From positions 62,001 through 126,000 of the IMG/VR virus record IMGVR_UViG_3300042544_003310: 64,000 nt of DNA, one strand, 5' to 3'. A model generated the notes under the pieces. The model searched no databases. It was not told the DNA's origin and saw nothing but the letters and a program-made list of their open reading frames with translations. Shown in pieces: positions 1-64,000 of the stretch; position 1 is the first letter of the stretch, and each line of letters opens with the position of its first letter. This DNA is from a virus. The position numbers and the translations under genes were made by a program.

Positions 1-312
1 ATCTTTGTGGAGAAGGTGCATGAGTTTGAAAAAGTGCTGCCCATCTACAGGTGGTGCCTAGAAAGCTGGGGCAAAGAAGTGCCCGCCAATGCCTACACGT
101 GGTTCAGGGTAGTGTTCTCAGCTGGTGAGCCCGGTGGTTGGACCAACAGTTGGCGAGACAGTGGCTTCAGCTTGATACACATGAACAGCAAGGTAATTGA
201 AGACATCAAAGAGGACGCGGGAAGCTATCCGGACCTACTGAAACGCTTCCCACTCTATGTTCTATTTTATAGCCAAGAGGCAGTAACTGAGTTTCGGTTG
301 ACCTGGCAATAA
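1..312 (+). CDS. Small hypothetical protein of the 'LTW' family, 5' end outside window
   Basis: The frame is open from base 1, with a GTG at 7 and no clear ribosome site, so the true start may lie upstream. The protein (about 101 residues from the GTG) has many aromatic residues and ends in F-R-L-T-W-Q. This ending matches the L-T-W-C ending of the tandem small proteins at 59.3-60.3 kb and the related one at 63.4 kb. It therefore looks like a dispersed member of one small phage protein family. No function is known to me. The UV endonuclease gene follows after about 20 bases, so they are probably co-transcribed. Confidence 0.6.
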   Translation: MFVEKVHEFEKVLPIYRWCLESWGKEVPANAYTWFRVVFSAGEPGGWTNSWRDSGFSLIHMNSKVIEDIKEDAGSYPDLLKRFPLYVLFYSQEAVTEFRLTWQ

Positions 313-333
313 GTTTTGACGCAACAGCAAACT

Positions 334-1392
334 ATGTTAAAAAAGTGTGTAACACAGGAGACTCTGGTGACTGACAAGCGAATTGGTTTTTGCTGTAAAT
401 TTGTATCTGAAACAGAGTTCAAAGACAAGAAGAGCGCAGCAGAGTGGCACAGCCTCTACAACACAAAAGGCACAACTGTAACCTCACTGGAAAAGCTCAC
501 ACGTACACAAGCCATTGACAAGCTGTGTGGCATTGTGCGCTACAACACTGAGGTACTTATGAGGCAGTTTCAGCTTGTAGGCAGTTGGCCACAAGAACTC
601 CGAATGATGCGAATTGGCAGTGAGATTCTCCCTGCTCGCACACACGCCAATTGGAGCTCTGCCTATCAAGAATCTGTGATGATTGAAGCACTGCGCGGAT
701 TTGGGGAGGTAGGCAAACTAGCACGTGACTTCGACATTCGACTCAGCACGCATCCTGGACAGTTCACTATGCTTGTGAGTCATGAGCCCGAGGTGGTGGA
801 GCGTGCTATTGAAGACCTCGAGTACCACTCGGAGATTTTCCGGCTCATGGGCTTTGATGGAAGTGATCAGCGACAGGAGATCAACATCCATGGTGGTGCC
901 CGTCGAGACGATTTCCTTGATTACTTTCAACACAGCTTTGCTCGGCTGAGCAGTGACACAAAGCAATGGCTGAGTGTGGAGAATGATGAGTACAGTTACG
1001 GTCTCGATCATCTCTTGCCCTTGAAAGACAAGGTGAAGATCTGTCTCGACATCAACCACTACTGGATTCATCAAGGAACGTATCTCAGTCCAGATGACCC
1101 AAGGCTGACCCAGGTGATTGAAAGTTGGCGTGGTGCACGTCCAGAAATTCATGTGGCTTGGCCGCACGAAGATGTACTTCCCTCCCACAGCAACACAACC
1201 AGGCCAGACATTGCGTTGCTCGAGTCAAGTGGTATCAAACGAAGCAAGCTGCGTGCCCACAGCAAGCGACCTTGGAACAAGGCGTTGAACAGCTACTGTC
1301 TTGAGTTTTGGGATAGGATGGATCTCATGTGCGAAGCCAAGGAAAAGAATTTAGCTGCTAGAGAATTATATGACTATTCTCAAACACTATAA
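334..1392 (+). CDS. uvsE: UV damage endonuclease (UvdE/UvsE family)
   Basis: About 352 residues from the ATG at 334; a TTG at 316 is also in frame. UvdE enzymes are metal-dependent TIM-barrel endonucleases that nick DNA 5' of pyrimidine dimers and other lesions. The family signatures are visible in order: an N-terminal IGFCCKFVSE strand, 'ILPARTHANW', 'LSTHPGQFTM' (His in the metal site), 'INIHGGARRDDF', 'LSVENDEYSYG' (Glu ligand), 'ICLDINHYW' and 'HVAWPHEDVLPSHS'. Length is normal for the family. It would repair phage or host DNA in sunlit water and acts as an alternative to T4 DenV. The assignment is by motif pattern, with no alignment run. Confidence 0.85.
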   Translation: MLKKCVTQETLVTDKRIGFCCKFVSETEFKDKKSAAEWHSLYNTKGTTVTSLEKLTRTQAIDKLCGIVRYNTEVLMRQFQLVGSWPQELRMMRIGSEILPARTHANWSSAYQESVMIEALRGFGEVGKLARDFDIRLSTHPGQFTMLVSHEPEVVERAIEDLEYHSEIFRLMGFDGSDQRQEINIHGGARRDDFLDYFQHSFARLSSDTKQWLSVENDEYSYGLDHLLPLKDKVKICLDINHYWIHQGTYLSPDDPRLTQVIESWRGARPEIHVAWPHEDVLPSHSNTTRPDIALLESSGIKRSKLRAHSKRPWNKALNSYCLEFWDRMDLMCEAKEKNLAARELYDYSQTL

Positions 1393-1395
1393 ATA
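1388..1395 (+). promoter_or_regulatory. T4-type late promoter
   Basis: Exact TATAAATA, the T4 late-promoter -10 element, at the end of the UV endonuclease gene. It lies about 40 bases before the speD-like start, so it would give a short leader carrying the AAGGAG ribosome site. Confidence 0.65.
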
Positions 1396-1435
1396 ACCAC
1401 TTAAACCATCTTTTATACCAAGGAGCACATATGAG

Positions 1436-1816
1436 ATGAAAAACCTACCAAGCTGGGGCAAACATTTGGTCGTCGATGCAGCAGGGTGCAATGAAGCCAT
1501 CAACGACAAAGAGACTGTAACCAAATGGGTTGACCAACTGGTTAACGATATTGATATGATTGCATTTGGTCGACCAGAGATTCATTGGTTCGCAGACCAC
1601 GATGTTACTAAAGCTGGTATCAGTGCTGTGCAACTTATTACTACATCGGCTATTGTATGTCATTTTGTACCTCACACTTGGACACTTCACCTAGACGTGT
1701 TTTCTTGTAAGGACTTTGATTCCAATATTGTGCTCAAGCTGTTGCAGGAATATTTTGGGGTGAAAGCTTGGAATATCAAGGAGTTTGAACGCGAAGCTCC
1801 TGACCTCAATAGCTGA
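1436..1816 (+). CDS. speD: S-adenosylmethionine decarboxylase-like (SpeD) proenzyme
   Basis: 126 residues. SpeD enzymes are pyruvoyl-dependent decarboxylases that self-cleave at a serine; they make decarboxylated AdoMet for spermidine synthesis. The N-terminal 'WGKHLVVDAAGC' matches the 'GkHl..D..gC' start of class 1b enzymes. The key residues keep the spacing of the Thermotoga enzyme: Ser71 (cleavage/pyruvoyl), His76 five residues on and Cys91 twenty residues on ('LDVFSC'). The usual 'ESH' context is changed to 'TTS', so the substrate is uncertain. Phage and bacterial SpeD homologues acting on arginine or ornithine have been reported. The AAGGAG ribosome site lies about 10 bases before the ATG. 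A late-type promoter lies upstream. Confidence 0.8.
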   Translation: MKNLPSWGKHLVVDAAGCNEAINDKETVTKWVDQLVNDIDMIAFGRPEIHWFADHDVTKAGISAVQLITTSAIVCHFVPHTWTLHLDVFSCKDFDSNIVLKLLQEYFGVKAWNIKEFEREAPDLNS

Positions 1817-1838
1817 ATTATATTATAAGGAAAAAGTA

Positions 1839-2426
1839 ATGCTTATAGGTTATGCAAGGACTAGCACACATGAACAATCCGCAAGTCTAGAATCTCAAAT
1901 TGCAGCATTGCAACAGGCTGGGTGTGAAAAAATCTTCGCAGAACAAACCAGTGCTGTTGGAAGTAGACCGCAGCTCACCGCAGCGATGTCATATATTCGT
2001 GAAAAAGATGTGTTTATGGTTACACGAGTAGACCGGTTGGCTCGAAGTACATCAGATCTTCTCAAAATTGTAGAAGATTTGGAAAAGCGAGAAATTGGCC
2101 TAATAGTGCAGAGCATGAACGGCATGGAATTAGACACACGAAATGCAATATCCAAGTTGATGCTGACTGTTTTAGGCGCAGTAGCAGAGTTTGAGCGTCA
2201 AATGATGCTTGAGCGGCAGCGAGAGGGCATCGCCAAGGCAAAGGCAGAGCGGCGCTACAAGGGCAGGGCGCCAACAGCACGCAGGCAGCTGGCTGAGATT
2301 CAGTCACTAAAATCCCAAGGGGTTGGTGCAAGTGAGATCGCAAGGCGGCTTAAGATCAATAGGTCAAGCGTTTATCGAGTGTTGGCACCAAACTCTGTTA
2401 TCAGCCCACTGGTTCAAGGTAAGTAA
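1839..2426 (+). CDS. Serine recombinase/resolvase (Tn3 resolvase-invertase type)
   Basis: 195 residues from the ATG at 1839, chosen because it has an AAGG ribosome site and because the protein then begins with the family strand 'MLIGYARTSTHEQS'. Ser9 is the expected nucleophile and Arg7 an active-site arginine. 'VTRVDRLARSTSDLLKIVE' and 'LTVLGAVAEFERQMMLERQ' are the family's conserved core and E-helix segments. The C-terminal 40 residues ('GASEIARRLKINRSSVYRVL') form a Hin-type helix-turn-helix. The size fits a small resolvase/invertase, not a large phage integrase. It may act on genome dimers, a DNA inversion or a mobile element. No inverted target site is obvious nearby. Confidence 0.9.
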   Translation: MLIGYARTSTHEQSASLESQIAALQQAGCEKIFAEQTSAVGSRPQLTAAMSYIREKDVFMVTRVDRLARSTSDLLKIVEDLEKREIGLIVQSMNGMELDTRNAISKLMLTVLGAVAEFERQMMLERQREGIAKAKAERRYKGRAPTARRQLAEIQSLKSQGVGASEIARRLKINRSSVYRVLAPNSVISPLVQGK

Positions 2427-2445
2427 GTATAATGGCCACTGGTAC

Positions 2446-2709
2446 CTAATCTTCAACTATCAACAATTTCAAATCCCCTGAGCCCTTCAATAGTCTATGG
2501 AAGGTGTCTCGGGGGATTCTCACGACATCGCCGGGCTTGAGATTGCAGGGCATGCAGTTGTCCATTTGAAGTTGCCAACCATTACCCTCAACCACTGTAA
2601 TAAGTCTGTGACAGTGATCTCGATGCCACACTAGCTCATGAGAATCTACAGATTGAAAGAATGTTCTTTCCAAACCTTGAATTTGTTTCTTGTCACTGTA
2701 GGGATTCAT
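2446..2709 (-). CDS. Cupin-fold protein
   Basis: About 87 residues; an ATG at 2718 is also in frame. The single cupin barrel motif pair is visible: 'WHRDHCHRLITVVEGNGW' and 'LKPGDVVRIPRDTFHRL', followed by a hydrophobic C-terminal strand. Similar one-domain cupins are frequent in T4-like cyanophages and pelagiphages, with no known substrate. The gene follows the upstream minus-strand gene with a TAATG stop/start overlap, indicating translational coupling. The histidines of motif 1 (HRDHCHR) could bind a metal. Confidence 0.75.
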   Translation of the reverse strand: MNPYSDKKQIQGLERTFFQSVDSHELVWHRDHCHRLITVVEGNGWQLQMDNCMPCNLKPGDVVRIPRDTFHRLLKGSGDLKLLIVED

Positions 2710-3287
2710 TACCACCATTTGGCACTAATTGGACTCAATCCCAAGGATTTAGTATAGCGGGGAACTCTACACGCCCAGTATCCAGCCTTCATTTTGTCTG
2801 TTTTTTGTTCACAGTTGTGACGAGAAGCAAACGCTTTGCGTCGTTTGGGATCGCGGATTTTAACACTCAAACCTGACACATCACCAAAGGCAATTTTTTT
2901 GACCCTGCCTGTTTTGGGATTCTTGACGTAGACGTAATACTTTTTAGGACCGCCTCTCTTGGGCTTGTTAAGCTCAACAGCTTTTCCTTGATACTCAGCC
3001 TCATCAAGACTTTCTGGAGTTTCAAAAATACAATCCAACGGAACCATTCTGCCTTCATACACACCAAACGTGCCTAAATCACTCTCAATCATGTCCTGGT
3101 CAAGAGCGTGTTCCAAGAGTATATCTCCACAAGAAACACGACGTCGCATCTCACAAAAAAACTCAAACCAAGCTGGGCTGTGAATACGGAATATGTTATC
3201 AACTAGCGGAACTTTGTTATCCTGGTGCCATTGAATGGCTTGATTTACACTTTCATTCAAAGGTTGCGTAAGGTCTTGAATTTTCAT
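2709..3287 (-). CDS. Conserved phage protein with C-terminal 'KNPKTGRVKK...ARHNC...GYW' domain
   Basis: 192 residues. The N-terminal part is acidic and unlike anything I recognise. The C-terminal about 80 residues match a small basic domain repeatedly found in marine T4-like phages: 'YYVYVKNPKTGRVKKIAFG', 'SVKIRDPKRRKAFASRHNC', then 'GYWACRVPRY' and a W-W end (resembling Pfam DUF5872). The regularly spaced Cys and Lys/Arg residues suggest a nucleic-acid or virion role, which is not proven. It lies upstream of the cupin gene in the same minus-strand unit. Confidence 0.7.
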   Translation of the reverse strand: MKIQDLTQPLNESVNQAIQWHQDNKVPLVDNIFRIHSPAWFEFFCEMRRRVSCGDILLEHALDQDMIESDLGTFGVYEGRMVPLDCIFETPESLDEAEYQGKAVELNKPKRGGPKKYYVYVKNPKTGRVKKIAFGDVSGLSVKIRDPKRRKAFASRHNCEQKTDKMKAGYWACRVPRYTKSLGLSPISAKWW

Positions 3288-3320
3288 TTGGTTTCCCAGA
3301 TCTTGAAACGTTTGTGTTAT

Positions 3321-4052
3321 TTAGAAACCAAAATGCTCTTGTAAGATCTTGTCTATTTTGTGCAGTTGTTGAGTTACAGGCCCTAATAGGCAGTGAGTCC
3401 AGTGAGAAGGAACTATCGGAGGCAAGTAGCCGTCAATGTCCCGATTTAAATTTAACACGTTGATTACACTAGGACAATCCAACACTTTTGCGAAGTTATC
3501 AACAGGAACAACTGAGCCTGATGTTCCAATACACAGGAACAGGCTTTTGTCTGTAAGGCTGTCCAGTGTGTTGTAGAGATATTGGTATTTGGGTGCTGGT
3601 TCACCAAACAACACTACCGCAGGCTTGACATCAGTCAGGCTTTGGCAATTGGGACAACCTAGGGAGATGTTGTATCGAGTGTAGCCAATATTCCAAACAT
3701 GGCCACAGTTTTCGCATTGCATTTCATCCAGCTGTCCGTGAACATGCACAACAGGGATGCAACCAGCCTCCTCTAGCAAGAGGTCTGCATTTTGAGTTAT
3801 CACTGTTGCACTGTATTTTCTCTGCCATTCTGCCACCTGTTTGTGGGCGGCGTTTGGCTGAAACTTCAGAAGCATTTCCCGTAAGTCGCTGTGAAATTCA
3901 TTTACAATTTGAAAGTTTTGTCGCCAAGTGGCGTAATTACTGTAAACCAATGGATCATAACGGCTCCATAAACCTTCGCTATCTTCTCTAAATGTGGGGA
4001 TGCCGCTTTCAGCACTCAAACCAGCGCCGCTAAAAATCAATAATTGGGTCAT
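3321..4052 (-). CDS. Sir2-family NAD-dependent protein deacylase
   Basis: 243 residues from the ATG at 4052, which starts 'MTQLLIFSGAGLSAESGIPT'. An upstream TTG would add 14 unlikely residues. Sirtuins use NAD to remove acyl groups from lysine or to ADP-ribosylate. Motifs are complete: GAGLSAESGIPTFR (NAD loop), 'TQNADLLLEEAG', catalytic His in 'HVHGQLDE', a four-cysteine zinc site (CENC and CPNC), 'VVLFGEP' and 'CIGTSGSVVP'. It is the first gene of a three-gene minus-strand unit with the DUF5872-like and cupin genes. It lies divergent from the ADP-ribosyltransferase/acetyltransferase-rich block, suggesting linked NAD/acyl chemistry (inference). Confidence 0.9.
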   Translation of the reverse strand: MTQLLIFSGAGLSAESGIPTFREDSEGLWSRYDPLVYSNYATWRQNFQIVNEFHSDLREMLLKFQPNAAHKQVAEWQRKYSATVITQNADLLLEEAGCIPVVHVHGQLDEMQCENCGHVWNIGYTRYNISLGCPNCQSLTDVKPAVVLFGEPAPKYQYLYNTLDSLTDKSLFLCIGTSGSVVPVDNFAKVLDCPSVINVLNLNRDIDGYLPPIVPSHWTHCLLGPVTQQLHKIDKILQEHFGF

Positions 4053-4136
4053 AATTTTGATTATGCAACAAATTTCTGGAGGGTTGCAATCCAATTCTCA
4101 TGTTTACTGCCTTTGTATTGTGCTCACTGTCCAGAC

Positions 4137-4144
4137 AATAAATA
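4137..4144 (+). promoter_or_regulatory. Possible late promoter, AATAAATA
   Basis: One base off the T4 late element. It sits only 5 bases before the ATG at 4149, so a transcript from it would be nearly leaderless. It may be fortuitous. Confidence 0.3.
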
Positions 4145-4148
4145 TACT

Positions 4149-4787
4149 ATGCCATATTTGAATCATAATATCCCCGTTTTAACATGCCTAATACGTAACC
4201 AATACCTTTACAATCACACCAAAGGCCACGGCGAGTTCACTCCCTGTGATGTACACAGTGTCGCAAGTATGGAGAAACGCACGCCTTTATTTGAAGCATT
4301 TTTGGAAAATGGAGTGAACTGGACACGTCGACCCATAACTGCTTTTTGTTGGCGTAATGATGCACCAGTAAGACCACTTGCAGAACATGTTTATTGGGAC
4401 TGTTTCAGTCATTATATTGATGTGCAGGTCCGGCAACGCATGGCGGGGTTAAGGGCTACGTTGTTGGTTTACACTGGGGAACGTCGTCAAGGACAATACT
4501 GTATGACTTTAGACTGGGGTTGGGAAAACTCTGCTTTTACTGACACCAATTTCAGTGAAACGCCTGAACACAAATGCGCGCATTTGTTCAAAATGGATGA
4601 AGGAAACTATTATCTTTATCCCAACAATAGAATCATTTGGCATGACAATGCTTGGGTGAAAAATCCTATAACCAGTAATCCTGGGTATCAAATAGACATG
4701 ACAGTCTACAGTGTGGAGAACGCTGTGGACTTTTATACAGATGACAGCTATATGACACATGTGGAGCCTGTAAATGAAGCTGGTTGA
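4149..4787 (+). CDS. Conserved phage protein of unknown function
   Basis: 212 residues from the ATG at 4149. The N-terminal part ('YLNHNIPVLTCLIRNQYLYN', then 'KGHGEFTPCDVHSVAS') resembles hypothetical proteins I have seen in pelagiphage and cyanophage genomes. The protein is rich in Trp, Tyr, His and Asn and has no membrane segment or signal peptide. It overlaps the start of the giant modular gene by 14 bases, so the two are translationally linked. Function unknown. Confidence 0.65.
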   Translation: MPYLNHNIPVLTCLIRNQYLYNHTKGHGEFTPCDVHSVASMEKRTPLFEAFLENGVNWTRRPITAFCWRNDAPVRPLAEHVYWDCFSHYIDVQVRQRMAGLRATLLVYTGERRQGQYCMTLDWGWENSAFTDTNFSETPEHKCAHLFKMDEGNYYLYPNNRIIWHDNAWVKNPITSNPGYQIDMTVYSVENAVDFYTDDSYMTHVEPVNEAG

Positions 4788-7700
4788 TATTTTGGAAAAC
4801 AAGGAGGACCAACAGAATCAAAAACCCAGTGTGTTCAGCCAGTGGGAAGACACTGACCCAAAGAATGACAAGCCGGAAGAGTCAAAAAATAATCCCAGTG
4901 AACTCTATCATAGCACTATACTAGACAATGCGCCTAATATCCTGCAATCAGGATATATAACAACCTCTATCTACAAAGATCCAGCCAAGGATATAGTGTT
5001 TGATTCTCGCTCTACAACACCCCATACATCACCAACTATAGCTGTTCTCACTTCTTGTGGGACACTGATGCAAACCTACAACGAACAAATTTCTCGCCAG
5101 CTAACGACGGCAAGCAGTCAACTGGGAACGCAAAGCAAAGCCTATCGAGCCTTGCGTGCCATCAGTCACGTTTTGGAATCACAGAAGCTTTTTGAAAACG
5201 ATCCACAACTAGGTAACAACAGCATTTGGCTCTACACTGAAGGTTGCCAAAGTGCATTGCACATACTGCTCGACAACAAGACAGCAAAAATCACTTGGTT
5301 AGGTAGTTTGAATGGCACTGGTAGGCAACTTTTGGAGCAGGGGTTAGCACAAAGCCAGAAACAAGGTGCCTTACTCGCTGTTGTGAAACCCATCTGGAAC
5401 AGCCACAAATTTTATGAGAAGATGGGATTTCAAGATCAAGGAACTGGTTATTGGAACTTACCTCTTGAGGAATCAGCTAATCAACTGGATCGCGCAGATC
5501 TAGAAGACTTATTGGGTGCAATCACATATGAGCAAGAAGAGATTAACGACGCCAGCTATGATGCTGCGGGACCAAAGTATGAAAAACTTGACAAGGATTT
5601 CAAAGCCTTAGAGGCTGTTGCTTATGTGGTTAAAAATAACTTACGAGCACTTGACAATCCCAACTTGGGAAAAAATAGCATTTTCCTCTATAACTATACC
5701 CCAGATCTAGGCGTGTTCAGTGTAACTGCAATACATGTGGTGATTGAAAATCAAGTGGCGCATGTGAAATGGTTGGGCAGTTATGACAACAAACCTGGTG
5801 CTGGCAAAGCGTTGATGTTACAAGCCTTGACTATCGCAAAGAACAAAGGGGCCACCAAGAGCGTCGTAGAGGCCAAATGGGAAAGCGAAGGCTTTTATCA
5901 CAAGCTGGGTTACGATGTGGAGAACAGAGGATCAAACAACCCATTTACAGGCACCAGTTTAGTCCAAATGGGAAAGAAGTTGGAAGAAGCTTGGACTGAT
6001 GAAGACCAGCGTATGGTTCACAAAAATCCCACAATTCAAGATTTGAAAAGGTTGGCACGCAACAACAAGTATCACAGTGCCAGATTTGTGATCTACAAAG
6101 ATGGCAGTGTTGTGGCTGCGGATAGCGAACATTATACTCACCACAGTGCTGCACCTGCCATGGGCGCTTGGGCTTTGAGAGGGTATGTGCAATACTTGGG
6201 TGGCAACGACTATGCCTATCGCAGCATGGAAGTCTACAGTCCCAAAAGTGTTGACCATCCTCTTTTCCGCAAGTGGGAATCTAGTGGTATAGAGAATGGC
6301 AATCCCTCTGTTGTTGAGGAAAAATGGACCAAAAAGTATAAGAAGAGTATCAACTGCTCTAATCCTCAAGGGTTCAGCCAACGTGCTCACTGTGCTGCTA
6401 GACGCAAACGACAAAAGGGCGGAAAGACAACTAGCAAGCCCTTGAATGAAAACAATAACGTAGAAATACACAACTATAAAAAGCTGGATCGCATCTTAGT
6501 TGCATTGTGTAACCTAGTTGACACCAGACGAAAGAAAAACCCTGACAAATACGGATGGGTAGCCGCAGGGTTGTTGGATCCCCGCAACCGTCTTGTAATA
6601 GGTTTCAGCACATTTGCCAATGACAAATGGTATCATGCTGAACGATTGGCTATGAGGGCTTATCGTAAAAAATACGGAAGCATACCTGATGGCTGTATAA
6701 TTGTAACCACATGCAGTCCATGCAGCGAGCAGATGCCAAGATATGGTGAAAGTTGTACTGACCTAATCAACAAGAGTCCTGTCAAAAAAGTCTATTGCGG
6801 CTACTCTGATACAACTCAATCCCAAAGTCAACGCACTTTCAATATTATGGTTACTGCTGATACAAACATACGAGAACGGTGCCAAAAATTTGCTGAAAAC
6901 TTCATGGATTGGGAAGCGCAATATTTGGATGAAAGCTTGCGTGATTGGTTCAAACAAAAATGGGTGCGATTTGGGACAGATGGCAAGATCAGAGGCGACT
7001 GTGCTAGAGGCAGTGAAGGCGAAGGCAAGCCCAAATGCCTGCCACAGCGGAAGGCTTGGGCACTGGGCAAGAAAAAACGTGCAACTGCTGCTAGGCGCAA
7101 GCGTAGAGAAGATCCCAATCCTGAACGTGAAGGCAAGGCCCGGAACGTAGCCACAAAAGAAAGTGTTGGCTCTACAAAATTGGGAGATCTCTGCACTATC
7201 AAAACTAATTTTCCTGATGCTGACTTTTGGCTTGTGCGACGCAGTGATAGAACAAATGTGGGCACACCAGCCAAAGAATTCAGTCCCTATCATATTGGAA
7301 TCAAAGTCACAGCTACTGAACAGCTGATGCCAGAATATCTCTACTATATGATGATGCATCTCCACAACCAAGGCTATTGGAACAGTCGAAGCATGGGCAT
7401 GAGCAATCTTGTGCACATACGCACAGAAGATGTGAAAAACATACAACTGGCTTTGACAGAGCATGAGCTGAAAGAAAACTCCAGTTGTCCACATTGCGGA
7501 GGCCAAATGGTTAACTACTCTATGCTCAGTGAAAAACAAGATGCCTGCTACTACAAAGTCAAGAGTCGCTACAAAGTTTGGCCCAGTGCCTATGCCAGCG
7601 GTGCATTAGTGCAGTGCAGGAAAAAGGGTGCAAAAAACTGGGGCAAGAGCAAGACAAATGAAAGCATAAGCATTGATCAACAAGAGGAACATGGAGGTCT

Positions 7701-8502
7701 CGAAGCCTACATAACTGATACATCTACCCCACAATTGGTCAATTATCTTGCAAGTGAAAATGCACCCGCCGACCTTGCAGAAAAATTGCAACGCAGATAC
7801 AAAACAATAGCTGTGTTCAAAAACATATGGGTCGAGGAAGATCATCAAGGGTCTGGAGTAGGTAGCTGGATTTTAGAGGCTGGTATTGGGGATGCAATAG
7901 ACAACCAGGCTCATGCTGTCATTCTCACTGCTGTCTCAGATGATCCCAAAAGACAATCACAACTTGAGAAATGGTATAAGTCTTATGACTTCAAAGAAAT
8001 AGCTCGCAGTTCAACTGGGTATCCTGTGATGTTACTAGATTTAAACAAAGACCAGGTCTCAGAAGCTGCCCCGTGGCTCGGGCAGGGAGATGAGCCACTG
8101 CCCACTAAACTCTATCATGTCACAAGAACAAGAAACCGTTTGAGCATACGCCAGAGAGGACTTGTTCCCAAAACAAAGGAACATGATCATATATTGCGAC
8201 AACCAGGTGTGTTTCTGTTTGAAACTTTTGAACAAGCTGAAGATTGGGCTTACTATTGGAGTCAAGATGAGGGCGAGAGTATGGATATATGGGAAATCAA
8301 GGTTCAAGATCCCAATGATCTAACTCCTGATCCAGCATTGGATATTCAGCACGATTACGATGCATGGGTCATCTACAAGCCAATTCCTGCAGCCAATGTG
8401 AGGCTGAAATTTACGCAACGCTGGCCGGAACCTTGGGGAAAGCCTACTACAACGGTGAAAAAAATCCGCAACCTTGAAGAAGATCCTAATGAAACTGAAT
8501 GA
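4774..8502 (+). CDS. Giant modular 'polyvalent' protein: ART-like, three GNATs, deaminase-like and phage-specific modules
   Basis: 1242 residues. Modules in order (approximate residues): a short ADP-ribosyltransferase-like start 'LYHSTILDNAPNILQSGYI' (44-62); GNAT-like domain 1 (130-232, 'HKFYEKMGF'); GNAT-like 2 (275-395, 'EGFYHKLGY'); a His-rich domain (413-505); 'SINCSNPQGFSQRAHC' (525-540); a deaminase-like domain with HAE at 621-623 and CSPC at 647-650; a Lys/Arg-rich 'KWVRFGTDGKIRGDCARG' element (729-790); a domain resembling type I restriction S subunits (800-895); a CPHC plus 'SRYKVWPSAYASGALVQCRK' element (904-957); GNAT-like 3 (976-1090, 'GSGVGSWIL'); and a C-terminal ART-like 'LYHVTRTRNRLSIRQRGL' region (1111-1205). 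Such arrays match the published 'polyvalent protein' concept of phages, in which effectors are packed in virions and delivered with DNA. Confidence 0.75.
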   Translation: MKLVDILENKEDQQNQKPSVFSQWEDTDPKNDKPEESKNNPSELYHSTILDNAPNILQSGYITTSIYKDPAKDIVFDSRSTTPHTSPTIAVLTSCGTLMQTYNEQISRQLTTASSQLGTQSKAYRALRAISHVLESQKLFENDPQLGNNSIWLYTEGCQSALHILLDNKTAKITWLGSLNGTGRQLLEQGLAQSQKQGALLAVVKPIWNSHKFYEKMGFQDQGTGYWNLPLEESANQLDRADLEDLLGAITYEQEEINDASYDAAGPKYEKLDKDFKALEAVAYVVKNNLRALDNPNLGKNSIFLYNYTPDLGVFSVTAIHVVIENQVAHVKWLGSYDNKPGAGKALMLQALTIAKNKGATKSVVEAKWESEGFYHKLGYDVENRGSNNPFTGTSLVQMGKKLEEAWTDEDQRMVHKNPTIQDLKRLARNNKYHSARFVIYKDGSVVAADSEHYTHHSAAPAMGAWALRGYVQYLGGNDYAYRSMEVYSPKSVDHPLFRKWESSGIENGNPSVVEEKWTKKYKKSINCSNPQGFSQRAHCAARRKRQKGGKTTSKPLNENNNVEIHNYKKLDRILVALCNLVDTRRKKNPDKYGWVAAGLLDPRNRLVIGFSTFANDKWYHAERLAMRAYRKKYGSIPDGCIIVTTCSPCSEQMPRYGESCTDLINKSPVKKVYCGYSDTTQSQSQRTFNIMVTADTNIRERCQKFAENFMDWEAQYLDESLRDWFKQKWVRFGTDGKIRGDCARGSEGEGKPKCLPQRKAWALGKKKRATAARRKRREDPNPEREGKARNVATKESVGSTKLGDLCTIKTNFPDADFWLVRRSDRTNVGTPAKEFSPYHIGIKVTATEQLMPEYLYYMMMHLHNQGYWNSRSMGMSNLVHIRTEDVKNIQLALTEHELKENSSCPHCGGQMVNYSMLSEKQDACYYKVKSRYKVWPSAYASGALVQCRKKGAKNWGKSKTNESISIDQQEEHGGLEAYITDTSTPQLVNYLASENAPADLAEKLQRRYKTIAVFKNIWVEEDHQGSGVGSWILEAGIGDAIDNQAHAVILTAVSDDPKRQSQLEKWYKSYDFKEIARSSTGYPVMLLDLNKDQVSEAAPWLGQGDEPLPTKLYHVTRTRNRLSIRQRGLVPKTKEHDHILRQPGVFLFETFEQAEDWAYYWSQDEGESMDIWEIKVQDPNDLTPDPALDIQHDYDAWVIYKPIPAANVRLKFTQRWPEPWGKPTTTVKKIRNLEEDPNETE

Positions 8503-11383
8503 CCTATTGAACAAGCCTACCAGTAGCGTAGCTGAGCTGGCTAAAAAATACAAAGTGTCAACAGACTCTGTGGAGAAACAGCTGGCACAGGGCATCAAAG
8601 TGGAGATGGAACACACCCGGTTGCGGAGTGTGGCGCGAGAAATAGCCTTGGATCACTTGGGTGAGGATCTTAACTATTACAAGAAATTGAGCAAACTTGA
8701 GAAAAAGCCTGCTCAAGAAGCTCTTCTGATAGAGCTGTTTGCCCTGCTAAATGAAGTAAAAATCGACAATGTGAGTGGCATTGGGGAAGTGCCTGACAAT
8801 AAGAATGTGGATTATCTTGGCTTGAGAGTCGCGATGAAGCCCAGTGTATTTTTGAAATTGGCTAGCCCTTTGTCAAGAGAACATGCTGGGAGTGTGGATT
8901 ATATCAAACAGCAACTAGATCAAGGGCAGGGAATGGCCAGTCCTTGGCTGGTCTTAGACATACCAATAGAATGGGAAAAAGGTCGTTATAATAAATCCGC
9001 AAGAGTAATTGGGCACGAAGGCCGCAACAGAATGTATGCGGTCCTAGAAACTGAAGGCGATGCACCTGTTGAAACTCATTTGTTTTTTGTCGGTGGATTG
9101 CGTGCTAGGCACATCAAACCTGAATGGATTGAAGCACTCAACCTGCGTCTTGTACCACAGAGAGCAAACACTAGTGTATCTGGCCCGTTTTTTGAACTGC
9201 TGTTAAAGACTCAAAAAAGTCTCTCAGAAGAAAATGAAAACAAAAGAGACACATACCGTGTAACCTGGAGAGGTAGATTGGGCGAATATGATCCCAATTA
9301 TTTTGACATCAAAAGTGACCCACTTGAAGACGATGATGGCAAAGTCATCGCCGTAAAAGATCAGCTTGTTCCCAAATCTCATTTGCGTGCCAATTTAAAC
9401 ATAACTCCAAATCCCAACCTAGTGTATAGGGGCATGAGTAATCATGAATTTCAAAATATCAAAAAAACAGGAGTGATACAAAGCAAAGGCGAGTATAACT
9501 TGGCTGGGCAACAGGGCTTAACCTATTTTTCAACTGAACCCAGGTCAGCTGAAACTTATGCTCATAGTTTTGCACCATGGAATCAAAAAGCCAACTGGGA
9601 CAATCCAGCATGGGTAATTGCAGTGCCCAAACCTGATGAATCAAAAATTGTGCATGTGCAAGGCACAGGATCACATGAAGTGGGAGTCAAAGGCTCTATA
9701 CCAGCGAATCAAATAAGGGAGATATACCGAGGAAAGGTTGTAGAATACGATCCTGGTGTGCACAACCAAGTTGCACCATCAGCATGGCTGCATTGGGAGA
9801 AAATGCCTGTTGATACATTGTTAACAGAGCGCAAAGGTGCGCCTGGCACTCTCAAATCCAAAATCACCAGACTGTATGGCGGAGGTGTCACATGTGACAA
9901 AACACAAAAACTCAAAACACGCCAGGGTGCTACAACTCTAGACAAACGCCAAGCCAACTGGTTTCAAAACAAACATTGCGGCGGAGCAACTAGAGTTGAT
10001 GAAATCATAAGTGGTGAGCATATTCCAGGCGATTGGAAAAAATATGGAAGCGGCGACGCAGAAATGTTTGAAACAGAGTTTGATCTTCAAGGATATAAGA
10101 TCACAATAAGTGTGAGTCGGGATTGGGCCCAATCTGGTGCCTATGTGTTGATGAAGAAAAACATAGAGGCTGGAGCAAACCTGGTTGGCAGAGAAATAAT
10201 ATTCAGGGTAGATGGCGAAACTGATCCAACAGGCTTACTAGGCACAGGTGCAGCGAATGTAATTTCAATTGTTGTAGGAAAAATCATAGGACTACTACAA
10301 AATATAGAATGGGACTATTTGGTCTTCGCAGGTGCTGGGGACAGTAGACAAAGAGTATATACTAAAATATTGAGTCAGATATCTCCAGGACTTGATTCAG
10401 AGCCAATGCAATTTGGAGATTGGTTCCTGCTGATCAAAAACCATTTGTTGGCAGCAAAATCTCAAGAGCTGGATGAAGTTTTTAAAGGCAAGCCACTTCC
10501 TGGAGATTGGCAATCAATAAAGGGCGGTTCAACCCACTACACTGAATTTGAATTTGCTGGCAGTGAAGTGCAAATAGCAGTCGTAAAAGACGCTTCTTAT
10601 GAGCTTCAAACTATCTTGCAAAAGCAAGTGCCAGAAAACTGGGTTGGATATGAAGTGTCCTTCTCTGTAGATCACAGCATCTCTGTAACAGGTATGTTTG
10701 ACCAAAAAAGTGCCCAATTATTTGATTTGATTATACGAAAACTCAAATGGTTTTTCCAGACCCACAGCTGGGACTACATCAACTTCAGTGGGGATGAGCG
10801 CAGCCGCAACAAGCTCTATCTCCGGCTGGCAAAACAGTTGGCACCTGCTGATAGCACAGTGTTGCACACTAACAAAAGCTTTGCAATTGTCAAGCAGGAC
10901 AAGCTTGCATCATTCACTAACTTGGACGAAAGTTTAAGTTACAAAGGTTTGCGTCCTGGAGCAAATATTTGGTATGAGCCTGGCATGCAATATTCCCAAT
11001 ATAATTTATATCCAGGCAAAAGTATTGTGGGCCAGCGAGTATACCATATGACCAATAAGCTTACAAGTATAATAAAGTCAGGCGGACTGAAACCAAAATA
11101 TGATGAGACTGGTGCTAGAGAATTTGGCCGATATAGCACTGTGGAATATCCTTTCACTCCAGTTATTGCTATATTTTTTGATGTTGGTGAGCATGATTGG
11201 TTTGGCAAATACATCTTAAGTTGGGAAATAACACCTGAGGATAAAACTGCACGAGCATATATGCCAGTAGATACCATGCAGCCTTCAGATAGAGATAATT
11301 TGCTGCCCAATTGTCAGGTAACACCTGTAAGTATTGATAGGATTACTATCACAGATCTCAAAGGAAACCTTATAAAAGTATGA
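8489..11383 (+). CDS. Second giant modular protein: DUF5661-like, HEGRNRM domain, two ART-like domains, tandem WDY repeats
   Basis: 964 residues from the ATG at 8489, overlapping the previous gene by 14 bases. Order: DUF5661-like helical start with 'GIKVEMEHT...EIALDHLGED' (about 30-65); a domain with 'VIGHEGRNRMYAV' (174-186) and 'GGLRARHI'; an ART-like domain 312-420 (YRG, YFSTE, 'GTGSHEVGV'); a Cys/Lys element 'GATTLDKRQANWFQNKHC' (480-497); two tandem copies of a domain of about 130 residues with 'EWDYLVFAG..DSRQ' and 'SWDYINFSG..RSRNKLY' (about 512-800); and a C-terminal ART-like domain 'GQRVYHMTNKLTSIIKSGGL' (848-950). No membrane segment is seen. Several of the same elements occur in virion proteins of marine T4-like phages. 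Enzymatic activity is inferred only from fold motifs. Confidence 0.75.
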   Translation: MKLNDLLNKPTSSVAELAKKYKVSTDSVEKQLAQGIKVEMEHTRLRSVAREIALDHLGEDLNYYKKLSKLEKKPAQEALLIELFALLNEVKIDNVSGIGEVPDNKNVDYLGLRVAMKPSVFLKLASPLSREHAGSVDYIKQQLDQGQGMASPWLVLDIPIEWEKGRYNKSARVIGHEGRNRMYAVLETEGDAPVETHLFFVGGLRARHIKPEWIEALNLRLVPQRANTSVSGPFFELLLKTQKSLSEENENKRDTYRVTWRGRLGEYDPNYFDIKSDPLEDDDGKVIAVKDQLVPKSHLRANLNITPNPNLVYRGMSNHEFQNIKKTGVIQSKGEYNLAGQQGLTYFSTEPRSAETYAHSFAPWNQKANWDNPAWVIAVPKPDESKIVHVQGTGSHEVGVKGSIPANQIREIYRGKVVEYDPGVHNQVAPSAWLHWEKMPVDTLLTERKGAPGTLKSKITRLYGGGVTCDKTQKLKTRQGATTLDKRQANWFQNKHCGGATRVDEIISGEHIPGDWKKYGSGDAEMFETEFDLQGYKITISVSRDWAQSGAYVLMKKNIEAGANLVGREIIFRVDGETDPTGLLGTGAANVISIVVGKIIGLLQNIEWDYLVFAGAGDSRQRVYTKILSQISPGLDSEPMQFGDWFLLIKNHLLAAKSQELDEVFKGKPLPGDWQSIKGGSTHYTEFEFAGSEVQIAVVKDASYELQTILQKQVPENWVGYEVSFSVDHSISVTGMFDQKSAQLFDLIIRKLKWFFQTHSWDYINFSGDERSRNKLYLRLAKQLAPADSTVLHTNKSFAIVKQDKLASFTNLDESLSYKGLRPGANIWYEPGMQYSQYNLYPGKSIVGQRVYHMTNKLTSIIKSGGLKPKYDETGAREFGRYSTVEYPFTPVIAIFFDVGEHDWFGKYILSWEITPEDKTARAYMPVDTMQPSDRDNLLPNCQVTPVSIDRITITDLKGNLIKV

Positions 11384-12495
11384 GAATTTACCATTTAGTG
11401 CCCTTAAAGAAGTTGCTAGAAGCTTATCAGCCATTGACAACCAAATGGCAACAAGACAATGTGGGCTCAGTTTCAAGATATATTACAAGCTTTGAGTATG
11501 ATGACCATTTAGTCGAACAAAGACTTACTCAAGATAAAAATCAAAAAGACTTACAGGATGCATTGGCTGCCAGTGATTTAGAGCCCAATCCACAAGCCAA
11601 GGGCTATGTTTGGTTATGGACAGTGGATGGGGAAATAGAACAAACTGGCACAATGGGCCTTAAGGCCATACCCTTGTGGAAAGAATTGGTGCGACGCCTC
11701 TTTGGTTGGCTTGGATCTCATGAATGGGACTACTTGACTTTTATTGGTGGACGCGGCAGCAGGAACAAGCTCTATAGCGCATTGGGTCAAATGTTGGCGC
11801 AGAGAGCTGGTGCCAAAGTATATTTTGATTTTGACACAAGTGACTTTGTTGTATATAAGCCCAGTGCAATAGTTCAACCAAAATTGCAAGAGGCTTTTGA
11901 TTACCAACTTCCCCGGGATAAATGGAAGATAAAAACAGAAGGCGACAGCTATATTGATTTTTTGTTTGAAATTGATGGCAACGAATACGAGCTTCGAATG
12001 TCTCGATTGCAAGAGCCTCAGAAGAGGGGTATTTACGAGGTGGAATTTAGGCACACAGAGTATGGCATGGACATAAGTGGCACAGGTTCAGCCTTTAAAG
12101 TCTTCAGTGCTGTGTTTCAACTTCTCAAGTATGCTATTGATCATCAAAAAACCTTACCTGTAAATGGACTTTGGTTCCAGGCTTGGGCCCCGAGCAGGAA
12201 AAAGCGTTATAAGAGTATGGCACCAAAATTAGCAAGACATCTGGGTTGGACTTGGGTAACCAAGCAAGAGAGTTTTCCCTACTCTCTCTCGCCAGGAACA
12301 GATGGCTACTTGATTCTCAAACCCAGTCTTGGCGAAACAGCTGGTGTGGGCAAGATAGTTAAAGGTGTGAACACTACCACCGATGTGGGACCTGATGCTG
12401 TTCAAAAACAAGCCCGGAAATTTCTCAACAAAGTCACAGCAGGAGGAGTTCCTCCTCAAACTCAAAGCAATGGCAAATTTCCCTCGGTTAAATAA
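11380..12495 (+). CDS. Third modular protein: two further WDY-repeat domains
   Basis: 371 residues, joined to the previous gene by an ATGA overlap. It holds two more copies of the about 130-residue domain: 'EWDYLTFIGGRGSRNKLY' near residue 115 and a diverged copy ('GLWFQAWAPSRKKRY') near residue 270. Each ends in 'F.(V/I)(Y/L)KP'. Copy number across the two genes is therefore four. The last 45 residues are low-complexity and polar, as in a tail or cleavage segment. It was probably part of the same polypeptide as the upstream gene in an ancestor, or arose by domain duplication. Confidence 0.7.
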   Translation: MRIYHLVPLKKLLEAYQPLTTKWQQDNVGSVSRYITSFEYDDHLVEQRLTQDKNQKDLQDALAASDLEPNPQAKGYVWLWTVDGEIEQTGTMGLKAIPLWKELVRRLFGWLGSHEWDYLTFIGGRGSRNKLYSALGQMLAQRAGAKVYFDFDTSDFVVYKPSAIVQPKLQEAFDYQLPRDKWKIKTEGDSYIDFLFEIDGNEYELRMSRLQEPQKRGIYEVEFRHTEYGMDISGTGSAFKVFSAVFQLLKYAIDHQKTLPVNGLWFQAWAPSRKKRYKSMAPKLARHLGWTWVTKQESFPYSLSPGTDGYLILKPSLGETAGVGKIVKGVNTTTDVGPDAVQKQARKFLNKVTAGGVPPQTQSNGKFPSVK

Positions 12496-12501
12496 GCTGA
12501 A

Positions 12502-13497
12502 ATGGCAACTTTGTATAGTTTTGGTATGGATCCCACACGGTGGTACAGCAGGGCATTATATGCCTTCTCTACCAATGAATTAGGCTGGACTACAGGCAAT
12601 AGTCCAGTCAATGGACTGGGCAGCATACAATCCATGGCGTATGGAAACAATACGTGGGTTGGTGCTACAAATTTTGGAGACTTCACAGTAAGTGGTGATG
12701 GTGTAAATTGGTATTCCTACACTCCTGAAAACAAAAGTTGGCTTGTTAACAAAATCACATGGGGACAAGGATTGTTCACAGTTGTGGGACATGAAAAAAA
12801 CTTCAGTAACCTTGCAGAAACTGGATTTGTCGCAGTGTCTGGAAATGGTGGTCCAGCAACTTGGGTCAGAAAATTTGTCAGTTATCAAGAACCCATGACT
12901 TTGTTTGATATCAAACACTTGGGCCTAGGAAAATGGATTGCTGTGGGCTGCACAAATCATCTGCGACAGCCTGTGGTAATCTATAGTGAAGACAACACTG
13001 ACTCTTGGACAAGAATACTACTTCCAGATATTATCCCTGGCGGTATTTACAGTATTGAAGCCCACGTAGGAAGTAGTGTAAAAGTTTGGCTGGGCGGCAA
13101 AGGCTGGATAGCCTATACCAACGATTTTCAAACCACAAGCACAGAATGGACATTGTTTGATAATTTAAAAGATCAAGGCAAATCCAAACCATTTACGCGG
13201 TTATTATACCGATCCACACTGGGCAAAGAAGCTATTGTTGCACTGTCAGGATCTACAGTTTGGTTCAACGACACAGCTTTGAATTGGCGGAGCACTACAC
13301 AAGAGGGCTATAGATTCCAGGACGTAGCTAATTTCCAAAACCCCTTAACAAGCCAAGAGTCATTTAACTTTTCTGTTGGAGGCATGTTGAACCAGTACAC
13401 TGGATTCAAAACTCCTTGGCAAGCCCAGAGCACACAAGAATTCTCCCTCATTGGATATAACAATGGAGTCCAAGCCAGCAGCCTTATTGTTGTTTGA
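12502..13497 (+). CDS. Beta-propeller/BNR-like protein, probably virion or tail associated
   Basis: 331 residues. Repeating segments such as 'MAYGNNTWVGATNFGD', 'VSGDGVNWYSY', 'GLGKWIAVG' and 'YSEDNTDSW' have the Asp-box/BNR pattern (S-x-D-G-x-x-W) of beta-propellers such as sialidases and Vps10-like folds. The catalytic arginine triad of a sialidase cannot be judged by eye. No signal peptide. It begins 6 bases after the last modular gene, so it is in the same operon and may be a structural or receptor-binding companion of the modular proteins (inference). Confidence 0.55.
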   Translation: MATLYSFGMDPTRWYSRALYAFSTNELGWTTGNSPVNGLGSIQSMAYGNNTWVGATNFGDFTVSGDGVNWYSYTPENKSWLVNKITWGQGLFTVVGHEKNFSNLAETGFVAVSGNGGPATWVRKFVSYQEPMTLFDIKHLGLGKWIAVGCTNHLRQPVVIYSEDNTDSWTRILLPDIIPGGIYSIEAHVGSSVKVWLGGKGWIAYTNDFQTTSTEWTLFDNLKDQGKSKPFTRLLYRSTLGKEAIVALSGSTVWFNDTALNWRSTTQEGYRFQDVANFQNPLTSQESFNFSVGGMLNQYTGFKTPWQAQSTQEFSLIGYNNGVQASSLIVV

Positions 13498-13553
13498 CAC
13501 ATGTGCTGTCTGCCACACAATCATGGCATACAACAAACGTGGAGCAAAAGTAG

Positions 13554-13829
13554 ATGGGTATCGGCACTCTAGGACCAAATGATCGCTCAAAGATTATGGC
13601 CCTTGTGAATTCAGGTATTGATGTGTTGCGCGAGATTGCTACCCTCAAAGAGGGACTAAAAGACCAAGTGGGATCAGTAAGTGAGGAACTGGATATTGAC
13701 AAAAAGATCCTAAACATGGCTATCCGAACCGCCTACAAGATGAGCCAGCAGAATCAAGACACTTTGAACGATCTTCAAACACAGCTGGACAGTGTTGAAG
13801 AAGTGCTAAAAGCAGCAGGTGTTTCCTAA
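13554..13829 (+). CDS. dsbA: DsbA-like dsDNA-binding late transcription protein
   Basis: 91 residues, mostly helical and charged, with 'LVNSGIDVLREIATLKEGLK' and 'VSEELDIDKKILNMAIRTAY'. This arrangement resembles T4 DsbA (89 residues), which binds double-stranded DNA near late promoters. Its place directly before DNA polymerase and close to the clamp, itself a T4 late-transcription activator, fits. A GGAG ribosome site lies 9 bases before the ATG. The match is by overall pattern and remembered homologues, so it is moderate. Confidence 0.6.
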   Translation: MGIGTLGPNDRSKIMALVNSGIDVLREIATLKEGLKDQVGSVSEELDIDKKILNMAIRTAYKMSQQNQDTLNDLQTQLDSVEEVLKAAGVS

Positions 13830-13950
13830 GGCTGCACTCAAAGCAAGGATACATTTTTATAGATCTTTGACTCAAAGATCTAAATGGATTGTAATGTTTT
13901 TTTTGGAGATTTTAGGTACAGCCAGCATACTGCTGGCTGTCGCCGTTTAA
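13819..13950 (+). CDS. N-terminal half of a small membrane protein, ended by in-frame TAA
   Basis: A GTG at 13819 overlaps the end of the dsbA-like gene and opens a 43-codon frame ending at TAA (13948-13950). It encodes a basic start and one clear membrane helix, 'WIVMFFLEILGTASILLAV'. The same frame continues immediately after the stop into two further membrane helices. Small three-helix proteins beginning 'FxLExLGT' are familiar from T4-like marine phages, so this looks like one gene interrupted by a nonsense codon. It could equally be two proteins or a readthrough product. Confidence 0.45.
   Translation: MFPKAALKARIHFYRSLTQRSKWIVMFFLEILGTASILLAVAV
13861..13881. repeat. Perfect palindrome, 10-bp arms (AGATCTTTGA / TCAAAGATCT)
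   Basis: The arms are separated by one base, C. It lies inside the first half of the split membrane gene. As RNA it folds to a 9-bp stem with a 3-base loop but has no adjoining U-run, so it is not a simple terminator. It could be a DNA-binding site. Confidence 0.6.
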
Positions 13951-13968
13951 GCCTTTCAAATATTACCT

Positions 13969-14109
13969 TTGAGCACATTGTATTTGTTTTGGTTGTTTGG
14001 CAGTGTAGCCTTGACCATCAGCAGTATTTTGCGTAAGAATCTATTACTCGCTGTAATGATGTTGTTTTATACAGGGTTGAATTTATATGGATTATGGAGT
14101 TTTGGATGA
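13969..14109 (+). CDS. C-terminal half of the small membrane protein
   Basis: Same reading frame as the preceding fragment, 46 codons from a TTG at 13969, and open back to the TAA at 13950. Two hydrophobic helices are visible ('LYLFWLFGSVALTISSIL' and 'LLLAVMMLFYTGLNLYGLW'). The stop TGA at 14107-14109 overlaps the ATG of DNA polymerase (ATGA), a coupling normally kept only with a translated gene. No good ribosome site precedes the TTG, so translation may depend on readthrough or reinitiation. Confidence 0.4.
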   Translation: MSTLYLFWLFGSVALTISSILRKNLLLAVMMLFYTGLNLYGLWSFG

Positions 14110-16862
14110 CGTATGTTGATGCTATTTTGGAGAAAGACAAACACTGTATTCAAGTTGTGGAGCGTGTAAACCACAAACGAGTCTACAACACATATCCCAG
14201 CAAATACGTAATGTATTTTCCCAGTGAGCGTGGAAAATACACTAGCATTTATGGTGAACGGCTGGATAAATTTGAAACCAATCGTTGGGAAGAGTTTCAA
14301 AGAGAGTGTCGCTTGGTTCCAAAAACACAACAATATGAAAGTGATAGCAATCCCATTTTCCGTTGTTTTTATGAACATTACAAAAATACAGCAAGTCCAC
14401 AGTTGCATGTGGCGTTTTTTGACTTGGAAACTGATTTTGATCCTGATCGGGGCTTCTCGTCAACTGACGAGGCGTTCAATCCCATTACAGCAGTATCTGT
14501 ATATTTGAGTTGGCTGGGCAAAAACTTTACTCTTGTCCTCAAACCCAAAACACTCACAGTAGAGCAAGCATCAGCAGTTGTGGACAAATTTGAAGACACT
14601 GTGCTGTGTAGCAATGAAACTGAGCTATTGGATGTGTTTCTCACCCTCATTGAGGATGCAGATGTTCTCACAGGTTGGAATTCAGAGGGTTATGATATTC
14701 CCTATTTGCACAATCGTATCATTCAAATTTTGAGTAAGGAGCACACTAAAAGGCTGTGTCTCTGGAACAAATTTCCCAAGAAAAGGGAGTATGAAAGCTA
14801 TGGCAAGCCCACTATTACTTTTGATCTAGTGGGCAGAGTCCATCTTGACTATCTGCAACTGTACCGCAAGCATACCTATCACGAGATGCACAGTTATCGA
14901 CTGGACTTTGTGGGCGAGTATGAAGTGGGCGACAAGAAGATAGCTTACGAAGGCAGCTTGGACAAGCTCTATAACGAAGACTTTGAAAAGTTCATTGCCT
15001 ATAACAGGCAAGACGTTATGCTGTTGGTGAAAATTGATCGCAAGCTGAAATTCATTGATCTAAGCAATGATCTAGCACACACAAACGGAGTGTTGATCCA
15101 AACAACAATGGGGTCAGTACAGCTTATTGACAATGCCATTACTAACGAAGCACATGATCTTGGCTTATGTGTTCCTACTCGACGTAGAGACAATCCTGAA
15201 ATCATGAAAGACGATCAGGGTGAAGACATTGAGCCCAATGGTATTGCTGGTGCATATGTGGCTGACCCAGTTGAAGGCATGCACAAATGGATTGGCGGTG
15301 TAGACATCAACAGTCTATATCCCAGTGCTATTCGAAGTTTGAACATGAGCAAGGAAACAGTAGTGGGGCAAATCCGCCCTGTGGGTAATGATCGTTTGAT
15401 TCAACACAGGATGCAAAAGGAAAAACGCACTTTTGCTGACAGTTGGAACGAGATGTTTGGCATTATTGAGTATAACCAAGTGATGAATAGGGAAATGGTT
15501 ATGCTGACTGTGGACTTTGAAGACGGCACCACTGTGGAACTCAGTGCTGACGAACTGTATCAATGGATTTTTGAAAATCCCAAAAAGCAAATGACGCTCA
15601 GTGCCAATGGCACTATTTTTGATCTCAACAAGGAAGGTGTGGTACCAGGCTTGCTGGCCCGCTGGTATGGTGAGAGAAAGGAGTTGCAGGCAGAAGCCAA
15701 AGCATGTTTCAAAAAAGCTGATGAAGAACCTAATCCCTCTAAGAAGAGTGAGTATCAAGAAAAAGCTGATTTTTATGACAGAAGGCAGTTGATTAAGAAA
15801 ATTTTGCTAAATTCACTTTATGGAGCTATCGGAAATTCTAGCTCATCGTGGTTTGACAACCGTATTGCACAAAGTACTACTTTAACAGGTAGATGTATCG
15901 TCAAACACATGGGTAGTAAGATCAATGAGGTAATATCAGGGAAATATCACTACAAAGGTGATGCTGTCATATATGGCGACACCGACAGCATTTATTTTAG
16001 CGCATATCCAGTAATGAGCCAGCTTGAAGACTTCAAAAGCTTTGATTGGAGTCGTGAAGCAGTGGTGCAACTGTATGATCAAGTTGCAGACATCACTAAC
16101 CAAAGCTTTCCTGGATTTATGAAACAGGCATTCAATGTACCTGAATCCAGGAGTGTGATCAAAGCTGGCCGTGAACTAGTAGCAAGCCATGGATTGTTCA
16201 TTACCAAAAAACGGTATGCTGTGATGATCTACGACAAAGAAGGCAAGCGAAAGGATGTAGATGGCAAGCCAGGTGAGATCAAAGTTATGGGGCTTGATCT
16301 CAAGAGAAGTGATACACCAAAACCAGTCCAGGACTTCTTGAGTGAGATTTTAACTTTGGTTTTGACTGAGGTTGACAAAGACAGCATTTTCACGCGCATC
16401 AAGGAGTTCCGCACAGAGTTCAGCCAATGGCCCAGCTGGGCAAAAGGCAGCCCCAAAAGGGTGAATAACCTTACTCAATATGGCATGATTAAGAAAGCTC
16501 AGGAAAGCGTTGACCTCAACAAAGACACTGGGAAAAGAAAAACTATTCCGGGCCATGTCCTTGCGAGCCTAAACTGGAACCTATTGTGTGAGATCTACAA
16601 CGATTATGGATCAATGCGAATTCAAGACGGGCAAAAGGTGATTGTCTGTAAGCTGAGATCAAACCCTTTGGGTATGACATCTGTTGCATACCCTGTAGAT
16701 CAACTGTATCTTCCTGATTGGTTCAAGTCTATGCCTTTTGACAACGCTCTTATGGAGGCCACAATTTTGGACAAGAAACTGGAAAACTTGTTGGGTGTAT
16801 TGCACTGGAATCTTGAAGATGCCAAAAACAACGAAACTTTTGACAGCATGTTTAGTTTTTGA
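14106..16862 (+). CDS. 43: Family B replicative DNA polymerase (T4 gp43-like)
   Basis: 918 residues from the ATG at 14106, with GGAG upstream; T4 gp43 has 898. Exonuclease motifs: 'FFDLETDFD' (Exo I), 'GWNSEGYDIPYL' (Exo II) and 'YNRQDVMLL' (Exo III). Polymerase motifs: A 'DINSLYPSAIRSLNMS', B 'KKILLNSLYGAIGN', C 'YGDTDSIYF'. The C-terminal 'FDSMFSF' is a likely clamp-binding peptide, as in T4. It polymerises phage DNA with proofreading and would partner with the gp45-like clamp encoded at 18.2 kb. No intein or split is seen, although phage polymerase genes are often invaded. Confidence 0.97.
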   Translation: MTYVDAILEKDKHCIQVVERVNHKRVYNTYPSKYVMYFPSERGKYTSIYGERLDKFETNRWEEFQRECRLVPKTQQYESDSNPIFRCFYEHYKNTASPQLHVAFFDLETDFDPDRGFSSTDEAFNPITAVSVYLSWLGKNFTLVLKPKTLTVEQASAVVDKFEDTVLCSNETELLDVFLTLIEDADVLTGWNSEGYDIPYLHNRIIQILSKEHTKRLCLWNKFPKKREYESYGKPTITFDLVGRVHLDYLQLYRKHTYHEMHSYRLDFVGEYEVGDKKIAYEGSLDKLYNEDFEKFIAYNRQDVMLLVKIDRKLKFIDLSNDLAHTNGVLIQTTMGSVQLIDNAITNEAHDLGLCVPTRRRDNPEIMKDDQGEDIEPNGIAGAYVADPVEGMHKWIGGVDINSLYPSAIRSLNMSKETVVGQIRPVGNDRLIQHRMQKEKRTFADSWNEMFGIIEYNQVMNREMVMLTVDFEDGTTVELSADELYQWIFENPKKQMTLSANGTIFDLNKEGVVPGLLARWYGERKELQAEAKACFKKADEEPNPSKKSEYQEKADFYDRRQLIKKILLNSLYGAIGNSSSSWFDNRIAQSTTLTGRCIVKHMGSKINEVISGKYHYKGDAVIYGDTDSIYFSAYPVMSQLEDFKSFDWSREAVVQLYDQVADITNQSFPGFMKQAFNVPESRSVIKAGRELVASHGLFITKKRYAVMIYDKEGKRKDVDGKPGEIKVMGLDLKRSDTPKPVQDFLSEILTLVLTEVDKDSIFTRIKEFRTEFSQWPSWAKGSPKRVNNLTQYGMIKKAQESVDLNKDTGKRKTIPGHVLASLNWNLLCEIYNDYGSMRIQDGQKVIVCKLRSNPLGMTSVAYPVDQLYLPDWFKSMPFDNALMEATILDKKLENLLGVLHWNLEDAKNNETFDSMFSF

Positions 16863-16866
16863 AAGG

Positions 16867-16911
16867 TTGACAACGGAGCTATATGTCAAGTAGATTTGAC
16901 AAAAGTCAACC
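16867..16911 (+). promoter_or_regulatory. Possible promoter with GGTTGAC/GTCAACC inverted repeat
   Basis: TTGACA at 16867-16872 with a weak -10 (TAGATT, 18-base spacer), set in a repeat whose arms are GGTTGAC (16865-16871) and GTCAACC (16905-16911). A nested TTGAC-AAAA-GTCAA hairpin is also present. The same heptamer pair occurs at 58.2 kb over a much better promoter. Confidence 0.4.
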
Positions 16912-16925
16912 TTAAGGAATAATTC

Positions 16926-17300
16926 ATGAATATTTTTTCTGCCTTATACGAACGCATACGACGGATGTTTGGGCCTGATCAAACACCAGTTTCAACTACT
17001 CTTGCACCCAGGACAGAACCAATCCAGCCAATAGTTGTGACACCCGCTGGAAATCCTGTGCCACCCAGCTCAGAGAAGGCAGCCCTTGTAATTGAAAAAG
17101 GTGCATACCAACCAATCACGTCTAGTCCAACAGATCCACCAGTGTTGCAGCAACCTGCCCCTGTAATTACTGCCAAACAAGAGCCATCACAGGAACCTCC
17201 CCCAGCTAAAACAGGGAAAAAGCCAAAAGCTACAACAGCCCTTAAGGAACCCAAGGCGCCTAGTCAACGCAAGGCACCAGCCAAAAAGAAAACTAATTAG
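16926..17300 (+). CDS. Pro/Ala/Lys-rich disordered protein
   Basis: 124 residues. Only the first 15 (MNIFSALYERIRRMF) look structured, as an amphipathic helix. The rest is Pro-, Thr- and Ala-rich, and the last 40 residues are strongly basic ('KKPKATTALKEPKAPSQRKA'), recalling histone-like or nucleoid-binding tails. AAGGA lies 8 bases before the ATG. It could bind DNA or act as a linker protein. No family is recognised. It sits between polymerase and clamp genes, probably under its own promoter. Confidence 0.6.
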   Translation: MNIFSALYERIRRMFGPDQTPVSTTLAPRTEPIQPIVVTPAGNPVPPSSEKAALVIEKGAYQPITSSPTDPPVLQQPAPVITAKQEPSQEPPPAKTGKKPKATTALKEPKAPSQRKAPAKKKTN

Positions 17301-17309
17301 CCAATTCTA

Positions 17310-17942
17310 GTGAGCCCTCTCTTTGGAACCTCTCTTGAAGAGAGGGCTCAACTCTTACGGTATAAGTCCTACCCTCCAACTTCACCGGCTTCTTGGAACT
17401 CACCAACAAGCACCCCCACTAGCACCTTAGTGTTCGTTACTGGCCATGTGTGTCTAGATTCAGTAGTGGACGACTTTCATGAAGTCGACAGCATAATTGA
17501 AGCTGAAGATTTGCTGTTTTCACAAGCAAACACTGTGGTGGAAAAATACGATGGATTGCCATTTGCACTCCGTAGACAGTCAACCTTATTAGGGCATCAA
17601 AATCGTCGAGGCTGTGGTAATCTCATTTTCACAACTCCGGAGATACGTGCCCAAATACCAGACAATCAACTGTATATTGATGACAGCAATTCCTGTAAAC
17701 AAGTGGGCTGTTGGTACTCAGCAGGCGTGTTGCGCAAATTTGACAAACAAGGCAGTCAAATATTTGTTAGTGATCGGGTACCCGAGCACACTGCCTATGT
17801 GGCATACAAAGGTTCAAGTGATTTAGACAGCGTTGCACTCCTGTTCAAAAAAGAAGATCAAATGCGACTGTGGTGTCCCTTAAGAGTTGACATACCCGTG
17901 AGCATCGCTCACTATATTACAAAGGTTGTGTTTGACAACTGA
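17310..17942 (+). CDS. Hypothetical protein, start codon buried in a hairpin
   Basis: 210 residues if the GTG at 17310 is used. There is no obvious ribosome site. The first 40 residues are Pro/Ser/Thr-rich, then a mixed alpha/beta region begins at 'LVFVTGHVCLDSVVDDF' with several Cys residues ('RRGCGNLIF', 'DSNSCKQVGCWYS'). A GTG at about residue 41 is an alternative start. A 13-bp stem covers the first start, see the hairpin entry. Unknown function. Confidence 0.5.
   Translation: MSPLFGTSLEERAQLLRYKSYPPTSPASWNSPTSTPTSTLVFVTGHVCLDSVVDDFHEVDSIIEAEDLLFSQANTVVEKYDGLPFALRRQSTLLGHQNRRGCGNLIFTTPEIRAQIPDNQLYIDDSNSCKQVGCWYSAGVLRKFDKQGSQIFVSDRVPEHTAYVAYKGSSDLDSVALLFKKEDQMRLWCPLRVDIPVSIAHYITKVVFDN
17311..17350 (+). 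repeat. 13-bp perfect hairpin over the start of the 17310 gene
   Basis: Arms TGAGCCCTCTCTT (17311-17323) and AAGAGAGGGCTCA (17338-17350), with a 14-base loop. No U-run follows, so it is not a standard terminator. It would hide the GTG at 17310 in the mRNA. Confidence 0.7.
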
Positions 17943-17960
17943 CTCAATTGTGGAAAAATT

Positions 17961-18164
17961 ATGAAATCCCAAAAAACTCGAATATATGAGCCTACTGAAC
18001 TCAAAACTTTATTTGAAGCATTGAACAGTGCACCACCTTGGCTAAGTCGAAGGTTCATACTCAAGAACATGATGGGTTGGACTGATGATGATTTGAAACA
18101 AAATGCCATCCTGGTTGACGAAGAGACAACACAACGCAAAATGGGTAACAAAGGGAGTTATTGA
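17961..18164 (+). CDS. Small hypothetical protein
   Basis: 67 residues, basic and helical, with no cysteine. It ends 2 bases before the clamp ATG, and its last bases (GGGAG) provide the clamp's ribosome site. That arrangement and codon use support it as real. No family recognised. T4-like phages carry various small proteins next to gene 45. Confidence 0.6.
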   Translation: MKSQKTRIYEPTELKTLFEALNSAPPWLSRRFILKNMMGWTDDDLKQNAILVDEETTQRKMGNKGSY

Positions 18165-18166
18165 AA

Positions 18167-18919
18167 ATGACAGCAACAGCTATTAAGGATGCAATTTCTG
18201 ATCTTGCAAAGAACGTGATCAGTACTGGCTTTTACGAAAAAATCAAGGTGTCTGGTGGCGCCAAAACCAGCACCATTGAGGCTATTGACAAAGACAAACA
18301 AGTGATTCTCAAGGCTGAAACTTTGCATCCTGTGGACGGCTGGGCTGGAGAATTTGGCCTTGCCAATCTAGGCTTGCTCAACAGCATTGTGAATGATTCC
18401 GAGTTTGCCCACAAAGACAGCAAGCTTGAACTAGTGCTTACTGAGCGTGAAGGTGTAGACGTTCCCACTGAGATGCACTACACAAACAAGAGCAATAGTT
18501 TCATCAATTATCGCTTCCTAGCAAAAAACATGGTCCCAGATCAACCCAAGTACATGGAACCACAGTGGGACGTGAAAATCAAACCCAGCAAAAGCAACAT
18601 TCAACAGTTCAATTGGGCTGCTGGCAGTCTCAGCAGCTACGAGCAATACTTCATTCCCAAGACAGTTGATGGTAACCTCAAGTTTTTCATTGGAGATGAA
18701 GGTGCAGCTACTCAACGCGGCGGTGTAGTGTTTGCTACAGGGGTTACGGGCGAGTTTGAAAGCTCACACAAATGGCCTATTGCTCTTGTATCTGCACTTT
18801 TGAAGCTGGTTGATGGTGCTGATGCTGAAATGAGCTTCTCCGTCAAGGGTGCTATTCAGCTCAAGCTCAATACTGGCATTACCACATACAAGTATGTGCT
18901 GCCAGCAAAGCTGCGCTAA
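18167..18919 (+). CDS. 45: DNA polymerase sliding clamp (T4 gp45-like)
   Basis: 250 residues from the ATG at 18167 (T4 gp45: 228). Gp45 trimers ring the DNA, tether the polymerase and, in T4, activate late transcription. Visible likeness: the central 'FGLANLGLLNSIVNDSEF' corresponds to the 'GFLGILSLVND' region of gp45. The alternating beta-strand/helix layout and acidic character also fit, as does the C-terminal strand 'TTYKYVLPAK'. It is followed at once by a strong terminator. Neighbouring DNA polymerase and the DsbA-like gene support the assignment. Clamp-loader genes 44/62 are not in the window. Confidence 0.85.
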   Translation: MTATAIKDAISDLAKNVISTGFYEKIKVSGGAKTSTIEAIDKDKQVILKAETLHPVDGWAGEFGLANLGLLNSIVNDSEFAHKDSKLELVLTEREGVDVPTEMHYTNKSNSFINYRFLAKNMVPDQPKYMEPQWDVKIKPSKSNIQQFNWAAGSLSSYEQYFIPKTVDGNLKFFIGDEGAATQRGGVVFATGVTGEFESSHKWPIALVSALLKLVDGADAEMSFSVKGAIQLKLNTGITTYKYVLPAKLR

Positions 18920-18929
18920 TAGGACACAG

Positions 18930-18955
18930 TGGGCACCCCACAGTGCCCATTTTTT
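18930..18955 (+). terminator. Factor-independent terminator after the clamp gene
   Basis: Stem TGGGCAC/GTGCCCA (7 bp), 6-base loop, then six T. It starts 11 bases after the clamp stop. Confidence 0.85.
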
Positions 18956-18966
18956 GGAGACTGCTT

Positions 18967-19497
18967 GTGCCAGTTGAACACGAACGCAAAATGCTCCTGC
19001 GACCTGAAAGCCCGCAGGAGCTACTACGACATTTGAAACGCCAACCCCTTGTGCAAACCTTTGAAATAACACAGGGTTATATCAACAAAAGTGCAAGAAT
19101 TCGACATGTGGTACCACACAATGGTGATGCAGAAACGCATTGGTTCACTTTCAAAACCAAGGTTACTGGAAATACAGTGGAGATCGAAACAGAAATTTCA
19201 ATCCACGACTATCACAAACTTTTCTTGATAGCTAAACCCGTAATCCACAAAACTCGCTGCAAGTTTCAAGAAGGGTTGAACTGTTGGGACGTGGATTTTT
19301 TCAAAAATCCCAAAAGCGGCGACATTTATTTGAGCATGGCAGAAGTGGAAATGCCAGAATTTGAGTTAGACCTTCCTGAGGTTCATCCTCTCTTACAGGA
19401 GAATTTTTGGCGCTGGATTGACGCAAACGACAAGAGGTTTCAGAACAAGAATCTTAGTAACTATAAAAAAGTTTTGATGAACCTGAAAGGTCTATAA
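18967..19497 (+). CDS. CYTH-domain protein (triphosphatase-like)
   Basis: 176 residues from the GTG at 18967, chosen because GGAG lies 8 bases upstream and the protein then starts 'MPVEHERKMLL', the CYTH signature E-x-E-x-K. CYTH enzymes form a beta-tunnel that hydrolyses inorganic or thiamine triphosphate or makes cAMP. Further family features: 'TQGYI', 'ARIRHV', 'HWFTFKTKVTGN' and an 'IETEISI' acidic strand. Triphosphatase activity is the commonest for short bacterial members; the substrate here is unknown. The gene ends with a one-base overlap (TAATG) onto the phosphoesterase gene, so it belongs to that unit. Confidence 0.75.
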   Translation: MPVEHERKMLLRPESPQELLRHLKRQPLVQTFEITQGYINKSARIRHVVPHNGDAETHWFTFKTKVTGNTVEIETEISIHDYHKLFLIAKPVIHKTRCKFQEGLNCWDVDFFKNPKSGDIYLSMAEVEMPEFELDLPEVHPLLQENFWRWIDANDKRFQNKNLSNYKKVLMNLKGL

Positions 19498-20285
19498 TGC
19501 CAAACAGCAAATATCGTAGCATCTTCATAAGCGATACGCATCTTGGTAGTCGTGCATGCCAAGCTGAGCTACTTGTGGAGTTTTTGAAACACAACTCCTG
19601 CCAAAATCTATACCTCGTTGGTGACATATTTGATTTGTGGAAATTGAAAAGCAGCAAATTCTGGCCACAAACACATAGCAATGTGGTTCGAAGAATTCTC
19701 ACTGCGGCCAAGAGAGGCACACAGGTGAGATATGTTTTAGGTAATCATGATGAGTACCTTCGAGCATGGATTCCAGACATACACACTTTTGGCAACATTG
19801 AGCTGGGCAATGCCTTTGAACATCACTCTGTTCATGGGCAGAGATTTTTGGTAACACACGGTGATTTGTTTGACGGTGTAATTCGATATCACAAATGGCT
19901 TAGCTTGATGGGCGACAAAGCACACAGTTTTTTACTGTGGTTGAACACACATTTGAATCATATGCGCCGGTTTTTTGGAAAAGATTATTGGAGTCTAAGT
20001 TCATACCTTAAAACAAACACGAAACAAGCTGTTGCATTTATCACCAAATACGAGCAACATGTAGTACAATATGCTCGGGACGAAGCATTTCATGGAGTAA
20101 TTTGTGGCCATATTCATTCTCCATCGTTGAAAACGTTTGAGGATGGGTTTGTGTATATGAATTGTGGTGATTTTTGTGAAACTGTGTCAGCTTTGGTTGA
20201 AAACTTTGATGGCTCAATAGAGCTACTGGTTTACGACACTGAAACAAAAAGTATGATGACGAAAAACACATGGAGCCTTGAATGA
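19497..20285 (+). CDS. Calcineurin-type phosphoesterase, LpxH/PlcP-like
   Basis: 262 residues with a full metallophosphoesterase set: D13-x-H15 ('ISDTHLGSR'), GDIFD (D43), GNHDE (83-86), 'VTHGD' (H121) and 'CGHIH' (H205, H207). The extended 'SDTHLGSRACQAELL' and 'GKDYWSLSSYLK' pattern is that of the LpxH-like family, which includes UDP-diacylglucosamine hydrolases and PlcP, the phospholipase C that bacteria use to degrade phospholipids under phosphate limitation. The next gene, a GT4 enzyme, overlaps by ATGA, the same gene pair as bacterial plcP-agt. A PlcP role is inferred from this pairing. An LpxH-like role in lipid A is the alternative. Confidence 0.85.
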   Translation: MPNSKYRSIFISDTHLGSRACQAELLVEFLKHNSCQNLYLVGDIFDLWKLKSSKFWPQTHSNVVRRILTAAKRGTQVRYVLGNHDEYLRAWIPDIHTFGNIELGNAFEHHSVHGQRFLVTHGDLFDGVIRYHKWLSLMGDKAHSFLLWLNTHLNHMRRFFGKDYWSLSSYLKTNTKQAVAFITKYEQHVVQYARDEAFHGVICGHIHSPSLKTFEDGFVYMNCGDFCETVSALVENFDGSIELLVYDTETKSMMTKNTWSLE

Positions 20286-21274
20286 GACTTGTGATTGTTG
20301 ATGACAACTGCCAAGACCAAGTGAATGGTGTTGTAACTACAATGAATGCAGTGAAAAAACAAATGTTTTCTCGAGGCATACAGAATCTCATTCACATCAC
20401 TCCTGATCAAATGATGTCTATGCCTGCATTGGTATATCCAGGTGCTCGCATACCATTGAATTTTTGGAATTTGAAAAAAAGAATAGAGGCGTATGAACCC
20501 ACACACTTGCACATTTGTACAGAAGGTGTGCTGGGCTTAACTGCTAGGCAATTTTTTCAAAACAAAAATTGGCGCTACACAACTAGCTTTCACACAAGAT
20601 GGGATCACTATCTCAAGGAAAAATTTGGTGTGCCGGCCCTCAAAACCATGAGGTATCTCAAATGGTTTCATCAAAATAGTGCAGCAACTTTGGTCAACAC
20701 TCCTACTATGCAAAGAGAGATGGTGTCGCTTGGCCTGTCTCAAGCCATCACATGGTCACGGGGAGTCAACACCCAACTGTTTCAATTTAATGACCGCAAG
20801 TGTGACACCAAGCCCACATTGTTGAGTGTTGGTCGAATCAGTGCTGAGAAAAATTTAGAGGTGTTTTGTAGCCTATCAGCAGAAAAATACAATCTAGTGT
20901 GTGTTGGTGATGGCCCTGATCTCAAGCGGTTACAGAACAAATACCCCTGGGTGACATTTACTGGGCAATTGAGCGGTAAGCAACTGGTACAGCAGTTCCA
21001 AAATGCTGACTGCTTTGTTTTCACCAGCAAAAGTGACACGTTTGGGTTGGTTATGATTGAAAGCATGAGTGTTGGTACTCCTGTTGCAGCATTTCCTGTG
21101 CAGGGTCCAATAGATGTTGTAGATGATGGGGTGACTGGTGTGCTAAATGAGGATATTCAGACAGCTATCTCGCAATGTTTGACATTGAGTCGAAAAACTG
21201 TTTTTGAAGGCAGCAAGCGATGGAGTTGGGAAAAAACAACTGATATCTTTGTTGATACGCTGGTACCCAAATGA
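20282..21274 (+). CDS. GT4-family glycosyltransferase, Agt/SqdX-like
   Basis: 330 residues, GT-B fold. The N-terminal 'VDDNCQDQVNGVVTTMNAV' (glycine loop for acceptor) and C-terminal 'LLSVGRISAEKNLEVF', 'VGDGPDLKRL' and 'SDTFGLVMIESMSVGTPV' (E-x7-E nucleotide-sugar site) match the group containing SqdX/SQD2, MgtA-type mannosyltransferases and Agt, the diacylglycerol glucosyltransferase. Tightly coupled (ATGA) to the phosphoesterase gene. If the pair is PlcP-Agt, diacylglycerol released from phospholipid would be glycosylated to replace it in the membrane. No membrane helix is predicted; such enzymes are peripheral. Confidence 0.85.
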   Translation: MRLVIVDDNCQDQVNGVVTTMNAVKKQMFSRGIQNLIHITPDQMMSMPALVYPGARIPLNFWNLKKRIEAYEPTHLHICTEGVLGLTARQFFQNKNWRYTTSFHTRWDHYLKEKFGVPALKTMRYLKWFHQNSAATLVNTPTMQREMVSLGLSQAITWSRGVNTQLFQFNDRKCDTKPTLLSVGRISAEKNLEVFCSLSAEKYNLVCVGDGPDLKRLQNKYPWVTFTGQLSGKQLVQQFQNADCFVFTSKSDTFGLVMIESMSVGTPVAAFPVQGPIDVVDDGVTGVLNEDIQTAISQCLTLSRKTVFEGSKRWSWEKTTDIFVDTLVPK

Positions 21275-21498
21275 AACATAAAAAAACCATTCCATCAAAT
21301 TTTCCCACTCTCAAATGTGTTGCATGCGGCACAAGCTGTGAGCCTTACAGGAAATACGTTTGTGACAATGATGGGGCAGTAGTCCATACTCAAAGTGACA
21401 TTTGGCCAGAATATTTCCGTGACATGGGGACCACCCGTATTGAGTTTTGTAGTGCACAATGTGGCCTCAAATATTGCACAGTAAATCAATTGGTGTAG
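21271..21498 (+). CDS. Small four-cysteine zinc-ribbon-like protein
   Basis: 75 residues, ATGA overlap with the glycosyltransferase gene. The cysteines fall as 'CVACGTSCEPYRKYVC' near the start and 'FCSAQCGLKYC' near the end, a likely zinc-binding arrangement (HNH-fragment, FCS-type or treble-clef ribbon). No catalytic residues seen. Unknown role. Confidence 0.65.
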   Translation: MKHKKTIPSNFPTLKCVACGTSCEPYRKYVCDNDGAVVHTQSDIWPEYFRDMGTTRIEFCSAQCGLKYCTVNQLV

Positions 21499-21500
21499 CG

Positions 21501-21528
21501 GTTGATTTAGCTGACTACAGCATATAAT
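21501..21528 (+). promoter_or_regulatory. Possible promoter with consensus TATAAT
   Basis: Perfect TATAAT at 21523-21528; the -35 is poor (GTTGAT at 16 bases or TTGATT at 15). It would serve the QueD-like gene starting at 21555. Confidence 0.45.
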
Positions 21529-21554
21529 CTGAACACATAACAAAGAGAGAAATA

Positions 21555-21926
21555 ATGACAGAACCAACTACAAGAAAAATCTACGTGACTTTTCAACGTG
21601 AAGGGATTCACAAGTATCCAGCAGCTGGAACTGACCCCTCCCTTGCAGATGTAAATTTTCTTCAATATCCGCATAGGCACATGTTTCATTTCAAGGTTGG
21701 AATTGGCGTCAATCACCTAGACCGAGACATTGAATTTATCATTTTCAAGCGTTGGCTGGAAAGTCTCTATGGTGATGGTGTGATCCAACTGGATTTCAAA
21801 AGCTGCGAGATGATCGCCGAAGACCTCTACGCCCAAATCTCTGCTCGCTATCCAGGTCGTGCAGTGAGCATTGACGTTAGTGAAGATGGTGAGAATGGGG
21901 CTGTGCTAGCCTGGGACGCTGCATAA
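21555..21926 (+). CDS. QueD/6-pyruvoyltetrahydropterin synthase-like protein
   Basis: 123 residues. The histidine pattern 'EGIHKYP' (H19) and 'HRHMFHF' (H40, H42, H45) recalls the three zinc histidines of the T-fold enzymes QueD/PTPS, and 'SCEMIAEDLYAQI' recalls their 'PTaEnlA' helix. QueD makes 6-carboxytetrahydropterin from dihydroneopterin triphosphate, the FolE product. The usual catalytic cysteine before the HxH pair is not visible, so activity is uncertain. Similar proteins are common in T4-like marine phages. The nearby FolE, QueE and DpdA-like genes support a deazaguanine role. Confidence 0.55.
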   Translation: MTEPTTRKIYVTFQREGIHKYPAAGTDPSLADVNFLQYPHRHMFHFKVGIGVNHLDRDIEFIIFKRWLESLYGDGVIQLDFKSCEMIAEDLYAQISARYPGRAVSIDVSEDGENGAVLAWDAA

Positions 21927-21942
21927 CCACCAAGGATTGCTA

Positions 21943-22002
21943 TACAAAGTATTTGAGCGCCAGGAGATCGAGATAGGATTGTGCTGGCTCAAATACTTTG
22001 TA
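21943..22002 (+). ncRNA. Large hairpin leader element, 16-bp perfect stem
   Basis: Arms TACAAAGTATTTGAGC (21943-21958) and GCTCAAATACTTTGTA (21987-22002) enclose a 28-base purine-rich loop. It lies between the QueD-like gene and the promoter of the glycosyltransferase/DpdA unit. No U-run follows. It could end upstream transcripts or be a regulatory RNA. It does not match a riboswitch class I know. Confidence 0.5.
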
Positions 22003-22035
22003 TTGGCGATAACCTTATAATTTTCAATGCTATAA

Positions 22036-22064
22036 TTGTCAAAAACTCCTGTGGTTTATATACT
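22036..22064 (+). promoter_or_regulatory. Sigma70-like promoter TTGTCA-N17-TATACT
   Basis: -35 at 22036-22041 and -10 at 22059-22064; two further TATAAT hexamers lie at 22016 and 22031. It would drive the GT/DpdA unit starting at 22097. Confidence 0.6.
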
Positions 22065-22096
22065 ATCTCTATTAGAGAATATTTGAAGGATCAAAA

Positions 22097-23185
22097 ATGC
22101 CCAATGTATTTGTATGGCCTATCGAGCCATTGGATAATCGCTACACCCAACAATGGTATCACGAGATTCCGTTGCGGCTCCAAGAAATAGTTGGAAATGC
22201 AGCAAAAGTAATCCAACTTGATGGGGTCCAAAACACTACAAGCACCACATCTGGTGCATTTTTGAATTTCAGCGACACCAACAGATGGAAAAGCACTCAA
22301 CTGGTTGAGTTTCTCAACAAACATGATGCTGGAGAAACAACTCCAAATGATGTGCATTTGTTCACTGACGCTTGGAATCCAGTGATTCTGCAAGTCAAGT
22401 ATATGAATGATCTCATGGGATATAATTGGAACATACAAGGTTACTGGCATGCTGGAGCATACGATCCCACTGATATCCTTGGATATAAAATGAGCAAACC
22501 GTGGCCCTGGCTAGCTGAGCAGGCACTGTTTCATGCCTGCGATGAGAATTGGTATGCAACAGATTTTCATAAAAAAATGTTTTTGAGCAATCTGGGCATC
22601 AGCAATGAATATCATCACAAAGCCAAAACTAGTGGGCAACCACACTCTGCTATTGTCAAACAAATGCAAGATATTATGCAGGACAGCCGAGAGAGGAAAC
22701 AGGGCGTTATTTGGCCACACCGTTACAATCCAGATAAGCAGCCTGAAATTGCTGAAGATCTCTCCAACAGCATGAAACAGCCTTGGTGTATTACACAAAA
22801 AATGAATCTCAACAAAAGCAGTTATTACGAAAAGCTGGCTGACTGCCAAGTAATTTTTTCCTGTAGCTTGCATGAAAACTTGGGCATCAGTGTAATGGAA
22901 GCTGTGCTGGCAGATGTGATCCCAGTGCTGCCCAATCGGTGCAGCTACAGCGAAATGTATCATCCTGATTTTCTCTATCCCAGCAACTGGACTCAAGATT
23001 GGGAAAGTTATCAAACACACAAACAACAATTGACTGAATTTATTCAGTACAGATTGAATCACCCCAAAAAGTTCAGTAGGCAGTTGGAAAAGCAAAAGAA
23101 AGTGCTCTTACAAAAATATCTTTCAGCTAGCGTAATGTTTGAAAACATCAGCAACACAGTTGCTAGATCAACCACAGTAAAGTAA
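22097..23185 (+). CDS. Glycosyltransferase (GT4-like, resembling the queuosine mannosyltransferase C-terminal domain)
   Basis: 362 residues, AAGGA ribosome site. The N-terminal 'VWPIEPLDNRYTQQWYHEIP' is typical of a phage glycosyltransferase family. The C-terminal half has 'GVIWPHRYNPDKQPE' near residue 233 and 'FSCSLHENLGISVMEAVLADVIPVLP', the nucleotide-sugar site. The 'WPHR...DK.PE' and 'HE..G....EA' spacing resembles the tRNA-queuosine mannosyltransferase (QTMAN/GTDC1) family, which is notable because the next gene is a DpdA-like deazaguanine transglycosylase. A role in sugar decoration of a modified base is an inference; surface glycan transfer is the alternative. Confidence 0.7.
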   Translation: MPNVFVWPIEPLDNRYTQQWYHEIPLRLQEIVGNAAKVIQLDGVQNTTSTTSGAFLNFSDTNRWKSTQLVEFLNKHDAGETTPNDVHLFTDAWNPVILQVKYMNDLMGYNWNIQGYWHAGAYDPTDILGYKMSKPWPWLAEQALFHACDENWYATDFHKKMFLSNLGISNEYHHKAKTSGQPHSAIVKQMQDIMQDSRERKQGVIWPHRYNPDKQPEIAEDLSNSMKQPWCITQKMNLNKSSYYEKLADCQVIFSCSLHENLGISVMEAVLADVIPVLPNRCSYSEMYHPDFLYPSNWTQDWESYQTHKQQLTEFIQYRLNHPKKFSRQLEKQKKVLLQKYLSASVMFENISNTVARSTTVK

Positions 23186-23194
23186 GATATATCT

Positions 23195-24853
23195 ATGACA
23201 AAACTTTCCAGCCCCAACCCACATTTGAAAAAAATTGATCAAAACATGCAACCTGTGGTGGGTAGAGACATGTGGACCACCAACAAGGACTATGCTATTT
23301 TTCTTCCTTCAATCTCAGCGATCTATGTGCGACTAGTAAGTCAGCCCAACGCTCGCACAGTCAAGGGGCTGCCGGGTGGATTGCAGGATTTGGACTTTCT
23401 GCAAACCAATACCAACTTATTTTATTATCCCACTGCACTCTACAGCAGCGGTCACAGTTATTGGGATCCTGCTCAAAGTGATATCCAAGAAGCTATGGTG
23501 CAAAAGCGAGACAAAAACGCCTCAGTAATTGTGGGCGACAGTGGTGGTTATCAGATTGCTACTGGCGTTCTCAAATGGCCTTGGCAGAAAAAAGAAAAGC
23601 AAACTGATCAAGACTGGATGAAGGACAAAGACGCCATTAGGATGAAAATCCTACGCTGGCTTGAACACACTTGTGACTACAGTATGGTATTAGATGTCCC
23701 CACAGGCAGCTTGTTGAAGTTTGGTAACGATCCCATCACAGGTGAGAACCTACATCCTGGGGTTAAGAACTTTAGAGACTGTCTTGAAAGCAGTATGGAG
23801 AATCACAACTTTTTCATCAAAAATCGTCGGGAAGGTAGTACACAATTTTTGAATGTGTTGCAGGGGCGCAATCAAGAAGAAGGTGACATTTGGTGGGACG
23901 TTGTGAAAGATCTTCCTTTTGAAACCTGGGCATTCAGTAATGTGCAAGCCAGCAACTTTGCTATAAATCTCCGTCGGATCATTATCATGCGAGATGGCAA
24001 GTATTTGGATAACAGAGATTGGATCCATTATCTAGGCAATGGCAAAATCAAGGCAGGCTGCGCTCTTACTACACTTCAACGAGTGTGGAGAAAGCACATC
24101 AACGAGCGTACAACTCTCAGTTACGATGCAGCAAGTCCTTTTGTGAACGTAGCAAAAGGCAACATCTACTACAGTTGGGAAGTAAGTCCGCAAAGCATTG
24201 CATATAAAAACAACTCGTTGCCAGACAAAAAAGAGCTTAAGGGCAGTCAAGAACTGTTTCAAGACTGGATCAATCGCCACAATCAAAAACATGCTGTTCG
24301 CGAAAGCAGCATTGGCAAGCGGATCACCATTGGTGATATCTGTGTCAAAGGTTATGAAGATCTCAATTTCAAAAAACAAGCTTTTTCACAAAAAGAGTTT
24401 GAAAGCTTGTTGTATCAACAAAGCTTGGAAGGCGTTCATGGCGAGAAGTTTCGCTACAGTGATGAATACAAACATTATCTTATGCATGAGCACACTGACC
24501 ACGGCAGCGGCATGTTTGATTGGGGCAAGAAAGAGTTTAAGGACCATGAAAAGTATCAGGTCAAATGGCCCAGCAGCATGGATGGTCTCAGCTATGTGCT
24601 GGGCATGAGCCACAATGTTGAGCTTCATATTGAAGCTATTCAACATGCATGTGCAATGCAAGACCTGCCAATGGAGGAGAGGAAACATCACATCAGCGAA
24701 GACTTGATTGAATTTGCTGGGGGACTTTGTGAAGAGATCTTCACTAGTGAAAAACCCATGCAACTGATTGAAAAACATTCTGCTATGTTAGCCAAAATCA
24801 CAGGAATGAACGCTGATAACAACATTGTCATGGATTTTGATGAATTTGAATAG
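23195..24853 (+). CDS. dpdA: DpdA-like DNA 7-deazaguanine transglycosylase (TGT family)
   Basis: 552 residues, longer than bacterial Tgt (about 375), as expected for phage DpdA. TGT-fold motifs: 'VIVGDSGGYQIATG' (115-120; catalytic Asp), 'SMVLDVPTG', 'LNVLQGRN' (loop contacting base), 'IKAGCAL' and 'SYDAASPF' (candidate nucleophile Asp). The C-terminal 200 residues are outside the TGT core, with many His residues. DpdA exchanges guanine for a 7-deazaguanine in phage DNA, protecting it against restriction. FolE, QueE and a QueD-like gene nearby would supply the base. tRNA-directed activity cannot be excluded from sequence alone. Confidence 0.8.
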   Translation: MTKLSSPNPHLKKIDQNMQPVVGRDMWTTNKDYAIFLPSISAIYVRLVSQPNARTVKGLPGGLQDLDFLQTNTNLFYYPTALYSSGHSYWDPAQSDIQEAMVQKRDKNASVIVGDSGGYQIATGVLKWPWQKKEKQTDQDWMKDKDAIRMKILRWLEHTCDYSMVLDVPTGSLLKFGNDPITGENLHPGVKNFRDCLESSMENHNFFIKNRREGSTQFLNVLQGRNQEEGDIWWDVVKDLPFETWAFSNVQASNFAINLRRIIIMRDGKYLDNRDWIHYLGNGKIKAGCALTTLQRVWRKHINERTTLSYDAASPFVNVAKGNIYYSWEVSPQSIAYKNNSLPDKKELKGSQELFQDWINRHNQKHAVRESSIGKRITIGDICVKGYEDLNFKKQAFSQKEFESLLYQQSLEGVHGEKFRYSDEYKHYLMHEHTDHGSGMFDWGKKEFKDHEKYQVKWPSSMDGLSYVLGMSHNVELHIEAIQHACAMQDLPMEERKHHISEDLIEFAGGLCEEIFTSEKPMQLIEKHSAMLAKITGMNADNNIVMDFDEFE

Positions 24854-24855
24854 CA

Positions 24856-24881
24856 ATAACACAATTTTTGTGTTATAAATA
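24856..24881 (+). promoter_or_regulatory. 9-bp hairpin overlapping a T4-type late promoter
   Basis: ATAACACAA-TTT-TTGTGTTAT (24856-24876) is a perfect inverted repeat. TATAAATA (24874-24881) starts within its right arm. The ATG of folE is at 24957. The hairpin may end the dpdA transcript or control the promoter. Confidence 0.55.
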
Positions 24882-24956
24882 GTCTGCTACATTACGGTAG
24901 CAAATTGGTGGAAACACCCGTTGTGCATAAACGACAGATGCTTTGAAAGGAAAGAT

Positions 24957-25637
24957 ATGAGCTATAATCGCACAAAATGTGATCCTGAACTGGGTCGCAA
25001 AGTACATGAATACCTAGTTTCCAAAGGGGTTGAAACCCCAACAGTGGAAAATTCCCTAAGCCGCACAGACAAAATTGATATTATTGAACGCAAGTTCAAG
25101 GACATCATGGAAACAATGGGCTTGAATCTATCAGATGATAGTTTGGCTGAAACGCCGACACGAGTGGCTCGCATGTTTATCCAGGAACTTTTTTGGGGTC
25201 TTGATTGGGAAGCTTTCCCCAAGTGCACCACTGTTGCCAACAAAATGGGCTATGATGAAATGGTGTGTGAACGAAATGTCACTGTCAAAAGTGCCTGCGA
25301 ACATCACTTCATTGTGATTGATGGTGTAGCAACTGTGGCTTATATTCCCAAAGAAAAGGTATTGGGCCTAAGCAAGATCAATCGAATTGTCGAATACTTT
25401 AGCCGCCGACCACAAATTCAAGAGCGTTTGACTGAGCAGATCTTTCATGCAATGGAATATATCCTGGAAACCGATAGCATTGCTGTCGTCATTCACGGCA
25501 AGCACTATTGCGTAAGTCATCGTGGCGTTGAAGATGATTGCAGCAGCACAGTTACCAGCAAGCTGGGTGGTGCGTTCAAACAGGATCCCAGTGCTCGTGC
25601 TGAATTTATGAAGATGGTTGACTTGACCTCTCTCTAA
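24957..25637 (+). CDS. folE: GTP cyclohydrolase I (FolE)
   Basis: 226 residues from the ATG at 24957, chosen for its AAGGAAAG ribosome site; 24921 is an alternative. FolE converts GTP to dihydroneopterin triphosphate, the first step of both folate and 7-deazaguanine synthesis. Motifs: 'LAETPTRVARMFIQEL', 'SACEHHFIVIDG' (zinc Cys and His), 'VLGLSKINRIVEYFSRRPQ', 'QERLTEQI' and 'GKHYCVSHRG' (second zinc Cys; the usual M is V). Length is normal. In this context, with QueE and DpdA, it probably boosts the precursor for modified DNA bases. Confidence 0.93.
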   Translation: MSYNRTKCDPELGRKVHEYLVSKGVETPTVENSLSRTDKIDIIERKFKDIMETMGLNLSDDSLAETPTRVARMFIQELFWGLDWEAFPKCTTVANKMGYDEMVCERNVTVKSACEHHFIVIDGVATVAYIPKEKVLGLSKINRIVEYFSRRPQIQERLTEQIFHAMEYILETDSIAVVIHGKHYCVSHRGVEDDCSSTVTSKLGGAFKQDPSARAEFMKMVDLTSL

Positions 25638-25676
25638 TACAACAGTTATTGTAACAGAGAATTTTTAGGTCAAAAT

Positions 25677-25961
25677 ATGAAAATCATCAACAGTAGATAT
25701 AGAGAGTGGAATGTGTTGCCCGAGAGTGTTCGGGCAATACTCATTCACAATCAATTACTCCTTAGCTTCGAAGAGCTTTACAAGCCATCCAACCAACGTT
25801 ATGAACCCAGTTATGAACTGTTGTTCAATTGGTGTGTGGAAAATTGCACCAATATTTGGTCCACAGAAAAAATCAGCTATGAGAGTTTTCGGTTCAGTTT
25901 TTGGGCTGTGGAAGATCAAGCTCGTTTTATAGAGTTTTTGCAATCGCCCAGAGGTTCCTGA
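25677..25961 (+). CDS. Hypothetical protein
   Basis: 94 residues, rich in aromatic residues ('YREWNVLPESV', 'FRFSFWAVEDQARFIEF'). The C-terminal pattern, aromatic strand then acidic D/E and F-x-E-F, is faintly like the LTW family but too diverged to assign. Its stop overlaps the next ATG (TGATG). Confidence 0.55.
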   Translation: MKIINSRYREWNVLPESVRAILIHNQLLLSFEELYKPSNQRYEPSYELLFNWCVENCTNIWSTEKISYESFRFSFWAVEDQARFIEFLQSPRGS

Positions 25962-26416
25962 TGGCCTCTAATATTTTTAAGGTAACCAGTGTCTGTCAAG
26001 GCAGTGTAACCGGTATCACAGTGAATAACCTTGGATCAGGTTACACGGTTGGTACGTTACTGACATTTGGTAGCAGTAATGCCAGGCCTACTCAAGCATT
26101 GCGAGTTGACAATGACTATGGCGAAACCATCTTAAGCATCAGCATACAAGGTGAGGTCACTTGGCATCAAAACCATCCCACTAAGGCAGCATCTAAGTTG
26201 GTAGACAGTTTGCAGAACTGCATTGACATAAAAGCCGCTGGGGAAGTAGCTATAGCAAGAAGTTATCTACAAGGGGTTAAAAAGTGTTTGAGGATAGCTA
26301 AACAAGTTTCCCATGAGGACCTGATTAGGCCATTGGAAACAGAAGTTGAGCATAGAGAAGGGAAACTCACTTGGCAGGCGTTAAACAACAGTTTGGAGAA
26401 TCAAAATGACACATGA
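25961..26416 (+). CDS. Hypothetical protein with structural-protein-like N-terminus
   Basis: 151 residues. The first 45 ('ITVNNLGSGYTVGTLLTFG') resemble the short beta 'GGSGYT' repeats found in phage baseplate and fibre proteins. The rest ('QNHPTKAASKLVDSLQNC' to 'KCLRIAKQV') is helical, a different kind of sequence, suggesting a fusion. Start and stop overlap neighbours. No function assigned. Confidence 0.55.
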   Translation: MASNIFKVTSVCQGSVTGITVNNLGSGYTVGTLLTFGSSNARPTQALRVDNDYGETILSISIQGEVTWHQNHPTKAASKLVDSLQNCIDIKAAGEVAIARSYLQGVKKCLRIAKQVSHEDLIRPLETEVEHREGKLTWQALNNSLENQNDT

Positions 26417-26987
26417 AACCAGTAAAGCTGTTATGAGAAGGCTCTCTGACAGCAGATTTATTACTCGATATTTCGTAGGCAATGGCATTGACATTGGTGC
26501 TGGGGATGACCCAGTCAGCAATTACAAAGATTTTTTTCCAGGAATGCAGCAGGTGAGAAATTGGGACCTACCTGATGGTGATGCGCAGTTGATGGCAGGT
26601 GTAGCTGACAACAGTTTTGATTGGTTACTCAGCAGCCATTGTCTTGAGCACATGAGAGACCCTACAGAAGCTATGAGAAACTGGAGCAGAATTTTGCAAC
26701 CAGGTGGGCATATGGTCCTATTGGTTCCAGATGAAGACCTTTATGAACAAGGGGTTTTTCCCAGTCGTTTCAACTGGGATCACAAAACTACTTGGACAAT
26801 TCAAAAAAATCTCAGCTGGAGTCCTGTTTCTGTAAGCTGCACAAGTTTCCTAGCCAACTTTCCCGAACTCACTATCTTGAAGCTTGAGCTTTTGGATGCC
26901 AGTTATCGATACCATATTCAAAATCAAGATCAAACACTGACACCCATTGGTGAATCAGCTATCGAAATCATTCTTAGGAAAAAGTGA
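26406..26987 (+). CDS. Class I SAM-dependent methyltransferase
   Basis: 193 residues. Rossmann-fold motif I 'GIDIGAGDDPVSN', an acidic motif II ('WDLPDGDAQ'), and 'FDWLLSSHCLEHMRDP' followed by 'WSRILQPGGHMVLLVP' are the Methyltransf_11 pattern. Such enzymes usually methylate small molecules, sugars or lipids. It opens a run of glycosyltransferase-like genes, so sugar methylation is the likely role (inference). The start ATG overlaps the previous gene by 11 bases. Confidence 0.85.
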   Translation: MTHETSKAVMRRLSDSRFITRYFVGNGIDIGAGDDPVSNYKDFFPGMQQVRNWDLPDGDAQLMAGVADNSFDWLLSSHCLEHMRDPTEAMRNWSRILQPGGHMVLLVPDEDLYEQGVFPSRFNWDHKTTWTIQKNLSWSPVSVSCTSFLANFPELTILKLELLDASYRYHIQNQDQTLTPIGESAIEIILRKK

Positions 26988-27012
26988 CAATCTTGCACGA
27001 CTCTGGTATAGT
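26984..27012 (+). promoter_or_regulatory. Sigma70-like promoter GTGACA-N17-TATAGT
   Basis: -35 at 26984-26989 overlaps the methyltransferase stop; -10 at 27007-27012. It serves the glycosyltransferase genes starting at 27039. Confidence 0.6.
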
Positions 27013-27038
27013 TTTGAAATAGTTTTCTTGGGTTGATT

Positions 27039-27830
27039 GTGCTGAAAAACTTCATAACCTATGCCACTGCTGGTGATATAATATACAGTCTTTGTGCAGT
27101 AAAAATCCTTGGGGGTGGCAACATTTACCTCAAATTGGGATACCTTGATGAGTTTTGCCGAAATGTGTTGGGTTGGTACAATCAGCCCTTCACAGGCAGA
27201 ATAAGTGAAAAAGATTTTCAAAACATTGAAAGCCTGTTGTTACACCAAAGTTATTTGCATGAAGTGCAAATCTATACCAACCAGCACATTGATTATGATT
27301 TAGCAGCTGAAAATTGGAAATTCATATTACCTTCTGGTTGGCAAGGTAATCAAACTCAAGCCTATGCCTTGGGACTGGGATGGGATATGACTGACGTTCA
27401 ATTGCAGCACCAGTTGTTGAGAGAGCCTTGGCTCACACAGGTTAGCCCAATCCTTATCCCCAATCGACCCATAGTAATCAATCGAACACCTAGACATAGA
27501 GACAACAGTGCTACACAAAAATGGATGGATTTTATCAAACAAGGTCTGTGCAAGCAGGCTGTGTTTGTGGGCACACCTAGAGAACATCAAGAGTGGCAAA
27601 CAGAGTTCAAGGAGACTATTGACTATTTTCCTACCCTAGATCTGTTGCATTTGGCACAGGTAATTCAAGGTTGTGAAATGTTCATTGGCAATCAAAGTGC
27701 GCCATTGGCTATAGCGATAGGTTTGGGCAAAAGCTATTGGTGCGAAGGCAATCGGGATACAAAAACACAAACTCCTCTAGGAGGCGGGGGCGATTGTTGG
27801 TTTGACCGCATAAATGGAAATTATTTTTGA
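27039..27830 (+). CDS. GT9-like (heptosyltransferase-type) glycosyltransferase
   Basis: About 263 residues from a GTG at 27039; TTG 27033 is possible. 'ATAGDIIYSLCAVKILGGG' is a degenerate version of the 'GDvl.t.p' loop of ADP-heptose transferases. 'PIVINRTPRHRDNS' with 'AVFVGTPREHQEW', then 'LDLLHLAQVIQGCEMFIGNQSAPLAIAIGLG' is the GT9 donor site ('D.....a...i....f.g..s...hlA.alg'). Shorter than the family (about 330), so it may be a minimal or partial enzyme. It probably acts on a surface or virion glycan. Confidence 0.65.
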   Translation: MLKNFITYATAGDIIYSLCAVKILGGGNIYLKLGYLDEFCRNVLGWYNQPFTGRISEKDFQNIESLLLHQSYLHEVQIYTNQHIDYDLAAENWKFILPSGWQGNQTQAYALGLGWDMTDVQLQHQLLREPWLTQVSPILIPNRPIVINRTPRHRDNSATQKWMDFIKQGLCKQAVFVGTPREHQEWQTEFKETIDYFPTLDLLHLAQVIQGCEMFIGNQSAPLAIAIGLGKSYWCEGNRDTKTQTPLGGGGDCWFDRINGNYF

Positions 27831-27841
27831 TCGGGCAACAC

Positions 27842-28534
27842 ATGTATGGACTGCTGGTTGTTTACAACAACAATTTCTCAGAACTTTCAAAAATAACCTT
27901 GGACAAAAACAAAAAGCTGTATGCTCAGAGACACAATTATCATCTGTTTGAAAAAACCACTTGGACCAGTCACTTTGACAGAATCCATGCGGTGTTGGAA
28001 CTTTTTGACACACACCCACATCTCAGTTGGCTTTGGTATACTGATACTGATGTTTTGATCACCAACTTCAAAACAACCATACAAGAAAAAACTAGTGACA
28101 CACATGATTTACTCATCTCAACTGATGTAAATGGCCTCAATACAGGCAGCATTTTATTTCGTAACTCAAGTCAGTGTCGGTCATTACTGCACGAGTTATT
28201 GAAAGTGGAAAAAGAAGCTTTGCAACATTGGGACTCAGAACAGTGGGCATTGAATCAGTTATTTGGGTTCCCCGGCACACACCACCCAAGTTACCCGCAA
28301 GGCGAGTCTTTGAAAATTCCACATCCTTGGGACAAAACGATTCAAGTTGTGCCTCAACGAATGTTAAACAGCTATGATTACAACCTATATCCTTATATAC
28401 CAAAACCTGCCTTGGACAAACTGTTGACAGATGGCTCATGGCAGCCAGGCGATTGGGCTGTGCATTTTCCTGGTGTAAGTGAATCAGAAAAAATAAATTT
28501 GTGCAACAGTTGGCAAAACAAAATACTGTTGTAA
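27842..28534 (+). CDS. GT34-like (GMA12/MNN10) glycosyltransferase
   Basis: 230 residues from the ATG at 27842. 'NKKLYAQRHNYHLFEKTTW' and 'LWYTDTDVLITNF' (DxD metal site) followed by 'NTGSILFRNS', 'WDSEQWALNQLFG' and a final 'GDWAVHFPGV' (catalytic-region His) are the order found in galactosyl/mannosyltransferases of the GMA12 family. No membrane anchor, unlike the eukaryotic members. Part of the glycan run 26.4-30.0 kb. Confidence 0.75.
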   Translation: MYGLLVVYNNNFSELSKITLDKNKKLYAQRHNYHLFEKTTWTSHFDRIHAVLELFDTHPHLSWLWYTDTDVLITNFKTTIQEKTSDTHDLLISTDVNGLNTGSILFRNSSQCRSLLHELLKVEKEALQHWDSEQWALNQLFGFPGTHHPSYPQGESLKIPHPWDKTIQVVPQRMLNSYDYNLYPYIPKPALDKLLTDGSWQPGDWAVHFPGVSESEKINLCNSWQNKILL

Positions 28535-28552
28535 CTGCCAAAGGACAAAAAA

Positions 28553-29425
28553 TTGAAAGTATATGATTGTTTTACTTTTTTCAATGAGTTAGATCTACTT
28601 GAAATACGCCTTGAAGAGCTATGGGACGTTGTTGACTATTTTGTGTTAGCTGAATCAAATGTTACACATACTGGCATGTTCAAGCCCTTGTATTTTGATC
28701 TAAACAAACAACGCTTTGAAAAATATGCCCAGAAAATTCGTCACATTGTTGTTGATGACATGCCTGGCGGTGAAGACAACCTTTGGTTCAGAGAAAATCA
28801 TCAACGCAGATGTCTTGCTCGAGGACTAGGAGACAAAAGCCCTGATGATTTGATCATTGTAACTGATGCCGATGAAATTCCTCGAGCATCAGTAGTTTCT
28901 AGCATAAAACATGATAGTCAGCACACTCGTTGGATTTTGTTTGCTCCACAGTATTTGTATAAATTAAATTACATGAGAATCAAAACCACAAATGGGGTAG
29001 ATTGGCAAGCTGGTCCAAGTATTATTGTCTCAAAGTCTCAAGACTTTACTGACCCTCAAACAGAACGAACATTTACGTTTCCATGGGTTGGGTTGCCTGA
29101 TGGCACAGCCTTTGTTGCGCATGGAGGTTGGCATTGGAGCTCATTGGGAAACAATCAGCATTGTATTCAAAAGATCAACAGTTTTGTTCATACAAATGAG
29201 AATATACCTGAAATAGTCGAAAACTTTGACATTGACAGATTTATAGCCACAAAAGGTAGCCATCACACCCCAGGACAGTTTTTTGAAACAGTGGAATTGA
29301 ACAACTATTTTCCCAATTTTGTCTTATCCAATGCACAAAAATTCTCGCAACATGTTGCACCTGGGTTAGGTGTCAAAACAAGTGATATCTATCCTTTTGA
29401 TACCCAACACACTTACAGAACATAA
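28553..29425 (+). CDS. GT17-family glycosyltransferase (N-acetylglucosaminyltransferase-like)
   Basis: 290 residues from a TTG at 28553, with AAAGGAC upstream. The start 'MKVYDCFTFFNELDLLEIRL', then 'FVLAESNVTHTG', 'WFRENHQRRCLARGL' and 'DDLIIVTDADEIPR' (DxDE metal site) are diagnostic of GT17 enzymes. 'HGGWHWSSLG' is the conserved His/Trp segment. GT17 is scattered among bacteria, phages and giant viruses. It transfers GlcNAc or a similar sugar to a glycan; the acceptor here is unknown. Confidence 0.88.
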   Translation: MKVYDCFTFFNELDLLEIRLEELWDVVDYFVLAESNVTHTGMFKPLYFDLNKQRFEKYAQKIRHIVVDDMPGGEDNLWFRENHQRRCLARGLGDKSPDDLIIVTDADEIPRASVVSSIKHDSQHTRWILFAPQYLYKLNYMRIKTTNGVDWQAGPSIIVSKSQDFTDPQTERTFTFPWVGLPDGTAFVAHGGWHWSSLGNNQHCIQKINSFVHTNENIPEIVENFDIDRFIATKGSHHTPGQFFETVELNNYFPNFVLSNAQKFSQHVAPGLGVKTSDIYPFDTQHTYRT

Positions 29426-29441
29426 CAAGGGAGAAATAAAA

Positions 29442-30026
29442 ATGGACATGAGCCTTGAACAAATGCTGGCCCAAACAGGTAAGCGCCAAGCCAGCTTTGA
29501 AATAATGATAAATCATCTAAAACAAACTGCCAATCCGTTGATTGTTGAAACTGGATGCAGTCGCAGCCTACAACATGGATTCCACGGTGATGGTTTCAGT
29601 ACAATAATTTTTGACAAGTATGTGGAAACTTTTTCTGGGCAACTATTGACAGTTGATTTGGATGAGTCTCATGTGAATTTTTCTCGCTCACAAGTGTGCT
29701 CAAACACACAAATTTTTTGTCAAGACAGTGTTGTTTGGTTACGAAATTTAAGTCAAAAGTTGCAGGCAGAAAACCGTCAGATAAACTTACTCTATCTCGA
29801 CAGTTTTGATTTTTACCCAGACAATCCTCATCCCAGTAGTTTTCATCATATGAAAGAATTGACTGCAATTTGGAGTTGTTTGGGTCCAGGCACAATGATT
29901 GCTGTGGACGATAATTTTGGTGACTCTTCTTCTCGGATAGGCAAAGGCAAGTATGTGGAAGAATTCTTTCAAAACATTTGTGTGCCGCTTGTATATGACG
30001 GCTATCAACTAGTTTGGCAGCTTTAA
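29442..30026 (+). CDS. SAM-dependent methyltransferase-like protein
   Basis: 194 residues from the ATG at 29442 with a GGGAG ribosome site. 'PLIVETGCSRSLQ' stands in place of motif I, 'GQLLTVDLDESHVNFSR' is motif II, and 'INLLYLDSFDFYPDNPHPS' plus 'GTMIAVDDNFG' resembles the cephalosporin-hydroxylase/sugar O-methyltransferase group (Methyltransf_24-like). The 'GDGFSTIIFDK' insertion is typical of phage versions. It probably works with the preceding glycosyltransferases. Confidence 0.7.
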   Translation: MDMSLEQMLAQTGKRQASFEIMINHLKQTANPLIVETGCSRSLQHGFHGDGFSTIIFDKYVETFSGQLLTVDLDESHVNFSRSQVCSNTQIFCQDSVVWLRNLSQKLQAENRQINLLYLDSFDFYPDNPHPSSFHHMKELTAIWSCLGPGTMIAVDDNFGDSSSRIGKGKYVEEFFQNICVPLVYDGYQLVWQL

Positions 30027-30088
30027 CACAAGCTCCTTGACTTGTCTGCATGGTTACAACAAAATTATAACAAATAGGAGAATCTAGG

Positions 30089-30970
30089 ATGTTTGGACGC
30101 AATGAGCTGGTTGGTGAACGTTACTTCAAAAATGCAGAAGATGAACTTTTTGTAACTAGTATTTTCACCACATTTCAGGGAGAAGGCCCATATCGAGGCG
30201 AGCCTGCTGTGTTTGTTAGGCTAGCCAAGTGCAATCTCCAATGTTCATTTTGTGATACTTTCTTTGATGATGGTGATTGGATGACAATCCAAGAGATTGA
30301 CTCCAAAATCGCAAAGAGCATCTCTGACAGCTTCAATGGTAATACCCCTCTTTGGGCTGATGTTGTGTATGGGGGTCCAGGAAGTGATCCTGTAAAGAAA
30401 CGCAACATGGTTCTCGTGCTTACTGGCGGTGAGCCCATGCTACAAAAAAACATTGTTCCATTTTTAGAGCATATGAATACCCAGTTTGCCCGAACGCAAA
30501 TTGAAAGCAACGGCACTATCGTCCAGAACATTCCTCAGGAAACTACCTTAGTAGTAAGTCCCAAGTGCAGTGAAAAAAATGGCCGTCCGGTGAAATATCT
30601 TGAACCACGAGCAGAAATGCTAGGAAGAGCAGACTGTTTGAAATTTGTAATGAGTGCAGATTCTGATACTCCTTACAATAATGTCCCTGACTGGGCACAC
30701 AACTGGCGGGACCAAACTGGTAAGAAGGTGTTTGTAAGTCCCATGAACATTTACAACCATGAACCGCAGAAAAGCAAGCAAATTCGAGCTGAGAAAAATC
30801 AAATTAGTCTTGAAGAACGCAGTATTGTGGATGAAGTTGTGAGTTTTTGGACGCCAGGGCTTATCAATATGCAAACTGCTCAAGCCAATCACGAACACGC
30901 TGCTCGTTATTGTGTCCAGAACGGATTCGTCTTTAATATGCAATTGCATTTATTTGGAAGTTACGCCTAA
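30089..30970 (+). CDS. queE: 7-carboxy-7-deazaguanine synthase (QueE, radical SAM)
   Basis: 293 residues. QueE turns 6-carboxytetrahydropterin into 7-carboxy-7-deazaguanine (CDG). Motifs: 'FTTFQGEGPYRGEPAVFVRL', the 4Fe-4S motif C-x3-C-x2-C in 'CNLQCSFCDT' (preceded by AK), 'LVLTGGEPML', 'ESNGTIV', and 'VVSPKC'. A short cluster linker and C-terminal extension give a size above bacterial QueE (about 220), as in other phage versions. A GGAG ribosome site precedes the ATG. With FolE and a QueD-like protein it completes CDG synthesis in the window. Confidence 0.93.
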   Translation: MFGRNELVGERYFKNAEDELFVTSIFTTFQGEGPYRGEPAVFVRLAKCNLQCSFCDTFFDDGDWMTIQEIDSKIAKSISDSFNGNTPLWADVVYGGPGSDPVKKRNMVLVLTGGEPMLQKNIVPFLEHMNTQFARTQIESNGTIVQNIPQETTLVVSPKCSEKNGRPVKYLEPRAEMLGRADCLKFVMSADSDTPYNNVPDWAHNWRDQTGKKVFVSPMNIYNHEPQKSKQIRAEKNQISLEERSIVDEVVSFWTPGLINMQTAQANHEHAARYCVQNGFVFNMQLHLFGSYA

Positions 30971-30972
30971 GC

Positions 30973-31239
30973 ATGAGCATACCTGTCAGATTTGATTGGT
31001 ATTCAGATAGTGGCGAGCTGTTGGTGGCCAACCGGGGATTCTTCACCATCTCGTATGGTCAGGATCCCCACAATCTCTCCACGCTAGCTAGTAGGGTGGC
31101 TGAGTGTCCTATTTCAGAGCACCAAAAATACATCCATCCCCAAGTGAGGTATGCAGTGCCACTTTCAGCACCCGACTACATGTTTGATCTACAAGATCTC
31201 AGTTATGTGCTACCAAACAACTTCAAGGAAAAAACATGA
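30973..31239 (+). CDS. Hypothetical protein
   Basis: 88 residues, beta-rich, beginning 3 bases after queE and ending with an ATGA overlap to the next gene. No motif recognised. Probably co-translated with queE. Confidence 0.55.
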   Translation: MSIPVRFDWYSDSGELLVANRGFFTISYGQDPHNLSTLASRVAECPISEHQKYIHPQVRYAVPLSAPDYMFDLQDLSYVLPNNFKEKT

Positions 31240-31856
31240 GCAAGAATCTAAAAATCCCCTTTGGCCTTTGGCCAGGAAGTTGGGGTCTACGAGGTCGCAC
31301 AAGACAAATTGCAGAAGCCGAATACACTATGCAGGGTCTTGACCTTGAGTTACGCTTGATTGAAATAAATGAGGAAGATCCTCTTCAGAAAGAGATCAAA
31401 ACTCTCAAATCCAAAAAGAAATATGGGCAACTTACTGAGTATGAGTTTGACCAGCAAATATGCATGCTGACTACTGAAGAAACCAGTGTTGATCGTGCAA
31501 TAGCCCTGTTGGATGTTGAACTCAAACACAACAAAATTGATCGCAATGAGCATGAGAAGCAAACAGCTGAGGCCAAAAAAGAGCCTTGGGTAGCTATGCC
31601 CAACATCAGTTGGGACCCCACTGATCCGTCACGAAGCTTTTTTGAATTGGATTACAACAGTTATTTTGTGGAATTTCTCCGCAACCACGGTTATGAAGGT
31701 GCCAGTGAGCAAGAAGTAGTGGAAAAGTGGTTAACAGATGTTTGTCGAGCCGTAGCCTCAGATTTGGGCGAACAAGATGATGCATTTGTTGCCACTGCTA
31801 TACCAACTAACCGGAGAGCAAGGCGACCTAACAAACAGAAGACTGAATACAGTTGA
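31236..31856 (+). CDS. Conserved phage protein with coiled-coil middle
   Basis: 206 residues. The start 'IPFGLWPGSWGLRGRTRQIA' is a motif I recognise from hypothetical T4-like phage proteins, followed by a heptad-rich charged helix (residues 30-115), a Pro-rich turn and a C-terminal helical region. The stop overlaps the promoter of the nuclease gene. Unknown role; a virion or assembly factor is possible. Confidence 0.6.
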   Translation: MSKNLKIPFGLWPGSWGLRGRTRQIAEAEYTMQGLDLELRLIEINEEDPLQKEIKTLKSKKKYGQLTEYEFDQQICMLTTEETSVDRAIALLDVELKHNKIDRNEHEKQTAEAKKEPWVAMPNISWDPTDPSRSFFELDYNSYFVEFLRNHGYEGASEQEVVEKWLTDVCRAVASDLGEQDDAFVATAIPTNRRARRPNKQKTEYS

Positions 31857-31880
31857 CACACTGCCTAGCCTTGCTAGAGT
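31853..31880 (+). promoter_or_regulatory. Sigma70-like promoter TTGACA-N16-TAGAGT
   Basis: It overlaps the stop of the upstream gene and lies 26 bases before the TTG start of the nuclease gene; the spacer is 16 as in the other promoters of this window. Confidence 0.55.
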
Positions 31881-31905
31881 TGTGTCATATAGTGGAGATA
31901 GAACT

Positions 31906-32886
31906 TTGAGCACTTATGTAATTGTAGATCTGCAAAATTTGGCGATGCGTGTTCGATATGGTGTAAGAGCTCCAGATTTCAATGCACAAGTGGGCTTGGC
32001 CATGCACATTATTTTCACCAGCATCAAAAAGGTGTGGAACGATTTCAATGGGTCACATTTAGTGTGCTGCCTCGAAAGCAGGAGTTGGCGACGGGATTTT
32101 TACCAGCCTTACAAAGCTCATCGCCGAGTAGCTGCTGGACAGCGCACAGCGGATGAACAGGAAGAAGATCGAGTGTTTTATGAAGCTCTTGATGACTTCA
32201 TTAAGTTCGTAAGCTCGCGTACCAATGCAACAGTGTTGAAGGCGCCACAAGCTGAAGCAGATGATCTCATTGCACGTTGGATCCAATTGCATCCGGGTGA
32301 TGATCATGTGATTGTCAGCACTGACAGTGACTTTCAACAACTGCTAGCCACGAATGTTAAAATTTACGATGGTATCAGTGCGTTGCTCTATACCATAAAC
32401 GGAATTTACGACAAAGATGGCAATCTTGCGCACAACAAGAAGGGCGAGGCACTACCAGTGCCTCATCCTGAATGGATTTTGTTTGAAAAATGCATTAGGG
32501 GTGATGCCAGTGATAATGTCATGAGTGCATTCCCAGGTGTGCGGAAGAAAAAGATGTTGGAAGCATTTGAAAACAAAGTGTCCCAAGGCTATTCCTGGAA
32601 CAATCTCATGCTCAGCACGTGGACAGACCACAACGGAGAAGAGATTCGAGTTCGTGACGCATATGAAAGAAACTGTACTCTTGTTGATCTCACCGCTCAG
32701 CCTCAAGAGTTTGTGGAAACTTGGGATACTTGCATCAAAAATGCAGTAAACCAACCCCGTAAGGCACAAGTGGGCATTGCATTGCTGAAATTTGCAGCAC
32801 AGTGGGGTTTGATGCGGATTGAAAAAACAGCCTCAGATTACAGTGTGTGTTTCAGTAGTGAATATCAAGGACACTTGACCGAGTAA
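31906..32886 (+). CDS. rnh: FEN-type 5'-3' exonuclease / RNase H (T4 Rnh-like)
   Basis: 326 residues from a TTG at 31906, which has GGAG 8 bases upstream; the frame is open further 5' to 31777, but the protein family start 'STYVIVDLQNLAMRVRYG' fits the TTG. T4 Rnh (305 residues) removes RNA primers from lagging strands. Metal-site motifs: 'VIVDLQN', 'CLESRSWRRDFYQPYKAHR' (basic helix), 'APQAEADDLIARW', 'IVSTDSDFQQLL' and 'RGDASDNVMSAFPGVRKKK' (H3TH region). It belongs with the polymerase and clamp in replication. Confidence 0.88.
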   Translation: MSTYVIVDLQNLAMRVRYGVRAPDFNAQVGLAMHIIFTSIKKVWNDFNGSHLVCCLESRSWRRDFYQPYKAHRRVAAGQRTADEQEEDRVFYEALDDFIKFVSSRTNATVLKAPQAEADDLIARWIQLHPGDDHVIVSTDSDFQQLLATNVKIYDGISALLYTINGIYDKDGNLAHNKKGEALPVPHPEWILFEKCIRGDASDNVMSAFPGVRKKKMLEAFENKVSQGYSWNNLMLSTWTDHNGEEIRVRDAYERNCTLVDLTAQPQEFVETWDTCIKNAVNQPRKAQVGIALLKFAAQWGLMRIEKTASDYSVCFSSEYQGHLTE

Positions 32887-32894
32887 ATAAGGCT

Positions 32895-33449
32895 ATGGAT
32901 TTGGATTTTCAAAACATCTGGAACATCCTAGTCTCATGTCAACCTCCTGAGATCACACACTTTCAACAAAAGAGCCATCCTGGCCGCGGATGGTGGTTAA
33001 AGACGTGTGTACCACTTATTGGTGAACCAGACCTATACAAAATTTGGAGTCGCATCATCAAAAACAACAATCGTTTGGTTTGTATTACTAGTGAAAGTTT
33101 TGATTGGCAACAGGCCCCAATTCCAAATACTGCTAGCATTTGGTGCCGCGATGGTATAGATATAACCCTAAAAATAGCAGATGGTGTTTTTGACTACAAC
33201 ATATTGCCTTTTGAAAATTCATTTAACCAACATGGAAACTCCTTAAGAAAACAATTGCTTAAATTCAACGAATCTTATCCAGGGGCACTAGCACCTGATG
33301 AGTTGACAAAGCTGGTTGCTGTTGCAGACTTGATGTGTAACTGGCAGACAGAAACACAAGCGAAGGCCCGTAGGGCAAAGTTCAAGGTAGTTGACAATGA
33401 AGAAAATCTCAGCCAAACCCATCAGTGCACAAAGTTGGATGTTGACTGA
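32895..33449 (+). CDS. Hypothetical protein
   Basis: 184 residues; AAGG precedes the ATG. Trp- and Cys-containing globular protein without a recognised motif. Its 3' end overlaps the next gene by 53 bases, which is unusually long and may mean that the end is not conserved. Unknown. Confidence 0.55.
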   Translation: MDLDFQNIWNILVSCQPPEITHFQQKSHPGRGWWLKTCVPLIGEPDLYKIWSRIIKNNNRLVCITSESFDWQQAPIPNTASIWCRDGIDITLKIADGVFDYNILPFENSFNQHGNSLRKQLLKFNESYPGALAPDELTKLVAVADLMCNWQTETQAKARRAKFKVVDNEENLSQTHQCTKLDVD

Positions 33450-33873
33450 ATGGGGGAATAGAGTTGGAGTGCTCAGTGCCCAGGATGGATCTTACACGCT
33501 CCTAAGCAGCCAAACAACTGAAACATTCTCTAGTCAAGAGGCGTTGGAAAAGTCGCTGGGGTGGCACATCACTTTTGAGCAACTGGAAGCAAAGGAAGAA
33601 CCTTTGGACAAAATTGGCGTTTGGCCAATCAAGCATACGAATCCACAAAATGTCCAAGACTCTCCTTTTGTTACCTATTCAAAAACAGCACACAGCAAAA
33701 GTAGATTTGCAGCTGGATATTGGGGCATTCACTATAGTCATGGCTGGAGTCCCAGTTTTTGTCCCAAGATGGAAACTGTAGAAAACGCCCCTACTGTGGG
33801 GCCATTTTCCAGCAAGTTGGAACTCAATACAGTGCTCAACAAAAAACAAAAAGAGGGACAAAAACAGCCATGA
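33397..33873 (+). CDS. Conserved T4-like phage protein of unknown function
   Basis: 158 residues from the ATG at 33397. The 'SAQSWMLTEWGNRVGVL' start and 'FAAGYWGIHYSHGWSPSFCP' near the C-terminus occur in hypothetical proteins of T4-like marine phages, which I recognise but cannot name functionally. The stop overlaps the next ATG (ATGA). Confidence 0.65.
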   Translation: MKKISAKPISAQSWMLTEWGNRVGVLSAQDGSYTLLSSQTTETFSSQEALEKSLGWHITFEQLEAKEEPLDKIGVWPIKHTNPQNVQDSPFVTYSKTAHSKSRFAAGYWGIHYSHGWSPSFCPKMETVENAPTVGPFSSKLELNTVLNKKQKEGQKQP

Positions 33874-34115
33874 GCAGCAACTTTTCCAGTGATCCCATCA
33901 ATCAGTTTGTGAAACTGGTGAACACTGCTCGCGACTACAACTCAAAAGAGATTCGCATGTCAAGAGAAGACGCGGAAAGTTTGGCCTTGAGCTTAACTGC
34001 ATTGTTGGCTCGCGATGTAAATCTTGCACAAAAAGTGATGGAACTACAAGAAAAACTTGTGGGGCAACTGCAATCAACCCCACGCAATCTAGATCTCAAT
34101 GGAGGCACGTTCTGA
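33870..34115 (+). CDS. Small helical hypothetical protein
   Basis: 81 residues, two long amphipathic helices ('DAESLALSLTALLARDVNLA', 'KVMELQEKLVGQL'). Linked by ATGA upstream and TGATG downstream, so part of a tightly coupled operon. Unknown. Confidence 0.6.
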   Translation: MSSNFSSDPINQFVKLVNTARDYNSKEIRMSREDAESLALSLTALLARDVNLAQKVMELQEKLVGQLQSTPRNLDLNGGTF

Positions 34116-34807
34116 TGTTGATGAAGCCTGTGGTTGATCCCTTATTCCAAACTTTGATTGCTCGAATGCCTCCTTTGAGTATTACTGAAGGGCCTTGGAT
34201 TGCTGGCGGCGCGGCACGCAAACTTTGGGAAAACAATCCCTGGACTACTGGTGACTTAGATGTGTTTTTCACCAGCGGGGAACAGCTGGCCACTTGGAAA
34301 AAAATCTTTGAAACCTCTCTTATGGTGAATGTGCAGGAGGAGTTTGAAAAAGAAACTGAATGCATGGAACAAGAAGACAACACCTTCACAGTAGAGCTTT
34401 TCAACAACTTCAAATGCCTACAGACCAAACCCAAAAACAAGTTTTACGTTGCACACCAAAGTGATAATGCCATCACTTATCGGATGCCAGGTGATTCCCC
34501 GCTCACAGGAATAACAGTGCAAATGATCAAACGCCGCTTTGGAGAAAGTGTAGAGAAGGTTTGGGACAGCTTTGACTTCCACAATTGTGAGTTTGCCACA
34601 GATGGGAAAACACTGCTGGCTTCAGAATCTGCTGCTTGGGGCAGCCTTTCTGGAGAGCTGCTCTTGAAAGACTCTGACAACACCCGCAACTTGCCCTTGA
34701 GAACCTTGAAATATCATTTGCATGGTTTTGAAGCCAGCAAAGAATTGCTATTGACTGCGGTAGAGCAACTTACAAAGGGAGGAGTAACATGGGACAACGA
34801 TTACTAG
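34115..34807 (+). CDS. Nucleotidyltransferase-fold protein
   Basis: 230 residues. 'GPWIAGGAARKLWENNPW' followed by 'GDLDVFF' is the G-G-x(9-13)-D-x-D active-site signature of the pol-beta/CCA-adding nucleotidyltransferase superfamily. A third acidic residue may be in 'FTVELFN'. Substrate unknown; phage members have been proposed to act on tRNA or proteins. GGAGG ribosome site. The 3' end overlaps the next gene by 19 bases. Confidence 0.65.
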   Translation: MLMKPVVDPLFQTLIARMPPLSITEGPWIAGGAARKLWENNPWTTGDLDVFFTSGEQLATWKKIFETSLMVNVQEEFEKETECMEQEDNTFTVELFNNFKCLQTKPKNKFYVAHQSDNAITYRMPGDSPLTGITVQMIKRRFGESVEKVWDSFDFHNCEFATDGKTLLASESAAWGSLSGELLLKDSDNTRNLPLRTLKYHLHGFEASKELLLTAVEQLTKGGVTWDNDY

Positions 34808-35202
34808 ACTTCCAGCATTCAGATTTGGAATGCCTCCGAATCGCCAGCGATTTGGGTGAAAGTGTCCTGGTAGACCGGTTGCCAACCTCAGAGGGCACCA
34901 CTTGCGTAATTGCTGCTGGCAGCCTTTTGTTCACATCTCGCAGTTTCACCACATTTTGGATGTGGCTATGCATGGGTGGCAAATGGTATCAAGCAAACAT
35001 CTGCAAAGATGGTGAACATGAGCTGATCCGTGATATGCGACTGTTAAATCCCAATGTCTATGCTCATGTGTGCAAAGACACTCAGTTTGTGCCTGAGCGT
35101 TTTCTCAGCTTTCTCTTCAGTATTCTCAGCAAAAAACTCAAGAACATGACCCATGAGGAGCGTTTTGCCACTTTCAAGCGAGTGGTTTACGAGGTGGACT
35201 GA
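34789..35202 (+). CDS. Hypothetical protein
   Basis: 137 residues with a strong GGAGG site inside the preceding gene. A hydrophobic/aromatic centre ('SFTTFWMWLCMGGKWYQ') is too polar for a membrane helix. No family recognised. Confidence 0.55.
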   Translation: MGQRLLDFQHSDLECLRIASDLGESVLVDRLPTSEGTTCVIAAGSLLFTSRSFTTFWMWLCMGGKWYQANICKDGEHELIRDMRLLNPNVYAHVCKDTQFVPERFLSFLFSILSKKLKNMTHEERFATFKRVVYEVD

Positions 35203-35220
35203 CTGAGAAAACTCACGACT

Positions 35221-35228
35221 CATAAATA
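35221..35228 (+). promoter_or_regulatory. Possible late promoter CATAAATA
   Basis: One base off the T4 late element, 28 bases before the ATG at 35256. Confidence 0.45.
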
Positions 35229-35255
35229 TTGCACACCAGAAACAAGGCAATAGTC

Positions 35256-35558
35256 ATGAGTCGTCCCAAGCCCAAAGTGTTGTTGAGCTACACTGATCCC
35301 AAGACATTTCAGAGCGAACAGATTATTGCGGCCAAGGCAATTTATGCTGTATTTTATGATGGAACCCCCATCAACCTCAAGAGTGTCAATACACTGCATG
35401 ACGATTCAAATCCAAAATATCGTAGGGTCACTTTTCCAGAAAGTCCTGGGCATGCCTTCAATCTTGCTGATAAACTTAACAAAATGTTCAAAACAACTAA
35501 ATTTGAAGTGTTTGAGTTTTCCCAAGGTGTTAAGATATCTAGACCTCCCAAGGTGTAA
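35256..35558 (+). CDS. Conserved T4-like phage small protein
   Basis: 100 residues from the ATG at 35256. 'LLSYTDPKTFQSEQIIAAKA', 'YAVFYDGTPINLKS' and 'SPGHAFNLADKLNKMF' make a pattern common in T4-like marine phages, always hypothetical. AAGGC lies 9 bases upstream. The next gene starts on the base after its stop. Confidence 0.65.
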   Translation: MSRPKPKVLLSYTDPKTFQSEQIIAAKAIYAVFYDGTPINLKSVNTLHDDSNPKYRRVTFPESPGHAFNLADKLNKMFKTTKFEVFEFSQGVKISRPPKV

Positions 35559-35954
35559 GTGACCCAATTACAGCGGGCAATCTGGGAAGATTTTTGCGAG
35601 CAGATCAACCCAGATGCAACTGAGCAAGCTTTTCCAGAAAACCTTGTGGAAGGTGGTTTTGAAGGTTTTTGTAAAATTCTGTTTGTAAATTGGAGCAGCA
35701 CACGCCCTAGTTTTCGGTTAACATCAACAGGGCTTCTGATCCTTTGTAGGATGTACCAATTTTGGGAATTTGATATCAGCAAACAGCCTTTCAACACATT
35801 TAATATTCCAAAGGTTCACATCCATCTGTATAGGAGTGTGAAAAGCCCTTATCACTATGATCAAAAACGGTTTGTAGTTTTTCATTCTGAGCGTGCTATG
35901 GAACTGGAGATGGCGGGTGGCAATATACTGACGTGGGCTGAAATGTTCGGATGA
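35559..35954 (+). CDS. Conserved phage protein of unknown function
   Basis: 131 residues from a GTG at 35559. 'SFRLTSTGLLILCRMYQFWEF' and 'KRFVVFHSERAMELEMAGGN' recall a widespread family of small T4-like phage proteins without a name I can give. Directly followed by the moxR promoter. Confidence 0.6.
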   Translation: MTQLQRAIWEDFCEQINPDATEQAFPENLVEGGFEGFCKILFVNWSSTRPSFRLTSTGLLILCRMYQFWEFDISKQPFNTFNIPKVHIHLYRSVKSPYHYDQKRFVVFHSERAMELEMAGGNILTWAEMFG

Positions 35955-35962
35955 TTTTTGTG

Positions 35963-35990
35963 TTGACGTAAAAAATACCTGCCATATATT
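35963..35990 (+). promoter_or_regulatory. Sigma70-like promoter TTGACG-N16-TATATT
   Basis: -35 at 35963-35968, -10 at 35985-35990, upstream of moxR at 36028. It matches the promoter of the VWA gene at 50.8 kb (GTGACT-N16-TATATT). Confidence 0.7.
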
Positions 35991-36027
35991 CAGCTGGTAA
36001 TACACAACAGCAAGGACACACGCAGAC

Positions 36028-37242
36028 ATGGCTAAGGCAGCTCAAGAGAAAATCCAGACAATCACTACTGTCAGTCCCAGCAAGCTGAAGGTGATGATCG
36101 ATCACGTGACGCGTAGGAAGCGACCTCTCTTCATCGCCGGCCCTCCTGGCATTGGCAAGAGTGACATTGTTGCAGAGGTTGCTCGTGCTCAGAAGCGCCC
36201 ACTGATTGACATTCGACTTCCCCTACTTGAGGCCACTGACATTCGAGGCATTCCGCACCTCGCAGAAGTGACTATCCGCGATGCAGAAGGCAACGTGGTA
36301 AAGAATGAGCACAACGTTCCACTGACAGAGAAGATTTTCAAGTGGAGCAACCCTACCGATCTGCCCACTGATCCCAACAGCCGCGCAATGGTGTTTTTTG
36401 ATGAGATGAGCGCAGCACCACCCTCTGTGCAGGCTGCCACATATCAGCTGATCCTGAACCGGCGCATTGGCAGTTACCAGCTGCCTGATGATGCAGTGAT
36501 GGTTGCTGCTGGTAACCGAGTGCGTGACAAGGGTGTGGCCTACAACATGCCAACTCCGCTGGCAAATCGCTTCATCCATGCAACGCTGGCTGTGGACTTT
36601 GATGACTGGCAGGAATGGGCTATGATGAATCGCATCCACGAGCATGTGGTGGGTTACCTCAGCTATCAGCCCAATGATCTCTTTGACTTTGATCCCCGTC
36701 GCGAAAGCTATGCGTTTGCTACCCCACGTAGCTGGAGCTTTGTCAGCGAACTGCTGTATGAGCCCCAACTGGATGGCAGCTACCGCGAGACGGATCTGCC
36801 AGCAGATGTGCTTGGCGATCTCATCAAGGGCACTGTAGGTGAGGGTCCTGCCCTGAAGTTCCTCAGCTATCGTCGACAAGCAGCTAACCTACCCCGTGCA
36901 CGCGACATCCTTGATGGCACAGTCACCAAGCTGAACGTGAAGCAGATGGACATTTGCTATGCACTGACCACTGCACTGGTGTATGAGCTCACAGATGATG
37001 TCAAGAAAGCTGAGAGTAATAAGCAGAATGGTGTGAAGAATTCGCACGATGACATGTATAAGAGCGCCGATCGCTTCTTCCAGTTCATGATGGACAACTT
37101 TGAACCGGAGATGGTTGTAATGGGTGCTCGGTCGTTTATGGCAACTACACGTGACCACCCCATCAAGCCAAATCAACTGAGTTCATGGAAAGTTTTTGTG
37201 AAACAATATTCGTCACTTATTCCGAGCATGAACGCAAACTAA
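36028..37242 (+). CDS. MoxR-type AAA+ ATPase
   Basis: 404 residues. Walker A 'GPPGIGKSD' (38-46), Walker B 'AMVFFDEMSAAPPSVQ', sensor 1 'VMVAAGNR' and arginine-finger region 'TPLANRFIH' are complete. MoxR ATPases act with VWA-domain partners as metal-insertion or assembly chaperones. The predicted partner, a VWA/metallopeptidase-like gene, is at 50.9 kb with a matching promoter. The base composition (more G+C, many GAC/CTG codons) differs slightly from neighbours. A strong terminator follows. The C-terminal 150 residues are phage-specific. Confidence 0.88.
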   Translation: MAKAAQEKIQTITTVSPSKLKVMIDHVTRRKRPLFIAGPPGIGKSDIVAEVARAQKRPLIDIRLPLLEATDIRGIPHLAEVTIRDAEGNVVKNEHNVPLTEKIFKWSNPTDLPTDPNSRAMVFFDEMSAAPPSVQAATYQLILNRRIGSYQLPDDAVMVAAGNRVRDKGVAYNMPTPLANRFIHATLAVDFDDWQEWAMMNRIHEHVVGYLSYQPNDLFDFDPRRESYAFATPRSWSFVSELLYEPQLDGSYRETDLPADVLGDLIKGTVGEGPALKFLSYRRQAANLPRARDILDGTVTKLNVKQMDICYALTTALVYELTDDVKKAESNKQNGVKNSHDDMYKSADRFFQFMMDNFEPEMVVMGARSFMATTRDHPIKPNQLSSWKVFVKQYSSLIPSMNAN

Positions 37243-37262
37243 ACTCAGCTACTAGAGTTACC

Positions 37263-37309
37263 AAGAACAAGGGTGCAGCGTTGTGGAGCACTGCACCTTT
37301 GTTCTTTTT
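37263..37309 (+). terminator. Strong terminator after moxR
   Basis: 16-bp stem with one wobble (AAGAACAAGGGTGCAG / CTGCACCTTTGTTCTT), 12-base loop, then T's. Confidence 0.9.
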
Positions 37310-37450
37310 AGCTACTGCGTTCCTTTCATATGCACTAGCAAGGTTGCGATCCTCAAAAGGATTTATGATACCTCAAGCCAAATCAACTTTCTACGTGTAA
37401 GGTTGTTTGTGAATCAGTCTTCCCCGCGTGCACGTCTATAGCACCATAGG
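37310..37450. other. Intergenic stretch without a recognisable gene
   Basis: About 140 bases between two terminators. No tRNA fold, promoter or convincing frame was found. Confidence 0.5.
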
Positions 37451-37490
37451 TGAAAACGGAGGACAATATGCCCTCCGTTTTCATGTTTTT
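37451..37490. terminator. Bidirectional terminator between convergent genes
   Basis: Perfect 12-bp stem TGAAAACGGAGG/CCTCCGTTTTCA with a 9-base loop, A-rich on one side and T-rich on the other, so it can stop both strands. Confidence 0.85.
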
Positions 37491-37502
37491 GCATAACTTA
37501 AA

Positions 37503-37811
37503 TTATCCGTTCAAAATGGTCTTGATACGTGTAATGAGATCTTCGTTGCGCCAAGTGTCCCTTATAGCATCATACGCATCATTGTCCCACACTGTAATCC
37601 CTCGACGACTGCTTCCTCTTGTTTGCGTGCTGCCATCTGGTCTTGTGTCAGTAACAAATGGCCCAAGCTCAATCTCAGCCCGCACAGAACGGTTCACAAT
37701 GCTTTCATAAATTTCAGCAATAACAAACTCATTTGTTACTACTCTTTCACTTAAAACAATTTCAGTAGTTATTGTTTGTGGATCAATAATTGATCCCACT
37801 GTCTCACTCAT
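37503..37811 (-). CDS. Hypothetical protein under a late promoter
   Basis: 102 residues, acidic N-terminal half (TT..IVLSERVVTNEFV), then 'VTDTRPDGSTQTRGSSRRGI' and a helical end. The strand-rich, Thr/Val-rich first half suggests a small structural or decoration protein (inference). An ideal T4-type late promoter lies 25 bases upstream on the minus strand, and a bidirectional terminator ends the transcript. It is therefore a single-gene late unit. Confidence 0.65.
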   Translation of the reverse strand: MSETVGSIIDPQTITTEIVLSERVVTNEFVIAEIYESIVNRSVRAEIELGPFVTDTRPDGSTQTRGSSRRGITVWDNDAYDAIRDTWRNEDLITRIKTILNG

Positions 37812-37835
37812 GTTTTTTTCTCCTTGGATATAACA

Positions 37836-37843
37836 TATTTATA
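37836..37843 (-). promoter_or_regulatory. T4-type late promoter on the minus strand
   Basis: TATTTATA on the plus strand reads TATAAATA on the minus strand, 25 bases before the ATG at 37811. Confidence 0.75.
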
Positions 37844-38714
37844 TAACTTTATTGAACTCTAGTGCAGTTAGCAAGGATTTTATTATGTCGTTGAAACGGC
37901 ATTCGTTAAGTAACCCGTGTAATTGATATTTTTCAATAATAGATGTTGGTTGTCCTGAACTCATACACAAGTCGTGTAAATCTTCTCCCCATTTCTCAAT
38001 AAAAGTTTGCATATACAACCGGTTACGCAGTTGAGTTTCAGCTAAGGTTTCCGCCCCGTTCCAACTACTGCAACCGTTGAAGTGTAGCAAATAACTGCTG
38101 CAATATTTGATTTCAAAGCCTTTTTGAAGTAGGCGCAATCTATAGTCCACATCTTCACCTCCCATGTTGAACGCTTCATCAAAGCCTCCAACTTCTTGGT
38201 AAATTAGACGTGGAATTCTACATACATAGGTGGGCATGAGAAGGCGCTCAAAAGGTGCTGGTGACCGTGCAGCATGTGTGTGAGCAGCTACATTCAAATG
38301 TAGAAATCTACCACCAAATTGCTGTAGATTTAAGGTAGGGTCAAAGCCATAAAAATGAGTTTGATTACAACTGGGAATGCTCACTGTCCTGTCATTTATC
38401 ACTAGACGGGTAGCCCACTTGGGGGTAAAAACAACATCATTGCTGAGGAAAACTAAATCTGCATATTGTTCATCAGCCCATCTCAGCAATTGATTGATAT
38501 TTGTGCTAAAATTCTGAGGGTTTGAATTCACATATACTAGGTTGGGATCAAAACAGTCCAAATGCCAGTTTTTAGTCCATTCTCCGTCGTTGTCAATCAA
38601 CACAAACCTATCTTCTGCAGATAATTTTGTGTGTTTGAAAAAACTTGTAAGGGCTACATGTGTATATTGGTTGCTGCTTGCAACAGTTATCATCCCATAT
38701 AAGGTGCCTGCCAT
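37839..38714 (-). CDS. GT2-family glycosyltransferase
   Basis: 291 residues, GT-A fold. 'MITVASSNQYTHVALTSFFK', 'FVLIDNDGEW', 'YADLVFLSNDVVFTP' (metal/donor site) and 'GGFDEAFNMGGEDVDYRLRL' (catalytic ED region, as in rhamnosyl/galactosyltransferases) identify it. It is separate from the carbamoyltransferase by a 430-base gap but belongs to the minus-strand glycan block. The last bases overlap the late promoter of the next minus-strand gene. Confidence 0.85.
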   Translation of the reverse strand: MAGTLYGMITVASSNQYTHVALTSFFKHTKLSAEDRFVLIDNDGEWTKNWHLDCFDPNLVYVNSNPQNFSTNINQLLRWADEQYADLVFLSNDVVFTPKWATRLVINDRTVSIPSCNQTHFYGFDPTLNLQQFGGRFLHLNVAAHTHAARSPAPFERLLMPTYVCRIPRLIYQEVGGFDEAFNMGGEDVDYRLRLLQKGFEIKYCSSYLLHFNGCSSWNGAETLAETQLRNRLYMQTFIEKWGEDLHDLCMSSGQPTSIIEKYQLHGLLNECRFNDIIKSLLTALEFNKVI

Positions 38715-38887
38715 TTATAATTGCTTTCTTGTAGGTGTATGAAACTTCCAGTGTTGCATACTTTTGTTAAAAGATCTGCTATATGCGTGAATCTAGAGGA
38801 TATTTTGTAATTCTAAGCTGTTTCATTACCAAAAAATCATAAGGTAATTACAGATCCTACAACACAGTCGTCAAGTCTCTTGGAGAA
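38715..38887. other. Intergenic leader of the GT2 gene
   Basis: A+T-rich, no convincing frame. It should contain the minus-strand promoter of the GT2 gene, but no good hexamer pair stands out. Confidence 0.4.
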
Positions 38888-39115
38888 TTGGTAGTAGCGA
38901 CCACTTTTTTTGGACTGTATGCTATCCAATATCAAACTCATTGTGAGTATTTGCCGGCGTCGATCTCAAGTTATTTGTGCAACCACACCAACAGGGCTGT
39001 TGATGTCTCTTATAAGGATGTGCACAAAACTATGCAAAGGATCACTTATAGTGGCAGAGAACTTTGGATTTTGTTTAATTATGCTGTTGAGCAGTGGGCT
39101 ACCTGCTCCAGGTAA
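38888..39115 (+). CDS. Possible small protein on the opposite strand
   Basis: 75 codons from a TTG; the frame is open back to 38843. The sequence has a hydrophobic start ('VVATTFFGLYAIQYQTH') and a plausible mix of residues ('VDVSYKDVHKTMQRI'), so it may be a real membrane-anchored protein or the remnant of one. Against it: no ATG, GGAG placed too close to the TTG, and both flanking genes on the other strand. Confidence 0.3.
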   Translation: MVVATTFFGLYAIQYQTHCEYLPASISSYLCNHTNRAVDVSYKDVHKTMQRITYSGRELWILFNYAVEQWATCSR

Positions 39116-39127
39116 CGCACTGCTCAA
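39087..39127. terminator. Nested hairpin at the 3' side of the carbamoyltransferase gene
   Basis: Outer arms TTGAGCAGTG (39087-39096) and CACTGCTCAA (39118-39127); an inner ACCTG/CAGGT pair lies between them. It lies 18 bases after the minus-strand stop. The U-run is poor, so termination is only likely. Confidence 0.5.
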
Positions 39128-39144
39128 GTGAAACTCTTTTAAAT

Positions 39145-40842
39145 TTACTGTTTGCATACTAACATTCCCAGATCGGGAAGATACAGGTAGTGGATATCAC
39201 AGTTGAAGATTGTTATCAAGGCGTCTACCAGTGTTTCCACCAATGGCTGCCCAGCTAGATTGAAACTAGTGTTAAACAGCAACGGTGTTTCGGTTTGTTG
39301 CCGAAAAGCATCTAGCAGCTGATACAAATGCAAGTTTTGCTCGCTGGTGACAGTTTGTACTCTGCAGGTGCCATCCACATGTGTAACTGCAGGAATCAAC
39401 TCTCTTTGGCTTTCCTTCACATTTACAGCATACATCATGTAAGGGCTTTCATTGAGATTGCGCATGTCAAACCAGTCATTTGCATGTTCTGCCATCACAC
39501 TCGCAGCAAAAGGGCGGAACCATTCACGATTTTTAACTTGGTTAACAATATCCTTGCCGTTGGTTACTCGAGGATCAAAAAGAATGCTTCTGTTGCCTAG
39601 TGCACGAGGCCCACCTTCACTAGCGCCTTGAAACAAAGCCACAATATTGCCTTCTGCCAGCAGTAGTGCCACTTCAGCAGGTGATGTGTCTCTCATGCTG
39701 ATACCTTCAACAGAAGCAATAGTGGTTTCAATCTGATTATAGTCTGGCAACACACTCAAGTAGAGATGAGAGAGTGGTTGAGGTGTAGTATCTTGGCTCA
39801 GAACATAATAAGCATGCCGAGCTAAACCAATGGCTGTTCCACCATCATGTGCAATGGGATCAATGTAAAACTCAATATTAGGGAAACGTTCTAGATATTT
39901 GTAGTTGGCAACACAGTTGAGTGCATAACCACCACTGATTACAATGCGATTTTCTCCAGTAATGTCAATAGCACGCTCAATCAACTTCACCATCTGCTCT
40001 TCAGTTTCTTTCTGCACATGGTAGGCTAGATTCTTGTCTTGATCTCGCACTAATTCAAAGTTATTATGCCAGTCACTTGGTTGTGTGTATCTACGCAAGT
40101 AAGGAAATCTATTCTCGTCAATGTGTGCGCCGGTGGGATATCGAGGAATCAACAAGTTCTTGTTGCCTTTATTGTTGATGAAAAAGGCAGGAATGTTGCT
40201 GTCTTCTTGGCCATAAGGAGCTAGTCCCATGGTCTTCCCAGCTTCAATAGCCCCAAATCCTAAATAATCACTTACACTCTCGTATGCCTTAACAATAGTA
40301 ACATTATTATCAAATTCTTGGATACCGTTGTCGTAGTAGAGGCTGGTTTCCGCACCGTCACTGTATCTTTTGTAAACTGCGTTGAACTCATGTGGATAGC
40401 TGCAATGATAGATGCTTTCAGTTTCAAAACCCCCAGTAAGTGGTAGTCCTTCTCCCATGCTTTCTTGCACATAGCTTCCGGCCCCATCTACGACCAAGGC
40501 GCATGCTGTTTCAAAACCACTGCCATAGAAGGCATTAGCTGCATGACCCAAGTGATGTAGATGGCCCATTAGGGTAACTTGCACATTAGGACTGAATTTG
40601 CGAGCTAATGCAGCATAGGCATTCTCGTTAGTCCAAGGAAGAGTAACCCAATTAGTGGTGGTCCCACCAATGATCAAGTGGTCTACCAAATGATTAGTTA
40701 GTACCCATAGCATGGCTCTAAATGGATTACCGTCATACTTTAGGCGACTCCATCGTTCTTCCTCGCTATAAAACAGCAACTTACCGTCTTCAACAAGCGC
40801 CACACTGCTGTTGTGACCGGGATTGATGGCCATTATTTTCAT
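39145..40842 (-). CDS. Carbamoyltransferase (NodU/CmcH/TobZ family)
   Basis: 565 residues. The N-terminal Kae1-like half has 'NPGHNSSVALVEDGKLLFYS', 'GHLHHLGHAANAFYGSGF' (metal histidines) and 'ALVVDGAGS'. The YrdC-like C-terminal half has 'QGASEGGPRALGNRSILFDPR', the family signature. These enzymes carbamoylate sugars or antibiotics using carbamoyl phosphate and ATP. Surrounded by glycosyltransferases and next to the giant fibre in the same direction, it probably carbamoylates a sugar of a virion or surface glycan. Base carbamoylation is a weaker alternative. Its start overlaps the upstream gene by one base. Confidence 0.93.
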   Translation of the reverse strand: MKIMAINPGHNSSVALVEDGKLLFYSEEERWSRLKYDGNPFRAMLWVLTNHLVDHLIIGGTTTNWVTLPWTNENAYAALARKFSPNVQVTLMGHLHHLGHAANAFYGSGFETACALVVDGAGSYVQESMGEGLPLTGGFETESIYHCSYPHEFNAVYKRYSDGAETSLYYDNGIQEFDNNVTIVKAYESVSDYLGFGAIEAGKTMGLAPYGQEDSNIPAFFINNKGNKNLLIPRYPTGAHIDENRFPYLRRYTQPSDWHNNFELVRDQDKNLAYHVQKETEEQMVKLIERAIDITGENRIVISGGYALNCVANYKYLERFPNIEFYIDPIAHDGGTAIGLARHAYYVLSQDTTPQPLSHLYLSVLPDYNQIETTIASVEGISMRDTSPAEVALLLAEGNIVALFQGASEGGPRALGNRSILFDPRVTNGKDIVNQVKNREWFRPFAASVMAEHANDWFDMRNLNESPYMMYAVNVKESQRELIPAVTHVDGTCRVQTVTSEQNLHLYQLLDAFRQQTETPLLFNTSFNLAGQPLVETLVDALITIFNCDIHYLYLPDLGMLVCKQ

Positions 40843-41774
40843 CAGCGTGTTTTCCTTTCAATATCTGCAACAATCTTTTGATAGATGTCGTCTAGTTCTT
40901 TGGTTGAGAATTTCATTGTGCCTTCATTCAGCCTATTGCTGAGATTTACGTCCAGACCAGCAATACGAATAGGACTATATTTCCTAGCAGCAGGCTTTTC
41001 AATTATTTGAAAGTAATCTGGATAGCTGGTGTTCTTGGGAAACGTACTCCCAATAATTACTGTGCCTGGTACTCCAGAGGCTCTAGCAATATGCTGGCCT
41101 ACACTGTCACATCCTACAAAATAGTCAGAGTTGGCAACTAGAGCTGACCAAACTCTTAAATCAGCAGTGTATTTGGCACTCCAGTTGTCGTCTTTCAATT
41201 GAAAGTCAGGCTCGCCAAAAAAGATCATGTTGTATTTTTGATTAAGACGCCGGCTCAGGCTCAAATAGTCGTTTGAGCTTAAGCTTCTGCTTTCTTCGTC
41301 AATCACTGTGGCACGATCCAGTTTGGCACCACGGCCAAAGGGTTGAAATACAATAGTTTTGTTCTTTTTGCTCACACTTTTGAGATCAGCTATGGTATTC
41401 TTGGCTACTAGAGTTTCTTGTTGATTGAATGCCAAGCGTGGTGGCAATAAATCACTGTGATCTGTAGTTTGGTTGATTTCCCTGTCAAAAGCTTCAGCCA
41501 AACTTATCTCTTGCCTAAAATATGCTGGGATACGATAAGGCTCCGGGGTTACTATTTGATCAGCATTCTTGACTACGTTGTCAAAAACACCTTTTGTATC
41601 AAGATTGTAGGTGCGATCTTGCAGCTCGGGAATACCCCAGTATAAGAAATCCCATGCCCCAACCAACACAGCCCATTCGCTGTTGGGATGCAATCGACCG
41701 TATTTGATTAATGCAGGAATAGCGGTGATTACTCTACCAGCACCACCGTCTATCCAAAATATCTTTTTTGTCAT
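40842..41774 (-). CDS. GT9-like glycosyltransferase
   Basis: 310 residues from the ATG at 41774; an upstream frame to 41828 is less likely. GT-B fold: 'IDGGAGRVITAIPALIKYG' (GT9 start), 'TIVFQPFGRGAKLD', 'MIFFGEPDF', and 'SALVANSDYFVGCDSVGQHIARASG' (donor site, 'fvg.DSg..H.A.a.g'). Heptosyltransferase-like but the sugar is unknown. Coupled to the carbamoyltransferase gene by a one-base overlap, which suggests that this sugar or its acceptor is carbamoylated. Confidence 0.75.
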   Translation of the reverse strand: MTKKIFWIDGGAGRVITAIPALIKYGRLHPNSEWAVLVGAWDFLYWGIPELQDRTYNLDTKGVFDNVVKNADQIVTPEPYRIPAYFRQEISLAEAFDREINQTTDHSDLLPPRLAFNQQETLVAKNTIADLKSVSKKNKTIVFQPFGRGAKLDRATVIDEESRSLSSNDYLSLSRRLNQKYNMIFFGEPDFQLKDDNWSAKYTADLRVWSALVANSDYFVGCDSVGQHIARASGVPGTVIIGSTFPKNTSYPDYFQIIEKPAARKYSPIRIAGLDVNLSNRLNEGTMKFSTKELDDIYQKIVADIERKTR

Positions 41775-41896
41775 TCTAGTTCCTCGAAGCTTCAAGATAT
41801 TATAAGGCAAATTGACTATTTTTGCCAAAATTTAAGATTCATCTGCCTATAATAGACTAAAAAGCTGTTGAGAACTTGACCAACACTTGTAGGTAG

Positions 41897-42595
41897 TCAC
41901 AATTGCCGGCCTTTTGTCTGTCCCAGCCCTGTGTACCATTGTAGGAAGTCACCCTGATATTGCTTATAGCCGCCGTGCTTGCAAGTGATTGTGGTGTCAA
42001 GATATATGGGAAATCCGCCTTCCTGAAGTTTTTCAAACATACGTATGTCCTCACTCATAAGACCGGTGTTGGTAACTATCACATCACAGATCATTCGGCG
42101 TTGCTTCATGTCTTTGGGATCAATATAGGCTTGACTGGTGTTCCACAAATGGTTTATAGCTTGTCGACTCATGCGTGCAAATCCTGTGCCCAAGCCATCA
42201 ACTTCCATCAAACCAGTTTGCGGGTCAATAGGGCGTTTAGTCATTTGTCTTACAACATATTCTGGACGATCCCCTTTTTTGGGATATGTGCCACCCACAA
42301 CATCTACAGGATGATCCAGTAGTTTAAAAAACTGTTGCGGGGTCCATTCAATATCTTGATCAATCCATACGAGATCATCAACACCGATCTCATATGCTAA
42401 TTGCAAGGTGTCATTTCTAGCTCTTTGAATCAATGCATCGAAGCTGACCCATAAGGGTAAAAGTTCAATGTTTCTTTTTTCAGCAGCTTTAGTAGTATAA
42501 AATAAACTGCTAGTGTAGCTGACCTCTACCTTGCCATCATAGCTAGGGGTGCCTATCATTACTCTGCGACGAGTTGATTGATTAAAATTTGCCAT
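41897..42595 (-). CDS. Phage GT-A glycosyltransferase
   Basis: 232 residues. 'RVMIGTPSYDGKVEVSYTSS', 'LWVSFDALIQRARN' and 'DDLVWIDQDIEWTPQQF' (DQD metal site) followed by 'VDVVGGTYPKK' and 'EVDGLGTGFARMSR' are typical of a GT family common in large phages. 'DVIVTNTGLMSEDIRMFEKL' is the catalytic acidic region. Overlaps the start of the GT4 gene by 37 bases. Confidence 0.82.
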   Translation of the reverse strand: MANFNQSTRRRVMIGTPSYDGKVEVSYTSSLFYTTKAAEKRNIELLPLWVSFDALIQRARNDTLQLAYEIGVDDLVWIDQDIEWTPQQFFKLLDHPVDVVGGTYPKKGDRPEYVVRQMTKRPIDPQTGLMEVDGLGTGFARMSRQAINHLWNTSQAYIDPKDMKQRRMICDVIVTNTGLMSEDIRMFEKLQEGGFPIYLDTTITCKHGGYKQYQGDFLQWYTGLGQTKGRQL

Positions 42596-43467
42596 TCGTG
42601 TATTCTAGTGTTCCAACTGTAGAGTTTGTCAAATAATAATGCTTGATTTTGCCATTGAGGGTTATTTGAATCATATTTGCTCAATTGGTTATCAAGAGAT
42701 TTAGCAAAGGCTGCTGACAATACCCGTTTGTTGGTAGTATAGTCTACAAAACAAGCACTTTCGCCAAGGGTTTCTTCAAGAGCACCAAGTCGAGTGGTGA
42801 CCACCTGGCACCCAGCACTAGCAGCCTCTATTGCTGAGATGCAGCTGGTTTCTGGGAAAGTGCTGGGATATACCCATAAGTGACTGCCTTGCAATCTCTT
42901 TCTCACAGCTTGATTGAGCCCGTAACCAACATACTGGATTTGAGTGTGCTGGCGACAGCGATCAAACAAAGACTGATAGCCTCTCATGGTGCTGTCACTG
43001 AAACCTTTGCCATAGATAATGGTGCTGCTGTAAACTGTGAGACGCCAGTTTTGATATTGCAGTTGGTCTACAGCATCCAGCAACACATCAAGTCCTCTCC
43101 AAGGAGTGCTGGTGTAGATCATTTCAATTTGCTGAGAGGCGGGTTTGAGTTGCCAATTGAAAGAGTGTATGGCATTGCGGATCACAACTGTTTTGTTTGG
43201 ATCTATGCCAAAATAGTTTATCCATTTTATACGTTGCCATTCACTTACAAATATCCAGCAAGCAACAGCCTGTTGAAACTGTGGATTAGCCGCACCTTGA
43301 CTGGCCTCTTGGTCGGTGTCGAGATGCTGCCAAACAACGTTCTTTTTGTTGGGATCTATTTGATGTAAGCTGCAATTGCTTACTATGAGATTCAACGATG
43401 TTGGCCAACCTCCCAGTTGTTGAGAGAGATTGGCCATCATGAGTTCAGTGCCACCGCGTGGGATCAT
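42559..43467 (-). CDS. GT4-family glycosyltransferase
   Basis: 302 residues, lacking most of the N-terminal GT-B domain: it starts 'MIPRGGTELMMANLSQQLGG', which already corresponds to the acceptor loop. The donor half is complete: 'VVIRNAIHSFNWQ', 'MIYTSTPWRGLDVLLDAV', 'VYPSTFPETSCISAIEAASAG' (E-x7-E). It follows the fibre gene by only 11 bases, so they are very probably co-transcribed, and the fibre is the natural acceptor candidate. Confidence 0.85.
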   Translation of the reverse strand: MIPRGGTELMMANLSQQLGGWPTSLNLIVSNCSLHQIDPNKKNVVWQHLDTDQEASQGAANPQFQQAVACWIFVSEWQRIKWINYFGIDPNKTVVIRNAIHSFNWQLKPASQQIEMIYTSTPWRGLDVLLDAVDQLQYQNWRLTVYSSTIIYGKGFSDSTMRGYQSLFDRCRQHTQIQYVGYGLNQAVRKRLQGSHLWVYPSTFPETSCISAIEAASAGCQVVTTRLGALEETLGESACFVDYTTNKRVLSAAFAKSLDNQLSKYDSNNPQWQNQALLFDKLYSWNTRIHEWQILINQLVAE

Positions 43468-43478
43468 AAGCCTAAAGT

Positions 43479-43830
43479 CTACACACCTTTGGCAGTGAGT
43501 GCAAGTTCAAGAGCTGTCACACGCTGATTGAGCTGATCGTTGCTTTCAGCCAACTCTTGCACAGCTCGAATCAACACAGGGAACACGTTAGCTACTGTGG
43601 CTTCAAGCTTCTCTGGGTTGTCCTCAAGCACCAAATGCAGCCAGTCTTGTAGATTATATCGATTGCTGACTTCCAGTACTTCTTGAGCAATAAATCCAGC
43701 GCTCTTGACCCCTACTCGGCTGCCATCTCTAGTATTCCATGTGAATTTTACTGGACGTAGATCACGTATCAGCTGCAATCCCAAAGGAATATCTTCGATG
43801 TCAGTTTTGTCTCTAGCATCAGACAAAGCA
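43479..43830 (-). other. S74 intramolecular chaperone domain (3' end of fibre gene)
   Basis: It encodes 'SDARDKTDIEDIP', 'RPVKFTWNTRDGS', 'KSAGFIAQEVLEV' and a final heptad helix. Ser-Asp at its start is the usual self-cleavage site region. Confidence 0.85.
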
Positions 43831-46800
43831 GTAATAGTAGTTACCTGAGCTCGCAGTGTAGTAATGCTGGAATCACCAAAAGTTATTGTGTTGTTGCTGG
43901 TTGCTGTTGCTCCACTTGCACCGCATCCCAAAAACACGTTGTTACTGCCATTTGTGTTGCTCGTACCTGCTGATCGTCCTATTGCAGTGTTGTTTGTGCC
44001 ATTGGTATTCTGCTGTAGGGCAGCGCCGCCAATTGCTATGTTTGAATTGGTGGTATTGTTCCTTAGAGCACATGCCCCCAATGCAATGTTGTCACTGCCA
44101 CAAAAGTTAGTGCCAAGGGCATCAAAGCCCAGGCCTATATTATTGATACCACTTGTATTAAATTGGAGTGCCCAACAACCAACTGCAATGTTATTGCTAC
44201 CAGTTGTATTGCATCGTAGAGCACAAGCACCGATAGCTGTATTATTACTACCATTTTGGTTGCAACAAAGCGCAGCTAGGCCAAATGCCATGTTAAATAG
44301 CCCAGTGCTGCTGGTATTGGATGTGCCTATTTTATAACTGCTAGTGCAGTCCAAACACGCATATCCACAACAGCCCACAGGGTTGCCGTTTATAGCAAAT
44401 CCATTCCCATCTATAGCCAGTCGCAGACAACTGCCAGCAGCAATCAGCACACAAGATACACTGCCTGCTGCTGGTGTTACATTGCCAATTACCGTGTTGT
44501 TGAACCCAGTTGTGATCAGACTTCCAGCGTTTTGGCCAATTGCTATGTTACATGTTCCAGTGGTGTTGGCAGTCAGCGCACCAATACCCAGTGCTATGTT
44601 ACCAGTCCCAGTAGTATTCTGCTGTAGGGCAGCGCCGCCAATTGCTATGTTTGAATTGGTGGTATTGTTCCTTAGAGCACATGCCCCCAATGCAATGTTG
44701 TCACAGCCACCAGGGTTAATTCCAAGGGCATCAAAGCCCATGCCTATGTTATTGTTACCACTTGTATTAAATTGGAGTGCTAAACAACCAACTGCAATGT
44801 TGTGACACCCGCTAGTATTGCATCGTAGAGCAGACGCACCGATAGCTGTATTGCTACAACCATTACGGTTGCAACAAAGCGCAGCTAGGCCAAATGCCAT
44901 GTTAAATAGCCCAGTGCTGCTGGTATTGGATGTGCCTATTTTATAACTGCTAGTGCAGTCCAAACACGCATATCCACAACAGCCCACAGGGTTGCCGTTT
45001 ATAGCAAATCCATTCCCATCTATAGCCAGTCGCAGACAACTGCCAGCAGCAATCAGCACACAAGATACACTGCCTGCTGCTGGTGTTACATTGCCAATTA
45101 CCGTGTTGTTGAACCCAGTTGTGATCAGACTTCCAGCGTTTTGGCCAATTGCTATGTTACATGTTCCAGTGGTGTTGGCAGTCAGCGCACCAATACCCAG
45201 TGCTATGTTACCAGTCCCAGTAGTATTCTGCGATAGGGCAAAGTAACCAATTGCTATGTTGCAACCGGTGGTGTTTGAGCAAAGGGCCAATGCCCCCAAT
45301 GCTATGTTGTCACTTCCATTCAAGTTAGTGCCTAGGGCATTAACTCCCATGCCTATGTTATTGCAACCTAGTGTGTTGAATTGAAGTGCCAAACAACCAA
45401 TTGCAATATTATGAGACCCGTTCTGGTTGCATCGTAGAGCAGACGCACCGATAGCTGTATTGCTACAACCAGTTAAATTACAACAAAGCGCCCCTTGGCC
45501 AAATGCCATGTTAAATGTCCCAGCACTGCTGGACATAAATGTGCCTATTTTATAACTGGAAGTGCAGTCCAAACATGCATATCCACAGCTACCAATAGAT
45601 GCTCCATTAACATAAAGCCCAGTTCCGTCTACTCGCAGTCGTTCACATGCGCCAGCACCAATCAATACAGTGCAAACCAAACCCCCGGTGCCAGACAAAT
45701 TGCCAATTACCGTGTTGTTGAACCCAGTGGTTATTAGGGAGCCAGCGTTTTGGCCAATTGCTATGTTACATGTTCCAGTGGTGTTGGCAGTCAGCGCACC
45801 AATACCCAGTGCTATGTTAAATGTGCCATTGGTATTCTGCTGTAGGGCAGCGCCGCCAATTGCTATGTTTGAATTGGTAAGATTGTTCCTTAGAGCACAT
45901 GCCCCCAATGCAATGTTGTCACAGCCACCAGGGTTAATGCCAAGGGCATCAAAGCCCATGCCTATGTTATTGTTACCAGTTAGGTTTAATTGGAGTGCCA
46001 AACAACCAACTGCAATGTTATTGCTACCAGCAGTATTGCATCGTAGAGCAGACGCACCGATAGCTGTATTGCTACTACCATTACGGTTGCAACAAAGCGC
46101 ACCTAGGCCAAATGCCATGTTATATAACCCAGTGCTGCTGGACATAAATGTGCCTATTTTATAACTGCTAGTGCAGTCCAAAGACGCATATCCACAGCTA
46201 CCAATAGATGCCCCATTAACATAAAGCCCACTTGAGTCTACTTTCAGTCGTTCACAACTGCCAGCACCAATCAATACAGTGTTATTCAAACCCGTAGTGC
46301 CAGACAAATTGCCAATTATTGTGTTGTTGCACCCAGTTGTGATCAGACTTCCAGCGAGTTGGCCAATTGCTATGTTACATGTTCCAACGGTGTTTGCACC
46401 TAGCGCACCAATACCCAGTGCTATGTTAAATGTGCCACTGCAATTCTGCTGTAGGGCAGCGCCGCCAATTGCTATGTTTGAATTGGTCTGATTGTTCCTT
46501 AGAGCACATGCCCCCAATGCAATGTTGTCACTGCCACCAGAGGTAGTGCCAAGGGTGCCAAGGGCATCAAAGCCCATGCCTATGTTATTGTTACCACTTG
46601 TATTAAATTGGAGTGCCAGACAACCAACTGCAATGTTATTGCTACCAGTTGTATTGCATCGTAGAGCAGACGCACCGATAGCTGTATTATTACTACCATT
46701 TAGATTAAGACAAAGCGCAGCTAGGCCAAATGCCATGTTATATAACCCAGTGCTGCTGGACATAAATGTGCCTATTTTATAACTGCTATAGACGTCCAAA

Positions 46801-49800
46801 CACGCATATCCACAGCTACCAATAGATGCCCCATTAACATAAAGCCCACTTGAGTCTACTTTCAGTCGTTCACAACTGCCAGCACCAATCAATACAGTGT
46901 TATTCAAACCCGTAGTGCCAGACAAATTGCCAATTATTGTGTTGTTGCACCCAGTTGTGATCAGACTTCCAGCGAGTTGGCCAATTGCTATGTTACATGT
47001 TCCAACGGTGTTTGCACCTAGCGCACCAATACCCAGTGCTATGTTAAATGTGCCACTGCAATTCTGCTGTAGGGCAGCGCCGCCAATTGCTATGTTTGAA
47101 TTGGTCTGATTGTTCCTTAGAGCACATGCCCCCAATGCAATGTTGTCACTGCCACCAGAGGTAGTGCCAAGGGTGCCAAGGGCATCAAAGCCCATGCCTA
47201 TGTTATTGTTACCAGTTAGGTTAAGTTGGAGTGCTAAACAACCAACTGCAATATTGTGACACCCGCTAGTATTGCATCGTAGAGCAGACGCACCGATAGC
47301 TGTATTGCTACAACCATTTCGGTTACAACAAAGCGCACCTTGGCCAAATGCCATGTTAAATGTCCCAGTGCTGCTGGTATTGAATGTGCCTATTTTATAA
47401 CTGCTAGTGCAGTCCAAACACGCATATCCGCAACAGCCCACACCGCTGCCGTTTATAGCAAATCCATTCACATCTATAGCCAGTCGCTGACAACTGCCAG
47501 CAGCAATCAGCACACAACATACACTGCCGGCTGCTGGTGACAAATTGCCAATTATTGTGTTGTTGAACCCAGTTGTGATCAGACTTCCAGCGAGTTGGCC
47601 AATTGCTATGTTACATATTCCAGCGGTGTTTGCAGTCAGCGCACCAATACCCAGTGCTATGTTAAATGTGCCACTGGTATTCTGCTGTAGGGCAGCGCCG
47701 CCAATTGCTATGTTTGAATTGGTAATATTGTTCCTTAGAGCACATGCCCCCAATGCAATGTTGTCACTGCCATTAAAATTAGTGCCAAGGGCATCAAAGC
47801 CCATGCCTATGTTATTGTTACCACTTGTATTAAATTGGAGTGCCAAACAACCAACTGCAATGTTATTGCTACCAGTTGTATTGCATCGTAGAGCACTCGC
47901 ACCGATAGCTGTATTGCTACAACCATTTCGGTTACAACAAAGCGCACCTTGGCCAAAAGCAAAGTTGTTTGTTCCTGTACTGACTGTAAGGCCGTTACCA
48001 ACCTTATAGCTGGCATAGATGTCCAAATTGGCAGTAGTAGCCGCAACACCTGTTAAAGCAGCGCCGCAACCAAAATAACATCTTGCACACACGTCCCCTG
48101 TGCCGTTGTTGACAACCAAACAGTTTGCGTCAACTCTTAGTCTTTCGTTTGTTCCAGCGCCTATCAACACTGTGTTCACACAATCAGCTGTGCCAGCCAA
48201 GTTACCAATTACTGTATTACTGCACCCAGTTGTTATTGAAAAACCTGCACAAACGCCTATACCAATGTTGCTGTTACCAGTTGTGTTGCAGTTCAGGGCC
48301 ATGAATCCAAGTGCTGTATTGAAACAGCCTATAGTATTTGACTTAAGACTATTCCCGCCAACCGCAGTATTGCACAAACCTATTGTGTTAGCTGTAAGGC
48401 TGCAAGTGCCTATACCAACATTTTCCACTCCTGTGGTATTGGCGTCTACAGCATAAGCCCCAATTCCAATGTTGTTAAAGCCTGAGGTATTAGCCCCCAA
48501 TGCAAAGGCACCAAAACCTATGTTTTGGCATCCTATTGTATTGTTTTGAAGTACTTGCTCACCAACCGCAGTGTTGTAGCCACCAGTTGTAGTCCTTCTC
48601 AAGGCAAAATGTCCCAGAGCCACATTGGCTGTTCCCTGTGTGCCACTTACGCAACAAAGAGCCCCGTTACCAACACCAATGTTACCACACGGCCCGCCTC
48701 CTAACATCATGGTGTCAATGCCTATTGCGATATTACTGCGCCCAGTTGTGCTTGCACACATGCTGCTGCTGCCAAATGCCAAGTTTTGACATCCAAAACC
48801 GTTGTTGACCAAAGCTAGACAACCAACTGCAATGTTATCTGCTCCAGTAGCAGTAGTATTGCCAGCATTATATCCCAACTGCACATTCGACCCAACAGGA
48901 GTGTTGGCATAAACTGTCCCCAAACTTGTGGGAGTAGCAGCAGACACACTTCCGCCGCTAATGCCAGTTAAACCAGCACCACAGCCAAAGAAGCAGCGAG
49001 CACACACATCACCAGTGCCATTGTTTACAACTAGACAATTGGCGTCAACACGGATACGTTCAGTAGCCCCTGCGCCAATCAATACAGTGGCGGTGAGGCC
49101 AGCACAACCTGATAAATTACCTATAATAGTATTGCTGGTTCCGGTTGTGATATTACCCCCACTGCTGTTGCCAATTGCTATATTACATGCACCAGTAGTT
49201 GTGTTGAGTAGCGAAAGAACACCAATGCCAATGTTGCAGTTGCCAGTATTAGCGGCCAAAGCACATCTGCCCATTGCAATGTTACGAACTCCTACTGTAT
49301 TGCTGGCCAAAGCAAATGGCCCAACAGCAACGTTGCTACCACCCGATGTGTTTGCAGCTAGTGAGCATGCGCCAAGAGCAATATTGCATGCTCCAATGGT
49401 GTTGGCACATGATGCGTAGTGGCCGATAGCTGTATTCAAGGTTCCTGTTGTGTTGGCAGAGAGGGCAAACGATCCAAATGCAGCATTGTCTGAACCAACT
49501 GAGCTGCTGCACATGCTGGAGAATCCCAAAGCAATATTGTTGCAGCCTGTGGTGTTGCAGCGCAAAGCATTTGAGCCCACAGCGATGTTCCATAAGCCGT
49601 TAGTGAGTCCTCCCAGGGCACTGCTGCCAACAGCTACGTTGTCTGATCCACTCACACTATTGAACAGGGCACAGTCACCAACAGCAATGTTCCGACTGCC
49701 ACTGGTGTTGTTAAACAAACTGTTGTTGCCAACAGCAATGTTCAAGTTGCCTTGGGTATTGCAACGCAAGGCGCTTGTGCCCAGTGCAGTATTGTAGCTG

Positions 49801-50615
49801 CCTGTTGTGTTGCACAACAGGGTGGCTTCACCAAATGCGGCATTGAAGCTGCCAGTGGTATTAGTGCACAGACTGTTCCGCCCAACAGCCACATTCATTT
49901 GGCCCACAGTGTTGGCATATAGTGCACACCGCCCTACAGCCACGTTCCAATTGCCAGTTGTGTTTGAGAACAACGCGTCGCTGCCAAGGGCAGTATTTTC
50001 TTGCCCAATCGTATTGGATTTGAGCGCGTCTACCCCCACGGCAGTGTTTTGAACGCCAGTTGTGTTATTGCTGAGCGCCAAACAACCAATAGCAATATTT
50101 TCTGTGCCTGTGCTGGTTGTGCTGCCTGCACAGTATCCTATTGCAGTGTTGGAGTTGTTGCTTGTGAGGCCATACACAGTTCCCAATTGAATTGGAGTTG
50201 CTGCTGAAACTGCCCCGCCAGAAATGCCAGTTAAACCAGCACCACAACCAAAGAAGCAGCGGGCACACACATCACCAGTGCCATTGTTGACAACTAGACA
50301 ATTGGCGTCAACACGCAATCTCTCAGTTGTGCCAGCACCAATCAGCACAGTGTCAACGAGGCCTGGGGTACCAGCCAACTGCCCAATCACTGTGTTGGCA
50401 CAGCCTGTTGTGATGCTACCACCAGCATAGACACCTAGACCCATGTTCAGAGAGCCGGTTGAGACAGCCAGAAGAGCCCCACCACCAAAAGCTGTATTGC
50501 TAACACCTGTGTTGAGATTACAAAGTGCATTGATACCCACGGCTGTGTTAAGTGCAGTCGTATTGCATCCTGTACTATTGGGAATCACTATATTCCCACA
50601 AATTTTTATCGCCAT
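43479..50615 (-). CDS. Giant cysteine-rich YadA-head-like repeat fibre with S74 chaperone domain
   Basis: 2378 residues. Apart from a short N-terminus, the protein is built of 14-15-residue repeats of the type 'NTAIGASALRCNTTGSNN', the left-handed beta-roll repeat of YadA-like heads. The repeats are arranged in larger modules that end in a linker such as 'VLIGAGSCERLKVDSSGLYV'. In the C-terminal half, six or more modules recur every 203 or 206 residues. Cysteine is very frequent and placed at repeated positions. The last about 117 residues ('SDARDKTDIEDIPLGLQLI' to a coiled-coil end) are a peptidase S74 intramolecular chaperone, which trimerises fibres and is cleaved off. Probable tail fibre/adhesin. 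Confidence 0.93.
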   Translation of the reverse strand: MAIKICGNIVIPNSTGCNTTALNTAVGINALCNLNTGVSNTAFGGGALLAVSTGSLNMGLGVYAGGSITTGCANTVIGQLAGTPGLVDTVLIGAGTTERLRVDANCLVVNNGTGDVCARCFFGCGAGLTGISGGAVSAATPIQLGTVYGLTSNNSNTAIGYCAGSTTSTGTENIAIGCLALSNNTTGVQNTAVGVDALKSNTIGQENTALGSDALFSNTTGNWNVAVGRCALYANTVGQMNVAVGRNSLCTNTTGSFNAAFGEATLLCNTTGSYNTALGTSALRCNTQGNLNIAVGNNSLFNNTSGSRNIAVGDCALFNSVSGSDNVAVGSSALGGLTNGLWNIAVGSNALRCNTTGCNNIALGFSSMCSSSVGSDNAAFGSFALSANTTGTLNTAIGHYASCANTIGACNIALGACSLAANTSGGSNVAVGPFALASNTVGVRNIAMGRCALAANTGNCNIGIGVLSLLNTTTGACNIAIGNSSGGNITTGTSNTIIGNLSGCAGLTATVLIGAGATERIRVDANCLVVNNGTGDVCARCFFGCGAGLTGISGGSVSAATPTSLGTVYANTPVGSNVQLGYNAGNTTATGADNIAVGCLALVNNGFGCQNLAFGSSSMCASTTGRSNIAIGIDTMMLGGGPCGNIGVGNGALCCVSGTQGTANVALGHFALRRTTTGGYNTAVGEQVLQNNTIGCQNIGFGAFALGANTSGFNNIGIGAYAVDANTTGVENVGIGTCSLTANTIGLCNTAVGGNSLKSNTIGCFNTALGFMALNCNTTGNSNIGIGVCAGFSITTGCSNTVIGNLAGTADCVNTVLIGAGTNERLRVDANCLVVNNGTGDVCARCYFGCGAALTGVAATTANLDIYASYKVGNGLTVSTGTNNFAFGQGALCCNRNGCSNTAIGASALRCNTTGSNNIAVGCLALQFNTSGNNNIGMGFDALGTNFNGSDNIALGACALRNNITNSNIAIGGAALQQNTSGTFNIALGIGALTANTAGICNIAIGQLAGSLITTGFNNTIIGNLSPAAGSVCCVLIAAGSCQRLAIDVNGFAINGSGVGCCGYACLDCTSSYKIGTFNTSSTGTFNMAFGQGALCCNRNGCSNTAIGASALRCNTSGCHNIAVGCLALQLNLTGNNNIGMGFDALGTLGTTSGGSDNIALGACALRNNQTNSNIAIGGAALQQNCSGTFNIALGIGALGANTVGTCNIAIGQLAGSLITTGCNNTIIGNLSGTTGLNNTVLIGAGSCERLKVDSSGLYVNGASIGSCGYACLDVYSSYKIGTFMSSSTGLYNMAFGLAALCLNLNGSNNTAIGASALRCNTTGSNNIAVGCLALQFNTSGNNNIGMGFDALGTLGTTSGGSDNIALGACALRNNQTNSNIAIGGAALQQNCSGTFNIALGIGALGANTVGTCNIAIGQLAGSLITTGCNNTIIGNLSGTTGLNNTVLIGAGSCERLKVDSSGLYVNGASIGSCGYASLDCTSSYKIGTFMSSSTGLYNMAFGLGALCCNRNGSSNTAIGASALRCNTAGSNNIAVGCLALQLNLTGNNNIGMGFDALGINPGGCDNIALGACALRNNLTNSNIAIGGAALQQNTNGTFNIALGIGALTANTTGTCNIAIGQNAGSLITTGFNNTVIGNLSGTGGLVCTVLIGAGACERLRVDGTGLYVNGASIGSCGYACLDCTSSYKIGTFMSSSAGTFNMAFGQGALCCNLTGCSNTAIGASALRCNQNGSHNIAIGCLALQFNTLGCNNIGMGVNALGTNLNGSDNIALGALALCSNTTGCNIAIGYFALSQNTTGTGNIALGIGALTANTTGTCNIAIGQNAGSLITTGFNNTVIGNVTPAAGSVSCVLIAAGSCLRLAIDGNGFAINGNPVGCCGYACLDCTSSYKIGTSNTSSTGLFNMAFGLAALCCNRNGCSNTAIGASALRCNTSGCHNIAVGCLALQFNTSGNNNIGMGFDALGINPGGCDNIALGACALRNNTTNSNIAIGGAALQQNTTGTGNIALGIGALTANTTGTCNIAIGQNAGSLITTGFNNTVIGNVTPAAGSVSCVLIAAGSCLRLAIDGNGFAINGNPVGCCGYACLDCTSSYKIGTSNTSSTGLFNMAFGLAALCCNQNGSNNTAIGACALRCNTTGSNNIAVGCWALQFNTSGINNIGLGFDALGTNFCGSDNIALGACALRNNTTNSNIAIGGAALQQNTNGTNNTAIGRSAGTSNTNGSNNVFLGCGASGATATSNNTITFGDSSITTLRAQVTTITALSDARDKTDIEDIPLGLQLIRDLRPVKFTWNTRDGSRVGVKSAGFIAQEVLEVSNRYNLQDWLHLVLEDNPEKLEATVANVFPVLIRAVQELAESNDQLNQRVTALELALTAKGV
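43864..48000 (-). repeat. Tandem 609/618-bp repeats in the fibre gene
   Basis: The same landmark (plus-strand GTGCCTATTTTATAACTG) occurs at 44323, 44932, 45541, 46150, 46768 and 47386, i.e. spacings of 609, 609, 609, 618 and 618. Some neighbours are nearly identical over 300 or more bases (for example 44341-44590 with 44950-45200, and 46201-46560 with 46820-47180), pointing to recent duplication or gene conversion. Confidence 0.9.
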
Positions 50616-50888
50616 AGTGGATTACACCTTGTTTTCGTTTTCAGAGTTCTTTCCTGCACTACAACAAAAATGGCTGAACCATCTTCGCTCTCCCCTGCTG
50701 GATCAAACTCGGCTACCCCTATTTACGGAATGGTCTTGGAGCTAGGTAGTTGATTACCGTTTTGCCTCTACCTTTTTAAGGTGTCCTGACACCGTCGGGA
50801 AAAATTTTTTCCCAAATTTCCACGTGACTTAAGAGTTTTTGGTTGTATATTATGCTGAATATGCCACTACGCAAGGAGGCCACTTATT
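50616..50888. promoter_or_regulatory. Divergent control region between fibre and VWA genes
   Basis: It holds GGTGTC-CT-GACACC (50780-50793), a near-palindrome GGGAAAAA/TTTTTCCC (50797-50813), and the promoter GTGACT-N16-TATATT (50824-50851) for the VWA gene. No late promoter is seen for the fibre gene. A 27-codon ATG frame at 50670-50753 exists but has no ribosome site. Confidence 0.55.
50824..50851 (+). promoter_or_regulatory. Sigma70-like promoter GTGACT-N16-TATATT
   Basis: Same form as the moxR promoter; the ATG at 50889 has an AAGGAGG ribosome site. Confidence 0.7.
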
Positions 50889-52151
50889 ATGTCTATCGCC
50901 AATGACGATTCAGCTATGACCAAGATCCGCAAGGCTCGATTGAAGTTGATGTTCACCCATCCTTTTTTCGGAACATTGGTCATGAACCTTCCGGTTAAGG
51001 ACGCAACTGATGCTGGATGGTGCCCGACTGCTGCGGTTGATGGTCGATATATCTACTACAACCGAAATTTCATCAACGACCTATCAGTTGATGAAGTGCT
51101 GTTTGTTTTTGCGCACGAGTGCTACCATTGTATCTTTGATCACTTTGGTCGACGCAGCCATCGTGATCCGCAGTGGTTTAACATGGCCAATGATTACGTT
51201 ATAAACGGCCTACTTGTGCAAGACAAGATTGGCAAAATGCCAGAAAAAAAGGTAGAAGTTAAAGACGCTGATGGCAAATCCACCCAGCGTGTTGGCCTCT
51301 ACGACAGCAAGTATCTGGGCTGGACGTCAGAAAAAGTCTATGACGACCTTGTAAAGCGCAAGGTGAAGAAACAGCTTACTCTCGACGTGCACATTGAGAT
51401 GGGCAAAGATGCCCAAAACTCAGATGGGCAAAAAAGCAACCAAGGCATTCCTGTTGAGATTGATGAGGAAAGCCTCAAACAGCTTCGAGCTGAGCTCAAA
51501 GACAAGGTTCTGCAAGCTGCCAATGCCTCTGCTGGAAATCTTCCAGCCAGCATTGCACGTCTTGTGGACCATCTTGTGGAGCCCAAGATCAACTGGCGTG
51601 ACTTCATTCGCGAGACTATTCAAAGCCAACTCACAAGCGACTACACCTACCGGCGCCCCAATCGTCGCCATCATGGTGGTGATGTGGTGTTTGCCAGCCT
51701 GGAGCGTGAGGAAACTGTGGATGTGGAGGTCAGCATTGACCAAAGCGGCAGCATCTCTGCTGACATGGCACGCGACTTTCTAAGTGAAGTTTTGGGGATA
51801 ACTTCACAATATGATAATTTCCGGCTTGCAGTCAGCACCTTTGATACCCGGCTCTATAATCGCCAGGAGTTTACTCCAGAAAACATTGAAGAGCTGCTGG
51901 AGTATGAGCCCATGGGTGGCGGCGGAACCGACATTTCTGTGGTTATTAGATCACTCAAGGAAATGAATGTTGAGCCCAAGGTATTGATCATCTTCACAGA
52001 TCTTGAATCAAGTGAGTTTGGCGAGCCCAATTTCTGTCCCGTTGTTTGGCTTGTCAACAATCCTTGGAACAAGAATATCGTTCCGCCGTTTGGTACCTGG
52101 GTGCGGTTCACAAAAGAAGAAGGGGTGGCTGAAACAGGAGATGCAGGCTAG
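50889..52151 (+). CDS. VWA-domain/metallopeptidase-like protein (DUF2201 type), MoxR partner
   Basis: 420 residues. The N-terminal domain has a zinc-protease-like HECYH (76-80) in 'VLFVFAHECYHCIFDHFG' and 'DYVINGLLV', as in DUF2201 proteins. The C-terminal VWA-like domain starts near residue 275 with the MIDAS motif 'VSIDQSGSIS' (D284-S288) and continues 'GGGGTDISVVIRSL' and 'VLIIFTDLESS'. This two-domain form normally stands next to a MoxR ATPase; here the partner is at 36.0 kb. A terminator follows, shared with the convergent HNH gene. Role unknown: possibly remodelling of a metalloprotein or virion complex. Confidence 0.88.
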   Translation: MSIANDDSAMTKIRKARLKLMFTHPFFGTLVMNLPVKDATDAGWCPTAAVDGRYIYYNRNFINDLSVDEVLFVFAHECYHCIFDHFGRRSHRDPQWFNMANDYVINGLLVQDKIGKMPEKKVEVKDADGKSTQRVGLYDSKYLGWTSEKVYDDLVKRKVKKQLTLDVHIEMGKDAQNSDGQKSNQGIPVEIDEESLKQLRAELKDKVLQAANASAGNLPASIARLVDHLVEPKINWRDFIRETIQSQLTSDYTYRRPNRRHHGGDVVFASLEREETVDVEVSIDQSGSISADMARDFLSEVLGITSQYDNFRLAVSTFDTRLYNRQEFTPENIEELLEYEPMGGGGTDISVVIRSLKEMNVEPKVLIIFTDLESSEFGEPNFCPVVWLVNNPWNKNIVPPFGTWVRFTKEEGVAETGDAG

Positions 52152-52162
52152 ATAATTGCCTC

Positions 52163-52192
52163 AATAGGCGGAAGTTATTTCCGCCTATTTTT
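52163..52192. terminator. Bidirectional terminator between VWA and HNH genes
   Basis: AATAGGCGGAA/TTCCGCCTATT (11 bp), 5-base loop, T-run. It overlaps the last codons of the minus-strand gene. Confidence 0.85.
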
Positions 52193-53110
52193 AGCACTTG
52201 CAGACATTTTTCTTTTTGACTCGTCAGAATGTTTGAGACCTTGTCTGCTTTCACTGATTTTCTTTTTTGTCTCATCCGAAAGCTTGCGACCTTTGTTATT
52301 TTCGCTGATTTTCCTTTTTGTTTCTTCAGATTGAGTTTTACCCTTTTTAATCTCGCTCATTTTCTGTTTTGACAAATCGCTGTGTTTCTTTCCTTTGAAC
52401 GGGTTAACCATTCCGTTGGTGTAATTCTGCTTGTTTTTTTGACGTGATTTTTCTTTTACTTCTTCGCTGCGCGGAATGCCACGGAGTTTACTGACCTTGC
52501 CCATATTGATTTGGGATAATAAGGCTCTAGTTTGCTCGGATACAATACGACCCTTCAATTTAGCTGCGCGTTTAGCCACTAATTCTAGTGGCTGTTTTTT
52601 ACCTTTCAAAGCTTCTGATCTTTTTCTATTGGACTCCTCTGAGGGAGTTCTGCCTTTGCTACTTTCTCCTATCTTCTTGCAGGTTTCTGGTGAATGTTTT
52701 CTGCCTGTCCTGACTTGTGATACCATCTTTCTGCACTTCTCATATAGAGATGCAGTAACAAAATGTGAATTTGTTCGATAACCTACCATATAATTCAGTG
52801 CATAAATCATTTTAGCTTTCGCTGAGTCAGTAGATACTATATAAATCAATAGTTGATGACATAACAAATGTTCTCTTGCTGTGAGGCGAACTAAATTCGA
52901 AGGGTCATTTGAATTTCCTTCAATCCATCCTCTTGTACCCTTCCGATTACGATGTAAAAAGAAAGAGTCAGGGACTATGTGATGTTGTTCTGTATACCCA
53001 ACAAGTTGACGAATTCTTGCTGATTCAATTATACTGTAATACCATTGAGTGTATTTGTTGTCTAAATACGGATGGTTGATAGGCAAAGATACCCTAGGCA
53101 ATAATTTCAT
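52175..53110 (-). CDS. HNH homing endonuclease with NUMOD3-type repeats
   Basis: 311 residues from the ATG at 53110, with AAGGAG upstream. The HNH nuclease core is 'GYTEQHHIVPDSFFL' and 'DPSNLVRLTAREHLLCHQLL'. It is followed by at least seven short DNA-binding repeats of the form 'GKKHSDLSKQKMSEIKKG' (NUMOD3). Free-standing homing enzymes like this are frequent in T4-like phages and cut cognate genes in competitors. It is not inside an intron that I can see. It lies alone on the minus strand between two plus-strand genes, as expected for an invader. Confidence 0.88.
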   Translation of the reverse strand: MKLLPRVSLPINHPYLDNKYTQWYYSIIESARIRQLVGYTEQHHIVPDSFFLHRNRKGTRGWIEGNSNDPSNLVRLTAREHLLCHQLLIYIVSTDSAKAKMIYALNYMVGYRTNSHFVTASLYEKCRKMVSQVRTGRKHSPETCKKIGESSKGRTPSEESNRKRSEALKGKKQPLELVAKRAAKLKGRIVSEQTRALLSQINMGKVSKLRGIPRSEEVKEKSRQKNKQNYTNGMVNPFKGKKHSDLSKQKMSEIKKGKTQSEETKRKISENNKGRKLSDETKKKISESRQGLKHSDESKRKMSASAKNRRK

Positions 53111-53180
53111 GCTGAATGCTCCTTCATAGCGTTTAGAGCGGTCGGAGAGGTTAGAGGCTCGCGGACCGCAATTGTATTTA

Positions 53181-53217
53181 GTGTCAATTTTGACACGTAC
53201 ACACATAATTGTACAAA
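53181..53217 (+). promoter_or_regulatory. Promoter TTGACA-N16-TACAAA in a GTGTCAA/TTGACAC palindrome
   Basis: -35 at 53190-53195 lies in the right arm of a perfect 7-bp inverted repeat with a 2-base centre (53181-53196). It serves the gene starting at 53225. Confidence 0.5.
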
Positions 53218-53224
53218 CTCTGCT

Positions 53225-53494
53225 ATGAGCACCAACATATCAACCCAACTTGAAGAACTGGCTGTGGGCATTGTCACCAGAGTCAGTGAAATGCTGTATG
53301 TGGCCAGCAAAGATCTTGAGCCCAGCAAGCGGGAAAAGATCGTAGAGATGATTGAAAACCAACTGCCTACAGTGGTTGTCAACACTCTCTTCCGAACAGA
53401 GGCTCTTCACACACCAAAAGGCATTGATCATCTCAGAGAGAATATCGAAGATTATTCAATGCAGTTCACACAAATGTTCATCAGGAACGATTGA
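53225..53494 (+). CDS. Small helical hypothetical protein
   Basis: 89 residues, all-helical and acidic, opening with an amphipathic helix ('QLEELAVGIVTRVSEML'). No motif recognised. First gene of the plus-strand unit after the HNH gene. Confidence 0.6.
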   Translation: MSTNISTQLEELAVGIVTRVSEMLYVASKDLEPSKREKIVEMIENQLPTVVVNTLFRTEALHTPKGIDHLRENIEDYSMQFTQMFIRND

Positions 53495-53556
53495 GCTTAA
53501 ATAGGGGTGTGACCCAACCCCTCACTGTTTGTCTCAAATTTCCACGAGACTGTTCC

Positions 53557-53817
53557 ATGACACTGCTAAGAATAGCAGTACTGGAAACTCAAATCACAAA
53601 CACATATGAAAATGTAGGTTTCCGCAAACAGGAAACAATTTATGACATTGACGTCACCATAGAGTTTAACTCAGTTGGTGACCAAATACATTGGGAATTT
53701 ACCAATTCCTCCTTGACACAAGTGGCTGGCATGTTATTTTGGCCCCATGAGCAAGAAAACAACAGCTTATTTTTCCATAGACATCGAAACCGATGGACCC
53801 TGTCCAGGACTCAATAG
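53557..53817 (+). CDS. Hypothetical protein
   Basis: 86 residues from the ATG at 53557; the frame is open to a TTG at 53491, so the start is uncertain. Strand-rich middle ('TIYDIDVTIEFNSVGDQIHW'). It overlaps the exonuclease gene by 71 bases, so its C-terminus may not be functional. Confidence 0.45.
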   Translation: MTLLRIAVLETQITNTYENVGFRKQETIYDIDVTIEFNSVGDQIHWEFTNSSLTQVAGMLFWPHEQENNSLFFHRHRNRWTLSRTQ

Positions 53818-54325
53818 TATGTTGAGCTTGGGTTGTGTGGCTTTTGATGAACAGGGCAACAATCTTGACACCTACTATGTGAACTTGAATCTGTTGCCTG
53901 AGGCCAAACCAGACCCCAAAACAATGGATTTCTGGGCACAACATCAAAAATATTATGATGAGACGCGAGTGTGGTGTCAAAGCCCAGAGGAGGCTATGCC
54001 CCATTTCAGTCAGTGGGTGGCAAGTTTTCCTGGTAGTCCAGTGGCAGTGTGCATGCCCAGTGGATTTGACTTCACTTGGGTGTATTACTATCTCATGCGT
54101 TTCACAGGGAAAAGTGTGTTCAGTTTCAGTGTGTTAGACATGAAGACCATGGCCATGTGCATGCTGCGGCTGCCTTACCGTGAGAGTGTGAAAAGGAATT
54201 GGCCACGACATTGGTTTAGCAAGTTGCCGCACACTCACAACGCTCTTGCAGATTCGCTCGAGCAGGCTGAGACCTTCAAACTCATGCTGAAGGATTTGAT
54301 GGGAAGTGATGATGAGAAAGCTTGA
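53747..54325 (+). CDS. DEDDh 3'-5' exonuclease
   Basis: 192 residues. Exo I 'YFSIDIETDGPCPGLN', a central 'FDFTWVYYYLMRF' (Exo II region) and Exo III 'HTHNALADSLEQAE' (His and Asp five apart) define the DnaQ-like fold. The closest types are small phage and plasmid exonucleases that act on RNA or DNA ends. It may serve in nucleotide salvage or proofreading in trans. The stop overlaps the first of the three tandem paralogues. Confidence 0.85.
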   Translation: MSKKTTAYFSIDIETDGPCPGLNSMLSLGCVAFDEQGNNLDTYYVNLNLLPEAKPDPKTMDFWAQHQKYYDETRVWCQSPEEAMPHFSQWVASFPGSPVAVCMPSGFDFTWVYYYLMRFTGKSVFSFSVLDMKTMAMCMLRLPYRESVKRNWPRHWFSKLPHTHNALADSLEQAETFKLMLKDLMGSDDEKA

Positions 54326-54608
54326 CCGATGGCAGTGCATTGATGCTGGTGGGCACTGGCGCTACCCATTAGCCGACAATTTCCTCAACCATCATTTGGA
54401 GAACATTTTCCACCAGTATGGTGGTCGCAAAGGGTGGCTACAACACTATTTTCCTGAACTTTGGTGTTGGCTAGAGTTGAATGTGCCGCATTATGAGTGG
54501 GATATAGGCTACAAGATACCTTTTGAAACCCTTGATTTGTTGCTGGTCTATAATGTGAGACCTCTGTTTGAAGCTGCCTGGGAGGATCAGATCCTTGACA
54601 CCGTTTGA
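54312..54608 (+). CDS. Tandem paralogue 1 of 3 (unknown family)
   Basis: 98 residues; ATGs at 54309 and 54312. Shared plan with the next two genes: 'MRKLDRW' start, 'RYPLADNF', 'YFPELWCWLELN', acidic-Trp, then a C-terminal 'PLFEAAWED'. No known function. The start overlaps the exonuclease stop. Confidence 0.65.
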   Translation: MRKLDRWQCIDAGGHWRYPLADNFLNHHLENIFHQYGGRKGWLQHYFPELWCWLELNVPHYEWDIGYKIPFETLDLLLVYNVRPLFEAAWEDQILDTV

Positions 54609-54900
54609 CTACAACCCCCCTTATAGTCGAGGAGATGGTGTGTTTGTGTATCCATTGGCTAACAATCTCACCAAACATGAAAAAGTCCTGGCTACAAGGA
54701 ACGCACACTCAAGACTTCTGTTGTTTCAAGAAAATTTCCCTGATCTCTATACCTGGTGTATCTTGAATTTAGATGGTGAAGAGTGGGACTTAGTGACTGC
54801 CTGGGACACAAGCACCAATTGGCAATTTGAGCTGCTGTTGGGAGAAAGGGCCTTTGAGAGATTTCAAGCTGCTTGGGGAGAAGATGATGAGGCAGCTTGA
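54595..54900 (+). CDS. Tandem paralogue 2 of 3
   Basis: 101 residues from a TTG at 54595 (GGGAGG upstream). It has 'FVYPLANNLTKHEK', 'ENFPDLYTWCILNLDGEEW' and 'RAFERFQAAWGED', closely parallel to its neighbours. Its two ends overlap theirs by 14 bases each. Confidence 0.7.
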   Translation: MTPFDYNPPYSRGDGVFVYPLANNLTKHEKVLATRNAHSRLLLFQENFPDLYTWCILNLDGEEWDLVTAWDTSTNWQFELLLGERAFERFQAAWGEDDEAA

Positions 54901-55198
54901 TCCCATTCGTGCCACTCGGCGTTTTGCCAATGGTTTTTTCTATACTCTCTCTGATGATCTTGATGAGAATGAAACAACACAAGTTACTAAAGATGAAACT
55001 GAGAGAATGCGGTTTTTCCAGACACATTGGCCTGATCTCTACACCTGGCTGATGTTGAACAGTAATGAGGAACACTTGAGTTTGTATTACAGAGGGATCT
55101 ATCCCAATGTGAGTTTTATATTGGCAATCTATTTTGATGATGCACTCTATTTCAACAGTGCATTCAGGAATCGAATAGAGTTTGTAGATATACTATAA
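54887..55198 (+). CDS. Tandem paralogue 3 of 3
   Basis: 103 residues from the ATG at 54887. It begins 'MRQLDPIR', like paralogue 1, and has 'FFYTLSDDLDENE', 'THWPDLYTWLMLN' and 'YFNSAFRNR'. The junction GATGATGAG preceding the start is the same as that of paralogue 1, a trace of the duplication. Confidence 0.7.
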   Translation: MRQLDPIRATRRFANGFFYTLSDDLDENETTQVTKDETERMRFFQTHWPDLYTWLMLNSNEEHLSLYYRGIYPNVSFILAIYFDDALYFNSAFRNRIEFVDIL

Positions 55199-55400
55199 AC
55201 ACCTGATTATACAATTGGGTATTTCCTGGTTGGCTCAGAGAACATACTCTCCCTGAGCAAGTCAGGGAGATAAAAGCTTTCCCGGCAGTACGCAGAGACT
55301 GGGTTTTGATGCTGTATGTCTACAGAAGTGGTTACTCGGTACTTCTTGATCCTTGGGGATCCACATCCTATCTCGAACAAAAATTGTTCAGTAGCGGCAA
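55199..55400 (+). other. Gene-poor stretch with a possible coding remnant
   Basis: A frame open from 55206 reads 'VFPGWLREHTLPEQVREI' and 'RRDWVLMLYVYRSGYSVLLD', which looks protein-like, but it has no start codon before the TTG/ATG near 55306 and runs through the following hairpin. It is probably a decayed gene or a missed start. Confidence 0.3.
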
Positions 55401-55434
55401 AAAACTGGAGGAGACCCAATCAACCTCCAGTTTT
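55401..55434 (+). terminator. Hairpin, probable terminator
   Basis: 11-bp stem AAAACTGGAGG/CCTCCAGTTTT, 12-base loop; the right arm supplies four T's. Confidence 0.6.
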
Positions 55435-55448
55435 CCTGATCGTTGTCA

Positions 55449-55565
55449 ATGCACAGACAGAGCGATCCATTTGAACACAGTGCCTCACACTGCGAAGATG
55501 ATTTGAGCCTATTCTGTGACTGGGCTTGTTATTCCGGGTTCGCGCTGGAGAGTTTCTTTGCATAA
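55449..55565 (+). CDS. Possible small ORF, Cys/His/acidic
   Basis: 38 codons from an ATG. It reads as an acidic, Cys-containing peptide ('SHCEDDLSLFCDWACYSGF'). No ribosome site. Its frame gives way to another open frame (55526-55744, 'TDLFAFLTGHLSLPPADA'), so the pair could be one gene broken by a frameshift. Confidence 0.3.
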   Translation: MHRQSDPFEHSASHCEDDLSLFCDWACYSGFALESFFA

Positions 55566-55744
55566 CAGACAGCGGTGCTTCCCGGTCCGGTGGGCAGAGT
55601 TCCACCGACTTGTTTGCGTTCCTGACAGGTCACCTGTCCCTTCCGCCAGCGGATGCCATTTACCGCCATATCAATACTGCTGTTGCTCATATGTTAAGCT
55701 CCAAGGCGCATTCATGCTATCAAAATCACCAACTTTTCTGTTGA
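55526..55744 (+). CDS. Possible small ORF overlapping the preceding one
   Basis: 72 codons from a TTG. The middle and C-terminal part ('AIYRHINTAVAHMLSSKAHS') looks like an amphipathic helix. A third frame is also open here, so coding cannot be decided by eye. Confidence 0.3.
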   Translation: MLFRVRAGEFLCITDSGASRSGGQSSTDLFAFLTGHLSLPPADAIYRHINTAVAHMLSSKAHSCYQNHQLFC

Positions 55745-55792
55745 CTTGGTAGGAGAGTGTTATATTGTTGAGTCAATGAGAAAGGACTCCAA

Positions 55793-56152
55793 TTGAATAT
55801 AGTGGCCTTATTTTTGTCAGTGTTCTTTTGGTCACAAGTGGCTATAATGGCCATTTGTGTGGGCCTCATGCTTCCCCTGATAATTTGGTATGAGTGGCGC
55901 AAGGGCAACGATCTCACATATGAACAGTTTTTCAAACTGTTGATTTTGTTCTCTGCAATGGGCGCCACCGGACTTGGGTTGGTATTGTTGGCGCTTATCT
56001 TGTGGAAATTTCCACCAGACAGTGTGGAATTGTTGGGCCAATATCAACCCAACAGCATTTACGAGCCAGTTGGCTCTCAAACCCTTATGCTGCCAGGCAG
56101 CCGGAGTGCCAAAACAATGCGAGCATTGCTTAGCTCAAGTGAGGATTCTTGA
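55793..56152 (+). CDS. Two-helix membrane protein with GSRSAKT tail, copy 1
   Basis: 119 residues from a TTG at 55793 (AAAGGAC ribosome site). Two long membrane helices (residues 3-30 and 47-72) flank a charged loop 'WYEWRKGNDLTYEQFFKLL'. The C-terminal tail ends 'LPGSRSAKTMRALLSS'. The same tail motif ends the next protein. Unknown function; inner-membrane location predicted. Confidence 0.7.
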   Translation: MNIVALFLSVFFWSQVAIMAICVGLMLPLIIWYEWRKGNDLTYEQFFKLLILFSAMGATGLGLVLLALILWKFPPDSVELLGQYQPNSIYEPVGSQTLMLPGSRSAKTMRALLSSSEDS

Positions 56153-56154
56153 AC

Positions 56155-56445
56155 ATGGACGCAGTTATTTTTTGGATAGTAATGTATTTTGGAACAGGTT
56201 TCTTAGTTGGAGTGATAGGTGGAGCTGTTTCAATTTGGGAAAAATGGCGGCAAGGCGATGATGTACTGCTATGCGATCTCTTTGATCTCGTTGGGGCAAT
56301 GATGGTATGCTTGTTCGTATGGCCGGCCGTAATCTGGATGGTGATTGTAGACGTCACAAAAAGCAAGTTCAAAATCAACAAAAACAGCGTTGTGCTCAAA
56401 GGTAGCAGGAGTGCCAAAACCTATCGAGCATTGACTGAGGAATAG
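56155..56445 (+). CDS. Two-helix membrane protein with GSRSAKT tail, copy 2
   Basis: 96 residues from the ATG at 56155. Same plan as the preceding gene: helix 1 (about 5-29), loop 'EKWRQGDDVLLCDLFDLV', helix 2 (about 48-68), tail 'LKGSRSAKTYRALTEE'. The two have diverged except in the loop and tail, so those parts are probably the functional ones. Confidence 0.7.
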   Translation: MDAVIFWIVMYFGTGFLVGVIGGAVSIWEKWRQGDDVLLCDLFDLVGAMMVCLFVWPAVIWMVIVDVTKSKFKINKNSVVLKGSRSAKTYRALTEE

Positions 56446-56457
56446 CTTAAATATCTC

Positions 56458-57057
56458 ATGAAGATAAATGAGATCACACAACGCATAGTTTGGCACAGCA
56501 GCCATGTTCCTGATATTCAAGAGTTTAGGTTTTTAACACATCTTGGAACCTGGGCTGCTGCTGTTGAACGTGCGTTGCAAAAAGATTTTTATACCGACAT
56601 GCTCATGGCCGATCTGGGCCCAAAAACCTACATGTATCAAGTCAACATAGATGCCTGTGAGCGAGGCATTAGAATCAAGGACGATCCTGATTATGGTGAT
56701 CCCTGGGATCACATTGCCTACAACTGGGATCGCATGCCAACGGAAATACAAACCAACATATCAAAAGATGCTCCTTATCATGAGCTGGCAGAAAAGCTTC
56801 CTGATATGTTCAAAAGCCTAGGCATTGACTATCTTTGGTACTACAACCGAATTGAAAGTCCACGCAGCAAAAGCTATATTGCACTCAACCCCAAATGTTT
56901 CAAAATAATAGACATTCATGCATACGCTCCGCGCGAGCTACTTTTAGCTGATCCGAGAGTGATTGATTTACAGGTAAGGCGCGGAATGTGGGCCAAATCA
57001 ACAGCTCAGAAAATCAAAAGCATCCTTCGAGCCCGAGACCCAAACATCAAATTTTAG
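56458..57057 (+). CDS. ART-fold-like small protein
   Basis: 199 residues. 'IVWHSSHVPDIQEF' then 'FLTHLGTWAAAVERAL' and 'YMYQVNIDACERGIRIKDD' follow the 'YHgs....i..F...THfGT..aA' pattern of a phage ADP-ribosyltransferase-like family, with His in the first strand. It resembles a free-standing version of modules in the giant genes at 4.8-11.4 kb, and begins 'MKINEI', like their 'MKLNDL' and 'MKLVDI' starts. Activity is not proven. Confidence 0.55.
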   Translation: MKINEITQRIVWHSSHVPDIQEFRFLTHLGTWAAAVERALQKDFYTDMLMADLGPKTYMYQVNIDACERGIRIKDDPDYGDPWDHIAYNWDRMPTEIQTNISKDAPYHELAEKLPDMFKSLGIDYLWYYNRIESPRSKSYIALNPKCFKIIDIHAYAPRELLLADPRVIDLQVRRGMWAKSTAQKIKSILRARDPNIKF

Positions 57058-57058
57058 G

Positions 57059-57086
57059 TTGACTCTAGTGTAAACTTTGTTACTGT
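57059..57086 (+). promoter_or_regulatory. Possible promoter TTGACT-N16-TACTGT
   Basis: Followed by short AGTAAC tandem repeats (57087-57106) before the ATG at 57118. Confidence 0.45.
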
Positions 57087-57117
57087 AGTAACAGTAACAG
57101 TAACAGGAACATTTCAC

Positions 57118-57303
57118 ATGTTTGACCATAAGCAACAAGTTTTAGCTGCACTCGAGGCAGCACGAGCGAGAATTGATTCAGAGGATTGGCATGGAGAATG
57201 TGTATGCCTTCACAGGACACTAGGACGATGCCCTTGCCATGAGGATCATCAAACTCTGTTGATTCAGTTGGAAGCTGCCATCAAAACCATGCAAACTGTT
57301 TGA
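57118..57303 (+). CDS. Small Cys/His-rich protein
   Basis: 61 residues: two helices around 'ECVCLHRTLGRCPCHEDH', a compact four-Cys/three-His group likely to bind zinc. Unknown role. It is the first gene of a unit with the nucleotidyltransferase that follows. Confidence 0.6.
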   Translation: MFDHKQQVLAALEAARARIDSEDWHGECVCLHRTLGRCPCHEDHQTLLIQLEAAIKTMQTV

Positions 57304-57315
57304 CAGGAGACTGGG

Positions 57316-58203
57316 ATGCTGCTGCACACATTAGTTGACCGAAAACTCATACACCCGCCCAAGTGGTTGCCCGACAACACTCAATTTCTGGGCTATGCTG
57401 GTAGTGCTGCCTATGGTGTCAGCAACGACACGAGTGACATGGACTGCTTTGGCTTCTGCATCCCGCCCCGTGAGATTGTGTTCCCCTTCACCGACGGCGG
57501 CAGGGTGTATGGCTTTGGCACACAGGAACAGCGGTTTCGAGTGTGGAGCGAGCATCACATTCAGCTGCCGGATCAACGGAAAGAGTTGGACTTTTCTATT
57601 TATAATATCGTTGATTTTATGCAACTGGCGATGGAAAATAATCCAAATGTTTTGGACGTTCTCTTTCTTCCCCGCCGCTGCATTCTCCACAGCACCAAAA
57701 TCGCAGAGCATGTGAGAGAGCATAGGAAAGAGTTCCTCCACAAAGGAGCTATGGGAAAACTTCGGGGATACGCATTTTCACAAATTTCAAAAATTCGCAA
57801 CAAAACCAACAGCAGCAATCCCAAAAGAGCTGCCACTATTGCTGAACACGGATGGGATCTGAAGTTTGGAGTGCATGTAGTGAGGCTCATGCTGCAATGC
57901 GAGCAGATCCTGGTAGAGCATGACCTTGACATTGAGCGCAACAGCGAGGTGCTCAAGAGCATTCGGCGAGGTGAGTGGACACTAGAGCAGCTGGACAGTT
58001 GGTTTGATGTCAAGGAAAAATCTCTAGAGACACTACATGCCAACAGCACGTTGCGAGATAAGCCAGATGAGAAGAGGATCAAACATCTACTTCTTGACTG
58101 TTTGTCAATGCACTATGGCCCTCTCACCACCGGTGTCAAGCGAGAAACTGGTGTTGATCAACTGGTAAATGAGCTGCAAACTGTGCTGGATAGATATCGA
58201 TAA
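57316..58203 (+). CDS. nrdC.11: Nucleotidyltransferase, T4 NrdC.11-like (RlaP family)
   Basis: 295 residues. The pol-beta-type signature 'GYAGSAAYGVSNDTSDMDCF' (G-S-x-A-Y-G...D-x-D) plus 'LDFSIYNIVDFMQLAMENNP' is that of the RlaP/YcgL-type nucleotidyltransferase family (Pfam PF10127), to which T4 NrdC.11 belongs. Substrate unknown. Well-formed over its whole length, including 'RGYAFSQISKIRNK' and a helical C-terminus. Normal T4-like early gene. Confidence 0.85.
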   Translation: MLLHTLVDRKLIHPPKWLPDNTQFLGYAGSAAYGVSNDTSDMDCFGFCIPPREIVFPFTDGGRVYGFGTQEQRFRVWSEHHIQLPDQRKELDFSIYNIVDFMQLAMENNPNVLDVLFLPRRCILHSTKIAEHVREHRKEFLHKGAMGKLRGYAFSQISKIRNKTNSSNPKRAATIAEHGWDLKFGVHVVRLMLQCEQILVEHDLDIERNSEVLKSIRRGEWTLEQLDSWFDVKEKSLETLHANSTLRDKPDEKRIKHLLLDCLSMHYGPLTTGVKRETGVDQLVNELQTVLDRYR

Positions 58204-58209
58204 GGTCTA

Positions 58210-58239
58210 GGTTGACAAGATCGTCAACCGTGCTATATT
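58210..58239 (+). promoter_or_regulatory. Strong promoter TTGACA-N16-TATATT with GGTTGAC palindrome
   Basis: -35 at 58212-58217 and -10 at 58234-58239. The -35 lies in the arm of GGTTGAC-N6-GTCAACC (58210-58229). ATG at 58264 with an AAAGGAG ribosome site. Confidence 0.8.
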
Positions 58240-58263
58240 CCCTACACAAAAAAGGAGCCACAC

Positions 58264-58608
58264 ATGAGTTACCTCCGTAAGCGTATGATGGAGCAAACCG
58301 AACTTTTGCGCACTGTGGACTTCAGCACAGTAGCTAATTACCAGGTGATGAAACGAGTGTATCACCAGCTGGTGAGCCAGCACCATTTCCCAGGCGATCT
58401 AGCCGCCGAAATCTCCGCTAGCATGCAGATCAATGTAAGTGATGCTGCACTACTTGATGAGGAGTTCATCACAGCCATCATCACCAGCACATGTGTGGCA
58501 GCGAGCCGACTGTATCGCCAACTGGAGATTGATTTTGGAGTCAATCGTGCCAACGTGATGCTGACGAGCCTCACCGGTCAGTTCAGCATCACTTACGACG
58601 TGCCATGA
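58264..58608 (+). CDS. Hypothetical early protein
   Basis: 114 residues, all-helical, no known motif. It follows one of the best promoters in the window, so it is probably expressed early. ATGA overlap with the next gene. Confidence 0.65.
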   Translation: MSYLRKRMMEQTELLRTVDFSTVANYQVMKRVYHQLVSQHHFPGDLAAEISASMQINVSDAALLDEEFITAIITSTCVAASRLYRQLEIDFGVNRANVMLTSLTGQFSITYDVP

Positions 58609-58814
58609 TCCTTGACGTTGCCATGCTGGTGATTGCAGCTGGCTTTTGGTACACAGGCTACCTTCTGTGGACCATGAGGCAGGGGTTCAAAGCGTCAGCA
58701 AGCTTGGCTCTGCTATGTGGGTTTTTCAGCTTCTTGGCCTTTTGGGCAGTGGTTGAGTGGTTGCCGTTGGCAGCGGGCCTGTTTTGTCTATTCACTCTAG
58801 TCATGTTGAGTTGA
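58605..58814 (+). CDS. Small membrane protein, two to three helices
   Basis: 69 residues, almost wholly hydrophobic ('VAMLVIAAGFWYTGYLLW', 'LALLCGFFSFLAFWAVV', 'LAAGLFCLFTLVML') with a basic 'MRQGFKAS' loop. Membrane placed. No family assigned. Confidence 0.7.
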   Translation: MILDVAMLVIAAGFWYTGYLLWTMRQGFKASASLALLCGFFSFLAFWAVVEWLPLAAGLFCLFTLVMLS

Positions 58815-58817
58815 GCC

Positions 58818-59351
58818 ATGGATGACAAGTTTCGCAAGATACTGGAACGAGCGCTGCATCCCAGCACCATGGAGGGCGAGTGGGACTCGGCTTTCCGTGC
58901 AGCACGTCGCATGGTTGGGGCCAGCAGCTTGGACAAGCTGTTGGGTGCTGCCTCGCAGCCACAGGTGCGGGAGGTGGTGCGTGAACGTGTGGTGTATCGG
59001 GAACCCAACTACAGCCACAGCATGGAAGTCAGTCTCAAGATCTCTGCTCGTTGGCAGCACAGCTTCATGGAAACCATCTGGAAGGACGCCCAGAGTGGTG
59101 GCTTGAAGATTGAGATCTTGCACCTGCGATGCCGAGACAAAACCTTGAACAGCGGCTTGGACATGCGCGTGAAGGTGCACGGTAGTGCAAGTGGTTTGGC
59201 ATGGTGGAATGGTCGAGTGGACGATTATTTAGCGGAGATGAACAGCAAGAACAAGAACAACACGAGGCCTACAGGTCCAGATGTAGCTGGTGAAACCATC
59301 CCCAAAAAGCCTGGATTTTGGCAGCGTTTGGCGAACGTCCTTCGGGGATAA
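58818..59351 (+). CDS. DUF2786-like hypothetical protein
   Basis: 177 residues. The N-terminal helix pair 'KFRKILERALHPSTMEGEWD' with 'AFRAARRMV' resembles the DUF2786 N-terminal domain of phage proteins. Middle: a basic helix 'REVVRERVVYRE' and strand-rich 'KISARWQHSFMETIWK'. Low-complexity tail and short amphipathic end. Function unknown. Confidence 0.6.
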   Translation: MDDKFRKILERALHPSTMEGEWDSAFRAARRMVGASSLDKLLGAASQPQVREVVRERVVYREPNYSHSMEVSLKISARWQHSFMETIWKDAQSGGLKIEILHLRCRDKTLNSGLDMRVKVHGSASGLAWWNGRVDDYLAEMNSKNKNNTRPTGPDVAGETIPKKPGFWQRLANVLRG

Positions 59352-59354
59352 CCG

Positions 59355-59612
59355 GTGAGGAAGCTCACTCCAGATACTGCGGTGAACCGCCGGCAATTTC
59401 CCTACTTTGTGCGAGTCGTCAACGTGAGTAATTTTTCGCACTACACGGAAATTTGCAGCTGGACTAAACAGCGTTGGGGCTCACCAAGTAGACTCCACAA
59501 AGACGCATTGTGGGCATGTCAGATTGAAACAAGCACTGCTGGAGAGCAGGAGATGTGGATTTGGTTCCGGCATGAAGATGACATGGTGCTGTTCTCTCTC
59601 ACTTGGTGCTAG
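59355..59612 (+). CDS. LTWC-family small protein, tandem copy 1
   Basis: 85 residues from a GTG. It ends 'WIWFRHEDDMVLFSLTWC'. Same ending in the next three genes ('WFEREEDMILF.LTW'). The N-terminal part is the most diverged of the set. No function known. Confidence 0.65.
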   Translation: MRKLTPDTAVNRRQFPYFVRVVNVSNFSHYTEICSWTKQRWGSPSRLHKDALWACQIETSTAGEQEMWIWFRHEDDMVLFSLTWC

Positions 59613-59618
59613 GGCAAC

Positions 59619-59828
59619 ATGACAGACGTTGAAAGAGAACTAATCAACCTTGGGTTTGATATCCTCAAAGGCTGGCACAGTTGTCGACTGAGCAGTCCGT
59701 TGCCTGATCAAAAATCCGTTTACAACTGGCTCAACACTACAGATGGCGGACGCTATTGGGTTGGTGTCATCTCCATTTATTTTGAACGAGAAGAAGACAT
59801 GATCCTGTTCCAGCTCACATGGTGTTGA
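59619..59828 (+). CDS. LTWC-family small protein, tandem copy 2
   Basis: 69 residues: 'GWHSCRLSSPL', 'WLNTTDGGRYW', 'YFEREEDMILFQLTWC'. The core W-H-x-C...TTDGGR-(Y/F)-W...FEREEDM is shared with copy 3. Confidence 0.7.
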   Translation: MTDVERELINLGFDILKGWHSCRLSSPLPDQKSVYNWLNTTDGGRYWVGVISIYFEREEDMILFQLTWC

Positions 59829-59844
59829 TTGGTAGGAAGAATAA

Positions 59845-60066
59845 ATGATCGATATTGATCAACAATACCCCAGCGACTACCACACTAACCACACTAAAAT
59901 CCAGGAATGGCATAGCTGTTCTATTCGCCAATTTGTTGGGCCTGATCGACATACCATCCTCCAGTGGCTCAAAACAACAGATGGTGGCCGCTTTTGGGAG
60001 GGCGGAACTCGAGTATGGTTTGAGAGAGAAGAAGACATGATCTTGTTCACGCTCACGTGGTCATAG
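59845..60066 (+). CDS. LTWC-family small protein, tandem copy 3
   Basis: 73 residues: 'EWHSCSIRQFVG', 'WLKTTDGGRFW', 'WFEREEDMILFTLTWS'. GTAGGAAG precedes the ATG. Confidence 0.7.
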   Translation: MIDIDQQYPSDYHTNHTKIQEWHSCSIRQFVGPDRHTILQWLKTTDGGRFWEGGTRVWFEREEDMILFTLTWS

Positions 60067-60069
60067 CCC

Positions 60070-60300
60070 GTGCACGATATCGACAACGACTATCTCGCCA
60101 AAGGTCACAACCAGAGACGTGACTACAGCATGCTGGACCAATGGCATCTCTGCCAAGTGAATTTCTCCGCCGTTAACGGAGACAAGATGTTTAGTTGGCT
60201 TGACGCAGCACCTGGGGAACGGTATTATTGGACACGAGCTGGTAACATTTGGTTTGAGAGGGAAGAAGACATGCTCTTGTTCAAGCTCACATGGTGTTGA
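60070..60300 (+). CDS. LTWC-family small protein, tandem copy 4
   Basis: 76 residues from a GTG: 'QWHLCQVNFSAV', 'WLDAAPGERYYW', 'WFEREEDMLLFKLTWC'. Last of the array; a non-coding gap and promoter follow. Confidence 0.7.
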   Translation: MHDIDNDYLAKGHNQRRDYSMLDQWHLCQVNFSAVNGDKMFSWLDAAPGERYYWTRAGNIWFEREEDMLLFKLTWC

Positions 60301-60399
60301 GGGATGCAAGCCGGCAAAGTGTCAGAGCATGGCACGCTTTTGCTCCCTGTTGCCATTCAAAGACGTGATAGTGATCAGCTGTTTCCATCGTGCATAAAG

Positions 60400-60421
60400 C
60401 CTTGTTTGCTGTCAAACAAGG
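60400..60421. repeat. 9-bp hairpin just before a promoter
   Basis: CCTTGTTTG-CTGT-CAAACAAGG, perfect. No U-run. It abuts the -35 at 60423, so it could be an operator or a weak stop. Confidence 0.55.
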
Positions 60422-60422
60422 G

Positions 60423-60450
60423 TTGACACCCTGCCTAAATCTGCTATACT
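60423..60450 (+). promoter_or_regulatory. Strong promoter TTGACA-N16-TATACT
   Basis: Near-consensus; ATG of the AT-hook gene at 60478. Confidence 0.8.
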
Positions 60451-60477
60451 CACCACACAAGGAAAGAGGACAAGTTG

Positions 60478-60858
60478 ATGAGCAACAAGCGAGCACTAGT
60501 TAAGCTGGGTCAGTTTATGATGCAGAGTGCTAGTAATTTTAAGTGCGATGTGACCTTCAACAAGTGGGCACGAGTAGGACAAGCACTTACTGAGCTGGAC
60601 AGAATTTTTGCGCCGCAACTGCGCGAGTTTCCTGTAGAGGACCAACTGGTGGTGAAGTCTGCTGCGGCTGTGATGATGGGCAAGCTTGAAATGCCTGATA
60701 TGCTGGTGCCTCGCGAGAGTATTCCTCGACGCACGCGTCGTGCTCGCATGACCCGGGTTATGAGCAAGAAGGAGCCCAAGGCTGCCAAGCCAACACTGTC
60801 CCAAGACAGTGTGGCGCCTCGCAAGCGTGGTCGACCCCGTAAAGTGGTGGCTGCATGA
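60478..60858 (+). CDS. AT-hook-type DNA-binding protein
   Basis: 126 residues. An N-terminal helical domain (1-75) is followed by a basic tail with 'RRTRRARMTRVMSKKEPKAA' and ends in 'RKRGRPRKVVA', a textbook AT-hook. Probably binds A+T-rich host or phage DNA, for instance to redirect transcription or compact DNA. Driven by one of the strongest promoters seen. ATGA overlap with the next gene. Confidence 0.75.
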   Translation: MSNKRALVKLGQFMMQSASNFKCDVTFNKWARVGQALTELDRIFAPQLREFPVEDQLVVKSAAAVMMGKLEMPDMLVPRESIPRRTRRARMTRVMSKKEPKAAKPTLSQDSVAPRKRGRPRKVVAA

Positions 60859-61064
60859 GCCACTCTCTGCAAGCGGGCTGCGATGAAAACACCCTCAACC
60901 ATATCACAATGGTGCTGAGTGAGCTGAGCAAGCATTTTGATGTGAGTTTCCGTCATGCAGCAATGCGAGCTGTGGGGTTGGAACTGATCTCTCAGGACCA
61001 ATGGGTGGCACTCCAAGAACTAGCCAAGAGCGAAGCTGTTCATCAAGCTTTGATGAAAGAATAG
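60855..61064 (+). CDS. Small helical protein
   Basis: 69 residues, helical ('ITMVLSELSKHFDVSFRHAA'), co-translated with the AT-hook protein. Unknown. Confidence 0.6.
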   Translation: MSHSLQAGCDENTLNHITMVLSELSKHFDVSFRHAAMRAVGLELISQDQWVALQELAKSEAVHQALMKE

Positions 61065-61075
61065 GAAAACTGCAC

Positions 61076-61234
61076 ATGCGAGTTTTGTATCTAGACTGGG
61101 ACCCTGCCACTCGGTGCTACTTTGCTGTTACCAGCCAGGGCAGCCGCATTACATTGAAAAGCTCAACTGAGCCTGACGCAGATGCTGAGGCTTCTCAACT
61201 GGAAGCTGATGAAATGGTTCACGATGAGTTCTGA
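61076..61234 (+). CDS. Small hypothetical protein
   Basis: 52 residues from an ATG with AGGA 9 bases upstream: 'RVLYLDWDPATRCYFAVTSQ' then an acidic tail. Unknown. Confidence 0.5.
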   Translation: MRVLYLDWDPATRCYFAVTSQGSRITLKSSTEPDADAEASQLEADEMVHDEF

Positions 61235-61463
61235 ACGAAAAGTGCTGTATCAGCGGAATACTATGGGCTATTGGATCTTGCAGCATCCATCAGGTTTGTA
61301 TCCTGCTGATACAGCACAGGGTTTTTGGAGTAATCACCAGGTGGAAGCCATGAGATTCCTCACAAAAGAGGAAGCCAACGCCTGTGCTGAGTATCTCTCC
61401 ACGAGCGTTATAAGCGGTATCAAATGTGACAGTCTCTTGGTGGAGCCGCTGTTTCAGATGTGA
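61224..61463 (+). CDS. Small hypothetical protein
   Basis: 79 residues. 'GYWILQHPSGLYPADTAQGF' then 'VEAMRFLTKEEANACAEYL' resembles short proteins of T4-like phages that pair a beta hairpin with a helix. It overlaps the previous gene and, on the other strand, the end of the GT25 gene by 10 bases. Confidence 0.6.
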   Translation: MSSERKVLYQRNTMGYWILQHPSGLYPADTAQGFWSNHQVEAMRFLTKEEANACAEYLSTSVISGIKCDSLLVEPLFQM

Positions 61464-62182
61464 ACATCAGGGTTGTAGTTGGCATTGTGACAGAGATCAT
61501 GCCACTGAGTTTGAGTGTCATCTCTATAAGCTTTGCCACCACCCTTCTCTTCTACAGCTAACATTGGGTAGATAAGGGCCCTGCGGCCGCTTTTGGTGAT
61601 AGTCCAGTCAGCATTGTTTGAAATGCTATAATGAGGATCAATCAAAGTTTTCCATTGGTGAACTGGGTCCTCAAATGTGTCTACAGCCCATTGAGCATGA
61701 CGTCGGCGTATCATATACATTTGAGTACCATAAACATTGAATTCAAAGCTGTGATACGTGTAGGGCTGACTGATAATTGGCATAGTGGCCTCTACTCTAG
61801 AGATGGTTTCAGGCCTTAGGTATCCCAGCATCAATATATCCAAATCAAGCTTCTGGAAATTGGCTACCACACAAGGCAATTCTTCAGCAAAGTCTCGGCG
61901 GATCATAACATCATCCTCCACTACTATACAAATTTCGTCACCTGAATAGATAAACTTTTTGAGAATCTTCATGTGACCAGCCATGCAACTCCAAGCCAGC
62001 TCGCTCCATTTGTTTTCTTTTTTGATCCTTTCTTTTTGCCAGTTATCTGGTGCCAGTGTGGGGTGCGATGCAGCAACACTCTCCACAAGAGAGATGTCTA
62101 GCCCCACTTGCTCAAACCGGTGTCGCATGCGTTCTGCTTTGCTGAGATTGCGAAAAGTTAGGCAATAGATCGTGGGAATCAT
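61454..62182 (-). CDS. GT25-family glycosyltransferase
   Basis: 242 residues. 'IYCLTFRNLSKAERMRHRFE' start, 'LAWSCMAGHMKILKKFIYSG', 'ICIVVEDDVMIRRDFAEEL' (EDD metal site) and 'YGTQMYMIRRRHAQWAVD' are the LPS/procollagen galactosyltransferase (GT25) pattern. Lone minus-strand gene in a plus-strand neighbourhood, so possibly acquired on its own. The acceptor may be LPS or a virion protein. Confidence 0.88.
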   Translation of the reverse strand: MIPTIYCLTFRNLSKAERMRHRFEQVGLDISLVESVAASHPTLAPDNWQKERIKKENKWSELAWSCMAGHMKILKKFIYSGDEICIVVEDDVMIRRDFAEELPCVVANFQKLDLDILMLGYLRPETISRVEATMPIISQPYTYHSFEFNVYGTQMYMIRRRHAQWAVDTFEDPVHQWKTLIDPHYSISNNADWTITKSGRRALIYPMLAVEEKGGGKAYRDDTQTQWHDLCHNANYNPDVHI

Positions 62183-62224
62183 AATCCATAGTAGTTGACG
62201 TTGTGGAAAATCACAAATAACTTG

Positions 62225-62252
62225 TTGACAAAGATGTCGTCTGTCCTACACT
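62225..62252 (+). promoter_or_regulatory. Promoter TTGACA-N16-TACACT
   Basis: Upstream of the NUDIX gene; its start point fits the ATG at 62276 with GGAG. Confidence 0.65.
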
Positions 62253-62275
62253 GGAAGGATATGGAGAATCTTACA

Positions 62276-62698
62276 ATGGGTAAATCAACAAGTTGTGGTG
62301 TGGTGATAACTGACGGGAACAAGTTGGTTGTTGGGCATGTAACACGTGGTAAATGGTGGGACCTACCTAAAGGAGGCATGAACCCTGGAGAAAGCTTTCT
62401 TGAAGCTGCACTGAGGGAACTAAATGAAGAAACTGGTTTGGTAGTGGAAGACACCTCAGCCCTTACGCCTCTGGGCGTGTTCCTATATAAGCCAAAAAAG
62501 GATCTAGTGCTGTATCTTTGGAAGGTCGAACAAATGCCAGACCCCACTTCCCTAGTCTGCAAGAGCACGTTTAAAGACTCCAAAGGTCGTGATGTCAAAG
62601 AATTGGATCAATTTAAAGTAGTCACCTGGCAAGAAGCTGCAAACTTAGTCAATCCAGATATGCAAAAAGTATTGAAAAAAGTAGAGAAGGAAATTTAA
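62276..62698 (+). CDS. NUDIX hydrolase
   Basis: 140 residues from the ATG at 62276; 62261 is possible. Complete NUDIX box G-x5-E-x7-R-E-x2-E-E-x-G in 'GGMNPGESFLEAALRELNEE', preceded by 'GKWWDLPKGG' as in MutT/Ap4A-type members. It could clean oxidised nucleotides, dinucleoside polyphosphates or NAD-type compounds. The last is of interest given the NAD-using enzymes in this genome. One-base overlap with the next gene. Confidence 0.9.
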   Translation: MGKSTSCGVVITDGNKLVVGHVTRGKWWDLPKGGMNPGESFLEAALRELNEETGLVVEDTSALTPLGVFLYKPKKDLVLYLWKVEQMPDPTSLVCKSTFKDSKGRDVKELDQFKVVTWQEAANLVNPDMQKVLKKVEKEI

Positions 62699-62994
62699 TG
62701 ACACGAGATCAATTTGTTGAAAAACTGTTGTCTGGTGAAGTCAACCTAGTGTTTGAGAAACGAGATGGCTCTCACCGAAAAATGAAGGCCACATTATCTG
62801 AACAACTTGTGCCGCAAGTATCCACGACGCAAGTATCAACCAATAGAAAGTCAAAGGGGCAAAACTTGAATCTAGTGGTCCTCTGGGATCTAGATAAGGG
62901 AAATTGGCGCAGTCTGAGGTTTGATAGTCTGCTGTCTGTTAATGGAATAGACATGTCTCAACTCATCAAAAATACTGAACGCTCCACAAATTGA
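62698..62994 (+). CDS. SH3-fold phage protein (DUF2693-like)
   Basis: 98 residues: 'FEKRDGSHRKMKATLSEQLV' and 'VLWDLDKGNWRSLRFDSLLS' match the small T4-like protein family known as DUF2693, an SH3-like barrel. The linker 'VSTTQVSTNRKSKGQN' is an insertion. Function unknown. Confidence 0.75.
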   Translation: MTRDQFVEKLLSGEVNLVFEKRDGSHRKMKATLSEQLVPQVSTTQVSTNRKSKGQNLNLVVLWDLDKGNWRSLRFDSLLSVNGIDMSQLIKNTERSTN

Positions 62995-63101
62995 GATTGA
63001 GGTATGTGTTTTGAGCATGCCTGTCTGGTAGCTATGCAACTTGTTGATCGCATAAATCTAGTGTAAATATTGCAGTGCAACATAGAGAAAGAGAGAAAGC
63101 A

Positions 63102-63281
63102 ATGTTTACTACACTTATCCGCGCTATTTTTGGCGACGTTTCAACCCACAACAGCAACATGAACCTGCGTTGGTCCAGCAACACTGAACTAGCCAATTAT
63201 TTCCGCGCAGAGTACAAGGAAAATGCTCCAGAAGCATATGACTACTTCATGTGCACAGGCAAGGGCAACTTTGCTGGCTGA
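63102..63281 (+). CDS. Conserved small T4-like phage protein
   Basis: 59 residues. 'MNLRWSSNTELANYFRAEYK' resembles a short protein seen repeatedly in T4-like phages. AGAGAAAG upstream. A strong terminator follows. Unknown role. Confidence 0.6.
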   Translation: MFTTLIRAIFGDVSTHNSNMNLRWSSNTELANYFRAEYKENAPEAYDYFMCTGKGNFAG

Positions 63282-63307
63282 GTGCTAGCCCACATCTAAG
63301 ATAGTGC

Positions 63308-63335
63308 AAAAAGCCCGGTGTATTCCGGGCTTTTT
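63308..63335 (+). terminator. Strong factor-independent terminator
   Basis: Perfect 11-bp stem AAAAAGCCCGG/CCGGGCTTTTT, 6-base loop, T-run. Confidence 0.92.
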
Positions 63336-63337
63336 CC

Positions 63338-63367
63338 TTGACATCGTAAGCAGCTATTTGGTAGTGT
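63338..63367 (+). promoter_or_regulatory. Possible promoter TTGACA-N18-TAGTGT
   Basis: Directly after the terminator and before the ATG at 63380. The spacer is longer than in the other promoters. Confidence 0.4.
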
Positions 63368-63379
63368 GATTACACTGGC

Positions 63380-63580
63380 ATGACACTTTCTCATTGTTAC
63401 AACACACGGCTAATCAGGATGAGTATTCAAGAAGCCAACAGTCGTATCTGTTGGTGTGCTGATAATTTTGGTGACCGGGATATCAAGTGGACTGTGCGAT
63501 GCCACGACAGAAGTCGTTATGAATGGTGGTTTACAAATAAGGATGATTTAATTTGGTTTGGCCTTGTTTGGGAAAGTTGA
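63380..63580 (+). CDS. LTW-family-like small protein
   Basis: 66 residues; an internal ATG at 63419 with an AGG site is an alternative. Core 'KWTVRCHDRSRYEWWF' and end 'NKDDLIWFGLVWES' are a diverged form of the W-x-x-C...FEREEDM-x-LF-x-LTW plan of the array at 59.4-60.3 kb. Confidence 0.6.
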   Translation: MTLSHCYNTRLIRMSIQEANSRICWCADNFGDRDIKWTVRCHDRSRYEWWFTNKDDLIWFGLVWES

Positions 63581-63641
63581 CTGAACAACAGGGTGTGTTA
63601 AGTTTCAGATTGTTGAAACACTCGTGTATGGAGTAGGAAAA

Positions 63642-63920
63642 ATGAACACTCGCGTTTCTGAGTCTCAGCGTCGGGAAAATTCTCGAGCTATTGCTCGTAG
63701 GGATAAATGGCGTCAACAATATGTGGTTGTGGTGAAGGCTATTCGTGAACTCAAAAGCCAAACTCGCGGCCGGCCATATGATCCGGTGATCAAAGTGCAA
63801 CTGCGTACAATGAGGCAGCTGGCTTGCGACATGATGTTTGAACGGACGCATTACATCCGTTTTGATCTGGTGAATACAGCATATCCTTATGCAGCTACAA
63901 CACTGGAACAAGCTGCATGA
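63642..63920 (+). CDS. Basic helical hypothetical protein
   Basis: 92 residues, strongly basic N-terminal half ('ESQRRENSRAIARRDKWRQQ'), helical throughout; may bind nucleic acid. ATGA overlap with the next, partial gene. Confidence 0.55.
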   Translation: MNTRVSESQRRENSRAIARRDKWRQQYVVVVKAIRELKSQTRGRPYDPVIKVQLRTMRQLACDMMFERTHYIRFDLVNTAYPYAATTLEQAA

Positions 63921-64000
63921 ACAAAGAAACTGTGTTAATGCAGGAGGTAATTGTAAATTATCACCCGCAATTCGCTGACAGCACTCAACTTCGTGAGATC
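63917..64000 (+). CDS. Partial gene, cut by window end
   Basis: The first 28 codons from an ATG overlapping the previous stop (ATGA) are open to the last base. The start 'MNKETVLMQEVIVNYH' is not recognisable. Confidence 0.5.
   Translation, partial: MNKETVLMQEVIVNYHPQFADSTQLREI

Follow-up and report, generated by a model that had tools for sequence, protein, structure and literature searches.

Phosphate-starved bacteria replace the phosphate head of membrane lipids by a sugar, using the products of the plcP and agt genes; the bacterial PlcP is Mn-dependent. Examples of plcP-agt operons are provided by PlcP and GTcp (PB7211_960) of Ca. Pelagibacter HTCC7211 and by PA3219-PA3218 of P. aeruginosa. 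Phages contain a great deal of phosphorus, and the pstS gene carried by cyanophages maintains the flow of phosphate into infected cells. The cyanophage pstS gene is known to be under host PhoBR control.

The window considered here is a stretch of 64,000 nucleotides that forms part of a 223,007-base virus record. It contains two genes from the same families and in the same order as in the bacterial operons, and we consider it probable that this phage carries a two-enzyme cassette, homologous to plcP-agt, for phospholipid-to-glycolipid remodelling that frees phosphorus. The phage proteins are 46-50% (PlcP) and 35-39% (Agt) identical to their proteobacterial relatives, and the catalytic residues are conserved. 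Pho-box control in many members is a further likeness to the bacterial operons. Unlike these operons, the cassette is carried by phages, and the copy in the window has no Pho box and overlaps a CYTH-like ORF in a replication cluster. The cassette resembles cyanophage pstS as a case of phage-borne phosphorus scavenging via host starvation regulation; however, PstS takes up external phosphate, whereas viral plcP-agt would mine host membrane phospholipid. No description of a phage plcP-agt cassette was found in the open-licence full-text literature, which does not cover subscription journals and preprints. Within this scope, the statement of an earlier sequence-only reading that no such phage system had been described holds, and the cassette seems to be new.

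Four overlapping ORFs follow one another here, and the pair occupies the two central places; the features are as follows.

18943-19497, plus strand: CYTH-like ORF with an ExExK motif (PF01928, 20.9 bits, just below the cut-off of 23.2)
19497-20285, plus strand: plcP-type metallophosphoesterase gene, 262 aa, ATG start
20282-20285, plus strand: ATGA start-stop overlap coupling the plcP-type and agt-type genes, read from the sequence
20282-21274, plus strand: Agt-type GT4 glycosyltransferase gene, 330 aa, ATG start
21271-21498, plus strand: 75-aa ORF with a weak zf-FCS (zinc-finger-like) match, below cut-off

A metallophosphoesterase and a GT4 glycosyltransferase sharing an ATGA had been proposed from the sequence alone. 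Both ORFs were recovered at these coordinates with domains above cut-off and the overlap was borne out, but the run is longer than the two genes then described. The CYTH-like ORF overlaps the plcP-type gene by one base (TAATG) and was seen only in close relatives of this phage; it is possibly a triphosphatase, and its place in the cassette is not established. At the other end, the 75-aa ORF shares an ATGA with the agt-type gene. Its role is unknown, and it evolves fast (53% identity to its relative, high dN). Upstream of the run lie a phage DNA polymerase gene and then an ORF of an uncharacterised phage family (18161-18919), and the cassette is placed in the replication cluster.

Near-identical copies of the pair occur in longer records of up to 328,603 bases. 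The longest of these, G014 (328.6 kb), encodes a large terminase, a gp23-type capsid protein, PstS and PhoH. The phage in the window is a large phage with a gp23-type capsid. In a collection of 50,697 isolate phage records, megablast found no isolate phage near the 9.4-kb surroundings of the pair. A translated search of the same collection yielded five records with the phosphoesterase, none of which was among the glycosyltransferase matches. A described isolate with a related gene is Pelagibacter phage Mosig EXVC030M, whose Mosig_00120 is a PlcP-type protein 48% identical to that in the window. Its gene divergently adjoins a phosphate ABC transporter (PstS-like) gene; however, it has no adjacent Agt, and it is annotated as UDP-2,3-diacylglucosamine hydrolase.

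The product of the gene at 19497-20285 matches the Pfam families Metallophos_2 and Metallophos above cut-off. LpxH (UDP-2,3-diacylglucosamine diphosphatase) has the same metallophosphoesterase fold and metal ligands, the latter being complete in the phage protein (D13, H15, D43, N83, H121, H205, and H207), and its name is used in phage annotation and viral gene lists. LpxH alone swaps the catalytic His of such enzymes for Arg, which binds lipid X (PMC5016852). The phage protein retains the catalytic His (H84) in a GNHD motif and lacks the Arg of the LpxH-diagnostic GNRD. All 168 viral and all 80 bacterial PlcP-type proteins compared have His at this position, and all five LpxH proteins have Arg. 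The LpxH models score far below their cut-offs (NF003743, 47 bits versus 134; TIGR01854, 37 versus 190). Among bacterial proteins, the closest are those of SAR11 and other proteobacteria, with up to 50% identity, whereas LpxH proteins from the genomes that hold the compared plcP loci are only about 25-27% identical. When whole genomes were searched, the best match was the plcP locus in 12 of 12 bacterial genomes (E from 1e-72 to 1e-81), whereas the proteins above the LpxH cut-off in these genomes matched with E of 8e-5 to 9e-4 or were unmatched.

In the phylogenetic tree of phosphoesterases, LpxH stands apart (SH-aLRT 100) and the viral proteins belong to the PlcP part, where most of them make up two exclusively viral groups; locus L012 and a cyanophage protein are placed separately. 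This is a quick tree with LpxH as the sole outgroup and with some long branches flagged. The structure model (mean pLDDT 88) has an LpxH-type fold, and LpxH is the nearest solved structure because no PlcP structure is present among the structure matches. The assignment to the PlcP type rather than LpxH, also made in the sequence-only reading, is well supported by these comparisons, and phospholipase C activity is predicted. A DNA-acting phosphoesterase similar to SbcD, suggested by weak PHROG hits, was ruled out, since the similarity to PlcP (46-50% identity) extends over almost the full length of the protein.

The product of the gene at 20282-21274 matches Glycos_transf_1, Glyco_trans_1_4, and Glyco_transf_4 above cut-off. 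Its best match adjoins plcP in 11 of 12 genomes, and in the twelfth the only glycosyltransferase match is a distant GT4. In a quick tree, the sampled viral GT4s form one clade (support 98) adjoining the Agt proteins of SAR11 and of one gammaproteobacterium (93), and the Agt family including the viral clade is split from the remaining GT4 paralogs in these genomes (99). The glycosyltransferase groups with plcP-adjacent Agt, as had been proposed, and away from those paralogs. The sequence-only reading had named, as a ground for refutation, a firm grouping of the phosphoesterase with true LpxH and of the glycosyltransferase with LPS or capsule enzymes; it withstood this check.

GTcp, the Agt of HTCC7211, produces glucosyl-, galactosyl-, and glucuronosyl-diacylglycerol, and 14 of its residues were picked out by modelling and mutation (PMC8231724). 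Thirteen of them are identical in the window protein, the remaining one being Thr162, replaced by Ser159. The His104-Asp256 dyad is present as H104 and D252, and the UDP-sugar motifs as GRISAEKN and FTSKSDTFG. The GTcp residues docked to diacylglycerol, Thr162, Arg163, and Trp320, correspond to Ser159, R160, and W316. Unlike GTcp and the window protein, which have Asp, about half of the viral homologs carry Glu in place of Asp256 (65 of 124 rows, near-copies included; e.g., L111, L124, and L133). In GTcp, the D256E substitution abolishes more than 90% of activity. The donor or acceptor may have changed in this part of the family, but the replacement remains unexplained. The structure model has a GT-B GT4 fold (mean pLDDT 94). 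Both structure models are confident, and on them the fold may be regarded as fixed, with the substrate not settled. Identification of the protein as Agt-type is well supported at the sequence level; a UDP-sugar:diacylglycerol glycosyltransferase is predicted.

The pair is not restricted to one phage. A viral scan with the phosphoesterase yielded at least 568 relatives. A scan with the glycosyltransferase yielded 80 loci, and PlcP is encoded directly upstream in 79 of them; the single exception is a contig that starts just before the GT4 gene. Because the adjacency recurs in 79 of the 80 contigs, it is not a matter of chance. Among 70 distinct loci found with the phosphoesterase, 28 have a GT4 and 26 have a GT2 instead. 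The GT2, with some similarity to GT21, follows plcP in 26 of 123 viral loci (e.g., L073:4975-5685, L051, and L089), and plcP with GT2 is a second, parallel cassette type. A similar situation is observed in bacteria, where plcP also occurs with other glycosyltransferases (PMC4796936). The pair is accompanied by terminase and gp23 in at least seven records (G014, G015, G018, G019, G020, G022, and G033). Fatty-acid desaturase genes are found near 14 of the 123 viral plcP loci (e.g., L169:6058-6768), a hint that phages may engineer lipids more widely. An apparent "small protein" that recurs behind plcP (59 loci) was discarded as an out-of-frame ORF inside the GT4 gene.

Comparison with a phage that is 89-93% identical in both cassette proteins gave dN/dS of about 0.03 for the phosphoesterase (dS saturated) and 0.08 for the glycosyltransferase, with 0.06 for DNA polymerase. 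Both cassette genes of the window's phage are under strong purifying selection.

In many relatives, the cassette is associated with phosphorus acquisition. The pstS gene, when present, is a frequent neighbor of viral plcP: PstS is encoded in seven of 30 records, and in six of these seven the gene is no more than about 1 kb away from plcP or the accompanying glycosyltransferase gene, which is unlikely to occur by chance on contigs of 62-250 kb. The seventh record is that of the window's own phage, where pstS (G014:250130) is far from the cassette.

Pho boxes were sought with the consensus YTGTMAY-N4-YTGTMAY, at least 13 of 14 matches being required on the same strand. They precede 25 of 123 viral plcP genes, always 39-60 bp from the start. 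Such sites are 59 times denser there than elsewhere in the same loci, and perfect sites 145 times. As this wider consensus was chosen after inspection of the hits, a second test used a matrix derived exclusively from regions upstream of bacterial plcP. With this matrix, sites before viral plcP are five to 12 times enriched, and at the loosest threshold 32 of 34 sites are 35-62 bp upstream. The textbook Escherichia coli Pho box alone gives a weak enrichment (6.8% of viral regions versus 2.5% in shuffles). In the searches with the textbook box and with the wider consensus, the bacterial plcP loci served as the positive control. No convincing Pho box was found at the window's copy back to the DNA polymerase gene, the best site having 11 of 14 matches. 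Thus, of the PhoB boxes that the sequence-only reading suggested looking for, none precedes this copy, but they are found at a fixed distance before many of its relatives from other phages. Not every Pho box predicted in a phage genome is functional (PMC10976474). Because the window's cassette belongs to a run of overlapping genes in a replication cluster and lacks a Pho box, it may be expressed independently of phosphate.

The proposed mechanism can be described as follows. PlcP, a metal-dependent phosphoesterase, would act on the phosphatidylglycerol or phosphatidylethanolamine of the host and split off a phospho-alcohol, leaving diacylglycerol. Glucose or glucuronate would then be transferred from a UDP-sugar to the diacylglycerol by Agt, which is a retaining GT-B enzyme. 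The resulting glycolipid would keep the membrane area, and the freed phosphorus would go to phage DNA. The observations behind this scheme are that the proteins are homologous and their residues conserved, that the genes are coupled, under purifying selection, and recurrent in true phages, and that the cassette of related phages is associated with pstS and Pho boxes. It is inferred that the phage enzymes are active, that they act during infection, and that the benefit is a supply of phosphorus; no activity, lipid, or expression data are available for any phage member. For the family as a whole, the purpose with the best support is to release phosphorus for phage DNA; the evidence is weaker for the window's copy, since it is coupled to genes of the replication cluster and not to a Pho box.

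The main rival keeps the same enzymes and differs in the benefit: the glycolipid itself matters, e.g., by blocking superinfection, changing the envelope charge, or preserving membrane integrity while a long infection lasts, and the freed phosphate is a by-product. The position of the window's copy among replication genes and without a Pho box agrees with such a benefit, as do the desaturase genes near other viral copies. An effect of lipid remodelling on phage receptors and binding has also been suggested (PMC9804370). However, in many relatives phosphorus is indicated by the adjacent pstS gene and by the constant distance of the Pho boxes, and we regard a membrane-centered benefit as rather unlikely, while not dismissing it.

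Two other explanations change the nature of the genes. One is that the pair encodes LpxH with an LPS or capsule glycosyltransferase, altering lipid A or surface sugars. It draws on related phage genes being publicly annotated as UDP-2,3-diacylglucosamine hydrolase, on LpxH being the nearest solved structure, and on the presence of other glycosyltransferases near the pair in this phage. Given the catalytic His, the scores far below the cut-offs, the separate clade, and plcP as the best match in every bacterial genome searched, this combination was ruled out on residues, scores, and trees, and we retain scarcely any belief in it. The other is that the genes are neutral cargo, acquired from hosts and without function, in line with the cellular homologs in many proteobacteria. 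Strong purifying selection largely refutes this explanation; moreover, the catalytic residues are kept in nearly all viral copies, the viral Agt proteins form one old virus-only clade, and the pairing is conserved. Cargo without function thus appears extremely improbable, and release of phosphorus by lipid remodelling remains the preferred explanation.

In a broader perspective, the balance of evidence tilts slightly towards many large environmental phages running their own, often host-PhoB-switched, program of phospholipid-to-glycolipid conversion. It would consist of plcP with agt or GT2, to which pstS and a desaturase may be added, and would treat the membrane as a store of phosphorus for phage DNA, constituting a general and so far undescribed virocell strategy. 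If this is true, mining of the host membrane is an internal source of phosphorus for phages, infection can alter membrane lipid composition, and infected cells could be a source of glycolipids in phosphate-poor waters. There may also be a consequence for annotation. The lpxH gene is mentioned in viral gene lists (PMC10653327, PMC9611531), and some "lpxH" entries in lists of viral auxiliary genes may be PlcP and not lipid A enzymes; this is only an inference.

Several other features of the window can be mentioned. No tRNA genes were found within it. Near the replication genes, a 210-aa ORF (17310-17942) has a weak match to the gp23 capsid family, below cut-off. Three further glycosyltransferase-like ORFs are located up to about 8 kb downstream of the pair (22097-23185, 27827-28534, and 28553-29425), with weak GT4-like, GT34-like, and GT17-like matches. 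A 552-aa ORF without a family match (23195-24853) is followed by a strong match to GTP cyclohydrolase I (FolE, 24921-25637), and these two could be part of a modified-base pathway. Elsewhere, the window encodes a Sir2-like protein (3321-4094, minus strand), a carbamoyltransferase (39145-40842, minus strand), a DUF2201 metallopeptidase/VWA protein (50889-52151, plus strand), and an RlaP-like RNA-repair protein (57316-58203, plus strand).
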